This document shows positions 1 through 45,682 of a DNA stretch of 45,682 nucleotides, one piece after another (within the stretch, counting starts at the first letter, position 1; every line of letters starts with the position of its first letter). Source of the stretch: Bacteroidales bacterium. Its GTDB lineage: Bacteria; Bacteroidota; Bacteroidia; Bacteroidales; JAIOZK01. The notes beneath the pieces were generated by a model. It was given only the letters and a program-made list of their open reading frames with translations. It did not search any database and had not been told where the DNA came from. The stretch covers positions 1 through 45,682 of the forward strand of contig JAIOZK010000029.1 in the NCBI GenBank assembly GCA_021740625.1, in the 5' to 3' direction. The translations under genes were made by a program, and so were the position numbers.

Positions 1-5
1 GTCTT

Positions 6-87
6 GCAGCATAAATTTGTATTTGAAAACACATGGTTAAATTACTAAATGTTAACGATTTAACCAATAATTTATGCTGCTTTTTTT
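6..87 (+). terminator. Long nested hairpin followed by a T-run
   Basis: A perfect 12-bp inverted repeat (positions 6-17 and 69-80) encloses a second perfect 9-bp inverted repeat (34-42 and 58-66). It is followed by seven T residues at 81-87 on the plus strand. This is the shape of a factor-independent terminator for a plus-strand gene lying left of the window. The 51-base span between the outer arms is long for a classical terminator, so a mobile-element end or other folded RNA is possible. Confidence 0.4.
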
Positions 88-207
88 AACCCTTTTTTGT
101 TGATAAATCAGGCGTTTCGGTGGTGCGAAACTTTAGTAAATATAAATTAAAACAAAATAAAAAGCAAAAGGTTTTAAAGCGCTCACTGGATTGGTTGATT
201 GGTTTTT

Positions 208-3200
208 TCAATTCAGGATCACGATCTTTTTAAATACAGGTCCTGTTTCCGTGCTGATCTTGAGAAATAGCAAGTCATCATGATAGGTCTGGACATCGAT
301 GCTGCAGGTTTTTCGTTTGATGTTTTCGATTTTATCGAGAACCTGACCATTTGCATTCATGATCTGTATAATCCTGATCTGGGATTTGGATTTTATCCAT
401 AGCTGACGGGAAACCGGATTTGGGTAAATATCAATCTGCCTTTCAGCGGATGAGTTTCCTGTACTGGTGTAGAATGTAACGCAGGCCAGTCCGGTTGTGT
501 CGGATTCACACTGGTTGTAAAGGGCGTTAATGTAATAGCAGTATTCGCCCGATTCATAAATGGTATCAATGAATATTTTATCCGGATGATTCTCTTTGAT
601 CAATTGATCATTTCTCCAGATGTTAAAACCGGTTAACTCCCGAGAACTTACCCGGCCCGGTTTTATGAATTCTACCTTAGAACCTGTCGAATTAGAAGTT
701 AATATACCGGCTTCATGACTACCAACAGAATAGTAGCCATATTCTCCAAGCTCGGTAAAATCCCCAATTGAGCCAAAATAAAGGCTACCAAAGTAATAGC
801 TGTTGTCGACTCCTATCTTTGGCCCTTCTGCTTCCTGGTTGAAGGTTGCGATCATAAAATCTTCCCCGGCATCCATATCAATGGGTTCAATTTCCATATC
901 AAGCCAGCGATCCGCCGGGGCATTTTCTACAATGTAAGGTCCTCCAAGTATTTCTTCCCCGTTACCATTGAGAATATAAATTTCTTCGGTTTGATGAAAC
1001 ATTCCTTCGCCACTGTTGAAATATCTTATACGTTGAATTGTGTAAGCATTGTAGTAATGCATATCGAAATGTTGTGCCAGGCCTTCTCCACCTTCAGAAC
1101 AAATACTGTTTTCAAAGCTTCCATCATTGTATGATTTCCATGTAAAATACGGTGGATCAACATTCCAGCTCAGGCTGATAGAAGCCCATTCTTCATTTTG
1201 ATCAAGAATGTCAGCTTGTAAGTTTGCAGGCTCGATGCATTCCCTGTAAACTTGAATATTGTCAATATACACTATAAATGTGCTGTAATTGGATTTCCCA
1301 TTAGCAAAAAACCCGATCTTGAAATCATTCGGATTTGAAGGATATAGCCTAAACTTAAAATTTTTCCAATCTTCAATATTAAGGAGGGAGATATTTTCGA
1401 TGCTGTGCCAGTTATAGTTTTCCCAGATTTTTATCTCGATATACTGAGAGGCTCCCTGTACAATTTTTTCATACTTTAGGTCAAATTCTAGAAATATTTC
1501 ACCATCACTTATTTCGCTACCAAGCAAAGGGTATGAAATCATGCCGATATTGTAGTCTCCTAGTGTATCATTGCCGCGGAAAACCGCACAGGGTAGATCA
1601 TGGCCTGAAGTATCACTTATTTGCCAGTTTGGTTTTTCCGTTAACCAGTTGTTTGTATCAAAAGTAGCGCTTTCCCAGTCTTCATAAAAAGGCAGGGGAT
1701 ATCCGAAAGAGTATGCATCCAATAATGGACCTGCTTGCATGGATTCACCGGTATCACCGGGCATTCCCTGTGGTGATAATTCGTACAGGGCGGTAACTCC
1801 AAAATTATACCATGTCGGGTCCCAGGGATCGAATTCAAATACAGCACTATCTTCACCAGCATATGGACGATAATCGTAGATTTCATTGTTCACATAAAAG
1901 TTGTAGCCGATTAGATTTTCGGGAATACTATCTCCATTGGGCCAGGGAGCCAGGGGAGGGCTGCAGATAAACAAGCCTGCTGTGTCCTGATGGAAATTCT
2001 CGGGTGGGTATAACCAACCGCTTATAAAAGTATAATATGCCGTATCTGAAGTACCGGTTTCATAAAATGCCGTCACACCTGCAGTGTACTCCCTGCCAAA
2101 CTCAAGATTCTGGTAGCGGTAGGAGAGCGAATCAACTTGTGCTGTAAAGATCGTATCCAGCAAAACATCGAATATTCCGCTTGGCGGCCAGTCGGCATTG
2201 TATGGTGCATGGATTTTAACATTGTCGATTGCCCATCCCGAAGCCCAACTTTCCTGGTCATCAGAATGCCAGCTTATCCAAAGGTTTGCAGGATTGCTGC
2301 CCTCCACCCCTGAATATTCAGCCAGTTCAATTACCTGATGGTTCCAGTCATACTGACCTTCCATTTGTTCCAATAAGGTCCATGTTTCACCAGCATCATT
2401 GCTGATTTCAATTTTTGCTTCGTGATAGTAGGCTCCTGTGAAAAACTGATCAAATTCAAGAAGGAAATTATTTGATTCTCTCAGATCCAGTCGGGGAGTT
2501 ATCAGGTAATCACAGCATCCATTGTTTCCTGAACCGAAGGGGCCTTTCTTGGCATTATCTACTACAACAGCGAAATAGCTATCCCAGGGTGCGATCTGCC
2601 AGCCATATACTGATGTTCCAGAATCTCTTCTCCACTGTCTGTAGCCTTCTGTTTTAACCTGCCATCCGGGAGGCGGAAATTGTTCTGCTTCAAAATCTTC
2701 ATCAATTATGCAAATCTCTGGAAAATCCCAGCCTGCAAGTGAAGAAACAGAATCAACATAGAAATTGTGGGGTATATGTTTTGACTCCTTCAATTCAGCT
2801 ATAATCAAAGTATCTGTTAGCATATTTATGGAGTCTGTATGCGGATAGAAATCCTCGAGGCCTATGCTTATCTCATAGTTACCTTTCCAGACATCCTGAA
2901 GCTTGGCCTCTCCAAGAGAATCTGTCCATGTAATGAAGTTCTGGTAAGGATAATCCAGGCCAAACAATATAATGTGAGCACTGTCGGCAGGAAAACTCTT
3001 GTTCTCCTTGACGGCTGTGATCTCAAAGCTCACATTGTCGACATAGTTCAGATGACCGACCACATTGCTCACCCGGTAATCCGACAATTCATTGCCCGGT
3101 CCGCCCTGCTGATACCAGGAAGCCACAGCATAGGCATACCATCCTTCTTCCAAATTGTCAAATCCGGTGTCATTATATTCTTGTGAAGGATAATGAAGAT

Positions 3201-4194
3201 TGATCAATTCATGTTCGCCTGAAAGCGGTGTGGAATCAGGATTAAAATTGGCCAGCCTGATGAGTTTAAAGTTAATGGGAGCCCTGGATTGACTTTGTAA
3301 TGATTTCTTTGAGCTGCTATTAACGGGTATGTAGGCTCGGATCATGATATTTCCATCCTGAAAGGGGCTCCATTCTTCATTTTGGGAATCATATTTAAAG
3401 CTTCTGTTGTTTGAGGATTTGGAATCAGAGTATATTGCATGACTTAATTCATCGCTGCTGATGCGTGTAATTGATATATAAAATTCCTCTTCTTCAATTT
3501 CAATATTCAAATATGGTAAATTACGCCATGTATTATAGGGTATAGCGCCATTATTCTTATAAATTGCACTTCCGGTGAAGGTGCCCGGTAAACCATTTGG
3601 GCCATCTGTTTTGAAAACCTCAAACAAGTATGAAAGCGTATCCTTTGGCAGAAAAGCGCTGATTTTATTTAAGGTTACCGGCCAGTCATCCAGGGTGAAT
3701 TTGACGGCAAATTTGTTCTGATCATCAATTTCATTATAATCATCATAATCTCCATTATCATATTTAATCTCATTCAATGGCATGGGCAATTCGGGCCATT
3801 CCAACAGACATTCTGTATCGTCATCGTTTGCAGTGGCGATGACTGCTGCCGGTGGCAAAATATCTTCCCATAGATCGATGTTCACTGTAAGTGAGTCGGG
3901 AGTGGGATAAACATTTTCTTTGGTGAGATCCTGGTAGCCGTTTCTTTGATATAGAATGTCATAGGCACCGGAGGCCAGGAAAAGGACATAATACCCGCTG
4001 GAATCTGACCAGGATTCAGCGGTATCAGCTTTAACAAATACATCTCTGATCGGGGTACCGGTGTTTCCGTCCGTGATAATGCCTTCGATATAGCTGCCAG
4101 GAATGTTACTTTTTCCCGGCTTGTCTTGTGAATGAACGGAAAAGGGGGTAAACTGCAATAATAGCAAAAATGAAATGGTCGGTTTGAGGTTCAT
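208..4194 (-). CDS. Large secreted T9SS cargo protein (carboxypeptidase-regulatory-like, choice-of-anchor J and type A sorting domains)
   Basis: A protein of 1328 aa, probably exported through the outer membrane and surface attached or released. The chosen ATG at 4194 opens directly onto a signal peptide (MNLKPTISF...SVHSQ, about 23 residues); the frame extends 15 codons upstream but that would bury the signal. In order it shows a carboxypeptidase-regulatory-like beta-sandwich (about 33-115) and an all-beta segment with fibronectin III-like repeats. A choice-of-anchor J/cleaved-adhesin domain follows (about 500-680, beginning DEDFE and ending WAIDNVKI), then a second MAM-like region (from LPFYEDWES). 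The last 75 residues are a T9SS type A sorting domain starting IDIYPNP and ending KKIVIL. It is a paralogue of the next gene on the same strand, with which it shares most modules. Ligand or substrate unknown; no catalytic motif seen. Confidence 0.85.
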   Translation of the reverse strand: MNLKPTISFLLLLQFTPFSVHSQDKPGKSNIPGSYIEGIITDGNTGTPIRDVFVKADTAESWSDSSGYYVLFLASGAYDILYQRNGYQDLTKENVYPTPDSLTVNIDLWEDILPPAAVIATANDDDTECLLEWPELPMPLNEIKYDNGDYDDYNEIDDQNKFAVKFTLDDWPVTLNKISAFLPKDTLSYLFEVFKTDGPNGLPGTFTGSAIYKNNGAIPYNTWRNLPYLNIEIEEEEFYISITRISSDELSHAIYSDSKSSNNRSFKYDSQNEEWSPFQDGNIMIRAYIPVNSSSKKSLQSQSRAPINFKLIRLANFNPDSTPLSGEHELINLHYPSQEYNDTGFDNLEEGWYAYAVASWYQQGGPGNELSDYRVSNVVGHLNYVDNVSFEITAVKENKSFPADSAHIILFGLDYPYQNFITWTDSLGEAKLQDVWKGNYEISIGLEDFYPHTDSINMLTDTLIIAELKESKHIPHNFYVDSVSSLAGWDFPEICIIDEDFEAEQFPPPGWQVKTEGYRQWRRDSGTSVYGWQIAPWDSYFAVVVDNAKKGPFGSGNNGCCDYLITPRLDLRESNNFLLEFDQFFTGAYYHEAKIEISNDAGETWTLLEQMEGQYDWNHQVIELAEYSGVEGSNPANLWISWHSDDQESWASGWAIDNVKIHAPYNADWPPSGIFDVLLDTIFTAQVDSLSYRYQNLEFGREYTAGVTAFYETGTSDTAYYTFISGWLYPPENFHQDTAGLFICSPPLAPWPNGDSIPENLIGYNFYVNNEIYDYRPYAGEDSAVFEFDPWDPTWYNFGVTALYELSPQGMPGDTGESMQAGPLLDAYSFGYPLPFYEDWESATFDTNNWLTEKPNWQISDTSGHDLPCAVFRGNDTLGDYNIGMISYPLLGSEISDGEIFLEFDLKYEKIVQGASQYIEIKIWENYNWHSIENISLLNIEDWKNFKFRLYPSNPNDFKIGFFANGKSNYSTFIVYIDNIQVYRECIEPANLQADILDQNEEWASISLSWNVDPPYFTWKSYNDGSFENSICSEGGEGLAQHFDMHYYNAYTIQRIRYFNSGEGMFHQTEEIYILNGNGEEILGGPYIVENAPADRWLDMEIEPIDMDAGEDFMIATFNQEAEGPKIGVDNSYYFGSLYFGSIGDFTELGEYGYYSVGSHEAGILTSNSTGSKVEFIKPGRVSSRELTGFNIWRNDQLIKENHPDKIFIDTIYESGEYCYYINALYNQCESDTTGLACVTFYTSTGNSSAERQIDIYPNPVSRQLWIKSKSQIRIIQIMNANGQVLDKIENIKRKTCSIDVQTYHDDLLFLKISTETGPVFKKIVILN

Positions 4195-4400
4195 GGTTTT
4201 ATTCTTTAAATTATTGCCCGGCGAAAAAAAATAAGCCATTTGTAATCATTCAATAAAATTAGAATATTATTCCTGGAAAAGCAAGGCCTGGATATGCATA
4301 CTGGTGTATTCGTGTATTGGTATATTGCTTTGATCGCAAGGGTCTCGCTGGGATGGAACTTGGGTGTTATACATTTTAGTGAAGCTCTCGTTTTTTTGTG

Positions 4401-4447
4401 AATAAGGTATAAAGGGTATAAGGATATAAGGGTATAAGGATATAAGG
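4401..4447. repeat. Short tandem repeat, 16-bp unit
   Basis: Two perfect adjacent copies of a 16-bp unit (GGGTATAAGGATATAA, 4414-4429 and 4430-4445) are preceded by a degenerate partial copy from about 4401. They lie in the 274-bp gap between the two T9SS cargo genes. No function is evident. Copy number could vary between strains by slippage. Confidence 0.7.
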
Positions 4448-4468
4448 CGGTTTAGAACCTCACTCTAC

Positions 4469-7400
4469 TTATGGAATGATTAACACTTTTTTATATATTA
4501 TTTCCGATTCGCTGGTAATTTTGACAATCAATAAGTTTTCATTGAATTCACTACAATCAATTCTGATATTCTGACCATTGGGATTGTCAATGTTACGGAT
4601 GAGCATGCCGTTGGCATTCAGGATCTGTATGCTTTCGATTTCCGTTTTGGATTCAACTTGCAGAGCTTCCGTGGCCGGGTTGGGGTAAATATTTATTGAA
4701 TTATTCTGAAGTTCTTCCTCCAATCCAACAAAGAAGGTTTCACAGACCGGGCCAATGGTATCGGATTCACAGGTGTTGTATACGGCATTTACAGAATAAC
4801 AATATTCACCTGCTTCATAAACGGTATCAAATAATACATTTCCATCAAAGTTTTCATTGATCAGGGAGTCATTTCTGTAAACATTGAATCCTGCCAGGTT
4901 TCTGCTCCTTTTTAAGTTTTCATCATTGCTGTTATTATCAATTGGGGTTCCATCGGGTTTAATAAAAACAATTTCATCGCTATCTGCGTCTTTTCCATTG
5001 TAGGTTGAGAATCCCGCAGCATGACTTCCAACATAATAATATCCGTACTCTCCCAGTTCAGTAAAATTGCCGATGCTGCCAAAATACAGGTTTTCATTAT
5101 AATTCGTTCCATCAGCTCCAACGTAAGGGCCTCCCGGATCAGTGTTAAATGTTGCAATCATAAAACTTTCATTGTTCAACGTAATTGGTTCAATATAAAA
5201 AGATATCCAATCATCTGCCGGAGCATTCTCAATATAGTAAGGTCCTCCTAATACGGTTTCTCCGTCACCGGATAATATCCATACTTCTTCTGTTTGTTGA
5301 TATTGTTCGAATCCGCTGTTAAAATAACGAATCTTTTTCAGGATGGAATTTTCATTGACCGGACTGAACAGTTGGGCCAATCCCGCACCACCATCAGTTG
5401 AAGCAAATGCATTTTCATAAGTTCCATCACTGTAGTCTATCCAAACCACATTGTAGTATCTTGGGAAAAACCATTCAAGCAGGATTACAGCATAAGCAGG
5501 ATTAATATCATCAACAAATGTGTTTAAATTTCTTGGCGGAGGGCATACCCAGTCGATAACAACATTGTCAATCTGCCAGGAATTGATGAAAGAAGAATTT
5601 TCGCCAACACAGAAAAATCCAATCCTGAAATCTGTTCCGGTATGTTCATAGGTTTCTATTTGAAAATTCATCCAGTCGAAACTTTCCGTCGCAATAATGG
5701 TATCAAGTCCATACCATTCACCGTTCTCCCAGATTCTGACAATCAGTTTTTCGGTTGGAGCGGGTTCTGAAATATCAAGTTTAAGGTCGAAATCAAAGGT
5801 AAATTTTCCGTCTGCCATTTCCAGACCATTCATCGGATATGAAAGCAAACCGCAATCGTAATTTTCCAAAAGGGGTTGTCCCGAGAAACTTGCCGTTGGC
5901 TCGGGTATTCCTTCTTCTGTTGTCACCCACCAGTTTTCGCATTGTACTTCCCAGTCGTTTTCTTCAAAATCCCCGCTTTCCCATTCTTCAATAAATGGGA
6001 TTGGAAATCCGTATGAAACAAGATAATCAACAGGACCATCTGTTATGGATTCGCCATCTTCGCCCGGTATTCCATAGGGAGTCAAATCATAAACAGCGCT
6101 TACCTCAACCTGATAGGTAGAAGGCCAAAGGTTGTAAAAACTGCCTGTAAAATATATGGTATCGCCTCCCCAGTATTCCTCATAATCCACAAATTCACCA
6201 TCACGATAAAGATTGAACCCGATAAGGTTTTCAGGGATGCTGTCACCATCCGGCCAGGGGGCCTTGGGTGCTGTCCAGAAAATGTTATTGTTGGTATCTG
6301 TTTGCAGGTTTTCCGGCGGATAAAGCCATTCGGAGGTAAAATTATAGGTTGTTGTATCCGAATTTCCCGACATAAAAATGGCTGAAACCCCGGCAGTATA
6401 ATCCTGTCCGTAACTCAGATTTAGATATTCATGGTTTTCTTCATTAACACTTGCAATAGAATCTTCGTCAAGTATTACAAGATAGGAGCCTGTAGGTGGG
6501 GGAGAAGCAGGATTTTTTGTAATATTCTGGTTTTCTGTTAAAAAGGGAAGATTGTAAAATGACTTTGATGTGGTATCGATTACAGGGGCATCCCAGGTGG
6601 CTGTTGAGTTTAAAGGATCGACATAGAGATTCGTGGGAGCCTGAATTATTTCAAGCAGTTCTATATTGATGATGGTATCAGTTGTCAATACAAGATTGGT
6701 ATCCGTGTATTCATGATAATAAGGCATGAAAACATTTACTTCGTATGTTCCTTTCCACACCGGATCGAAAGTGCATGATGCATTATTATCAGTAACACCA
6801 TTGTATTCTTCATATGGAAATTCAATTCCTGTAAGTTCTATCTCCGCACCCTCAGCTAATTCACCCGTATTGCTTGTAATATTCAATGTTACTGATATTT
6901 TTTTATTCTTTCCAACAATATTGCTGTAGTTGTATTCCGAATATACCGGCCCGTTTTGGTCATAAAGGGCAGCCACGCCGTAGGCATACCATCCTTCATC
7001 TAAAATTTCAAACAAAGTATCATTGTATGTGTAATCCGGTACGCTGTCATTCAGGATGGTGGAATCTCCGTTTGCCGGAGTGCCGTCAGGATCAAAGTTC
7101 GAGAAACGGGTAACTTTATATGCCAGGGCTTCTCTTGCCTGATCCGAATCAGGATCACCTGAAACCAGCGCCCTGATCATAAAATCCTGGTAGCTGGAAA
7201 TGGTCCAGTAATCCTGGTAGCTGATGTAAGAATAGCTTTTCCCGTAGGTTGGCATCGTTTGGTCAATACCAATGGGAGCGGCATAAGGAGGCAGGCTGTC
7301 CTGAAACATCCCCACATAAAACTTTCCTTCGGTAATTTCAACATTAAAACTATCCACTTCTATCCATAAATAATTATCAATTGTTACGGATTGTGTTGCC

Positions 7401-8047
7401 AATGTAGTTCCCGGTTTTCCATTGTTGCCATCATCATCCAGAATTTTCACCGTACAAGTTGAACCCAAAAAGTTAGAACCAACGGGGAAACTGCCGTCTC
7501 CAACATAAAATCTGCCACCTTTCACGTAACATGGATAGCCCATGGGATCAAACTTCACAGCATGACCATGGCCGATATGGTTGTATACCAAATAATCCTC
7601 TGCAGTACCGTCATCATAAGCAATTTCTGATACCGGTGAAACAAATGTCCAGTCAATCAAACATTCCGACTCATCATCATTTACATTGGCAACGATCCAT
7701 CCGGGAGCATATAATTCTTCCCATAATTCAACATCAATTTCCAAATTGTTGAAAACAGAAACATTATTTATGGTATGATCCTGATAGCCAGGTTTTTGAT
7801 ATTCAATGTCATAAATGCCAGAATATACAGTAAGGCTGTAATAACCGCTGTCGTTGGTGATGGTGCTGAAAGTATCGGCCGTAACGGTTGTTCCCGGTAG
7901 AAGTTCTCCAGTTTGTATATTGCTTACGGTACCTGAAAGGGTGAAGATCATGCTTTCCGGTTTTCCGTTGCTCTGTTGAGAATATACAGGAATATATAAA
8001 CAAATGGAAAGTAAAGCCATGAATGTTGTGAAGAATTGTCTTTTCAT
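4469..8047 (-). CDS. Large secreted T9SS cargo protein, paralogue of its downstream neighbour
   Basis: A protein of 1192 aa. The ATG at 8047 is chosen because it directly precedes a signal peptide (MKRQFFTTF...YIPVYSQ); the frame reaches nine codons further upstream. It has an N-terminal carboxypeptidase-regulatory-like domain (about 30-110) and repeated beta-sandwich segments beginning with a YDDG motif. A single MAM/choice-of-anchor-like region follows (from LPFIEEWES to WQIDNVVIDW), then a conserved module rich in GEYGYYYVGSHAAG. A C-terminal T9SS type A sorting domain begins INIYPNP and ends KKVLIIP. Compared with the paralogue at 208-4194 it lacks the choice-of-anchor J block near the middle. 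The role is probably adhesion or surface structure; no enzyme motif is visible. The pair may be co-transcribed, but no promoter was resolved. Confidence 0.85.
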   Translation of the reverse strand: MKRQFFTTFMALLSICLYIPVYSQQSNGKPESMIFTLSGTVSNIQTGELLPGTTVTADTFSTITNDSGYYSLTVYSGIYDIEYQKPGYQDHTINNVSVFNNLEIDVELWEELYAPGWIVANVNDDESECLIDWTFVSPVSEIAYDDGTAEDYLVYNHIGHGHAVKFDPMGYPCYVKGGRFYVGDGSFPVGSNFLGSTCTVKILDDDGNNGKPGTTLATQSVTIDNYLWIEVDSFNVEITEGKFYVGMFQDSLPPYAAPIGIDQTMPTYGKSYSYISYQDYWTISSYQDFMIRALVSGDPDSDQAREALAYKVTRFSNFDPDGTPANGDSTILNDSVPDYTYNDTLFEILDEGWYAYGVAALYDQNGPVYSEYNYSNIVGKNKKISVTLNITSNTGELAEGAEIELTGIEFPYEEYNGVTDNNASCTFDPVWKGTYEVNVFMPYYHEYTDTNLVLTTDTIINIELLEIIQAPTNLYVDPLNSTATWDAPVIDTTSKSFYNLPFLTENQNITKNPASPPPTGSYLVILDEDSIASVNEENHEYLNLSYGQDYTAGVSAIFMSGNSDTTTYNFTSEWLYPPENLQTDTNNNIFWTAPKAPWPDGDSIPENLIGFNLYRDGEFVDYEEYWGGDTIYFTGSFYNLWPSTYQVEVSAVYDLTPYGIPGEDGESITDGPVDYLVSYGFPIPFIEEWESGDFEENDWEVQCENWWVTTEEGIPEPTASFSGQPLLENYDCGLLSYPMNGLEMADGKFTFDFDLKLDISEPAPTEKLIVRIWENGEWYGLDTIIATESFDWMNFQIETYEHTGTDFRIGFFCVGENSSFINSWQIDNVVIDWVCPPPRNLNTFVDDINPAYAVILLEWFFPRYYNVVWIDYSDGTYENAFASTDGGAGLAQLFSPVNENSILKKIRYFNSGFEQYQQTEEVWILSGDGETVLGGPYYIENAPADDWISFYIEPITLNNESFMIATFNTDPGGPYVGADGTNYNENLYFGSIGNFTELGEYGYYYVGSHAAGFSTYNGKDADSDEIVFIKPDGTPIDNNSNDENLKRSRNLAGFNVYRNDSLINENFDGNVLFDTVYEAGEYCYSVNAVYNTCESDTIGPVCETFFVGLEEELQNNSINIYPNPATEALQVESKTEIESIQILNANGMLIRNIDNPNGQNIRIDCSEFNENLLIVKITSESEIIYKKVLIIP

Positions 8048-8704
8048 TGGTTTGGATTCTAAATTAAATTTCAATTACGTGATTGTAAAACAGTGATGGT
8101 AGTGAAGTTTATCGATGGTCAGTAATCACGTTTCAATTGATAGACAATTCTTTTAATGAAAAAGTTGCAGCGATTTAAGAGGCCTGATTTCATTGCAAAA
8201 TCCATCCCATTTTTAAATACAGTCTCTTAGACCCCGAAAATGATAAATGCCCAGGCGGCCAGATCGCCACGTACGTCTTCTATTCCCTCTATTTTTGAAA
8301 TTTCTATGCCAAAGGCGATACCGATGATACCCAGCAGATCCGTGCTGCCCACATGTCCCAGTCCTGATAAAACCGTGATCCAACTCATTTTCCACATTGA
8401 CCATTTCCGGGCTTTCGACATAATAATAAAAGGCAGGTAATGATCCGCTCACAGGATGGTATGGGTAAATCCCAGCGCTGCCGCCGTACCCATGAGGATT
8501 ATGATTTGCTTGTTCTTTCTTGTTTAGTTTTTTTTGTTTAGTGTTTTGTGTTCTCCCTTCAAGGGATTTAGAGGTGTGCGGGAGGCGTTTTTTCCTTTTT
8601 CTCAGATTTTAAAGAGTATCTCATGGACTTTTTCATCCCCGCCATTCTGATCCTCAAAACTATGATTCCGGCTTTTCCGATTGCCCCGACATAATTCTTA
8701 ATTC
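8048..8704. other. Gene-poor stretch holding a transporter remnant and Bacteroidota-type repeats
   Basis: Between the T9SS gene and the end of the nickel operon there is no intact gene. The interval holds the pseudogene at 8227-8493. At about 8551-8605 there is a CTCCCTTCAAGGGA-like palindromic stretch of the kind scattered in Bacteroidota intergenic DNA. A direct repeat ATTCTTA-ATTCTTA lies at about 8694-8707. No terminator hairpin is obvious behind the operon. Confidence 0.5.
8227..8493 (-). pseudogene. Remnant of a UreH/TauE-SafE-like membrane metal transporter
   Basis: Reading the minus strand from an ATG at 8493 gives a hydrophobic N-terminus MGTAAALGFTHTIL, an in-frame TGA (8449-8451), then ADHYLPFIIMSKARKW and a membrane-type stretch. 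That stretch contains LGHVGSTDLLGIIGIAFGI and ISKIEGIEDVRGDLAAWAF, and ends at a TAA (8227-8229). This matches, from memory, the N-terminal part of the sulfite exporter TauE/SafE or UreH-domain (nickel/cobalt-type) transporters, which run to roughly 200 residues or more. The family motif HTxLGxDHYLPF is broken exactly at the TGA, and the C-terminal two thirds are missing. It lies downstream of, and in the same direction as, the nickel operon, suggesting a lost last member of that locus. Confidence 0.65.
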
Positions 8705-9811
8705 TTAATTATTATGAACTCCCTGTCCATCAAGCTTCCCAAAAGCTTCTCCCACACATTCCAGGCAAAATGGCTTTTTATTTTTTTCCACGATCCGTGT
8801 GGCCATAATGGGTTCACTGCATTTGGTGCAGATGATGCTTTCGTGACTGGGAGCATACTCCGGTATTTCTACATCAATTCGTTCTACTTTGAAAATCTTG
8901 TCAAAATCCAGTTTGAGGGTATGCAATGCTGCCTGAATGCCATTTAGTTTGTAATTTTCTTTTCTCTCTTTGGAATGATCCTGCTCACCTACCAGCCTGG
9001 CATACTCTTCCGTAAAAGCCTGTTTTTCTTTGTGCATGTATTCTTTGGCATCAGCTCTAGAAGCAATGCGGATACCTTTTCCGTCTCTTTTGGTAAGCGT
9101 AAAAGCCGTTTTCCCCAGGTCTTTAAAAATCAGGGCGTTGTTGCCAAAGGTGCAGCCCGTAACGAATTGCACCCCATCACTCAGGCAGTTGTTTGTTTCG
9201 GTGATGGCCAGCAGGTCTTCCAGTCCGTCGGAATCATTCACTTTGAGTTCGTTCATGGCATGGGTGGCGGCCATCACACCCATGGCCAGACCGGGGCAAT
9301 AATGTCCGTGAAGCTGTCCTGCTTTTAGCAGCAATCTTTCTGTATCCTTCGCCAGGATCAGTGCCATGATGTCTTTTCGGGGATCGTTTTTCAGCCTTTC
9401 ATTGTTGATGTCTTCCAGATTTTGTTGCAGGAGATAGGTATCCCCGGTTTTAATGTCCAGAACGGGCGTACCGTCGATGGCGTCAAGGCCAGTCACCTTA
9501 AGCGTGTTGCCTTTTCTTTCAAGAAGCTTTACTGTTGTAACTCCGATGGCCGAAGGTCTTTTGGGTGAGCGTGTAGCGAAAACGCCTTTATAATCTCCGG
9601 AATAAGTATGTGTTTTCATTTCATAATTTTCCGATTGATGAAAATGAAATACAATATCGATGAATTCCGATTTTTCGATCTTGTAAAGGCCTTCCGCAAA
9701 TTCTTCTTTCACTTTCACATAACTGATCTCTTTTTTCATAAGCCGGGCATCCGAAGGTTCGGCTTCTTTGAACTTGCTACTAACAATTCCTATGTTTTTA
9801 ATGTTAATCAT
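8705..9811 (-). CDS. TsaA (TrmO-like)-FmdE fusion protein with C-terminal zinc ribbon
   Basis: A 368-aa cytoplasmic protein. Residues 1 to about 125 are a TsaA/TrmO-like domain with the signature FATRSPKRPSAIG (78-90) followed by DAIDGTPVLDIK (110-121). The TrmO family methylates t6A37 of tRNA using S-adenosylmethionine. Residues about 155-285 are an FmdE-type domain with HGHYCPG (168-174) and further cysteines at 209 and 220; FmdE proteins bind metal through this region. A zinc ribbon (CTKC at 328-331, CLEC at 349-352) closes the protein. The start overlaps the ATPase stop by 8 bp, so it is translationally coupled to the nickel ABC transporter genes. Its job is unknown: context suggests metal handling or insertion rather than ordinary tRNA modification, but that is inference. 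Confidence 0.85.
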   Translation of the reverse strand: MINIKNIGIVSSKFKEAEPSDARLMKKEISYVKVKEEFAEGLYKIEKSEFIDIVFHFHQSENYEMKTHTYSGDYKGVFATRSPKRPSAIGVTTVKLLERKGNTLKVTGLDAIDGTPVLDIKTGDTYLLQQNLEDINNERLKNDPRKDIMALILAKDTERLLLKAGQLHGHYCPGLAMGVMAATHAMNELKVNDSDGLEDLLAITETNNCLSDGVQFVTGCTFGNNALIFKDLGKTAFTLTKRDGKGIRIASRADAKEYMHKEKQAFTEEYARLVGEQDHSKERKENYKLNGIQAALHTLKLDFDKIFKVERIDVEIPEYAPSHESIICTKCSEPIMATRIVEKNKKPFCLECVGEAFGKLDGQGVHNN

Positions 9812-10577
9812 AAGAAAGAGGTTTTAAGGGGATGATGTATTTATGATCTTTATTTTCAAATATTTCAACTTTTACTTTGTATACCTTTTCCAGGATTTCC
9901 GGCCTGAAAATTTCAAGTCCTCCGCGTGCTTCCAATTTGCCTTCATGAATAAGCAAAAACCTCGAACAATATTGCATGGCAAGATTCAGATCATGAATGG
10001 AAACCACGATGCTGATTTCTTTCCGGCTCAGGTCTTTCAGCAAACGCATGACTTCATGTTGATGATGCAGGTCGAGATTGGCCGTGGGCTCATCCAGCAA
10101 AATGACCTTTGGCTCCTGTGCCAGTGCGCGCCCGATGAAAACCCTTTGTCTTTGCCCGCCGCTGAGTTTGTTGATGTCTTTGATGGCAATATCGGCCAGG
10201 TCGAGTTTTTCGATGATCTCCGCGGTAATTTCCAGGTCTTTTTTTGTGGGTGCCCAGCCCAGGTGGGGTTTGCGGCCCATCAGGATGGTATCGAAAACGG
10301 TCGAAGGAAAAACATTTGTAAGAATCTGCGGAACATATGCGATTTTCCGGGCAAGCTGGTTGGAGGAAAATCTGGCCAGGTCTTTTCCTTCCAGTTCGAC
10401 CTTTCCCTGTCCGGGTGAAAGTATACCGTTCATGCAGCGCATCAGGGTGGTCTTTCCTGAACCGTTTGGCCCAATGATACCGATAAATTCTCCCGGATAG
10501 ATGCTTTCCGAAACATCTTTCAACACCGGTTTTCCATTGTAAGCAAATGTTATGTTTTTGATATCGATCATTTCCAT
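9804..10577 (-). CDS. ABC transporter ATP-binding protein, FecE/BtuD type (nickel uptake locus)
   Basis: A 257-aa ATPase that would power metal or metallophore import across the inner membrane. Walker A GPNGSGKT is at 36-43, the signature LSGGQRQR lies near 138, Walker B reads VILLDEPTANLD, and the switch histidine lies in VSIHDLN. These are typical of the FepC/BtuD subfamily. Two starts are possible: ATG at 10577, overlapping the permease stop by 10 bp, or the third codon at 10571, which gives a classic ATGA overlap. The next gene starts inside its last codons. It pairs with the FecCD-type permease upstream. H. pylori FecDE/CeuE is an established nickel-importing precedent for this transporter type; nickel specificity here is inferred from the linked nikR. 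Confidence 0.93.
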   Translation of the reverse strand: MEMIDIKNITFAYNGKPVLKDVSESIYPGEFIGIIGPNGSGKTTLMRCMNGILSPGQGKVELEGKDLARFSSNQLARKIAYVPQILTNVFPSTVFDTILMGRKPHLGWAPTKKDLEITAEIIEKLDLADIAIKDINKLSGGQRQRVFIGRALAQEPKVILLDEPTANLDLHHQHEVMRLLKDLSRKEISIVVSIHDLNLAMQYCSRFLLIHEGKLEARGGLEIFRPEILEKVYKVKVEIFENKDHKYIIPLKPLSYD

Positions 10578-11638
10578 TGTGATTTTCCGATTCCCTTAAA
10601 AAGCAAAATGATGAACAAAGGTGCCCCGATCAGGGAAGTGATGATCCCGACGGGCAAGACCATGGGCGAGATAATGCTTCTGGCGATAATGTCCGAGAGC
10701 AATAAAAATGCTCCACCGAACAAGGCAGCTCCCGGCAACAAAAACCGTTCATCGCTACCGATCATTCTCCTGACGATATGCGGTACTACCAATCCCACAA
10801 ATGCGATAATACCAAAAAAAGAAACCGCCACCGCTGTGGCCAGGGATGCCAGGACCATGCCCTGTGTCCTGATGCGGTTTACATTCACCCCAAGACTTTG
10901 TGCCGGTTCATCACCAGTATCCAGTACATTGTAATTCCAGCGGTTATAAATAAAATAAAGCAATATGGGAATCACAACGATCAACAGGATAATAAGTTCT
11001 TTCCAGGAAGCCCGGCTCAGGTCGCCGAAAGTCCAGAAGACGATGGCGGCCAGTTCCACATCATCGGCCATATATTGCAATCCTGTGGTGAGGGCTATGA
11101 AAAGGGAGCCGGCAATGATGCCTGTCAGGATCATGTTTTCAGGAGTGCTTCCCCGCGCCCTGGCGACGAAAAGAATCAGGACGGTGCTGACAAGACTCCA
11201 AAAGAAAGCAGAGATGGTGATAATATAGGGATTGTTGTAAAGGACTGAATCCGTGGCACTGCTTTGCATGCTTCCTGCCCCGAAAACGATCACGGCAAAA
11301 GCTGCTCCGAAAGCAGCGGCATTGGAAATGCCCAGTGTGAAGGGTGAACCGAGGGGGTTTCTCAAAATGCTTTGCATGGCAGCTCCAGAGACCGATAAGG
11401 CCATTCCGCAAAAGATGGCAGCCAGCACCCGCGGTAGTCGTATATTCAGAATGATCTGCCGGTTCACTTCATCTGATAAACCCCAAATTGCACGAATTGA
11501 TTCAGTAAAAGAGATTTTTGCCGCACCCATCGAAATTCCGAGTACGATCAGAACTAACGTCAGCACAAGTGTTCCCGCAATAAAGCGGTTCTTGCTGCGA
11601 ATGTATTTTTTGTATGTTTTCGTTATTTCCCTTTGCAT
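10568..11638 (-). CDS. FecCD/BtuC-family ABC transporter permease (nickel uptake locus)
   Basis: A 356-aa integral membrane protein. It has about ten hydrophobic segments, starting near residue 18, and the FecCD family landmarks IRLPRVLAAIFCGMALSVSG, RNPLGSPFTLGI and FVGLVVPHIVRR (listed as separate motifs). It would form the inner-membrane channel for the substrate delivered by the lipoprotein encoded 62 bp upstream and be driven by the ATPase whose start overlaps its stop. Length is normal for the family. Family members import iron siderophores, haem, cobalamin or nickel complexes; only the operon context points to nickel. Confidence 0.93.
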   Translation of the reverse strand: MQREITKTYKKYIRSKNRFIAGTLVLTLVLIVLGISMGAAKISFTESIRAIWGLSDEVNRQIILNIRLPRVLAAIFCGMALSVSGAAMQSILRNPLGSPFTLGISNAAAFGAAFAVIVFGAGSMQSSATDSVLYNNPYIITISAFFWSLVSTVLILFVARARGSTPENMILTGIIAGSLFIALTTGLQYMADDVELAAIVFWTFGDLSRASWKELIILLIVVIPILLYFIYNRWNYNVLDTGDEPAQSLGVNVNRIRTQGMVLASLATAVAVSFFGIIAFVGLVVPHIVRRMIGSDERFLLPGAALFGGAFLLLSDIIARSIISPMVLPVGIITSLIGAPLFIILLFKGIGKSQWK

Positions 11639-11654
11639 TCAATTCTTTGTGTAC

Positions 11655-11690
11655 TTAGTGCCTTCGTGGCTATTTTTTTTGCCACGAAGA
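11655..11690. repeat. Small inverted repeat in the gap between binding-protein and permease genes
   Basis: Within the 62-bp gap, CTTCGTGGC and GCCACGAAG form a perfect 9-bp inverted repeat separated by a T-rich loop. The surrounding text (GCCACGAAGACACAAAG) resembles a repeat very common in Bacteroidota intergenic DNA. On the minus strand the arm is not followed by a T-run, so I do not call it a terminator. It might act as an mRNA processing or stability element. Confidence 0.45.
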
Positions 11691-11700
11691 CACAAAGAGG

Positions 11701-12771
11701 TCACCACGGTTTTTTGTACATTTTAAACTTTAGTTCCATACTATCATAAATGGGCTTTCCAAGGAATACCCTGTATATCTCATTGCATTTGTCTTTGATT
11801 TCGATATCGGAAAAATTCTCCGGGTACATGATTTTGCCCACATAATAGGCATTGCACAAAATATTCTCATAGTTTGTGGTGTACCAGTTATGCGGCAAAA
11901 CCATATAGAAATTTTTTTTCTGCAGAGCTTTCAGGGAATTTCGCAATGCTTCATTTTGCAGATCTTGCTCCCACAAGGTTCTTCCCGAAACATCCAGGAA
12001 AATGTGGTCCGGGTTCCACTCGATCAATTGCTCCACATCAATAAATGCATTTTCGAGCCAGGCCCGGGGTGAGCTTGTTACTTCTCCAAGACCTCCTGCA
12101 ACATTCTTCAAACCGAGCAAACTGAATGGTGCATAATGCGGTTCGGTAGAAGTGATGCCATGAGACCCACGGTAGGCAATACCGCCAATATAAACCTTTT
12201 CATTAATTTCGCTCTTGTTTGACCTTGTTTTCAAATCCAAAATGGTGTTTCTAATAAAGGTGATCAGGGAATCTGCCCGCTCTTCCTTGTTTATTAGAGT
12301 ACCAAGTATATCAAGTGTTTTATAAAGATCCGCTCTCCTTTCATTAAAATTGGCATAATCCAGTACAACAACAGGAACACCAGTTTTGACTTGCAGTTCG
12401 TCGGCTTCGCCTGCAGTAAGGTATGTAACGAGGATGATATCTGGATCGTAGGCAGCCAGTAATTCAGGCTCAGCGATATTTCCCGATCCTACTACCGGAA
12501 GTTCTTTTAATTGGGGATTTGCAAATAAATATGGTACGGTTCTTCGCTTTTCATTTTCCTCTACAGCGATCACTTTTTTCGTTGCATCGAGATAAGCCAG
12601 CAAGCGCAAGGCTCCTGATCGTAAAGCAATAATGCTGCTGATCTTTTTGGGAATCAAAACTGCTCTTCCACTTGCATCTGTTATCATACGACCTTCAGAG
12701 CTTTTATTTTCTCTGCTACCGCAGGAAAACAACATCATAGCAAACGATATGAGAATAATTCCTTTTTTCAT
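11701..12771 (-). CDS. Metal/metallophore-binding lipoprotein of the ABC importer (BtuF/FecB-like)
   Basis: A 356-aa substrate-binding protein. The N-terminus MKKGIILISFAMMLFSC is a lipoprotein signal with the lipid-accepting cysteine at residue 17, so it is anchored in a membrane facing the periplasm. The body has the two-lobed TroA/BtuF fold signature: DASGRAVLIPKKISSIIAL, then YDPDIILVT (lobe 1) and WNPDHIFLDVSG (lobe 2). It starts in a TAATG overlap with the stop of the TonB receptor gene, so the two are translationally coupled. It would take the substrate brought in by that receptor and pass it to the permease. Nickel or a nickel chelate is the likely ligand given nikR. Confidence 0.9.
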   Translation of the reverse strand: MKKGIILISFAMMLFSCGSRENKSSEGRMITDASGRAVLIPKKISSIIALRSGALRLLAYLDATKKVIAVEENEKRRTVPYLFANPQLKELPVVGSGNIAEPELLAAYDPDIILVTYLTAGEADELQVKTGVPVVVLDYANFNERRADLYKTLDILGTLINKEERADSLITFIRNTILDLKTRSNKSEINEKVYIGGIAYRGSHGITSTEPHYAPFSLLGLKNVAGGLGEVTSSPRAWLENAFIDVEQLIEWNPDHIFLDVSGRTLWEQDLQNEALRNSLKALQKKNFYMVLPHNWYTTNYENILCNAYYVGKIMYPENFSDIEIKDKCNEIYRVFLGKPIYDSMELKFKMYKKPW

Positions 12772-15026
12772 TAAAACAAAACGTTAATTCCCAATGTGAT
12801 CATTCTTCCTGGAGAAAGGTAGATTTCATTATCCATATGCTGTTCGTCGAACAAATTCTGAATACGTAAAAACATATTGAAATGCTCATCCATATCCCTG
12901 GATAGTTTTACATCCAGGCTTACAAAAGGTTTAATTTCGCTTTCATTCAAATCGTCAATATATTGCTTGCTTTTGTAGATCATATTTACACTGGTGTTCA
13001 GGATGCTGTTCGACCAGAAAACACCGGCCTTTACCTGGTGAACAGGGGAGAATTTCAGGTTCTTTCCTTCCAGTGCTGGGTTCTTGCTGAAGGATAAAAT
13101 TTTGGAATCATTGAAAGTATAAAAACCGAACAGGCTGAAGTTCTTGTTGATATTGTATTCTGTCTCCAACTCAGCGCCGTAAATTTCTATTTCCGTTACG
13201 TTCTGCCGCTGATAGATAGGGCGGCTTCCCCAGAGGGAATCCCCGGTTCTAACATAATACAGGAAATCGTGACCTTTTGAATAAAACAGGGAAGCAGCAA
13301 AACTGAGGCTTTCTGTAATGCGGACATCAGTGCCTGCCTCGTAGTTTTCAATCTTTTCCGGACCCAGGTTGGGATTGGCAATCTTGGGACCTATCCACAT
13401 CCAGCCCGAGCGACAGAGGTCATCAAGTATGGACGCTCTGAATCCCTGTGAATAGCTGAGATAAACTTTTGATTCGTTTGCGATTTTGTATGATGCAGAT
13501 AGACGGGGTGAGTAGGCTTCCCAGGTATGGGATTCCAATTCCGGTAAAACACCCGTCCAACTGTTGTCGGTAGAATAAAAACTGCCGTCGTAAAATTTGG
13601 CATGATCAAAACGAATGCCTGCAATCAGGTTTAGCTTTCCGGAAAGCAAAGAAATCTTATCTTGCAGGTAAACGGCTGAAAACCTCATTTTTCCGCTGTT
13701 TGCGACCGTGTCCGCTGAAGTCTGGTAATAATCCCCTCCATCGACACTGCTTTGGCGGGATTCCAGTCCAACAGCAAGGGTTTGATGTTTGCCGAGATTG
13801 GTCTTGACGTGTAAGATAAACCCCAGATCAATCCGGTCGGAATTTACATCAAACCTGGAATAATTGCCATTTCTTTCCCTTTCGTCCAGTTTGAAGTAAT
13901 TTTCTTTCTGATACCAGGTGTTCAGGTCATATTCAAAAAGTTGCAGATCGCCTTTTGCTTTTGCCCTAAAGAAATTTGTGTTGAAATGCCTGTATTCCCC
14001 ACGGGGAGCTTTGATCTTTTCTCCTTCACCCCGCATATCTTCAAAATAATCATACTGGAATTCCAGGTTAACCGCTTTTGACCAGGGAATACCGAATTTT
14101 CCGCTTATGCTTTTTTCATTCAGGAATCTGGGAATGGTATAATCGGGGTTGCCGCGCATGTTCTCCGGTATGGCATTGTATCCTTCACTGTTTACCATAA
14201 ATGCGGAGGCCGAATACCAGAATTTCTTACTGACCTTGCTCCCGAAAGAAGCATTTGCTTTTTGAGTGTTGTAGGTGCCAAAAGACATTCCGGCATGCCC
14301 CTGGATTTTCCTGCGGGGGTTCCGGGTGATGATGTTGATCACGCCACCCATGGCATTATTTCCGTAAAGGCTGGATCCTGGTCCGCGGAAAATCTCTATT
14401 CTTTCAATGCTGTTCTTATCGATGCGGTTCCAGTTTACACCTCCTGTATCACCTTTGTTGATGGGCACGCCGTCGACAAGTACCAGGGTACGGCCCTGCT
14501 CATCTCCCGAAAGCCCGCGTAAGCTTACCACCGGACGCATGGAATAAATCCCGCTTGAGCGGAGCACATTCACACCGGTAGCATACTGAATGATGTCATC
14601 GATTTTTTCGGAAGGGGTCCGGCTTATTTCGTTGCGACTGATCACGCGGATGTTTCCCGGTATTTCATCTTTCCTGCTCCGGTTCCTGGTTGCGGTTACT
14701 ACCACTTCATCACTGAGGTAAACAGCAGGGGTCAGCAAGATATCAATGTTTTTTGTTTCGGATTCCTTGAGCGTGATCTTTAATTCCCGGGCCTGGTAAG
14801 CAATGTGGGTAAATATCAAAGTGTGTTTTCCACGGGTCAGTTCCGCAATATTGTACTTGCCTTCTTTGTTGGTTGTGAATCCGTTGCTCTTGTTATCCAG
14901 GGTGATGTGTACCTCCGAAATGGCTTTGCCTGTTTCAGCATCTTTGACTGTTCCTTTGATGGAGCCTTGTGCGAAAATCAGCGAGCTAATGAGTAGAAAT
15001 AGTGATGTGAGTGTTGTTTTGATCAT
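12771..15026 (-). CDS. TonB-dependent outer-membrane receptor, probable nickel/metallophore receptor
   Basis: A 751-aa outer-membrane transporter. It has a signal peptide (about residues 1-19, ending FAQ) and a carboxypeptidase-like domain (about 21-105). A plug follows, with the boxes SDEVVVTATR, LRGLSGDEQGRTLVLVDG and IERIEIFRGPGSSLYGNNAMGGVINIIT (given here as short landmarks), then a 22-strand-type barrel. The C-terminus ends in an aromatic/hydrophobic strand (MITLGINVLF), as expected. It lies 50 bp behind nikR, with a tandem pair of NikR-like half-sites in that gap, and overlaps the binding-protein gene by 1 bp. It is the outer-membrane entry of the import route; substrate inferred from context. 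Confidence 0.92.
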   Translation of the reverse strand: MIKTTLTSLFLLISSLIFAQGSIKGTVKDAETGKAISEVHITLDNKSNGFTTNKEGKYNIAELTRGKHTLIFTHIAYQARELKITLKESETKNIDILLTPAVYLSDEVVVTATRNRSRKDEIPGNIRVISRNEISRTPSEKIDDIIQYATGVNVLRSSGIYSMRPVVSLRGLSGDEQGRTLVLVDGVPINKGDTGGVNWNRIDKNSIERIEIFRGPGSSLYGNNAMGGVINIITRNPRRKIQGHAGMSFGTYNTQKANASFGSKVSKKFWYSASAFMVNSEGYNAIPENMRGNPDYTIPRFLNEKSISGKFGIPWSKAVNLEFQYDYFEDMRGEGEKIKAPRGEYRHFNTNFFRAKAKGDLQLFEYDLNTWYQKENYFKLDERERNGNYSRFDVNSDRIDLGFILHVKTNLGKHQTLAVGLESRQSSVDGGDYYQTSADTVANSGKMRFSAVYLQDKISLLSGKLNLIAGIRFDHAKFYDGSFYSTDNSWTGVLPELESHTWEAYSPRLSASYKIANESKVYLSYSQGFRASILDDLCRSGWMWIGPKIANPNLGPEKIENYEAGTDVRITESLSFAASLFYSKGHDFLYYVRTGDSLWGSRPIYQRQNVTEIEIYGAELETEYNINKNFSLFGFYTFNDSKILSFSKNPALEGKNLKFSPVHQVKAGVFWSNSILNTSVNMIYKSKQYIDDLNESEIKPFVSLDVKLSRDMDEHFNMFLRIQNLFDEQHMDNEIYLSPGRMITLGINVLF

Positions 15027-15033
15027 GTTTTCT

Positions 15034-15060
15034 GTGTTACAAATTTCATAATGGTGTTAC
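15034..15060 (-). promoter_or_regulatory. Tandem NikR-like half-sites overlapping a candidate promoter
   Basis: GTGTTAC occurs at 15034-15040 and again at 15054-15060 in the same orientation with exactly 13 bases between. The published NikR consensus I recall for many non-enteric bacteria and archaea is GTGTTAC-N13/14-GTAACAC, and tandem half-site arrangements have been described for some NikR proteins. On the minus strand a -7-like GAAATTTG (15040-15047; consensus TAnnTTTG, first two bases fit poorly) lies between the half-sites. Binding here would block transcription of the receptor-transporter genes. Confidence 0.55.
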
Positions 15061-15076
15061 CTGAATAATAAAAAAA

Positions 15077-15478
15077 TTATTCCGAAGCGCTCATCACAAG
15101 TTCTCCGTGCTTAATCCCCTTGATGGCGATCAGTTTATTTGATAAATCGATCAGCTCTTTTGCTTTTCCTTTCACGGCAATGGTTTCAAGACAATTGTCG
15201 TGATCGAGGTGTACATGCTGGACTGATAATATCAAATCATGAAAAGCATGCTGCACATCCGTGGATTTGTTTTGTAGATCACGCTTGTGATGATCGTAAA
15301 CCAGCACAATAGCACCTGCAACATCTTCATTGCCTTTCCACTTTTCCTCCACAAGATTTTTCTTGATCAGGAAACGTATGGCCTGTGAACGATTGGGGAA
15401 CTGGTGCTTTTCAACCAGTTCATCTAAAGATTCCAAAAGGTTCTCCTCCAACGAGACACCAAATCTTCTTACCTGCAT
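15077..15478 (-). CDS. nikR: Nickel-responsive transcriptional regulator NikR
   Basis: A 133-aa ribbon-helix-helix regulator. Residues 1-45 ([12 protein letters not shown]..., [12 protein letters not shown]) form the DNA-binding domain; 50-133 is the ACT-like nickel domain. All four square-planar nickel ligands are present as H77, H88, H90 and C96, in the same relative spacing as E. coli H76/H87/H89/C95. The frame extends 10 codons upstream to an ATG at 15508. That ATG lies at or upstream of the predicted transcription start and inside the operator, so the ATG at 15478 is preferred; it also gives the standard family length. It probably represses its own gene and the import genes behind it when nickel is plentiful. 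Confidence 0.95.
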
Positions 15479-15479
15479 G

Positions 15480-15536
15480 GTGTTAAGTTTTTGATTTTCG
15501 TGACACAAAAATAGATTGAATGTAAGTTTTGTGCAA
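15480..15536 (-). promoter_or_regulatory. nikR promoter with overlapping NikR-like operator
   Basis: On the minus strand a Bacteroidota promoter is seen: TTG at 15534-15536, a 20-base spacer and TATTTTTG (15506-15513, fits TAnnTTTG). Directly downstream lies GTGTTAA (15480-15486)-N13-GTGACAC (15500-15506), two mismatches from the GTGTTAC-N13-GTAACAC consensus recalled for NikR. The operator abuts the -7 element and covers the expected start point, the layout of an autorepressed promoter. Confidence 0.65.
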
Positions 15537-15848
15537 GGGGAATGGCTAATTTGAAAGGGGTTTAAATAGCGTGGGTTTTTTGTTTTGTGTTTTTTGTTTT
15601 GTGTTTGGTGTTTCGTGTTTGGTGTTTCGTGTTTCGTAAAGGCATAGCATCTTGTGGTATGTAAGATTAGTATTGAAACCGCAAGGAATGCAAAGAAGGT
15701 GCGATGATCGCAAAGTATCTGAAACCAAATTTTTTTCTTGGCGATCTTTGCAAAATTTTGCGTATTTTTCGGTTAACAAATTCCGGTAATTAAATGCTTA
15801 GCCTGCACCCTGACATATTCCTATATTTGTAATCACAAAAGTAAGGCT
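15514..15848. other. Intergenic stretch between the divergent nikR and truA genes, with low-complexity repeats
   Basis: The interval holds the nikR promoter at its left end and the truA -7 element at its right end. From about 15579 to 15637 it is a run of imperfect GTTTTGTGTTT / TTTCGTGTTTGGTG tandem repeats, which create a meaningless open frame on the minus strand. Around 15680-15730 the text resembles the CGCAAAG-type repeats common in Bacteroidota. Confidence 0.6.
15822..15829 (+). promoter_or_regulatory. -7 promoter element of truA
   Basis: TATATTTG fits TAnnTTTG and lies 19 bases before the truA ATG, a spacing suited to a short leader. No clear TTTG at -33 was found. Confidence 0.5.
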
Positions 15849-16616
15849 ATGACAAATCGTTACTTCATAAAACTTGCATACAATGGCAGCGGATTTCACG
15901 GATGGCAGGTGCAAAGCAGTGCACGTACGGTGCAGGGTGTGATGGAGGAGGCTTTGTCAAAAGTTCTGCGCAGCCGGATCCAGCTTATGGGCTGTGGCCG
16001 AACCGATACAGGCGTTCATGCAGGCGAGTTTTATGCTCATTTCGACTTTCACCATAAAATGAAGGAGGAAGACCTGGAGCATCTGGCTTTTAAACTGAAC
16101 AAGATGCTTGGAAAGGAGATAGCCATATACAGTATATTTCCGGTAGGGGAGAAGGCTCATGCCCGATTTGATGCCACACACAGGACGTATCACTACCGGA
16201 TTGCAAGAAAGAAAAATCCTTTTGAAGCTGATTTTTCCTGGTATTTGTTCGGGAAGTTGGATATACATAGGATGAACCAGGCATGCGAGATCATGAAGGA
16301 ACACAAGGATTTTGAATGCTTCTCAAAAGTCAATACGGATGTAAAGACTTTTTTGTGTGATATTTATGAAGCTCAATGGACGGAAACGGAAGATATGCTG
16401 ATCTTCAGTATCACAGCCAATCGCTTTTTAAGAAATATGGTTCGCGCCATCGTTGGTACCATGATAAACCTCGGACAACATAAAATTGATCCGGAAGATT
16501 TCAGGAAGATACTTGAGAGCAGGGATCGCTCGGAGGCAGGATTTTCGGTTCCGGCGAAGGGATTGTTTTTAGCGGAGGTTGGGTATCCGGAGGGTTTGGT
16601 TGAGGATAATGTGTAA
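15849..16616 (+). CDS. truA: tRNA pseudouridine synthase A
   Basis: A 255-aa cytoplasmic enzyme that converts uridines 38-40 in the anticodon stem-loop of tRNAs to pseudouridine. The catalytic aspartate is D53 in GCGRTDTGVHA; the family boxes YNGSGFHGWQVQ near the N-terminus, THRTYHYRI in the middle and FLRNMVRAIVGT near residue 195 are all present. Length is normal. It is a single gene read away from the nickel operon, with its own -7 element and convergent with the OmpA-family gene that follows. Confidence 0.97.
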   Translation: MTNRYFIKLAYNGSGFHGWQVQSSARTVQGVMEEALSKVLRSRIQLMGCGRTDTGVHAGEFYAHFDFHHKMKEEDLEHLAFKLNKMLGKEIAIYSIFPVGEKAHARFDATHRTYHYRIARKKNPFEADFSWYLFGKLDIHRMNQACEIMKEHKDFECFSKVNTDVKTFLCDIYEAQWTETEDMLIFSITANRFLRNMVRAIVGTMINLGQHKIDPEDFRKILESRDRSEAGFSVPAKGLFLAEVGYPEGLVEDNV

Positions 16617-16827
16617 TTAGATCTATTTCAATCCAATATGATCAATCAGCAAATGAAATTCCTCTGCTTTTTTATTCCCGATCGGAATACGGAGTTCTTC
16701 AATTTGTTGAATCAAATGAACTCTAATAACATGGCTTCAACAAAAGTGAAGGTCCTTAGACAAATGTGCATTCTTGTGTTTTCAGTGAGTAGAATCCGGG
16801 AACCTAAACTGTATCTCTGAAAACGTT

Positions 16828-18081
16828 TTAATTATTCAATCTTACAAACTCTACCCTGCGATTATTTGCTTTACCTGAGGAGGTTGTATTGTTGTCAATA
16901 GGATGTTCTTCTCCAAGTCCTTTGCTCGTAAGCCGGTCAGATGAAATGCCCATATCAATGAGTTTTTCCGTTACAGTTTTTGCCCTTTTTTCTGAAAGCG
17001 CCCGGTTAAACTGCTCGTCACCATCACTGTCGGTATGCCCTTCAACAGAGAACTTCAGTTCAGGATGACTTTGCATGAGTTCAAAAATTTCATTAATTGA
17101 GCCCATACTTTCAGGTTTTAAGCTGGCTTTATTAACATCGAAACGAATACCATTGCATATAATCCTGCCTTCTTGTAAAAGTCGATCATAGTACTTTATA
17201 CCTCCTTCTGCAAGTCTGAAATTCTTCAAAAACCAGACTTTGCTTTTTTCGCTATCGGCGAAATAGCAATTAATCGTAAAACCACTCGGGTTTGCAGAAT
17301 AATGCGGGATATTTATCAGGCGGGTATCATCCATATAGATTTTTAGTTTGCCTTTTGTAAATGCGAGAGAAATATGCATCCACCGAGCTGTCTTTGCGTC
17401 TTGTTTAGTTGGATAGTAACTTTTTATATCATTTATCGAAATATAATTGTGTCCAATGGTTATTTTTTCATTTCCTCCTGAAGTTTGATTCTTTTTGTCG
17501 TATAGCTCAAGAAAGAAACGGTTTCCATTTGCAGGACGAAAAATGTCAAACTCAATGGTAAATATTTCAGGAAGATAATCTTTTTCGGCGTTTTTTATGT
17601 AAGGACATATTGCTGGATTGCCGTCGAAGAAAGCAACAACATTTTCCTGATCAACTTCTGCGATCTCAACCTGACCTTTAACCAAATCCCAATGGCTTGG
17701 GAATTCTCCGTTTTCTTCATCCGGGCTTGGTAAATCGTCAAATATTACCTTATCTCCCGGTACAAAATCAAACTTATTCCATTGCATTTCAGAACTTATG
17801 TTAGTCGGTTCTTTCTGTTCTGAATCAATTTGGGTTCGACTGTCATTGTTGTACTCTGAGGAGTTTTTTTCTTTTTGTTTTTTCTTTTTTTTGAAAAAAT
17901 TTCCAATACCATCCTCTATGGAATCAAACCCTTTGTCGATACCTTTTTCAATGTTTTTGTTAGCACGTTTTAAACCTTCTTTTTTGGCTTCCTTTTTGGG
18001 GTTAATTGTTTGAGCATTAGAATAAAAGGCTCCAGAAAGAGAAATGCAAAAAATTAAAATAATCAGCATAAATTTTTTCAT
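16828..18081 (-). CDS. OmpA-family outer-membrane protein with a LamG-like domain
   Basis: A 417-aa exported protein. It has a signal peptide (MKKFMLIILIFCISLSGAF...NAQ), then a lysine-rich, helix-prone stretch (about 28-80, with a run of KKKK). A beta-sandwich resembling LamG/concanavalin-type domains follows (about 105-290). The C-terminal OmpA domain (about 305-417) carries the peptidoglycan-binding signature GHTDSDGDEQFNRALSEKRA and GLGEEHP. It should tether the outer membrane to peptidoglycan. It starts 4 bp after the stop of the small unrecognised gene upstream, so the two form an operon. Confidence 0.88.
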   Translation of the reverse strand: MKKFMLIILIFCISLSGAFYSNAQTINPKKEAKKEGLKRANKNIEKGIDKGFDSIEDGIGNFFKKKKKQKEKNSSEYNNDSRTQIDSEQKEPTNISSEMQWNKFDFVPGDKVIFDDLPSPDEENGEFPSHWDLVKGQVEIAEVDQENVVAFFDGNPAICPYIKNAEKDYLPEIFTIEFDIFRPANGNRFFLELYDKKNQTSGGNEKITIGHNYISINDIKSYYPTKQDAKTARWMHISLAFTKGKLKIYMDDTRLINIPHYSANPSGFTINCYFADSEKSKVWFLKNFRLAEGGIKYYDRLLQEGRIICNGIRFDVNKASLKPESMGSINEIFELMQSHPELKFSVEGHTDSDGDEQFNRALSEKRAKTVTEKLIDMGISSDRLTSKGLGEEHPIDNNTTSSGKANNRRVEFVRLNN

Positions 18082-18085
18082 AAAA

Positions 18086-18409
18086 CTATTGGGCTATTGG
18101 TTTAGACAAATCAAGATTTGATAATTTTCCCAGAGCTTCTGCTTTGCTTGGTAAAGGAACAAAATGCATCATCAGACAAGCATTTGTTTCGGGAGGTTTG
18201 ACAGAAAGAAAGGAACTTGAGTACTTTGCATCTAAAGGGACATATACTATTTGATGCCCCCCTTTTTCAAATATGTCCTCTCCTTTTTGTTTTGCCATTG
18301 TCGACATTGAGCTAAACTCTCCTTCATCACCCGGGTTTATGCTTAATCTATCGGTCTGTCCCTTAATAAAAGTTGATGCAATAAGATGTAATGGTTCAGT
18401 TTTCGCCAT
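18086..18409 (-). CDS. Small protein of unknown function
   Basis: A predicted 107-aa soluble protein. I do not recognise the family. The ATG at 18409 (MAKTEPLHLIAS) is preferred over the frame start at 18460, because the latter adds a segment unlike the rest. There is no signal peptide, no membrane segment and no cysteine pair; it contains the peptides INPGDEGEFSSMSTMAK and GGHQIVYVPLDAKYSSSF. Its stop is 4 bp before the OmpA-family gene, so a shared role or at least shared expression is likely. The conceptual translation shows no low-complexity bias, which favours a real gene. Confidence 0.6.
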   Translation of the reverse strand: MAKTEPLHLIASTFIKGQTDRLSINPGDEGEFSSMSTMAKQKGEDIFEKGGHQIVYVPLDAKYSSSFLSVKPPETNACLMMHFVPLPSKAEALGKLSNLDLSKPIAQ

Positions 18410-18487
18410 TTTTATTATTCGTTTAAACTTATGGCAAAAGTTAAGCAATTGAATGAACAAATGCTGTAAAAATGCGACAGCTTGTTG

Positions 18488-19291
18488 CTAATTTTTTAAT
18501 AGCAAATCAGAAAACTGGTTTTTTACTTTTAGATATTGAGCGGGTTTTACATTTGAAAATTTTTGGAAATCTTTACTTAAATGTGAATGGTCGTGATAAT
18601 AGCCCCGGAAAATGGATTCCTGCCAATCAAACTTTTTATTTTCATAAGTGAGTTGCATTATTATTTTGTGTCGTAATATCTGACAAAATAGTTTGGGTGA
18701 AATTCCGATAACCTTGTTGAAATAGCGTTCTAAAGTTCTAATTGAGATTTTTCCTTTTATAGCCTCTTTTATGGTAATCATTCCATCCCATTCAATCATT
18801 TGGTCTACCATCCCATCATATATGTAAATGTTGTTACCTTTTCTACTATCAATGTAAGGAAGTAGCAAATTTTCAATGATTTCAACTTTTTCATCATCAT
18901 AAGATTTTTCCAATTGCTGCCGGATTTGTAAGATTGTTTTTTCGCCAAAAAAATATTTGCTTTCTATGCAAGCATCGGTTAATTGTTTTGGTTGAACATA
19001 CAGTAGATTATACAGCCCGTAGGGCTTGAAATTCACACCAATCATTTTAAGACCCTTATGTGGATGCAACTCGTAGTGCTTGGTAAGTTGTCCGATGAAA
19101 ACAGATTCGGAAGGTGTGTTCAGATAATTATAAAAATTAGCATTTTTACCATAATGAAAATGAATTACGGGAAATCCGAGTGGTGGAACAATCATTGGCT
19201 CATTGAAGTCGGAAATAAACTCAACAATATAATAATCGGAAATGAATTTCTTAAGCTTTTCATTTTTTACCGATAAAACTCTTTTTTTCAT
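18488..19291 (-). CDS. AraC-family transcriptional regulator
   Basis: A 267-aa regulator. The N-terminal ~140 residues form a ligand-binding-like domain of the type found in Bacteroidota AraC proteins (PPLGFPVIHFHYG, FIGQLTKHYELHP). The C-terminal ~100 residues carry the double helix-turn-helix: IRTLERYFNKVIGISPK for the first helix pair, then YYHDHSHLSKDFQKFSNVKPAQY for the second. Its stop lies 78 bp before the small protein/OmpA pair in the same direction, so it may control them, but no operator was identified. Confidence 0.88.
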   Translation of the reverse strand: MKKRVLSVKNEKLKKFISDYYIVEFISDFNEPMIVPPLGFPVIHFHYGKNANFYNYLNTPSESVFIGQLTKHYELHPHKGLKMIGVNFKPYGLYNLLYVQPKQLTDACIESKYFFGEKTILQIRQQLEKSYDDEKVEIIENLLLPYIDSRKGNNIYIYDGMVDQMIEWDGMITIKEAIKGKISIRTLERYFNKVIGISPKLFCQILRHKIIMQLTYENKKFDWQESIFRGYYHDHSHLSKDFQKFSNVKPAQYLKVKNQFSDLLLKN

Positions 19292-19649
19292 AGAATCCTG
19301 TTATGTCGATTAATTTTTTTATTATTCGCCCAGTTTATTTCACCTTATATATATTATCACAAGAACACGAAAGGCTTACAGATTGAAAACTTTCTAAAGT
19401 GCTTAAAAATACAAATGTTTGTTGTTCCGAAAGAAAAAGTGTTTTGAAATATTTTCCGGAAAGGGCTCCCTGAATTTTAATTCGTCCGGATAATGATTCA
19501 TTTTGGTTTTCATAATTCTGACTTTTGTCTTTTTCTTTTATAAAGCTGTTTCATGAAAACTCACCCCAATCAATCATGCTACTTCCTGATAATTACCGGT
19601 AACACTATCCATCCATTTTTCCTTCGTATCTTTACAAAAACTTTTTACA
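19292..19649. other. Divergent intergenic region between the araC-type and T9SS cargo genes
   Basis: This is 358 bp without a gene. A TATCTTTA (19627-19634), one mismatch from TAnnTTTG, lies 15 bases before the plus-strand ATG at 19650. No clear -33 element, hairpin or repeat was found otherwise, and the left part is AT-rich. Confidence 0.4.
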
Positions 19650-20897
19650 ATGAAATTTTCGCTGTATTTTTTTTTATTTGCTTTATTGATACCTTTCGCT
19701 GTCAAGGCCCAGATCCAGGGCTGTACTGATCCATACGCCAATAATTTCAATCCAAATGCCAGCATCAACGATGGTTCCTGCACTTACGATCCGACCTTTT
19801 ACAAACCGGATGTTTTTGTATTGTTGTCTGAAAAAGTCGAGGAAACTTCAGGGCTGATCTTCTGGAAAGGAAGCCTCTGGACCCACAACGACAGTGGAGG
19901 AGAAGCAGAGATCTATAAAATTGATACCGCTACCGGTGAAGTCGTTCAGGAGATTGAAATTGACAAGGTTACGAACATCGACTGGGAAGATCTGGCGCAG
20001 GATGAAGAGTATATTTATATTGGCGACTTTGGAAACAACAATGGAAACCGCGATGATTTGAGGATCTACAAAGTGCGGAAATCCGATATCCCGCAAAGCG
20101 GAAATGCAGAAGTGGATGCCCAGGTCATTGACTTTGCCTATGAGGACCAGAAGTATTCGGCCAAAAATAAAAGATCCAACAATTTCGACTGCGAGGCGAT
20201 GATCATTGTTGGAGACAGTATATTCCTCTTTTCGAAAAACTGGGGCGATCAGCAAACCAAATTGTACGCACTCCCGAAAATCCCGGGTGATTATATTGCT
20301 GAAAAACGTTTTACTTTTAACATTGGTGGCCTGGTTACCGGTGCAGGTTATAATACTGAAGCCAATGAAATATCATTGTGTGGATACTACAATTATGTTC
20401 CATTCCTTTATTTGCTCTGGGATTTCCAGGACAATGCTTTCTTTTCCGGGAATAAACGCAGAATAGACTTTCCTGAGATCGTTACTTCCCAGACCGAGGG
20501 TATTGGCTATTACAATGGAAAAAAGGTCTTTATTTCTGCTGAGAAGACAGCAACCACAAGCATGCGGGTATATGAGTTAAATACCGGAAACTGGACAACA
20601 GCACCTGCAACAAAGATTGAAGCAATCCTGAGCAAGGAGGTTGTTTTTACGATACATCCCAATCCTGTAAAAGGAAGATCATTCAGGATTAACATTTCCA
20701 ATCTGCCCCAAAATGGTTTTGAACTGCAAGTCTACGATTCAACAGGAAGGCTTTATTACAGGGGCGATTATGAACTGAAACCTCAGGGGAAGAGTATTGA
20801 AATAAAGTTTATTGTAAAATATTTCAACCCCGGCTTGTACGTGATAAAAATAACATCGGGGCAGCATTATGCCACCCGCAAAGTAATTATTCAATAA
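19650..20897 (+). CDS. Secreted propeller-like protein with T9SS type A sorting domain
   Basis: A 415-aa exported protein. It has a signal peptide (MKFSLYFFLFALLIPFAVKAQ) and then a cysteine-bounded GCTDPYANNFNPNASINDGSC motif, a short calcium-type motif frequent in Bacteroidota secreted proteins. A central all-beta region (about 55-320) with GLIFWKGSLWTHNDSGG, EDLAQDEEYIYIGDFGNN and DCEAMIIVGDSIFLF resembles a six-bladed propeller. The last ~80 residues are a T9SS sorting domain (IHPNPVKGRS...YVIKITSG...RKVII). It leads a plus-strand run with queE and the PorE-like gene, 19 bp before queE. No enzyme activity can be assigned. Confidence 0.83.
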   Translation: MKFSLYFFLFALLIPFAVKAQIQGCTDPYANNFNPNASINDGSCTYDPTFYKPDVFVLLSEKVEETSGLIFWKGSLWTHNDSGGEAEIYKIDTATGEVVQEIEIDKVTNIDWEDLAQDEEYIYIGDFGNNNGNRDDLRIYKVRKSDIPQSGNAEVDAQVIDFAYEDQKYSAKNKRSNNFDCEAMIIVGDSIFLFSKNWGDQQTKLYALPKIPGDYIAEKRFTFNIGGLVTGAGYNTEANEISLCGYYNYVPFLYLLWDFQDNAFFSGNKRRIDFPEIVTSQTEGIGYYNGKKVFISAEKTATTSMRVYELNTGNWTTAPATKIEAILSKEVVFTIHPNPVKGRSFRINISNLPQNGFELQVYDSTGRLYYRGDYELKPQGKSIEIKFIVKYFNPGLYVIKITSGQHYATRKVIIQ

Positions 20898-20916
20898 TTG
20901 CAACGTTTTCAGTCGT

Positions 20917-21549
20917 ATGGGAGAAAATTACCAGGAAAAGATCAAGGATGGCAGGTATTTACCCCTGATGGAAGATTTTTACACCATACAGGGCGAAGGC
21001 TATCATACCGGAAAAGCTGCTTACTTCATCAGGATTGGCGGATGTGACGTAGGCTGCAGTTGGTGCGATACCAAATTTTCCTGGAATGCCCTGAAATTCC
21101 CACCCGTGGCCAGCGATGAGGTCATCAAAAAAATTATCACTTGCCCGGCCAGGGCGGTTGTCGTGACCGGGGGAGAGCCTTCCATGTATAACCTGGACTA
21201 TTTTACTTCCGAATTGAAAAAAAATAATATCCAGACATTTGTTGAAACATCCGGTGCTTATCCTTTGAGTGGTGCCTGGGACTGGATCTGCCTGTCGCCC
21301 AAAAAACAAAGTCCCCCGAGAAAGGAGATATTCAGCAGGGCCGATGAGCTGAAGGTAATCATTCATGAAGACTCCGATTTTGCCTGGGCCGAAGAAAACG
21401 CCAAAAAAGTCAACAATTCCTGTAAGCTTTATTTACAGCCTGAATGGAGTGTGGCCCCTAAAATAATCTCCCGCATTGTGGATTATGTTATGAAAGATCC
21501 AGGATGGAATGTATCTTTACAGAGTCATAAATACATGAGGATACCTTAG
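20917..21549 (+). CDS. queE: 7-carboxy-7-deazaguanine synthase (radical SAM)
   Basis: A 210-aa radical SAM enzyme that turns 6-carboxy-tetrahydropterin into 7-carboxy-7-deazaguanine on the way to queuosine. The iron-sulfur cluster cysteines are C43, C47 and C50 in GCDVGCSWCDTKFSWN. The preceding FYTIQGEGYHTGKAAYFIRI and the later VVVTGGEPSMYNL (SAM-binding GGEP motif) are typical. Length is normal for the short QueE type. It lies between the T9SS cargo gene and the PorE-like gene, with only one base between its stop and the next ATG. No other queuosine gene is in the window. Confidence 0.96.
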   Translation: MGENYQEKIKDGRYLPLMEDFYTIQGEGYHTGKAAYFIRIGGCDVGCSWCDTKFSWNALKFPPVASDEVIKKIITCPARAVVVTGGEPSMYNLDYFTSELKKNNIQTFVETSGAYPLSGAWDWICLSPKKQSPPRKEIFSRADELKVIIHEDSDFAWAEENAKKVNNSCKLYLQPEWSVAPKIISRIVDYVMKDPGWNVSLQSHKYMRIP

Positions 21550-21550
21550 T

Positions 21551-23485
21551 ATGAAATCCGGAATTCTCAGCGGTACCATGATCATATGTTTTTTGCTTGC
21601 CGGTGTATTGCAGGCCCAGGATTATGAACTCACTACCACATCGAAAAAAGCCGCAAGATATTACGACAGGGCTGAAAGAGCCTATGTGGAAAACAAGCTT
21701 GACAAATCACGGGAATACCTGCATAGGGCAATTGTTGAAGATTCGGTTTTTATTGAAGCCTGGCTGCTCCTGGGGGATATTTATATGGATGAAAATAAAC
21801 CCGGAAATGCGGAAGAAGCCTACAGGAAAGCGATAGGTATAGATCCTGAGTTTTTTCCCCATGCCTGGTATTTTCTGGGAAATATACAGCTTGAACTAAA
21901 AAAATATCCCCAGGCGGAAGAAAGTTTCAAATCTTACCTGGAATTCCCCGATCTCCCGGCAGTTACCATTACCAGAGTTCAGCAGAAACTGGAGGAGATC
22001 AGGTTCAGGGCGGAGGCATACCGGAATCCGGTTCCTTTTAATCCTGTGAATCTGGGAGATACCATCAATACCCCGGCGGATGAATACATCAATGCCCTCA
22101 GCACAGATGAGCAACTTCTTTTCTTCACCCGGAGGATCAGGATTGATGAAAATAGCAGGACTCCCCGCTACCAGGAAAAAATTCTTTTTGCGCGCAAGCA
22201 GGATTCACTCTGGAGCCAGGTGCAGGACCTGAATATTGATTTTCAATCGAACCTGAACATTGGGGCCATGATCATCAGTCCCGACAGGAATTACCTTTTC
22301 TTTGTTATTTGTACATCCAGCATGGGTTTGGGAAGTTGCGACCTGTATTATGCACCCAGGCAATATGATTCCTGGGGAAAACCGGTCAACCTGGGTTCGA
22401 TTGTCAATACAGGATTCTGGGAGTCCCAGCCTTCTTTCTCCTCCGACGGAAGAACCCTGTATTTTGCAAGCAACCGACCGGGTGGAAAAGGTAGTTCTGA
22501 CATTTGGAAAAGCACCATAAAAGACGGACATTGGACAAAGCCCGTCAACCTTGGCTGGCCTGTAAATACCAGCAAAGAGGAGATGGCTCCATTCATCCAC
22601 CCGGATGACAAAACGCTTTACTATAGTTCTGCCGGGCATTCGGGGATGGGCAGTGCCGACTTATTCGTCAGCCGGAAAGACAGTACGGGTTTATGGGGAA
22701 CACCCGTCAACCTGGGGTATCCAATTAATACAGAAGAGGATGAGATCAACCTGATCGTTTCACCGGGAGGGCAACAGGCATACATTTCCTCCAACAAGGA
22801 AGGCGGCAGGGGAAACTATGATATTTATGTATTTGAACTGTACGATGCCATAAAGCCTGAGCCGGTAACTTATCTCAAGGGGAAAGTATTTGATGCAAAT
22901 ACACTGGAATCCCTTCAGGCAAGTTTCGAACTGATCGATCTGGAAACACAACAAACAAGGGTGGAGTCATTTTCCGATAAGGAAAGCGGGGAGTTCCTGC
23001 TTGTTATTCCGGTGGGGCAGGATTTTGCACTGAATGTTTCCCGGGAAGGTTATTTGTTTTATTCAGATCACTTTTCTCTGTCAGAAGTAAAAGCGAAAAC
23101 AGATCCCTATCTCAAAGATATACCCCTTCAGCCGATCAGTGCTGGAGAGCGGGTTATCCTTAAAAATATTTTCTTTGAACTGGATCGTTATGACCTGAAA
23201 GAGGAATCCAGGGTGGAACTTAAAAAATTGATAGAATTTCTGCAAAACAATCCTTCATTAAGCATTGAGATTAGCGGGCATACCGATGCAAGTGGTAGTG
23301 ATGAATACAACAAGGAACTTTCGGAAAACAGGGCAAGATCAGTTTATAATTTCCTGGTAAACAATGGTATTGACCAGCAAAGGCTTGAATATAAGGGTTA
23401 TGGTGAAGAACAACCCATTGCCGACAATAAAACTGAGCAGGGCAGAGCGCAAAACAGAAGGACTGAATTCAAGATCCTGGATTAG
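21551..23485 (+). CDS. PorE-like protein: TPR, beta-propeller, carboxypeptidase-regulatory-like and OmpA domains
   Basis: A 644-aa exported protein. It has a signal peptide (MKSGILSGTMIICFLLAGVLQAQ; the only cysteine is not in a lipobox, so not an obvious lipoprotein), then TPR-like helices (about 28-140, EAWLLLGDIYMDENKPGNAEEAY). A propeller of PD40/WD40-like blades follows (about 160-430, with repeated FASNRPGGKGSSDIW-type motifs), then a carboxypeptidase-regulatory-like sandwich (about 440-530). The C-terminal OmpA domain (about 540-644) contains SGHTDASGSDEYNKELSENRA. This order matches P. gingivalis PorE (PG1058), a T9SS component that links the machinery to peptidoglycan. Neighbouring T9SS cargo genes agree, but related OmpA proteins without a secretion role exist. 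Confidence 0.85.
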   Translation: MKSGILSGTMIICFLLAGVLQAQDYELTTTSKKAARYYDRAERAYVENKLDKSREYLHRAIVEDSVFIEAWLLLGDIYMDENKPGNAEEAYRKAIGIDPEFFPHAWYFLGNIQLELKKYPQAEESFKSYLEFPDLPAVTITRVQQKLEEIRFRAEAYRNPVPFNPVNLGDTINTPADEYINALSTDEQLLFFTRRIRIDENSRTPRYQEKILFARKQDSLWSQVQDLNIDFQSNLNIGAMIISPDRNYLFFVICTSSMGLGSCDLYYAPRQYDSWGKPVNLGSIVNTGFWESQPSFSSDGRTLYFASNRPGGKGSSDIWKSTIKDGHWTKPVNLGWPVNTSKEEMAPFIHPDDKTLYYSSAGHSGMGSADLFVSRKDSTGLWGTPVNLGYPINTEEDEINLIVSPGGQQAYISSNKEGGRGNYDIYVFELYDAIKPEPVTYLKGKVFDANTLESLQASFELIDLETQQTRVESFSDKESGEFLLVIPVGQDFALNVSREGYLFYSDHFSLSEVKAKTDPYLKDIPLQPISAGERVILKNIFFELDRYDLKEESRVELKKLIEFLQNNPSLSIEISGHTDASGSDEYNKELSENRARSVYNFLVNNGIDQQRLEYKGYGEEQPIADNKTEQGRAQNRRTEFKILD

Positions 23486-23591
23486 TCAAAAAGTAAGGGA
23501 TAAATTATTTATTCAGCAAACTATTTCAGACTTTTGTTGGTCTATACCTAGACTGAAACTACAAGTATTATGCTGAAGGAAGGAAAAAGTC

Positions 23592-26500
23592 ATGACTTAT
23601 AAGCTGATACGAAAATTGTTAAAGAAAATCATATTTTTGAGTGGGTTTTGTCTGATCGTTTTGTTTGCAAATGGACAGGTTTCACAAGATCTGCAGGTTT
23701 ATCCGATGGATTCGGAGATATTACCCGTTTATGTTGAAGATACCCTTTATGGCGATGGAGGAAGGATGAAGTTTCATTCATACGAAGGTAGCTGGGATGG
23801 AATCGGGGCCTACATGCATGGTGAATCCATTGGATTATCCAAAGGACTCATTATTTCGAATGGTTGGGTGATGAGGGCAACAGAGCCCAACAACAATGGC
23901 CATGATATTCATGAACGTGATGATCTGGGAGGACACCAGGATGAGGATATGAACAAGATTCTGGCCTATATAGAAAATCTTGATCCTCAGGCCAAACCCG
24001 ACTCAGCAATAGATGCATCCGTATTAACTTTTGAATTCATGCCCTTCTATGATCAGTTGGAAATAAAGTTTCTCTTTGCTTCCGAAGAATATAAATATCA
24101 TAATATTCCGGAAGATAAAAATGATTTCATAGGCGTGGATTCGGCGAAAAGTGATATCATGGGCATCATCATGTGGTACAATCCCAACCAAAAGATCTAC
24201 GACCTTTTTCACATAGGACCAGATGCCAGGCCTGTGTCCGTTAAATACCTGAATCACAATGTTGGTGGGTGGATGTCAAGCCAATATGTTCCCAACGAAA
24301 AAACCATCACCAATCCGGATGGTTTTCCGGTAATGTATGATGCTATGTCAAAACCCATCCTTGATCATGTATACTCCGATAAAGTTAGCCCCTGCAGGAC
24401 TTATAAAATTAAAATTGCGGTTGCCGACAATCCTTATTTGGCTGATCTTCCCACCGGTCAGGCGGCGGGCCCTTATTTTAATTCAGCGGTATTTGTCGAG
24501 GCCGGAAGCATCAAAAGCGGCAGTGGATACGGTTTTGGCTTTAAATGGGATGTTGAGGGAATGAGCGACAATGCTGAATTCGAACCCAATGAGATTGTTG
24601 AGGGAGGTTGCTCAAATATGATAATCAAATTGACAAAAACATTTGTTACACCTGATACAACCTGGGTGGCGTACAAAATTCAAAATGGCAGTGATGGGGA
24701 GTACACCATAACACCCCCTCCCAAAAATGATTCGGTTTTTGGTATTCCCCCCGACTCCCTGGAAATAAGCTATGTATTAACTGCTTTGCAGGATGGAAAT
24801 CCTGAAGGGGATTACGAAAACTGGACTTTGCGATACCAGGTGGACCCCTGTGATTACGCTCAGCCCGGGCCCATCGGTACTCAGGGTTTATCAGGTGAGA
24901 TTCCCCTGAAGGTTTACGAAAGGGATCCAATCGCTGAAGCGAACAAATCCCTGGGGCCGGTGCCTGCGAATATTTATTACTGTGGTAATGAAATAAATGT
25001 AAATGTGGACGATATTCTGGATGGTGGAGTGGAACCCTTCACACAATTCTGGCAATCCTCAACTGCATCCGGATTTGGACCTGATTTTAATGTCCCCATC
25101 GCCAACAACCCCGAAATCGTTGTCTGCACAATCAAAGACCGTTGCAGTGATCTTGAGGGATACAATACTGCTCATGATACGGTATTTATCCACAGTCAAC
25201 TGATAGTAACCCAGGAAACCCCGGATTTCCAATTATGCGAAAACCTTCAACAACCCATCAGTATCATCAATACCAATGCCGGAGATGATTTTTCGGTGAA
25301 CTGGTATTTCCAGGACGATCTCGTCAGTTCCACCAATCCTTATGTTGTTGCCTGGGATGATTATGTGCAGTATTATGATGTGCTGGATTCACTTGTATTC
25401 GAATATACCGTGACGGATGATTGTGGGAATTCCGTCAATGGTGAGATCGTAGCCTTCTGGGATCCCATTGTGCAGATCCAGGGACCGGAAGTGATCTGCC
25501 TGGGAGAGGAAATTACCCTGAACTGCAGCGAAGGACAGACTTACCAGTGGTATGAGGAGTCAGTGAATCCTGGAAATGAAATTCCGGGTGCAACATCCGA
25601 TCAATATAGTTTTACGCCCACCCAGGCAGGCAATTATACAATTTGTGTAGAGATACTGAATTCCTGTAATGAATTGGCATCAACATGCTATACTTTTGAA
25701 GTTTCTGAAATGACCTGCGAAATCCAGGTGAATGGTTCTGATGAGCTGATCGTTTGTCCCAACATGGAATTCCAACTGGAAGAACTGAACGGATATACGG
25801 AATGGAAGTGGAGCTGGTACGACGATGGTAGTTCCCACAGTGCATCCGGACAAGAAATAACAGTAAAACTTGTGGATACCGGACCACATACCTTTACGGT
25901 TTCAGCATACAATGAACATGGGTGCTATGATGAACGAGATTTTGAGATCATGGTCAATCCTTATACGGAATTACAGGTCCTGAGCGATTTTGATTCCATC
26001 TGTATAAATACTCCGGTACAACTTAGTACTGCAAGTGCGGTTGGTATAACGAGCTGGGAATGGTCTTCCAGTCCGACGGACCCCACACTGGCCGGCCAGG
26101 AGAATGATCCTGCCCCGACGGTGAGTCCTGAAGTAGCAACCACCTATAGCTGTTTGGTTACGGATGAGAACGGCTGTGTGGAAGAACAATCGAAGACCCT
26201 TTATATCAGACCACCCATCCAGGGTGTCATGATCACGGATCCTGAATCTGTATGTGCACAGGAAGAGGTGCTGATCGACTTTGACGGCAATGCCAATCCG
26301 GGAGCTTCCTACTACTGGACGTTTGAGAACGGAACACCTGCTACCAGCACAACGAAAGAAACCACTGTGATTTGGGACGTTTCGGGATGGCAGGATGTTC
26401 AACTGGATATTTCCGAACCGGGTTGCGAACAGAGCATGGATATGCAGGTGCTGGTCAATCCCAAACCGAGCCCGTCGGTTGTTCCTTCTGAATCTTCCGG

Positions 26501-27257
26501 ATGCCAGCCACTGGAAATATCTTTTGATAATCAATCGGGCAATCTGGACCAGTCTTCCTTTAGCTGGGATTTCGGCGACGGCGGATCTTCCACGGAGGAA
26601 AATCCTGTGTATATCTATGACTCTGCCGGCACATTCGATGTAAACCTCACGATCACCAATGCAACAGGTTGTATGGCGTCTGAAACATTCCAGGACCTGA
26701 TAGAAGTCCTGCCCACTCCACAGTCCGGTTTTGATGTCAATACACAGGCAGCCACACTCGATAACCCGACCATTTCTTTCTTTGAACAGGTAGTAGGGGA
26801 TTATTCATTCCTGGAATGGGATTTTGGTGATGGATCAAGGCTGGAGGATGTGGATGATCCGGAACATACTTATGAACTTCCAGGCGTATACCAGGCAATG
26901 TTGTATGCAGAAAATATTTATGGTTGTGCTTCGGTCGATACTCTGACTATCACCATTACAACCGAATTGAAAGTTTATTTCCCCAATGCTTTTTCACCCA
27001 ATGGAGATGGTAAAAATGATTGTTTCCAGGTGATCGGTACCGTTTATGACTTGCTGAACAATTTTACCGTGCATATACACGACAGATGGGGCAGGACTGT
27101 CCACAGCGGTAAAATTACCGATCCGGATTGCCTATGGGATGGCACCGATGCAGACGGGGATGTGGTACCCATGGGAACTTATGCTTTCCGCCTGGTTGGA
27201 AAAGATTTCAAAGGGAAGAAAAGGAATTTTGTTGGGCATATCAATGTGATCCGGTAA
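23592..27257 (+). CDS. Large PKD-repeat protein with choice-of-anchor L domain and T9SS type B sorting domain
   Basis: A 1221-aa exported protein, probably surface attached. After a signal peptide (ending LFANGQ) there is a choice-of-anchor L domain (about 45-310; landmarks GLIISNGWV, FEFMPFYDQLEIKFLFASEEY, YFNSAVFVEAGS). Ig-like blocks and two recognisable PKD domains follow (FSWDFGDGGSSTEENPVYIY and LEWDFGDGSRLEDVDDPEHTY). The final ~95 residues are the gliding-motility-associated/T9SS type B domain (FPNAFSPNGDGKNDCF..., WDGTDADGDVVPMGTYAF). Inside the anchor domain, a 10-residue insert ADLPTGQAAG (24441-24470) interrupts a conserved strand. It lies 106 bp after the PorE-like gene. Likely role: adhesion or matrix binding. 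Confidence 0.9.
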   Translation: MTYKLIRKLLKKIIFLSGFCLIVLFANGQVSQDLQVYPMDSEILPVYVEDTLYGDGGRMKFHSYEGSWDGIGAYMHGESIGLSKGLIISNGWVMRATEPNNNGHDIHERDDLGGHQDEDMNKILAYIENLDPQAKPDSAIDASVLTFEFMPFYDQLEIKFLFASEEYKYHNIPEDKNDFIGVDSAKSDIMGIIMWYNPNQKIYDLFHIGPDARPVSVKYLNHNVGGWMSSQYVPNEKTITNPDGFPVMYDAMSKPILDHVYSDKVSPCRTYKIKIAVADNPYLADLPTGQAAGPYFNSAVFVEAGSIKSGSGYGFGFKWDVEGMSDNAEFEPNEIVEGGCSNMIIKLTKTFVTPDTTWVAYKIQNGSDGEYTITPPPKNDSVFGIPPDSLEISYVLTALQDGNPEGDYENWTLRYQVDPCDYAQPGPIGTQGLSGEIPLKVYERDPIAEANKSLGPVPANIYYCGNEINVNVDDILDGGVEPFTQFWQSSTASGFGPDFNVPIANNPEIVVCTIKDRCSDLEGYNTAHDTVFIHSQLIVTQETPDFQLCENLQQPISIINTNAGDDFSVNWYFQDDLVSSTNPYVVAWDDYVQYYDVLDSLVFEYTVTDDCGNSVNGEIVAFWDPIVQIQGPEVICLGEEITLNCSEGQTYQWYEESVNPGNEIPGATSDQYSFTPTQAGNYTICVEILNSCNELASTCYTFEVSEMTCEIQVNGSDELIVCPNMEFQLEELNGYTEWKWSWYDDGSSHSASGQEITVKLVDTGPHTFTVSAYNEHGCYDERDFEIMVNPYTELQVLSDFDSICINTPVQLSTASAVGITSWEWSSSPTDPTLAGQENDPAPTVSPEVATTYSCLVTDENGCVEEQSKTLYIRPPIQGVMITDPESVCAQEEVLIDFDGNANPGASYYWTFENGTPATSTTKETTVIWDVSGWQDVQLDISEPGCEQSMDMQVLVNPKPSPSVVPSESSGCQPLEISFDNQSGNLDQSSFSWDFGDGGSSTEENPVYIYDSAGTFDVNLTITNATGCMASETFQDLIEVLPTPQSGFDVNTQAATLDNPTISFFEQVVGDYSFLEWDFGDGSRLEDVDDPEHTYELPGVYQAMLYAENIYGCASVDTLTITITTELKVYFPNAFSPNGDGKNDCFQVIGTVYDLLNNFTVHIHDRWGRTVHSGKITDPDCLWDGTDADGDVVPMGTYAFRLVGKDFKGKKRNFVGHINVIR
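24441..24470 (+). repeat. In-frame REP-like insert coding ADLPTGQAAG
   Basis: Thirty bases with a CCACCGGTCAGG core add ten residues in the otherwise conserved anchor-L strand between KIAVADNPY and PYFNSAVF. LPTGQAG-type peptides are what one reading frame of the CTGCC-xxCC-GGCAGG palindromes of Bacteroidota encodes. This suggests a palindromic repeat that landed inside a gene and stayed in frame. Confidence 0.5.
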
Positions 27258-27336
27258 TTTAGGTAATGATACTTGATCCTGGATACAGGATAAAGGAAGC
27301 TTAACAAGTGAATAAGGTAATTTCCGTGTTGAATTT

Positions 27337-28314
27337 ATGAAAATTAAAGTTCGAAGAGCAAACGTTGAAGATTTGATTTTTTTACTCCGTTTGGAAAAAG
27401 AAGCGTTTCCTTATTTTCAACAGAATTCAAAACAAAGTTTAAAAAACGGTATCAATAGTCATTTTCAGGAAGTCCTGATCTTTGCTCATCCCCAAAAAAG
27501 AAAAACGGCTGTAGGTTCGGCAGTTTTGTATAAATACAGGAACACCTTGAGGATTTATTCAATTGCTTTGTTGCCTGAATACCAAAACATGGGATTCGGT
27601 AGTATGATGATAGATTACATTAGGGAATATGCAGGCAAAAATAATTTTGGTGAGGGAATATATCAACAATCCGCTATATCAAAACACTTCCGCTTTCAGG
27701 ATATTCAACCTTTGCAGTTCGTATAAATATCAAAGTTACGGGTATTATGTGTCATTGCTTGCTTCGGCAAGAGGTCAGCGTGTTATCCCCAATATAACCA
27801 CAATACGCGATTTCAGAATTCATAATGTAATTCAATCGGCAGCCATCGAAGTTGATGAGCTGATAAATCGTTCTCTCAGGAAATTGAAGCTTAAAACTTT
27901 TTCACTGAATATATATTTCGGGCAAACCCCGGATCAAGATTACGAAATCCTGGCTATGAAGCTTTACCACTTGTTTGAAGCACCTTTGTTCAGGGTGAAC
28001 TTCATAAAGGATAAAAAGTGGTTAATCAGAAGCATTAAGATTTTGAAACATTGCATTTGGAAGATGTCCCGGCGATTATTTTACAGACAGCACAAAAAGC
28101 TGCTTCACTGATTGGCGACGGACTGTATGGCGTGGATTTAAAACTGATAAACGGGCAGGTGTATGTTGTGGAAGTGAATGACAATCCGAATATTGATTTC
28201 GGAGTTGAAGATCTTGTTTTGAAAGACTCTTTGTACGATATTCTGATTGACTCGATGATACATCGAATAGAAATAGCCAAGAATGTTCGGAAGATTAATT
28301 TCACCATTAGTTAG
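27337..28314 (+). pseudogene. Broken GNAT-RLAN-ATP-grasp (RimK-like) gene
   Basis: Three consecutive frames together resemble one fused protein. Frame 1 (27337-27726) is the start of a GNAT acetyltransferase (IYSIALLPEYQNMGFGSMMI, the acetyl-CoA loop). Frame 2 (about 27690-28030) holds an RLAN domain, the N-terminal partner of RimK-like ATP-grasp ligases (YKYQSYGYYVSLLASARGQ). Frame 3 (about 28051-28314) holds only the end of an ATP-grasp domain (GDGLYGVDLKLINGQVYVVEVNDNPNID). Intact relatives have, from memory, some 200 or more residues of ATP-grasp between these pieces, so an internal deletion plus at least one frameshift has destroyed the gene. The original would have joined an amino acid to a carboxylate. 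Confidence 0.75.
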
Positions 28315-28315
28315 T

Positions 28316-28547
28316 GTCTGTTCATAAACCCGCCCTCCTTCGCAAACCCCTCTAACTCTCCGCCTGAGGCGGAGAGAACCAGCCAACTCCTTGGTTGTGT
28401 GGGGATTACCCCTTCAGGCCACTAAGGGGGTGCGGGGGGTGGTGTAAAATTAAGACTTCATGGACGAGTTCTGGTTAGAGTTGGTCTACGGACTTATTCC
28501 ACCTAAAATGTGGATCCGTCAATAGCTTATTAATAAATCATTAACTT
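28316..28547. repeat. Intergenic palindromic repeats of Bacteroidota type
   Basis: A perfect 9-bp stem (CTCTCCGCC at 28356-28364, loop TGA, GGCGGAGAG at 28368-28376) sits in text of the form CCCTCTAACTCTCCGCC...GAGAACCAGCC...CCCCTTCAGG...GGGGGTG. This is a repeat seen widely between genes in the phylum. It separates the pseudogene from thrS. No coding signal is present. Confidence 0.6.
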
Positions 28548-28555
28548 ATGCCCTC

Positions 28556-28586
28556 TTTGCCGGTAAGATTGCTTTGTTTATCTTTG
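28556..28586 (+). promoter_or_regulatory. Promoter of the thrS-infC-rpmI-rplT cluster
   Basis: TTTG (28556-28559), a 19-base spacer and TATCTTTG (28579-28586) form a perfect Bacteroidota promoter. The transcript should start near 28593, downstream of the first in-frame ATG (28548), which rules that start out. Confidence 0.8.
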
Positions 28587-28616
28587 CACCCTGTTTTAAA
28601 AAACGAAAATGAAAGC

Positions 28617-30554
28617 ATGGTAAATATCACATTACCGGATAATTCGGTCAAGCAATTTGAGGAAGGCGTTACCGGGCTTGACATTGCCAAAAGCATCAGT
28701 GAAGGCCTGGCCAGAAATGTTTTGTCGGTTAAAGTGAATGGCGAGGTATGGGATGCCACAAGACCCATTATGGAGGATGCCAGGATTAAATTGCTCACCT
28801 GGGACGACAAGGAAGGCAGGGCCACCATGTGGCACTCCTCTGCACACCTTATGGCAGAAGCGGTTGAAAAACTTTATCCGGGGGTAAAATTTGGAATTGG
28901 TCCCGATATCGACCAGGGATTTTATTATGATATCGACCTGGGAGAGAAAAGTATAACAGATGCCGACTTTAGAAAGATCGAAGATACCATGCTTCAACTG
29001 GCCCGTCAGAAACAGGCTTTCGATCGTGAAGAAAAATCCAAAAAGGAAGCCCTGGACTATTTTTCAAAAAAAGGAGATGAATACAAACTTGAACTAATTG
29101 ATGAACTGCAGGACGGCGAGATTACTTTCTATAAATCCGGTGATTTTGTGGATCTCTGCCGTGGACCCCATCTGCCGGATACAAGCCCCATCAAAGCAGT
29201 CAAGATTCTGAGCGTTGCCGGCGCCTACTGGCGAGGTGATGAAACGCGCAAGCAGCTTACAAGATTGTACGGCATTACTTTTCCCAAGCAAAAGCAACTC
29301 AAGGAATACCTGGAATTGCTGGAAGAAGCCAAAAAGCGGGACCATCGTAAACTGGGCAAGGAACTGGAGATCTATACCTTTTCACAAAAAGTGGGGCCGG
29401 GTTTACCTTTATGGCTTCCCAAGGGAGCACAATTGCGTGAACGCCTCGAACAGTTTCTGAAAAAGGTGCAGCAAGATGCTGGTTATGAACCTGTGATCAC
29501 ACCCCATATTGGCAAAGTTGAATTGTACAAGACTTCCGGGCATTATGCCAAATATGGTGAGGACAGCTTTAAGCCTATACAGACACCAGTGAAAAATGAG
29601 GAGTTTTTTCTCAAACCCATGAACTGTCCACATCACTGTGAGATTTACAAATACAAGCCACGATCATACCGGGACCTCCCGATCCGCATGGCGGAATTCG
29701 GTACCGTATACCGTTATGAGCAAAGTGGTGAATTGCATGGTTTAACCCGTGTAAGGGGATTTACACAGGACGATGCTCATATTTTCTGTACCCACGACCA
29801 GATCAAATCCGAATTCAACGGGGTGATCGATATAGTGATGCATATTTTCAAGGCGCTTGATTTTAAGGAATTTATCACACAAGTATCCTTGCGCGATTCC
29901 AGAGACAAGGAAAAGTATATTGGAACGGATGAGAACTGGGAAAAAGCTGAAAAGGCAATTCTCGAAGTTGCCGAAGAGCGCGGACTGGATGCCAAGATAG
30001 AATACGGAGAAGCAGCCTTTTACGGACCCAAGATGGACTTTATGGTTAAAGATGCCCTGGGCCGGGAATGGCAGTTGGGAACCATACAGGTTGACTACAA
30101 CCTGCCCGATCGTTTTAACATGGAATACGTCGGTGCTGACAATATGCCACACCGTCCGGCCATGATCCATCGTGCGCCATTCGGTTCCATGGAAAGATTT
30201 GTTGCGGTTCTGATCGAACACTGTGCAGGAAAATTCCCGCTCTGGCTCACACCCGAGCAGGCTATTGTGTTGCCAATCAGTGAGAAATATCAGAAATATG
30301 CTGAAAAAGTTTTAAAATTGCTAAATAATTACGATATTCGCGCCCTCATTGACGATCGTAGTGAAAAGACCGGGAAAAAGATCCGGGATGCTGAGCTGAA
30401 AAAGATCCCCTTCATGCTGATTGTTGGTGAAAAAGAAGAGGGTGATGGTACAGTTTCTGTGAGGAAACAGGGTGAAGGAGACCTGGGAACATTTTCCATC
30501 GAAAAATTCGCAGAAATGGTAAACAGGGAAGTTGAAGAAATGATAGCCCCCTAA
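28617..30554 (+). CDS. thrS: Threonine-tRNA ligase
   Basis: A 645-aa class II aminoacyl-tRNA synthetase that charges tRNA-Thr. In order: TGS domain (about 1-63); editing domain with HSSAH near residue 73 and the CRGPHLP motif near 180; catalytic core with motif 2 ([22 protein letters not shown]) and the zinc cysteine in MNCPHH; C-terminal anticodon-binding domain (from [15 protein letters not shown]). The start at 28617 ([10 protein letters not shown]) gives the standard length. A longer reading from 28548 would begin upstream of the predicted transcription start. It heads the translation cluster with infC 84 bp downstream. Confidence 0.97.
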
Positions 30555-30624
30555 GGCTTAAATTTGTGCTGATGAATGATTAAATTCGATTGATATACAA
30601 ATAAATATAAGTTTAACCAATTAG

Positions 30625-30631
30625 AAAGGAG
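30625..30631 (+). promoter_or_regulatory. Strong ribosome binding site of infC
   Basis: AAAGGAG lies seven bases before an ATA codon at 30639. Shine-Dalgarno sequences are rare elsewhere in this window, so this one helps fix a non-standard start for infC. Confidence 0.65.
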
Positions 30632-30638
30632 ATACGTT

Positions 30639-31196
30639 ATAGCAGCGCAATTTCATAAACCAAGATTTGGTAGAGGACCAAGGTTCAAAAAGCCCGAACC
30701 CTACAGGATCAATGAAAGAATTACGGCGCCGGTTGTCAGGGTTGTTGGAGATAATGTTGAAACCGGTATTTATCAGATTAAAGAAGCTATTGAAATAGCC
30801 GATCATGCAGGTCTCGACCTGGTCGAGATCTCACCGAAAGCAAACCCGCCAGTTTGTAAAGTAATTGATTACAAAAAGTTCCTTTACGATAAAAAGAAAA
30901 AAGAAAAAGAGATTAAAGCCAAAACGGCCAAGATCGTGGTAAAAGAAATTCGTCTGGGCCCGAACACCGACGATCATGATTTTAATTTTAAACTGAATCA
31001 TGCCAAAAAGTTCCTCGAAGATGGAGCCAAAGTAAAAGTAGAGGTGTTCTTCAAAGGCCGGACGATCATATATAAAGAGAAAGGGGAGATCATGTTGCTG
31101 AAATTTGCCCAGGAGTTGACCGAGTACGGCAAAGTTGAGAAATTGCCAAAGCTCGAAGGCAAGAGGATGATCATGATCATCGTTCCCAAGAAATAG
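30639..31196 (+). CDS. infC: Translation initiation factor IF-3, apparent AUA start
   Basis: A 185-aa factor that keeps the 30S subunit free and checks start codons. The N-domain begins [13 protein letters not shown]...[20 protein letters not shown], and the linker is lysine-rich ([16 protein letters not shown]). The C-domain contains [14 protein letters not shown] and KVEVFFKGR. There is no ATG until residue 100 (30936), which would leave only the C-domain. The full reading frame opens right after the ribosome binding site with ATA at 30639, followed by GCA GCG. E. coli infC uses AUU, and IF-3 represses its own mRNA by rejecting it, so the same control is likely here. rpmI and rplT follow. 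Confidence 0.88.
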
Positions 31197-31223
31197 TAAT
31201 CATAAATATAAATACGAACGGAA

Positions 31224-31418
31224 ATGCCAAAGATGAAGACGAAGTCCGGTGCTAAAAAAAGGTTTTCCTTTACCGGCTCGGGTAAGATCAAAAGAAAGCA
31301 TGCGTACAAAAGCCACATTTTGACCAAGAAGTCGAAAAAGCGCAAACGCAACCTGGGTTACGATGCAATCGTTGACCCTGCTGATGTGAAAAATGTACGC
31401 AAAATGCTGAACAAGTAA
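31224..31418 (+). CDS. rpmI: 50S ribosomal protein L35
   Basis: A 64-aa basic ribosomal protein with the family start [14 protein letters not shown], the middle [17 protein letters not shown] and the typical C-terminus [12 protein letters not shown]. It begins 27 bp after infC and precedes rplT, the conserved infC-rpmI-rplT order. The spacer to rplT (75 bp) contains a REP-like hairpin. Confidence 0.98.
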
Positions 31419-31450
31419 TCAAATTGTTTAACTTGCTTTATGCCGAAAGA

Positions 31451-31466
31451 TCCGCCGGCTGGCGGA
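31451..31466. repeat. REP-like hairpin in the rpmI-rplT spacer
   Basis: TCCGCC-GGCT-GGCGGA forms a 6-bp stem with a four-base loop. It belongs to the same CCGCC/GGCGG palindrome type as 28356-28376. It sits inside a ribosomal protein operon and is not followed by a T-run. Confidence 0.55.
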
Positions 31467-31493
31467 CGCTGAAGCAAAAAAAAGAAAAGTAAA

Positions 31494-31838
31494 ATGCCAA
31501 GATCAGTAAATGCAGTTGCTTCCAAAGCTCGCCGCAAAAAGGTGATGAAACAAACCAAGGGCCAGTGGGGAAGACGTAAGAATGTTTGGACGGTCGCAAA
31601 AAATGCGCAGGAAAAAGGTTTGCAATACGCATACCGTGACAGACGAACCAAAAAGAGAAACTTCAGAGCATTGTGGATCCAGAGGATCAATGCCGCTGCC
31701 CGCGAACATGGAATGTCATATTCCGAATTCATGGGTAAAGTTCACAAGAAAAATATTGATATCAACCGCAAGGTTCTGGCCGACCTGGCCATGAACCAGC
31801 CCAAGGCTTTCAAAGCCATTGTGGACGCTTTGAAATAA
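31494..31838 (+). CDS. rplT: 50S ribosomal protein L20
   Basis: A 114-aa ribosomal protein that binds 23S rRNA early in 50S assembly. Typical motifs are [17 protein letters not shown] near the N-terminus and [19 protein letters not shown] in the middle, with YSEFMGKV and [13 protein letters not shown] towards the C-terminus. Length is standard. It is the last gene of the cluster and is followed 10 bp later by a clear terminator. In many bacteria L20 represses its own operon through the mRNA leader; I found no obvious mimic fold by eye. Confidence 0.98.
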
Positions 31839-31848
31839 TTATATTTTT

Positions 31849-31875
31849 CCCCTCGCTACGGCGGGGGGTTTTTTT
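31849..31875 (+). terminator. Terminator after rplT
   Basis: CCCCTCGC (31849-31856), loop TACG, GCGGGGGG (31861-31868), then seven T residues. This is a strong GC stem (one G-U pair) closing the thrS-infC-rpmI-rplT cluster. Confidence 0.9.
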
Positions 31876-32209
31876 ATCAAAGATGTTTTTGAGCAACGAA
31901 TGCACGAATGAAAAAGCAATGTAATTGCACAAATTATTTGGATGAAGGCATGATCGCAACCAAATATCCAATACTCAATTTCTATTAAGCAGCGTACGCC
32001 CCATCAAATGGACAACTTGCCTGACGGAAGTCAGGTTGATTATTGTGTGTTGGTTATTGGATATTAAAATGACAAATGACTAATAACCAATGACCAATAA
32101 CCAATACACATTCCCAAAAATAATTCATGCATTCGTGGCTTTTTTAATTTTCTTAATAACCTTTTCCACATAATTCCCTAATTTTATCCCGACCAAAAAT
32201 CATTATATC
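31876..32209. other. Gene-free stretch with dispersed and inverted repeats
   Basis: Three repeat signals are visible. GAATGCACGAATG near 31898 pairs with ATTCATGCATTCGTGG near 32124. A small hairpin CCTGAC-GGAA-GTCAGG lies at 32020-32035. TGTGTTGGTTATTGG near 32044 is inverted against CCAATAACCAATACACA near 32094. All are typical Bacteroidota intergenic repeats. The promoter of the next gene could not be fixed. Confidence 0.5.
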
Positions 32210-33109
32210 ATGAGAAAGATGTATTTATTCCTGATGCTGGGGGTTTTCCTGGTATCATGTCATGAGCAAAGCAAAACCGGTGATGAAGATACCTTCACTT
32301 TTGCCTTCTTGACCGATATTCATGTTCAACCTGAGAAAAATGCCATGCAGGGTTTTCAGCAAGCAATTAATAAAGTAAATGAACTGAATCCAGACTTTGT
32401 AATTACGGGTGGTGACCTCATCATGGATGCCTTGGGTGCAAGCTACGGGCGTGCAGATTCGCTTTATAATATTTATGATTCCATGCAGGGTGATTTCAAC
32501 ATGCCAGTATACAATACCATGGGCAATCACGAGGTTTACGGAATTTATGAAAGCAGCAAAGCCGACAGCCTTCACCCGGAATTCGGAGAGAAAATGTACG
32601 AACAGCGGCTGGGTGAACGCTATTATTCTTTCGATCACGAAGGCTGGCATTTCATGATCCTGGATGCCATTGAAGAACCCGGGCATTATTATATCGGTGA
32701 GATCGATTCGGTACAAATGAGTTGGATCCGCAAGGATCTGGCGAGTGTTGACCAAAGTACACCGGTTGTGATCAGTACCCATATCCCTTTTATTACAGCC
32801 ATGAACCAGTTCTGGGAAGGTCCTACAGCAGAGGTGAAAGATAGCTGGGTGGTGACCAATGCCCATGAAGTACTGAAACTGTATCAGGACCATAATCTCC
32901 AACTGGTTCTGCAGGGGCATCTACACATTTACGAAGATATTTATATCAATGGCATTCATTTTATTACAGGGGGTGCGGTTTCAGGAGCCTGGTGGAGCGG
33001 TCCGAACCGTGGAACTGAAGAAGGTTTCCTGCTCGTAGAATCGGAACAAAATAGTTTCGACAGCGAATATATTGATTATGGGTGGGAAGTGAAGAAGCCC
33101 GAGAAGTAA
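32210..33109 (+). CDS. Metallophosphoesterase lipoprotein
   Basis: A 299-aa calcineurin-type phosphoesterase. The N-terminus MRKMYLFLMLGVFLVSC is a lipoprotein signal with the lipidated cysteine at 17. The two-metal site is complete: D36 and H38 in TDIHVQ, the aspartate of GGDLIMD, GNHEVY, the histidine of STHIPF, and QGHLHIYE. It would hydrolyse a phosphate ester or phosphodiester in the periplasm or at the cell surface; the substrate cannot be told from the sequence. It stands alone on the plus strand, convergent with the regulator gene that follows. No TTAACA-type direct repeats with 11-bp spacing were seen before it, so no link to the Pho-like sites elsewhere. Confidence 0.9.
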   Translation: MRKMYLFLMLGVFLVSCHEQSKTGDEDTFTFAFLTDIHVQPEKNAMQGFQQAINKVNELNPDFVITGGDLIMDALGASYGRADSLYNIYDSMQGDFNMPVYNTMGNHEVYGIYESSKADSLHPEFGEKMYEQRLGERYYSFDHEGWHFMILDAIEEPGHYYIGEIDSVQMSWIRKDLASVDQSTPVVISTHIPFITAMNQFWEGPTAEVKDSWVVTNAHEVLKLYQDHNLQLVLQGHLHIYEDIYINGIHFITGGAVSGAWWSGPNRGTEEGFLLVESEQNSFDSEYIDYGWEVKKPEK

Positions 33110-33176
33110 GATGCTTAAAAAGCGTTAATGATTCTTGATCCTTTGATCCTGGAAGGGGCTGGTATCCAGTATCCAA

Positions 33177-34562
33177 TCAAGCCTCAATCTTATACTTCTT
33201 CAATCTCCTGTCGAGCGACTGCCATGTAATATTCAGCATATCGGCAGCTTTGGATTTGTTGTTATCACTCAGGTTCAGCGCCTTTTTGATCAGGCGGATC
33301 TCGGTTTTTTCGAGGTCCATATCATCCGGGGCAGGTTCTTTAGCTACATTTGTGTCAGGGTATTCCAGTTTATCTGTGATCATGCGGAAATGTTCCTTTT
33401 TCAGGCTATTGTCTTCACAAATGATCACCGCACGTTCAACCAGGTTCCTTAATTCCCTTATATTGCCAGGATAGTCGTACTTTTTTAGCAGCTTCATCGC
33501 CTGCTCATCCACCTTTTGTATATTTTTGCCCATCTTTTCGGAATAATCTTTTACAAAACCCTTGATCAGGAGGGGGATATCTTCTCTTCTTTCCCGCAGG
33601 GGCGGAATATGTATGATGAAGGTGCTGAGTCTGTGATAAAGATCGAAACGAAATTCTTTATTTTCTGCCATGGATTCCAGGTCCTGGTTGGAAGCGGCAA
33701 TAACCCTTACATTCACTTCCTTCATTTTATGTGTTCCCACCCGGCTTACCATTTTTTCTTCCAGCACACGGAGCAATTTGGCCTGTTGAGATTGCGGCAT
33801 GTCCCCAATCTCATCCAGAAACAGGGTTCCGTTGTTGGCGAATTCAAACCAGCCTGCTTTGTCTTCGGATGCACCTGTGAATGCTCCTTTTTTGTGTCCG
33901 AAGAATTCGCTTTCGAAAAGGGATTCAGGGATGGCTGAACAGTTTACCGAATAGAAATACTGGTTTTTACGTTTGCTCATAAAATGGATTCCCCTGGCAA
34001 CAAGTTCCTTGCCTGTGCCGCTTTCGCCGGTTATCAGGACAGAAGTATCATTTGTTTCTGCAATTTTCGACATCAACTCGATGACTTTTTTGATGCCGGA
34101 ACTTTTTCCGATCAGGCGTTGCCCGATTTCCTTTTCTATTTCTTTTGAAAGAAAACCATAACTCTTTTCAACTTCTTTTAGCTTTTGCTGTAAACTGATA
34201 AATCTTTTTGTCCTTTCGATGGTATTGTTGATCTCGATCAATCGGAAGGGTTTCTGGAAGAAATCTGCTGCACCATAGCGCATGGCCTCGATCACTGCAT
34301 TCATATCCCCGTGTCCTGAGATCATGATCACCTCTGTGTCGGGATATTCTGATTTTACCTTCTTTAGATAATTGATCCCATCCATCTCAGGCAGTTTGAT
34401 GTCGAGGATCAGTATATCAATCTGATGATGCTGTAAGAACATATCAGCTTCCGAAGGAAGTCCTGCCTTTTTTACGATAAACTTTTTACCCAGTAAAAAC
34501 TCCTCGATTTCGTCCCGGACACGCTTTTCATCATCTAGTATTAGAATCCGTATGTTGTGCAT
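33177..34562 (-). CDS. Sigma-54-dependent response regulator (NtrC/AtoC type)
   Basis: A 461-aa transcription activator. It has a receiver domain (1-120; acidic pocket DDE at 10-12, phosphoacceptor D54 in [12 protein letters not shown]) and an AAA+ domain (about 155-385) with Walker A GESGTGKE and the sigma-54 contact loop GAFTGA. Walker B is in [11 protein letters not shown] Fis-type helix-turn-helix closes the protein ([22 protein letters not shown]). It starts 9 bp after the stop of the sensor kinase gene, so the two form a pair. Target promoters were not found in the window. Confidence 0.95.
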
Positions 34563-34571
34563 ATTCTTTTG

Positions 34572-36803
34572 TTATTCTTTATTTATGGGAATTGAAATAT
34601 TCATCCTTGTGTATTCATTTACCATGCTATCCACAACGATCGCACCACCAAGTTCCTGGATGATGCCGTAAGATACCGAAAGACCGAGCCCGGTGCCGAT
34701 CTCATTCTTCTTCGTGGTGTAGAAGGGATCAAAAATATTCACTTGTATTTCTTCGGGTATGCCCGCCCCGTTGTCTTCAACAATGATGCTGGCTACAGAA
34801 TCTGAAATTTTTGAATAAATGTTGATCTTTTTGTGATAATCTTTATGATCGCCATTGGACTCTTTATCATCGACGGCATATTTGGCATTTGATAGCAAAT
34901 TCAGGATGACCTGTTCAAGCCGGTATTTATTGGCAGAAATCCTAATGGGGTATTTTGCCAGTTTCAGGCTCAGGTCAACATTGTGGTTCTTATATTGTGT
35001 TACCACCATTCCCAGAGCATCCTTGATCACTTCATTCACATCAATATTTTCGGAATGAATGATGTCCTGGTCCTTGGAGAACAATCTCACGTGATTGATA
35101 ATATTCCTGATCCTGTCGATATCTTCGAAAATATCCGAGAATTTGTTTTCCAGGTAATATTTATCCGCCTTGTTTTCTTCCAGTTTAATAGAAATATTAT
35201 CGATGGCCATTGAAATCCCGCCGAGAGGCTGGTTGATTTCATGGGCAATGCCGGCGGCCAATTCTCCCAGCGATTCCAGCTTGGATTTCTGTATCAGCAG
35301 GTCTTGTTGTTTTTCAAGTTTTTGCACTTCCTCACGAACCCTTTGCTCAAGTTTCTGGTTAAGTTCCTGCAATTCTTCTGCTGTTTGTTTTCTCTCCGTA
35401 ATATCTGTAATGAAAGTTAATACAGTAGGCTCATTCTCCCACTGTATCAATGTTGATTTCATCTCGAACCAGCGAAGGTTTCCCTGTTTATCAATAATCC
35501 GAATGTCGTACCTTTCCGGAGCTTTTTTTCCCTGGATGCGCAGGAGATGATTCTGCAAGGTTGTTTCTTTAAAATCCGGATGTACAAATTCTGTGATGGA
35601 TTTTCCAATACATTCTTTCGGCAGATAACCGGTCATTTCAAACAATTTGGGATTGGTAAATTCAATAACCCCATTCATGGTCAGGATGATCCCTTCATTT
35701 GCATTTTCAAAGATCTGCCGGTATTTTTCTTCGCTTTCCCGCAACATCATTTCGGCAAGCTTTCGCTCATTTACTTCTTTTTGCAAATCTTTGGTTCTCT
35801 CCGTTACCCTTCTTTCCAGTTCATTATTCAGGGTTCTCAATTCTTCCTCAACCTTTTTCCGGTAAATGGCTGCTCCAAATATATCGGCTGCCGCAGAAAG
35901 GGCTTTTATCTCGGCCAAAGTCCAGTCCCGCTCATTTTTACAATCATCAAAACCAATAAATCCCCACCAATCCTTATCGCAGAAAATTGGGACCACCGCA
36001 AGGGAAATAATTTCCTGGGCACCCAGTAATTTTTTTTCTCCTTCTGGAAAATCTACCACCTTTCCATAAATGCTCTCACCTTTTGGAAGTCTTTCTACCC
36101 ATCGGTCGAAACCTATTTCCAGGAAGTCTGCCTTTTGTAAATAAGGATTGTTTATCTGTGATTCAATTCCTTCCCTGACCCATTCAAAGATCTGACTGGA
36201 GAATGTCCTACCATTTTCGTTTGTGCTGTTTTCAAAAATATACACCCTGCTAACATCTGTTGCCATTCCCATTCTGGATAGCACCTCAGGAACGCTCTTT
36301 TCACCATATGAATACTGCAGAAATATCTCGGCTGCATATCCCACCGCCTTCAGGATAGACTCGCTAATGCTCAGGGCATGTTCAGCTTCACGTCTTTTGA
36401 TCTCCTGGTTTTTCAGTTCTTTTTCCAGCAATATGCTTTTGGCTTGCGCGCGTATGGATTCAAAAAGCTTATCATTGTTTACGGGTTTCAACAAAAAGCC
36501 TTTTACCCCGAATTCAATGGCCTGGATGAAATACTGAGGCTGACCATAGGCCGACATGATGATCACCTTGGCATCCGGATTTGCCTTCAGGATCTTCTTC
36601 GACATTTCAAGGCCGTTCATCACCGGCATCTTGATATCGGTGATCACCAGATCGGGTTTGTTTTCATGGTAAGACTTTAAACCTTCTTCGCCATTTTCGG
36701 CGATATATAGTTTTTTTACCCTTTTTCCCAGAATTGTCTGGTAAACATTGCGCAAAATCTTTTCATCTTCTACATAAAGAACTGTTATATCAAATTCTGT
36801 CAT
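34572..36803 (-). CDS. Sensor histidine kinase with N-terminal receiver, GAF and PAS domains
   Basis: A 743-aa protein with no membrane segment, so probably cytoplasmic. The order is receiver domain (1-125, phosphoacceptor D56 in LVITDIKMP), linker helix, GAF-like domain (about 150-330) and coiled coil (ELERRVTERTKDLQKEV). A PAS domain with PAC end follows (about 360-485, ending TFITDITERK), then a second coiled coil. The HisKA region has the phosphorylated histidine in GIAHEINQPLGG, and the ATPase domain has N-box NLLSNAKYAV, G1 DNGAGIP and G2 GTGLGLSVSYGI. It probably phosphorylates the NtrC-type regulator encoded 9 bp downstream. An N-terminal receiver suggests it takes phosphate from a second kinase. 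The signal is unknown. Confidence 0.94.
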   Translation of the reverse strand: MTEFDITVLYVEDEKILRNVYQTILGKRVKKLYIAENGEEGLKSYHENKPDLVITDIKMPVMNGLEMSKKILKANPDAKVIIMSAYGQPQYFIQAIEFGVKGFLLKPVNNDKLFESIRAQAKSILLEKELKNQEIKRREAEHALSISESILKAVGYAAEIFLQYSYGEKSVPEVLSRMGMATDVSRVYIFENSTNENGRTFSSQIFEWVREGIESQINNPYLQKADFLEIGFDRWVERLPKGESIYGKVVDFPEGEKKLLGAQEIISLAVVPIFCDKDWWGFIGFDDCKNERDWTLAEIKALSAAADIFGAAIYRKKVEEELRTLNNELERRVTERTKDLQKEVNERKLAEMMLRESEEKYRQIFENANEGIILTMNGVIEFTNPKLFEMTGYLPKECIGKSITEFVHPDFKETTLQNHLLRIQGKKAPERYDIRIIDKQGNLRWFEMKSTLIQWENEPTVLTFITDITERKQTAEELQELNQKLEQRVREEVQKLEKQQDLLIQKSKLESLGELAAGIAHEINQPLGGISMAIDNISIKLEENKADKYYLENKFSDIFEDIDRIRNIINHVRLFSKDQDIIHSENIDVNEVIKDALGMVVTQYKNHNVDLSLKLAKYPIRISANKYRLEQVILNLLSNAKYAVDDKESNGDHKDYHKKINIYSKISDSVASIIVEDNGAGIPEEIQVNIFDPFYTTKKNEIGTGLGLSVSYGIIQELGGAIVVDSMVNEYTRMNISIPINKE

Positions 36804-36836
36804 CTGGCTCGTGTTTTTTTCATTGCAATGATGCTA

Positions 36837-38072
36837 TTAATGTTTGTAATCATATGGTTTTTCTCCCGCCAGTATCTTTGTTCCAACATAGTTTTCTGCC
36901 GGGGGAATGGGACAGGAATACCTGTCGTTGTAAGAACAATATGGATTATACAAAAAATTAAAATCCAGGATAATACTGTCTCCCCTGGGGATTATTAAAT
37001 CCAGGTATCTTCCTCCGCCGTATGTTTCTTCTCCACTGCTCATATCCCTCATAGGTAAAAACAGATAGTTATGATATTCGGGATGATCAATGAAAGCCAT
37101 ATTCTGATAGGCACTTAACCGAAACAGCTTGTCACCAAGCCTGAACTGAAGCTTTGCATAATTGCGATAACTTGGCAATCTGTCGGTGGTGGTTTTCATC
37201 TTGAATGCCTCACCGCTTGTATCTATTGTAAATGATGCTTTTACACGGAAATCCATGTCGGGAGCAAAATAATTTAATGTCTTGAAAAGCTCTATTTGAT
37301 CTTTTTTAAGGGGAGAAGTTGATGTATCCTGGAATTCAATGTTTTTATTGCTGCGGTATTTCTCAACCGAATCATAATAATAGCCTTCCCTGATTTTCCT
37401 GTAAAGTTTTTTATCATTGGGATCAAAGAACAGGGATGCATATAAGCAGGCGATCCCTTCGTTCAGGACTGTTCTGAAACCACGGCTGGATTGCATCCAC
37501 TGATTATAATTGTAGCTTTCGTCCTTAGCAGATATTACACCAATTGACAGGTCATCTTTGAAAGCCGTTTTAAACAAAAGATAACTTCTACGCGCATGAC
37601 ACCCCAGTGTGAAAATGTTGAAGTCCTTGATCTTCAGTTTGCCGGCGCCAATCTCCTCTTTCAATGCAAGTGCGGTTGTATAAGTTCTGTCTCTCAAAAT
37701 ATTGCGCGGAAGATTGATTTTGATGATGCCGCTGGTATCATATCCCATTGCAGCAAGAGAAGCAATTGCAATATCTGCATAGGTTTTATACTCAGTGAGA
37801 TAGTACCCCCTTTCAATCGGAACTCCGGTAAGGATGATTGTTTGAACTTTATTGCTCTGGACAAAGTCCATCATTTCCTGCAGACTGTAATCAGGCAGCC
37901 AACCTTCAACCACCAGGGTATTGGAAGCAAGCGGTTTGCTGATGCACAGGTAAGCGTTCAACTGTTTCAGGAGCATAAAAAAGACAAAAACAATAATCGC
38001 AAGGATAATGAATCTTGCAAACCAGGTTAGTCTCCTGCCTTTCCTTTCTTTTGTGAACCGAATGATGCTCAT
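36837..38072 (-). CDS. Membrane-anchored DUF218 (YdcF/SanA-like)-DUF1684 fusion protein
   Basis: A 411-aa protein. One membrane segment (about 20-38, FARFIILAIIVFVFFMLL) anchors it with the bulk outside the cytoplasm. Residues about 50-210 resemble the YdcF/SanA/ElyC (DUF218) domain: LVVEGWLPDYSLQEM, TIILTGVPI, DRTYTTALALKEE and LGCHARRSYLLFKTAF. Residues about 265-411 match DUF1684, whose hallmark runs are present: PMRDMSSGEETYGGGRYLDL, then FNFLYNPYCSYNDRYSCPIP and ILAGEKPY. Neither domain has an agreed function; YdcF-like proteins are tied to cell-envelope polymer metabolism. It is 33 bp upstream of the sensor kinase gene and in the same direction, so it may belong to that operon. Confidence 0.8.
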   Translation of the reverse strand: MSIIRFTKERKGRRLTWFARFIILAIIVFVFFMLLKQLNAYLCISKPLASNTLVVEGWLPDYSLQEMMDFVQSNKVQTIILTGVPIERGYYLTEYKTYADIAIASLAAMGYDTSGIIKINLPRNILRDRTYTTALALKEEIGAGKLKIKDFNIFTLGCHARRSYLLFKTAFKDDLSIGVISAKDESYNYNQWMQSSRGFRTVLNEGIACLYASLFFDPNDKKLYRKIREGYYYDSVEKYRSNKNIEFQDTSTSPLKKDQIELFKTLNYFAPDMDFRVKASFTIDTSGEAFKMKTTTDRLPSYRNYAKLQFRLGDKLFRLSAYQNMAFIDHPEYHNYLFLPMRDMSSGEETYGGGRYLDLIIPRGDSIILDFNFLYNPYCSYNDRYSCPIPPAENYVGTKILAGEKPYDYKH

Positions 38073-38201
38073 GTGCGTTATTTTGATAAAAGTATGAAAA
38101 TATCCGAAAATGGAGAATGGAGATAATTAAGAATTATCAATTAATAATATGGCTGTGTGCTGTGTTGATTTGTGAGAGGGAATTGGGGGGATGATTAATT
38201 T

Positions 38202-38209
38202 TATCTTTG
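38202..38209 (+). promoter_or_regulatory. -7 promoter element of pdxH
   Basis: TATCTTTG fits TAnnTTTG. It puts the transcript start near 38216, which excludes the first in-frame ATG at 38191 and favours 38218 or 38227. No -33 TTTG lies at the usual 19-21-base spacing. Confidence 0.55.
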
Positions 38210-38217
38210 CAGAAAGA

Positions 38218-38865
38218 ATGAAAACCATGACCGATTTAAGATATATACGGGAAGAATACAGGAAAGACGAACTCAGCAAAGCAAAGGCTGATCAGGATCC
38301 TATCCGGCAGTTCGACAACTGGATGAAAGAGGCACTGGAAGCACAGCTTCTTCATCCTACGGCAATGACATTATCTACTTGTGGAAAAGATCGAAGACCG
38401 TCCTCACGCATTGTTCTTTTGAAGGACATTGATGAAAAGGGATTTGTTTTTTATACCAACTATCTGAGCAGGAAGGGCAGGGAGATTATAGAAAATCCAT
38501 TTGCCGCATTGTTGTTTTTCTGGAATGAGCTGGAAAGGCAGGTACGTATTGAGGGTAGCATAGAGAAGGCTGAGGCTGATCAGGCAGATGTTTATTTTGC
38601 CAGCCGGCCACTGAAAAGCAGGATCAGTGCTGCTATTTCTGAACAAAGCAGTGAGGTACCATCGCGAAAATACCTGGAAAATAGATTTCAAGAGTTCCGG
38701 GATCTACATCCTGTTGATTTTGAAAGACCTGAATTTTGGGGTGCTTACCGTTTGATTCCGGCTTATTTCGAGTTCTGGCAGGGCAGAGAAGACAGGTTGC
38801 ACGACAGGATCGCCTATGAACTGAAAAACCAGGATGCATGGTCAATGAAACGCCTTGCTCCCTGA
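38218..38865 (+). CDS. pdxH: Pyridoxamine 5'-phosphate oxidase
   Basis: A 215-aa (or 212-aa from ATG 38227) FMN enzyme that oxidises pyridoxamine or pyridoxine phosphate to pyridoxal phosphate. Family motifs are DLRYIREEYRKDEL, PTAMTLSTCGKDRRPSSRIVLLK, GFVFYTNYLSRKG and FFWNELERQVRIEG. The C-terminus has PAYFEFWQGREDRLHDRI, ending in the usual RLAP. The usual FASRPxxSxIGAxxSxQS segment reads FASRPLKSRISAAISEQSSE, so the glycine after the isoleucine is replaced by serine. Its TGA is directly adjacent, with no spacer, to the stop of the convergent LRR gene. Confidence 0.95.
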   Translation: MKTMTDLRYIREEYRKDELSKAKADQDPIRQFDNWMKEALEAQLLHPTAMTLSTCGKDRRPSSRIVLLKDIDEKGFVFYTNYLSRKGREIIENPFAALLFFWNELERQVRIEGSIEKAEADQADVYFASRPLKSRISAAISEQSSEVPSRKYLENRFQEFRDLHPVDFERPEFWGAYRLIPAYFEFWQGREDRLHDRIAYELKNQDAWSMKRLAP

Positions 38866-39627
38866 TCAATACTTGATCCTGGTCTCCGGCAGCAACACCT
38901 TCAGGCTGTCGATGGTGGTTAAAGGGATATTATTCCCATTCAGGTATAATGACTGCAGTTTTTTTAGTTTGCCGATTTCGAGCGGAACATCATTCAATTC
39001 ATTATTCTCAAGATTGATTATTTCCAGGTTTTTAAGGTTTTGAATATCAGGTTTAATATTGTCAATCTTATTCTTTTTCATACCCAATACTTTCAACTGT
39101 TTCATTTCATAAAGTGCATCCGGCAGTGAAGTAAGCCCGTTGCGGTCAAAGTATATCTCATTCACAGATTCCATTTCACAAAGCCTGGATGGTATTGAAT
39201 CCAGTTGATTATTTCCCATCCTGATTCTCTTAAGGTTAGGAAGTTGGTAGATTGCATCGGGCAATTTTGTAAACAGGTTGTCATTCAGATATAAACTCTG
39301 CAGGTATTGCATATCGCCTATATAGCGGGGCAGATCTTTTAATTTGTTATCACTGAGCTCTAAGGTGTTCAGGTTGATAAAATTGATCAATTCTTTGGGA
39401 ACAGATTCGAGTTCCTTCCTGAAAAGAACCAATTTGTATACTTTTAGTGGTTCCTGTAAGGCTTCTTCAAGATTCCTGTAGGTAGGCAACTCGTACAACT
39501 TTGCCAGGTTGAAGAATTTCGACGAATCAAAACCATCGTAATGAATGCTGTTTTTGCACCCCTGGTTCACAGATGCGATGATCATGATGACCAGAAGCAG
39601 GGTGATGATGAAATAATTTCTTTTCAT
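38866..39627 (-). CDS. Leucine-rich-repeat lipoprotein
   Basis: A 253-aa protein. The ATG at 39627 is chosen because it directly begins a lipoprotein signal (MKRNYFIITLLLVIMIIASVNQGC); the frame extends 40 codons further with no signal-like start. About seven leucine-rich repeats of 23 residues follow (pattern LxxLxLxxNxLxxLPxxI, for example LQSLYLNDNLFTKLPDAI). It is likely a surface or periplasmic binding protein; the ligand is unknown. Its stop abuts that of pdxH, and its start is 76 bp behind the TonB receptor gene in the same direction, so it could be read through from there. Confidence 0.85.
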   Translation of the reverse strand: MKRNYFIITLLLVIMIIASVNQGCKNSIHYDGFDSSKFFNLAKLYELPTYRNLEEALQEPLKVYKLVLFRKELESVPKELINFINLNTLELSDNKLKDLPRYIGDMQYLQSLYLNDNLFTKLPDAIYQLPNLKRIRMGNNQLDSIPSRLCEMESVNEIYFDRNGLTSLPDALYEMKQLKVLGMKKNKIDNIKPDIQNLKNLEIINLENNELNDVPLEIGKLKKLQSLYLNGNNIPLTTIDSLKVLLPETRIKY

Positions 39628-39703
39628 GTTCTTCAAATTATAATTCCAAAAATAACAAAAGACCGTCGCTTGAAACTTGTTTTTGCTATTCTTCAAACAA
39701 AAA

Positions 39704-42517
39704 TTAATTGATCTGGTATTTAATACCCAGTTTATACGTCCTGCCAAAGTTATATCTCAGGTAATCCAGGTCTTCTTCTACCGGTTTGGTATAATGATGG
39801 ACCGCCCGGTATTCCGAATCAAGTATGTTGTTCACACCCAGTTCAACAGTAAACTGTTTGTCTTTGCCCAATCCTTTTGAAATATTAAAATTCAGCATGG
39901 GTTGCGGCTGGGCATAAACATAAGGGGTCTTCCCTTTGGTGATCAGGATCAAATCCTCACCTGTTACATTGAAGCCCAGGTTTGATTCCAGACCGATTTC
40001 ATCATAGCGGTATGAAAGAAAAGTATTCAGGATCCAGGGTGCCTGCCCAAGCATTTCCCTTGTATCCTTGTCGGTATCCTGTTTTTCAATTTCAGTCAGT
40101 TCAACCGATGAATAAACCCAGGTGAAATTACTTCCAAAGGTGAAGTGCCTGAGCAGGTAAAGGAATTCAAGTTTTTTCCGAAACTCCACTTCCAATCCGT
40201 AAAGTTGTGCTTCATCGGTATTCACATATTTAATTTCGTAGTTCTGGGTGGTAACCGACAACTTTTGTTCGATCGGATTTTTGAAGAATTTATAGAATCC
40301 GCTCACGCTAACTTTTTCACCAGGTTTGAAGAACCATTCCCATCTCAGGTCCAGGTTGGTGATCTGCGAACGTTTCAGGTCGGGATTACCGGTAATAAAA
40401 ACACCGGTTTTATAATCATAATAGTTGGTACCGATCTCTCGGAATTTCGGTCGGGCTATGGTTTGCGAACCTGCCAACCTGATGTTCATATTTTTATTCA
40501 GGGAGTAGATCAAACTCAAAGAAGGCAGAATGTCAGCTTCATCAATTTGCCCATGTTTGTAAAGGTTGCTGGTGGTATCCTCCACCTTGTTTTTTACTTC
40601 TATATCGGAGGTTTCCAGCCTGGCCCCCACAATCGTTCTCAGCTCATTTGTTATGGGCATATCGATCATGGCATATGCAGCAATTACTTTTTGGCTTGCC
40701 TCATAACTGTTGTTCAGGTCCTGGTCGCGATCGCCTTTGTAATAGTATCCTTTGTGATTGCCGTCGCTGATCATGTATTCCCTGAGGAAAACTTCAATAT
40801 CAGTGGTTTGGAACCTGTCTTTGAAAGTTGTGGTCAGATCGAATTTGGTTTCGTCCAGGCTTCTTGTTTTGCTTGAATAAGCTCCTCCGAACTTGGCTTT
40901 CGCATTTTGTGATGAAATCTTCAGCGGAAGCTCAAAATCAATTTTGCCAAAATAATCTTTTTCATCCATCAATCTGTAAAAACGACCCGGCAGATCATTG
41001 GTTTTGATTCTCATGGTATTGGGGTCGGGCAATAAAAACTCAAAGAACCGCAGATCAGGTTCGTTTTGTTTCATATAGGTATAAGAGCCCAGCCAGTTTA
41101 CTACCAATTTATTCAGGCCCGGGAAAACATGTTTTCCGTGCAACTGGTAGTTGTCGAAAGTCCTTTCCAGGAATGCCAGGTTCCTGTCTTCATCAGCGAT
41201 ATCTTCATAATAGAAATATCCGGAACGGCTGATGGCGATTTTCTTGCCACTCTGGTTTCTTAAATAGCGTGCACCGATTTTGTTGTTGTTGTTCAGCTTG
41301 AGGTTCAGATTGAGCAATCCTGATAAGTTTGCGTTTGTTGCACCATAGGTGACATCATCGAAGATCCTCCATTTATCAGGTTGTTCACCTTCTTCGTAGA
41401 TGCCGTAATGACCATCATCGTAATATTTGTAATTATGTGTATATCCCAGGGATATGTTATAACCGAGTACTTTTTTGAGGAATTCCACCTGGTTCCCTAC
41501 GACAAATTTATAGGATTGGTTCAGGTATGACTTTTTTGTTGTGGGGGACATCTGGGGATTAAATTCTTTTGAAATTTTTTCCAGGGTGCTGTATGTATAG
41601 GGGGGATTTGGATCGGTAATGTTAATATAACCATATCTTTCGAGATATTCATTGGCTATGGCGGGAACGTCCCTGCTGCCGTCATCTGTCCCGAGCCAGT
41701 CGGTATCTCCGCCATCATAACTCAGGAAGTTATCGATATAATTGGCCTGGGGATTATAGCCCAGGTCTGTCGAGAACATCATGGTGAATTTTTCCGGAAA
41801 ATCTTTGGTAACAATATCAACATGTCCGCCGGTTGATTCACCTGGAAGGTCGGGTGTGAATGTTTTATGAACGATAATATTTTCAATGATGTTGCTGGGA
41901 AAAATATCCATTTGTACTGTATTCTTTTCAGGATCCAGTGCGGGAATACTACCCCCGTTCAGGGTAATTACGGTATACCGGTCGCCGAGGCCCCGCACAA
42001 ATACATATTTATCATCTTGTACGGATACACCAGTAACCCTTTTCAAAGCTGCGGCAGCATCACTGTCACCCAGCCTGGAAATTTGCCGAGCGCTGATCCC
42101 ATCCAGCATGGTGGCAGAGTTTTTCTGCATTACCTGTATAGCAGCTTCCGTATTCCTGACCGCTTTAGCCGTGACCACGACTTCCTGCAATTCCGTTACT
42201 ACTTCATCCAGGTTGGCATTGATCACTGTTACATCTCCATCATTGATTTCAACATTTTCATATTCCTGGGGTTGATAAGAAATATAGGATATCCTGATAT
42301 TGTAATTACCGGCAGGCAGTTTCAGACTATAATTGCCATCAAAATCTGTAGTGGTACCCATTGTCGTTCCGACAACAGCTACTGTAACTCCGATCAGTGT
42401 TTCTCCTGTTTTGTTATCGATTACTTTTCCACGCAAATGACCTTCCTGGGCCATTGCAGAAAATGCTAAAAACATCATAAATAAAACACTCAGTATTCTT
42501 TTTGTCATTTTATTCAT
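39704..42517 (-). CDS. TonB-dependent outer-membrane receptor, candidate Pho-regulated
   Basis: A 937-aa receptor. The ATG at 42517 opens onto a signal peptide (MNKMTKRILSVLFMMFLAFSAMAQ); a start nine bases later is equally possible, and the frame also runs further upstream. A carboxypeptidase-like domain (about 25-110, LRGKVIDNKTGETLIGVTV) is followed by a plug (AAAALKRVTGVSVQDDKYVFVRG, split landmark; IENIIVHKTFTPDLPGESTGG) and a long barrel ending YKLGIKYQIN. It lies 97 bp behind the beta-helix lipoprotein gene, with a terminator-like hairpin in the gap. The pair resembles receptor/surface-lipoprotein partners. The substrate is not known; the Pho-like sites upstream suggest phosphate-containing material. 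Confidence 0.92.
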   Translation of the reverse strand: MNKMTKRILSVLFMMFLAFSAMAQEGHLRGKVIDNKTGETLIGVTVAVVGTTMGTTTDFDGNYSLKLPAGNYNIRISYISYQPQEYENVEINDGDVTVINANLDEVVTELQEVVVTAKAVRNTEAAIQVMQKNSATMLDGISARQISRLGDSDAAAALKRVTGVSVQDDKYVFVRGLGDRYTVITLNGGSIPALDPEKNTVQMDIFPSNIIENIIVHKTFTPDLPGESTGGHVDIVTKDFPEKFTMMFSTDLGYNPQANYIDNFLSYDGGDTDWLGTDDGSRDVPAIANEYLERYGYINITDPNPPYTYSTLEKISKEFNPQMSPTTKKSYLNQSYKFVVGNQVEFLKKVLGYNISLGYTHNYKYYDDGHYGIYEEGEQPDKWRIFDDVTYGATNANLSGLLNLNLKLNNNNKIGARYLRNQSGKKIAISRSGYFYYEDIADEDRNLAFLERTFDNYQLHGKHVFPGLNKLVVNWLGSYTYMKQNEPDLRFFEFLLPDPNTMRIKTNDLPGRFYRLMDEKDYFGKIDFELPLKISSQNAKAKFGGAYSSKTRSLDETKFDLTTTFKDRFQTTDIEVFLREYMISDGNHKGYYYKGDRDQDLNNSYEASQKVIAAYAMIDMPITNELRTIVGARLETSDIEVKNKVEDTTSNLYKHGQIDEADILPSLSLIYSLNKNMNIRLAGSQTIARPKFREIGTNYYDYKTGVFITGNPDLKRSQITNLDLRWEWFFKPGEKVSVSGFYKFFKNPIEQKLSVTTQNYEIKYVNTDEAQLYGLEVEFRKKLEFLYLLRHFTFGSNFTWVYSSVELTEIEKQDTDKDTREMLGQAPWILNTFLSYRYDEIGLESNLGFNVTGEDLILITKGKTPYVYAQPQPMLNFNISKGLGKDKQFTVELGVNNILDSEYRAVHHYTKPVEEDLDYLRYNFGRTYKLGIKYQIN

Positions 42518-42562
42518 TTTTATGTTGTAGGAACTTATTGGATAATTGCCTTTCATAAAAAT

Positions 42563-42590
42563 AAGCTGATGGCCTGATGGCCACCAGCTT
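42563..42590 (-). terminator. Hairpin between lipoprotein and TonB receptor genes
   Basis: A 12-bp inverted repeat (42563-42574 with 42579-42590, one mismatch that pairs as G-U) has a four-base loop and, in the minus direction, is followed by ATTTTTA. It begins 24 bases behind the lipoprotein stop. It looks like a leaky terminator or 3'-end protector that would make the lipoprotein transcript more abundant than the receptor transcript. Confidence 0.65.
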
Positions 42591-42613
42591 ACTATAAATC
42601 TATATGATCATGT

Positions 42614-44248
42614 TTATTTGAAATACAATGTCCAGCCATCGGCCCAGTTTGTTCCACCCGGTTGAAATGCACCATGATAGGGAGCATCTACGAAGAAATC
42701 GTCAACTGGTTTGGCAGCAACGGGATGTGCGGACGCTGCAGCAGGAACAACATTGTCCATGTCGATTCCCATATCTTCTGCAAAGTTCTGATTGTTGTTG
42801 AACAGGTTGTTGGTAACTGTTTCGTGATCAGCAGGGAGTGTACCTGATTCAGCTTTTGCGTAAATATATTTTTCTGCAATGTTGCTGAAAAGGTTGTTTT
42901 TGATCATCAGTGTAGCTTCAGGAGAGGCATCTGTTAACCAGTCGTAGCTGCTGTGTTTGTCATCACGATACTCGATCCTGAGACCTTGCGCACCATGAGC
43001 GAAAATTGAGTTGGCATAGATGCCGGCAGCATTGTCGCGGAAGATTACATAGTTATCGAATCCATGTCCGATGTACGTGAAATTGTAATAAGTAGGCTGT
43101 GCATAAGGAGCTGCTTCTTCGTCGTCTCCGGTACCACCGTCCTGCTCAGCAAGGCGGTCACCTGTTTCTTCACCCTGGATAGCACACCAGAACTGACCTT
43201 TGCCCTGGAAGCCTTCGTCTGTATCGAAAGAGTCGTCACCAACGAGTGCTACGAGTGCATATTTCACCTCGGCAACACCGCCAAAGAATTCCATACCGTC
43301 ATCTTTGTTTGAGATAACTTCGATATGATCCAGTTGTGTTCCTCTACCAACGGCACCCAGCGAAATACCGTTAATTTCGTTACCTGCACCAATGTCAGTA
43401 CCACCGTGACGAACCTGGATATATGAGAAGGTACCTGAATTGTCATCGTTGTTGGCGCCAACGTTTCCGTCGAAACCGTAGAAAGCGTTGAAAGCTTCCG
43501 GCAAACCTTCGATCCTTTTGGCGATGCTGTTGTTTGTTTCGGCTTTTCCGAGAATGATCAGACCACCCCAGAGTCCCTGTACATATTTTGCGTAATTGCC
43601 ATCTTTGCCATCACCAAGTCCGGTCATAACAATGGGATCTGAAGCTGTTCCTGTTGCTTCAACTTTACCACCCATTTTTACGATGAGGGCACTGGCGTTT
43701 TCACCCTGTCCGGGATTTCCTTCGATGAGTGTTCCGGCAGGAATTGTAAGGGTTGCACCGTCTTCAACGAATACAAATCCATCGAGAATATACTTGATGG
43801 AGGCATCCAGTGCCATATCGGAAGTAATACTTCCCTGCAATGTGATTTCGCTGGGAGCTTCACCAACATAAGCAGTTCTTTGTGTTGTGGATGTCAAACC
43901 ACCACCATCTTTTACTTCCATGGTAACAACATATTCACCGGCTGCCGCCCAGGAATGTGTGGCTGTTTTTTCGGTTGCGTAATCAGTGTCGTAAGTACCG
44001 TCTGATTCCCAATCCCATCTCACTTGCAATGCGTCTGCAGGTGTTTCTTCGTCTGAGGAACCTGAGGCATCGAAAGTAAACTCTTCACCAATATCACCAA
44101 CAACCGGAGTAACTTCAAATGAAGCTACAGGTTTGGTGTTTGTTGGCTGTGGATCCGGATCATCGTCATCATCATCTTTACATGATGTTACTACCAACAT
44201 ACTTGCTGCCATGAGCAACATTAACATTCTGAAACTAAGTTTTTTCAT
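42614..44248 (-). CDS. Surface-type lipoprotein with PKD domain and beta-helix
   Basis: A 544-aa lipoprotein. The signal MKKLSFRMLMLLMAASMLVVTSC puts the lipidated cysteine at residue 23. It is followed at once by KDDDDDD, an acidic run like the Bacteroidota lipoprotein export signal that sends lipoproteins to the cell surface. A PKD domain follows (about 40-130, WDWESDGTYDTDY...THSWAAAGEYVVT). The remainder (about 140-544) is a glycine- and asparagine-rich repeat region compatible with a right-handed beta-helix (GLWGGLIILGKAE, ISLGAVGRGTQLDHIEVISN). There is no C-terminal T9SS domain. It is the first gene of the pair with the TonB receptor. Three 11-bp-spaced TTAACA-type repeats lie before it. 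No catalytic site recognised. Confidence 0.85.
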   Translation of the reverse strand: MKKLSFRMLMLLMAASMLVVTSCKDDDDDDPDPQPTNTKPVASFEVTPVVGDIGEEFTFDASGSSDEETPADALQVRWDWESDGTYDTDYATEKTATHSWAAAGEYVVTMEVKDGGGLTSTTQRTAYVGEAPSEITLQGSITSDMALDASIKYILDGFVFVEDGATLTIPAGTLIEGNPGQGENASALIVKMGGKVEATGTASDPIVMTGLGDGKDGNYAKYVQGLWGGLIILGKAETNNSIAKRIEGLPEAFNAFYGFDGNVGANNDDNSGTFSYIQVRHGGTDIGAGNEINGISLGAVGRGTQLDHIEVISNKDDGMEFFGGVAEVKYALVALVGDDSFDTDEGFQGKGQFWCAIQGEETGDRLAEQDGGTGDDEEAAPYAQPTYYNFTYIGHGFDNYVIFRDNAAGIYANSIFAHGAQGLRIEYRDDKHSSYDWLTDASPEATLMIKNNLFSNIAEKYIYAKAESGTLPADHETVTNNLFNNNQNFAEDMGIDMDNVVPAAASAHPVAAKPVDDFFVDAPYHGAFQPGGTNWADGWTLYFK

Positions 44249-44339
44249 TGTTTGCGATTTTTGGATTTAAAGATTAATTGTTTTGTTTTTTCGTTTTGCG
44301 AATTACAATGGCAAAGGAAGACCTTGTATCGAAAGTGTA

Positions 44340-44368
44340 TTTTAAGATAAGATTAACCTTATGTTAAG
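44340..44368 (-). promoter_or_regulatory. Candidate Pho box before the beta-helix lipoprotein gene
   Basis: On the minus strand TTAACA-N5-TTAATC-N5-TTAAAA lies with an exact 11-bp period (plus-strand units begin at 44340, 44351 and 44362). This is the TTAACA direct-repeat form known for Bacillus PhoP and cyanobacterial SphR. A -7-like TTCCTTTG (44312-44319) lies 20 bases further downstream. Confidence 0.55.
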
Positions 44369-44458
44369 TTTTTAACGTTGTGTATGTATTTAATTAACAA
44401 TTTTTTAATGTGGTTTTATCCTTATGGAAGTGAGGTGGATACAAGGGTGTGTATGGAG

Positions 44459-45154
44459 CTAAATGCCGCTCGAAAGTATGAAACTATAACCGATGCCTTT
44501 GTAGGTTCGGATATTGTCAAAACCGATTTTTTCCCTGATCTTTTTAATGTGAACATCGATTGTTCTCTCACCAACGATGACTTCATCACCCCAAACATGA
44601 TTGAATATTTCCTCTCTTGAAAATACTTTATTCGGGCGGGAACTCAGAAAATACAAAAGTTCAAACTCTTTTTTTGGCAATTGTGTTTTTTTCCCATCTT
44701 TCACAACGAGGTATTCATCTTTATCGATGATGATATTGTCCAGTTCAATGACATCTTCTTTTGAAGCAAAATGCTTTCTTCTCCTCAGCAGGGCATTCAC
44801 ACGGCTGATAAATACGTTGGGACGAATGGGCTTTTTAATGAAATCATCCGCGCCGGCATCGAAGCCGGCAATCTGGGTGTAATCTTCGGTGCGGGCAGTA
44901 AGAAAGGCCATCACTGTGTCTTTTAATTCAGGAATTGCGCGCAATTCATTGCATGCTTCGATGCCATCCATCTCAGGCATCATAATATCCAGGATGATCA
45001 ATTCCGGGATTTTTGCTCTTGCAATTTTGATGGCATCTTTTCCATTGGTGGCCGTGAGGACAACAAAATTATTTTTTCGCAAGTTATAACTCAAAAACTC
45101 AAGGATATCCTTTTCATCATCCACCAGCAAAACTTTACTGCCTATGTTTTCCAT
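44459..45154 (-). CDS. PhoB/OmpR-family response regulator
   Basis: A 231-aa regulator. It has a receiver domain (1-125; D12, D13, phosphoacceptor D56 in LIILDIMMPEMDG; T in FLTARTED; K in IKKPIRP) and a winged-helix domain (about 135-231: LPKKEFELLYFLSSRPNKVFSREEIFNHVWG, split landmark; RTIDVHIKKIREKI; YKGIGYSF). This is closest to PhoB/PhoP-type regulators among OmpR-like proteins, which is not proof of a phosphate role. Four in-phase 11-bp repeats precede it, and three similar ones precede the neighbouring lipoprotein gene. This suggests it controls both. No partner kinase gene is inside the window. Confidence 0.93.
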   Translation of the reverse strand: MENIGSKVLLVDDEKDILEFLSYNLRKNNFVVLTATNGKDAIKIARAKIPELIILDIMMPEMDGIEACNELRAIPELKDTVMAFLTARTEDYTQIAGFDAGADDFIKKPIRPNVFISRVNALLRRRKHFASKEDVIELDNIIIDKDEYLVVKDGKKTQLPKKEFELLYFLSSRPNKVFSREEIFNHVWGDEVIVGERTIDVHIKKIREKIGFDNIRTYKGIGYSFILSSGI

Positions 45155-45173
45155 TGTACGAGAAATTGCTCGC

Positions 45174-45232
45174 CTGCAAAACTATCCGAAGGCTTTTAAG
45201 TCATTGTCAATAAAATGTTAATTAATGATTAA
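45174..45232 (-). promoter_or_regulatory. Candidate Pho box and promoter of the PhoB-like gene
   Basis: On the minus strand TTAATC, TTAACA, TTGACA and TTAAAA follow each other, each pair separated by exactly five bases (plus-strand units begin at 45227, 45216, 45205 and 45194). Nine bases downstream lies TAGTTTTG, a -7 element fitting TAnnTTTG, about 20 bases before the ATG. The layout suggests autoregulation. Confidence 0.6.
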
Positions 45233-45241
45233 TTCTGATGA

Positions 45242-45366
45242 GGGAGGCGCGAAGGAATGGAACCGCTAAGGCGCAAAGTCGCTAAGGTTTGGTATTGGGA
45301 GGCGCAAAGGCAATAAAACCGCTAAGGCGCAAGGTCGCTAAGGTTTGGTATTGGGAGGCGCTAAGG
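45242..45366. repeat. 55/56-bp tandem repeat, about 2.2 copies
   Basis: Copies start at 45242, 45297 and 45353 (last one partial) with the form GGGAGGCGC...ACCGCTAAGGCGCAA...GTCGCTAAGG...TTTGGTATT. The CGCTAAGGCGCAAAG core is a repeat widespread in Bacteroidota intergenic DNA. It lies between the regulator promoter and the transposase-like start. Confidence 0.8.
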
Positions 45367-45596
45367 AGATGTTTTGCGGGAACGCTAAGTAAATTAACCT
45401 GCTTTATTATGAGCTTAAATCTAAATTTTTATCTTATTCTTTTTTGATTTGAAGAATGAAGAGCTCAGTAATTATTCACAAAGCGACGAATTCCGTTTTT
45501 AATCAAAGGACTATTAAAATTTATCAATAATCCCAGATGTTTCCGGTTCACCAGTAATATTAGGTGGGGAATAAGAATTTAGTCTACCTTAGATCC
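45367..45596. other. Gene-free stretch before the transposase-like start
   Basis: AT-rich DNA with no reading frame or RNA gene that I can support. The left end of an insertion sequence may lie around 45540-45590, but no terminal inverted repeat can be tested because the other end is outside the window. Confidence 0.35.
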
Positions 45597-45682
45597 ATGG
45601 AAACAAAGGATATATTACAGTACATTTTGCCCAAAGAAATTCTGGAGTATTTTGATGTAACCAACATCAAAGAAGTCAACGG
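45597..45682 (+). CDS. Partial gene, possibly the N-terminus of an ISAon1-type transposase component
   Basis: From ATG 45597 the frame is open to the window edge (28 codons): it begins METKDILQYILPKEILEYF. This resembles, from memory, the short N-terminal protein encoded by ISAon1-like insertion sequences of Bacteroidota, which often begin with a LPxxxxEYFD segment. The piece is too short to be sure. If correct, an insertion sequence lies just right of the PhoB-like gene. Confidence 0.5.
   Translation, partial: METKDILQYILPKEILEYFDVTNIKEVN

Follow-up and report, generated by a model that had tools for sequence, protein, structure and literature searches.

Probable PHO-box-type repeat arrays before an unpaired PhoB-type regulator gene and an adjacent lipoprotein gene in a Bacteroidales genome

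TTAACA-type repeats with an 11-bp period are bound by PhoP of Bacillus and by SphR of cyanobacteria, and the Bacillus PHO box, with the consensus TT(A/C/T)ACA, is placed near -35. The PHO box of Escherichia coli consists of 11-nt direct-repeat units that are bound head-to-tail by PhoB, a regulator of the OmpR/PhoB family (PMC4415409, accessible part). According to the accessible parts of the reports on Bacteroidota, phosphate depletion in Flavobacterium johnsoniae induces PhoB, the receptor Fjoh_0545 and the pectin-lyase type lipoprotein Fjoh_0546 of the phoBR cluster, as well as a phytase, and does not induce PhoR and OprP of the same cluster (PMC8115612). In Riemerella anatipestifer, DAP-seq of PhoP yielded a motif in which TTTAACA is most conserved, with a site in the regulator's own promoter and binding upstream of 764 genes in vitro (PMC9603813), and pstS is 8-fold higher in a double mutant (PMC5399024). 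Expression data document how Bacteroidota respond to phosphate starvation (PMC8115612), with no description of the operators involved in the literature that we found: a term search of the accessible part of that paper returned no motif, Pho box or promoter, and a literature search, with most subscription papers outside its coverage, recovered no described Bacteroidota PHO box beyond the Riemerella motif.

The stretch of DNA analyzed here (the window; 45,682 nucleotides) is contig C49 of a 4.0-Mb, 52-contig Bacteroidales genome. On its minus strand, pattern matching places four TTAACA-like units before the gene of an OmpR/PhoB-type response regulator (45194..45232) and three before the neighboring lipoprotein gene (44340..44367), at an 11-bp pitch and with exact N5 spacing in both arrays. 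The regulator-promoter array consists of TTAATC (45227-45232), TTAACA (45216-45221), TTGACA (45205-45210) and TTAAAA (45194-45199), and the lipoprotein-promoter array of TTAACA (44362-44367), TTAATC (44351-44356) and TTAAAA (44340-44345), with a weak, degenerate fourth unit, TTCGAT, in phase on the same strand (44329-44334). These positions bear out the first-pass annotation, which had described four and three in-phase units, with correct coordinates, and a common order of variants (TTAACA, TTrAyM, TTAAAA) at exact N5 spacing. A PHO box holds at least two direct repeats at an 11-bp period, and four and three are present here. The further claim of the first-pass annotation, that the arrays are hard to explain by chance, agrees with the shuffle control as well as with the spacing and conservation tests described below: the pattern (TTAACA-N5)x3 with at most three mismatches matches the window three times, two of these matches being registers of the regulator array, compared with a mean of 0.08 and a maximum of 1 in 100 shuffles of the window. 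A scan of the whole window at a score of at least 14/18 returned seven rows, namely three from the two known arrays and four others (plus strand 28519, 44342 and 44394; minus strand 5322). Just upstream of the regulator promoter lies a tandem repeat of about 56 bp (GGCGCAAAGTCGCTAAGG type; 2.3 copies, 45242-45367).

Both arrays recur in an orthologous locus, L069 (JAGYLD010000098.1, a Bacteroidales MAG), where the gene order is that of the window: regulator, lipoprotein, receptor, leucine-rich-repeat (LRR) gene, and then the same PNPOx gene. The regulator array of L069 reads TTAATC-TTAACA-TTTACA-TTAAAC, with order and phase kept, and its lipoprotein array TTAACA-TTAACA-TTAAAA, with place, order and phase kept. 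Between the window and L069, 38 of 42 unit bases are identical, as against 10 of 25 spacer bases (Fisher p 1.6e-5), in what is a small sample from one orthologous locus.

The -7 box of Bacteroidota promoters has the consensus TAnnTTTG and occupies positions -12 to -5 (PMC9723704, accessible part). A full match to it, TAGTTTTG (45177..45184, minus strand), starts 15 bp after the start of unit 4 of the regulator array, and a 5/6 match, TTCCTTTG (44312..44319, minus strand), which is identical in L069, starts 26 bp after the start of TTAAAA in the lipoprotein array. We examined the phase of such boxes, accepted at 5/6 or better, across 80 array promoters, which were drawn from all gene classes and were left after near-copies had been removed from 83. 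Counted from the start of the third unit, boxes begin at +26 (17 sites), +48 (11), +15 and +37 (4 each) and +59 (2). Overall, 38 of the 100 boxes at offsets 12-62 fall in the phase of 15+11k bp from a unit start, compared with 9.8 expected (p 5e-14, for sites that are not fully independent and an offset range picked after seeing the data). The -7 pattern is found inside the arrays too, at -21, -10 and +1 (6, 9 and 7 sites, respectively); these sites are taken to be the repeat units themselves. Both window promoters fit the phase, the regulator box lying at +15 from unit 4 and +26 from unit 3, and the lipoprotein box at +26. As in a PHO box, the units thus appear to hold a fixed place upstream of the downstream promoter box, judging from start sites implied by the -7 box; with that box set at -12 to -5, units would start at -27, -38, -49 and -60. 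In a scan of the same genome, a composite pattern with the -7 box at +26 found 29 matches compared with 10 in the control, and the window regulator promoter is its only single-mismatch match in the genome. The composite pattern with the box at +15 showed no genome-wide excess (19 versus 18 in the control).

The regulator (44459..45154, minus strand; 231 aa) comprises a receiver domain with the phospho-acceptor Asp (PF00072) and a winged-helix domain (PF00486), as does PhoB. The first-pass annotation had called it PhoB-like, and the two best-matching NCBIfam models are indeed PhoB families, TIGR02154 (203.6 bits, cut-off 296.2) and NF053854 (195.8 bits, cut-off 270), although the protein misses both curated cut-offs; we refine the description to an unpaired PhoB paralogue, to be told apart from a kinase-paired copy. 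The latter, encoded on contig C42, is 62% identical to the window regulator, is likewise below both cut-offs (217.0 for TIGR02154 and 219.0 for NF053854), and adjoins a PhoR/PnpS-like kinase that is itself under its curated cut-offs. The receiver Asp56 and the recognition-helix stretch (RTIDVH) of the window regulator match the paired PhoB, the recognition-helix stretches of the two proteins being nearly identical (GERTIDVHIKKIREKI and GDRTIDVHVRKIREKI). No kinase gene stands beside the window regulator on its downstream side, where the lipoprotein gene is next, and the contig ends on the upstream side. The 8.8-kb L069 contig has no homologue of the C42 kinase; the L069 genome likewise encodes two PhoB copies, and the single further genome of the same genus covered by the search encodes one copy, of the paired type. 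In a quick tree of 115 rows, with 53 of 111 inner branches open, the window regulator groups with L069 and L042 (SH-aLRT 90, branch not starred), and a 15-row group (87) holds these three together with C42. The unpaired copy illustrates how a regulator can be duplicated while both proteins probably bind the same sites. At the contig end (45597-45682), there is a possible transposase N-terminal start, weakly matching the ISAon1 family (E 0.0014, 19.1 of the 55-bit cut-off).

The lipoprotein gene (42614..44248, minus strand) encodes a protein with a PKD domain (PF18911 PKD_4) and, judged by eye, a signal sequence with Cys. Its AlphaFold2 model is beta-rich, with a mean pLDDT of 78 and 294 of 544 residues at 90 or above, and the C-terminal region is probably a parallel beta-helix. 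Polysaccharide epimerases, polygalacturonases and pectate lyases rank best in a Foldseek search, with a query TM of at most 0.27 among the rows listed and no match better than E 0.01; the fold search is suggestive only. The gene of a TonB-dependent receptor with a carboxypeptidase-regulatory-like N-terminus (39704..42556, minus strand; PF00593, PF07715, PF13715) lies 57 bp behind the lipoprotein gene. Directly behind the receptor gene, in the same place as in L069, is the LRR gene (38866..39747, minus strand; PF13855), an ORF with a lipoprotein-like start inside it, at Met of residue 41 (judged by eye), which is probably the last gene of the lipoprotein-receptor transcription unit. In a scan of named genomes, among the best 80 regulator loci of at least 582 relatives, 26 contain a homologue of lipoprotein residues 131-544 and 31 a homologue of the receptor.

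The same 80 loci, 79 of them with enough upstream DNA, were surveyed for arrays by the best three-unit match, with a threshold of 14/18 and spacings of 7-16 compared. At 11 bp, 19 of these 79 regulator promoters (from the best 80 of at least 582) reach the threshold, as against 0-3 at the nine other spacings; read in the gene's own direction, the remaining 60 are under it. In 20 rounds of shuffling the 79 promoters, a mean of 1.5 and at most 7 reached the threshold. The reverse unit at 11 bp was found in 25 of the promoters versus 1-4 at other spacings, because divergent receptor genes carry reverse arrays: a divergent receptor gene is present in 25 of 30 chosen loci, and in 16 of these 25 the reverse array is at threshold. 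A backward-unit control gave 0 at 11 bp and 0-2 at other spacings. Broken down by gene at 11 bp, with upstream regions shorter than 60 bases and ORFs open at a contig end left out, the counts at these loci are 20/32 for the receptor, 18/74 for the regulator, 6/16 for the lipoprotein, 5/14 for Pit, 1/3 for the porin, 2/27 for the kinase and 1/5 for other response regulators. Unclassified genes of the same loci also show an excess at 11 bp (30/506 versus 3-6 at other spacings), and hence phosphate-type genes are not the only ones to carry the motif. Among loci without a match to the C42 kinase, L072, L083, L087 and L097 also have a regulator next to receptor and lipoprotein genes; the genomes of the last three encode a single regulator copy at E <= 1e-50. 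Three Flavobacterium loci (L137, L138 and L143) contain a regulator, a kinase, a receptor and a homologue of the window lipoprotein (tblastn identity 33.5-35.0%, E 1e-34 to 1e-21); homology to a lipoprotein encoded beside a Flavobacterium phoB was established on these loci rather than on Fjoh_0546 itself.

Elsewhere in the genome, the first-pass annotation had proposed a scan for a link of the motif to phosphate genes, and that link appeared in part: arrays precede one PHO4-family transporter gene and a phytase gene, and are lacking before a pst-like operon, the paired phoBR and a second PHO4-family gene. The pattern (TTAACA-N5)x3 with at most three mismatches matches the genome 41 times, compared with 15 for a backward-read control. 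Thirty of the 41 matches were placed, two inside called ORFs and 28 outside them, some being registers of one array and eight of the 28 overlapping an ORF end by at most 17 bases. The transporter gene, on contig C13, is preceded by a four-unit array and adjoins a Na/Pi symporter gene; a porin-like gene and the gene of a second lipoprotein, which shares 44% identity with that of the window, lie divergent from it. On contig C3, three in-phase units and a -7 box at +26 (L188, C3:45071-45126) precede the phytase gene (PF02333, E 1.8e-103), which is one of nine two-mismatch matches to the +26 composite pattern; no phosphate link was seen for the other eight, among which the C28 gene alone was scanned against Pfam, and the phytase match could be luck, being one of nine with many gene types acceptable as phosphate-related. 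Array scores were too low for the pst-like operon (best 12/18; identified by eye and through a PstB-type ATPase below its curated cut-off, at 325.5 of 343.2 bits), the paired phoBR (11) and the Na/Pi symporter (10), and the PHO4 gene on contig C41 has no array.

In a search of 198 genomes for phytase genes, none of 13 such genes in 12 other genomes is preceded by an array. Among PHO4 genes, the count is 1 of 28 (30 loci of 39 matches, two dropped for short upstream DNA; the C41 gene included, the C13 gene not), a rate like that of a Cpn60 control (1 of 30; 30 loci of 57 matches). A general link to phosphate genes by family is rejected on this lack of excess over Cpn60, and the motif is therefore linked to PhoB-type clusters and, in this genome, to single genes as well. 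Among other repeats, L213 (C43:95882-95937) has TTAACA repeats at pitches of 11, 10 and 11 before the gene of a 97-aa small protein, divergent from a histidine kinase and 1-2 kb from an OmpR-type regulator, and possibly belongs to a different regulator with the same core motif. The genome's only one-mismatch three-unit match and a second array 0.7 kb away (L009/L016, C44:128880-129627) flank the gene of a 121-aa, probably secreted protein for which no phosphate link was seen. In this genome, phosphate regulators are probably not alone in using TTAACA repeats at an 11-bp pitch.

Judged from sequence, it is almost certain that the arrays serve an OmpR/PhoB-family regulator as operators, and probable that they are PHO boxes; that both are PHO-box-type operators of the PhoB family, acting as follows, we consider likely. 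Phosphorylated PhoB-family dimers would bind the TTAACA-N5 direct repeats head-to-tail, one unit per helical turn, at about -27/-38/-49/-60 in the regulator promoter and -38/-49/-60 in the lipoprotein promoter, counted from the start site that the -7 box implies. Bound PhoB would activate sigma-A promoters in which a repeat unit replaces the -33 element. The operator in the regulator promoter would confer autoregulation on the unpaired PhoB paralogue, and that in the lipoprotein promoter would drive a lipoprotein-TonB receptor-LRR operon, whose products probably serve to scavenge phosphorus compounds at the outer membrane under phosphate shortage. The unpaired regulator may be phosphorylated by a PhoR-type kinase encoded elsewhere, on C42. 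This PHO-box reading, first put forward in the initial annotation, gains support from arrays that are conserved and promoter-phased and from neighbor genes that match the phosphate-induced F. johnsoniae cluster. The proposed phosphate link rests, by analogy, on that match and on the arrays before the transporter and phytase genes of this genome.

A variant compatible with most of the same evidence also takes the arrays to be real operators, but makes the kinase-paired C42 PhoB their main reader and the unpaired copy a target, amplifier or competitor. The near identity of the recognition-helix stretches, the PhoR/PnpS-like kinase beside the C42 copy and the lack of an array in the C42 promoter itself all agree with such an arrangement, whereas L069 keeps the array with the unpaired copy, and regulators in loci without a match to the C42 kinase accompany receptor and lipoprotein genes in L072 and in the three single-copy genomes (L083, L087 and L097); on balance, we regard it as a real possibility that falls somewhat short of an even chance. 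We consider it unlikely that phosphate has been misread and that the repeats belong to a different OmpR-family regulator with a different signal, such as metal or envelope stress. TTAACA arrays do occur near the OmpR-type regulator and kinase of C43, and before genes judged by eye to be of efflux or metal type (C39:42965); the sites predicted for YycF in Staphylococcus take the same form when read backwards (PMC5405149, accessible part), and the 764 genes bound in vitro by the R. anatipestifer PhoP with its TTTAACA motif (PMC9603813, accessible part) point in the same direction. Against this stand the enrichment at PhoB-type regulator, receptor and lipoprotein promoters in the best 80 loci of at least 582 relatives and the phosphate response of the matching Flavobacterium cluster (PMC8115612, accessible part). 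Chance similarity in AT-rich intergenic DNA, to which the AT-richness of units and flanks and the one Cpn60 promoter in 30 at threshold might seem to point, is rejected on the grounds of the 0.08 matches expected, the spacing controls, the shuffles, the unit-versus-spacer conservation and the phase to the -7 box, and its probability appears negligible.

Returning to the PHO-box reading, a motif whose pitch and whose phase to the -7 box are both fixed would allow phosphate regulons to be predicted across a large phylum, uncultured members included, and the phase of array and box would allow the action of OmpR-family activators at the unusual Bacteroidota promoter to be tested directly. It is tempting to speculate, although we hold this broader view only tentatively and think it rather doubtful as a whole, that TTAACA-N5 arrays phase-locked to TAnnTTTG are the general operator grammar of Bacteroidota PhoB, and that in one lineage a PhoB duplicate with no kinase neighbor has come to regulate its own gene and to act as the dedicated switch of an operon for phosphorus scavenging at the outer membrane, taking its input from a PhoR whose gene lies elsewhere.

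Compared with the described systems, the candidate operators reported here resemble the PHO boxes of E. coli PhoB and Bacillus PhoP in being direct repeats with 11-nt units, and differ from the E. coli PHO box in the unit itself (TTAACA versus CTGTCAT) and in their combination with the Bacteroidota -7 box TAnnTTTG. The R. anatipestifer PhoP is similar at the level of motif and family: it is an OmpR-family regulator from the Bacteroidota, its motif has a TTAACA core, and one of its sites lies in its own promoter. The closest gene neighborhood is the F. johnsoniae phoBR-TonB receptor-lipoprotein FII cluster (Fjoh_0543-0546), where, as in the window, a PhoB-type regulator adjoins a receptor and a lipoprotein, the latter of beta-helix type there and probably so here. 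In F. johnsoniae, however, a kinase gene is the neighbor, and in L137, L138 and L143 the receptor and lipoprotein genes are divergent from the regulator, whereas the window has no adjacent kinase, has its genes co-oriented, and adds the PKD domain and the LRR gene. The mechanism is of a known kind; what is new is its Bacteroidota form with the phase rule, together with the unpaired PhoB copy.
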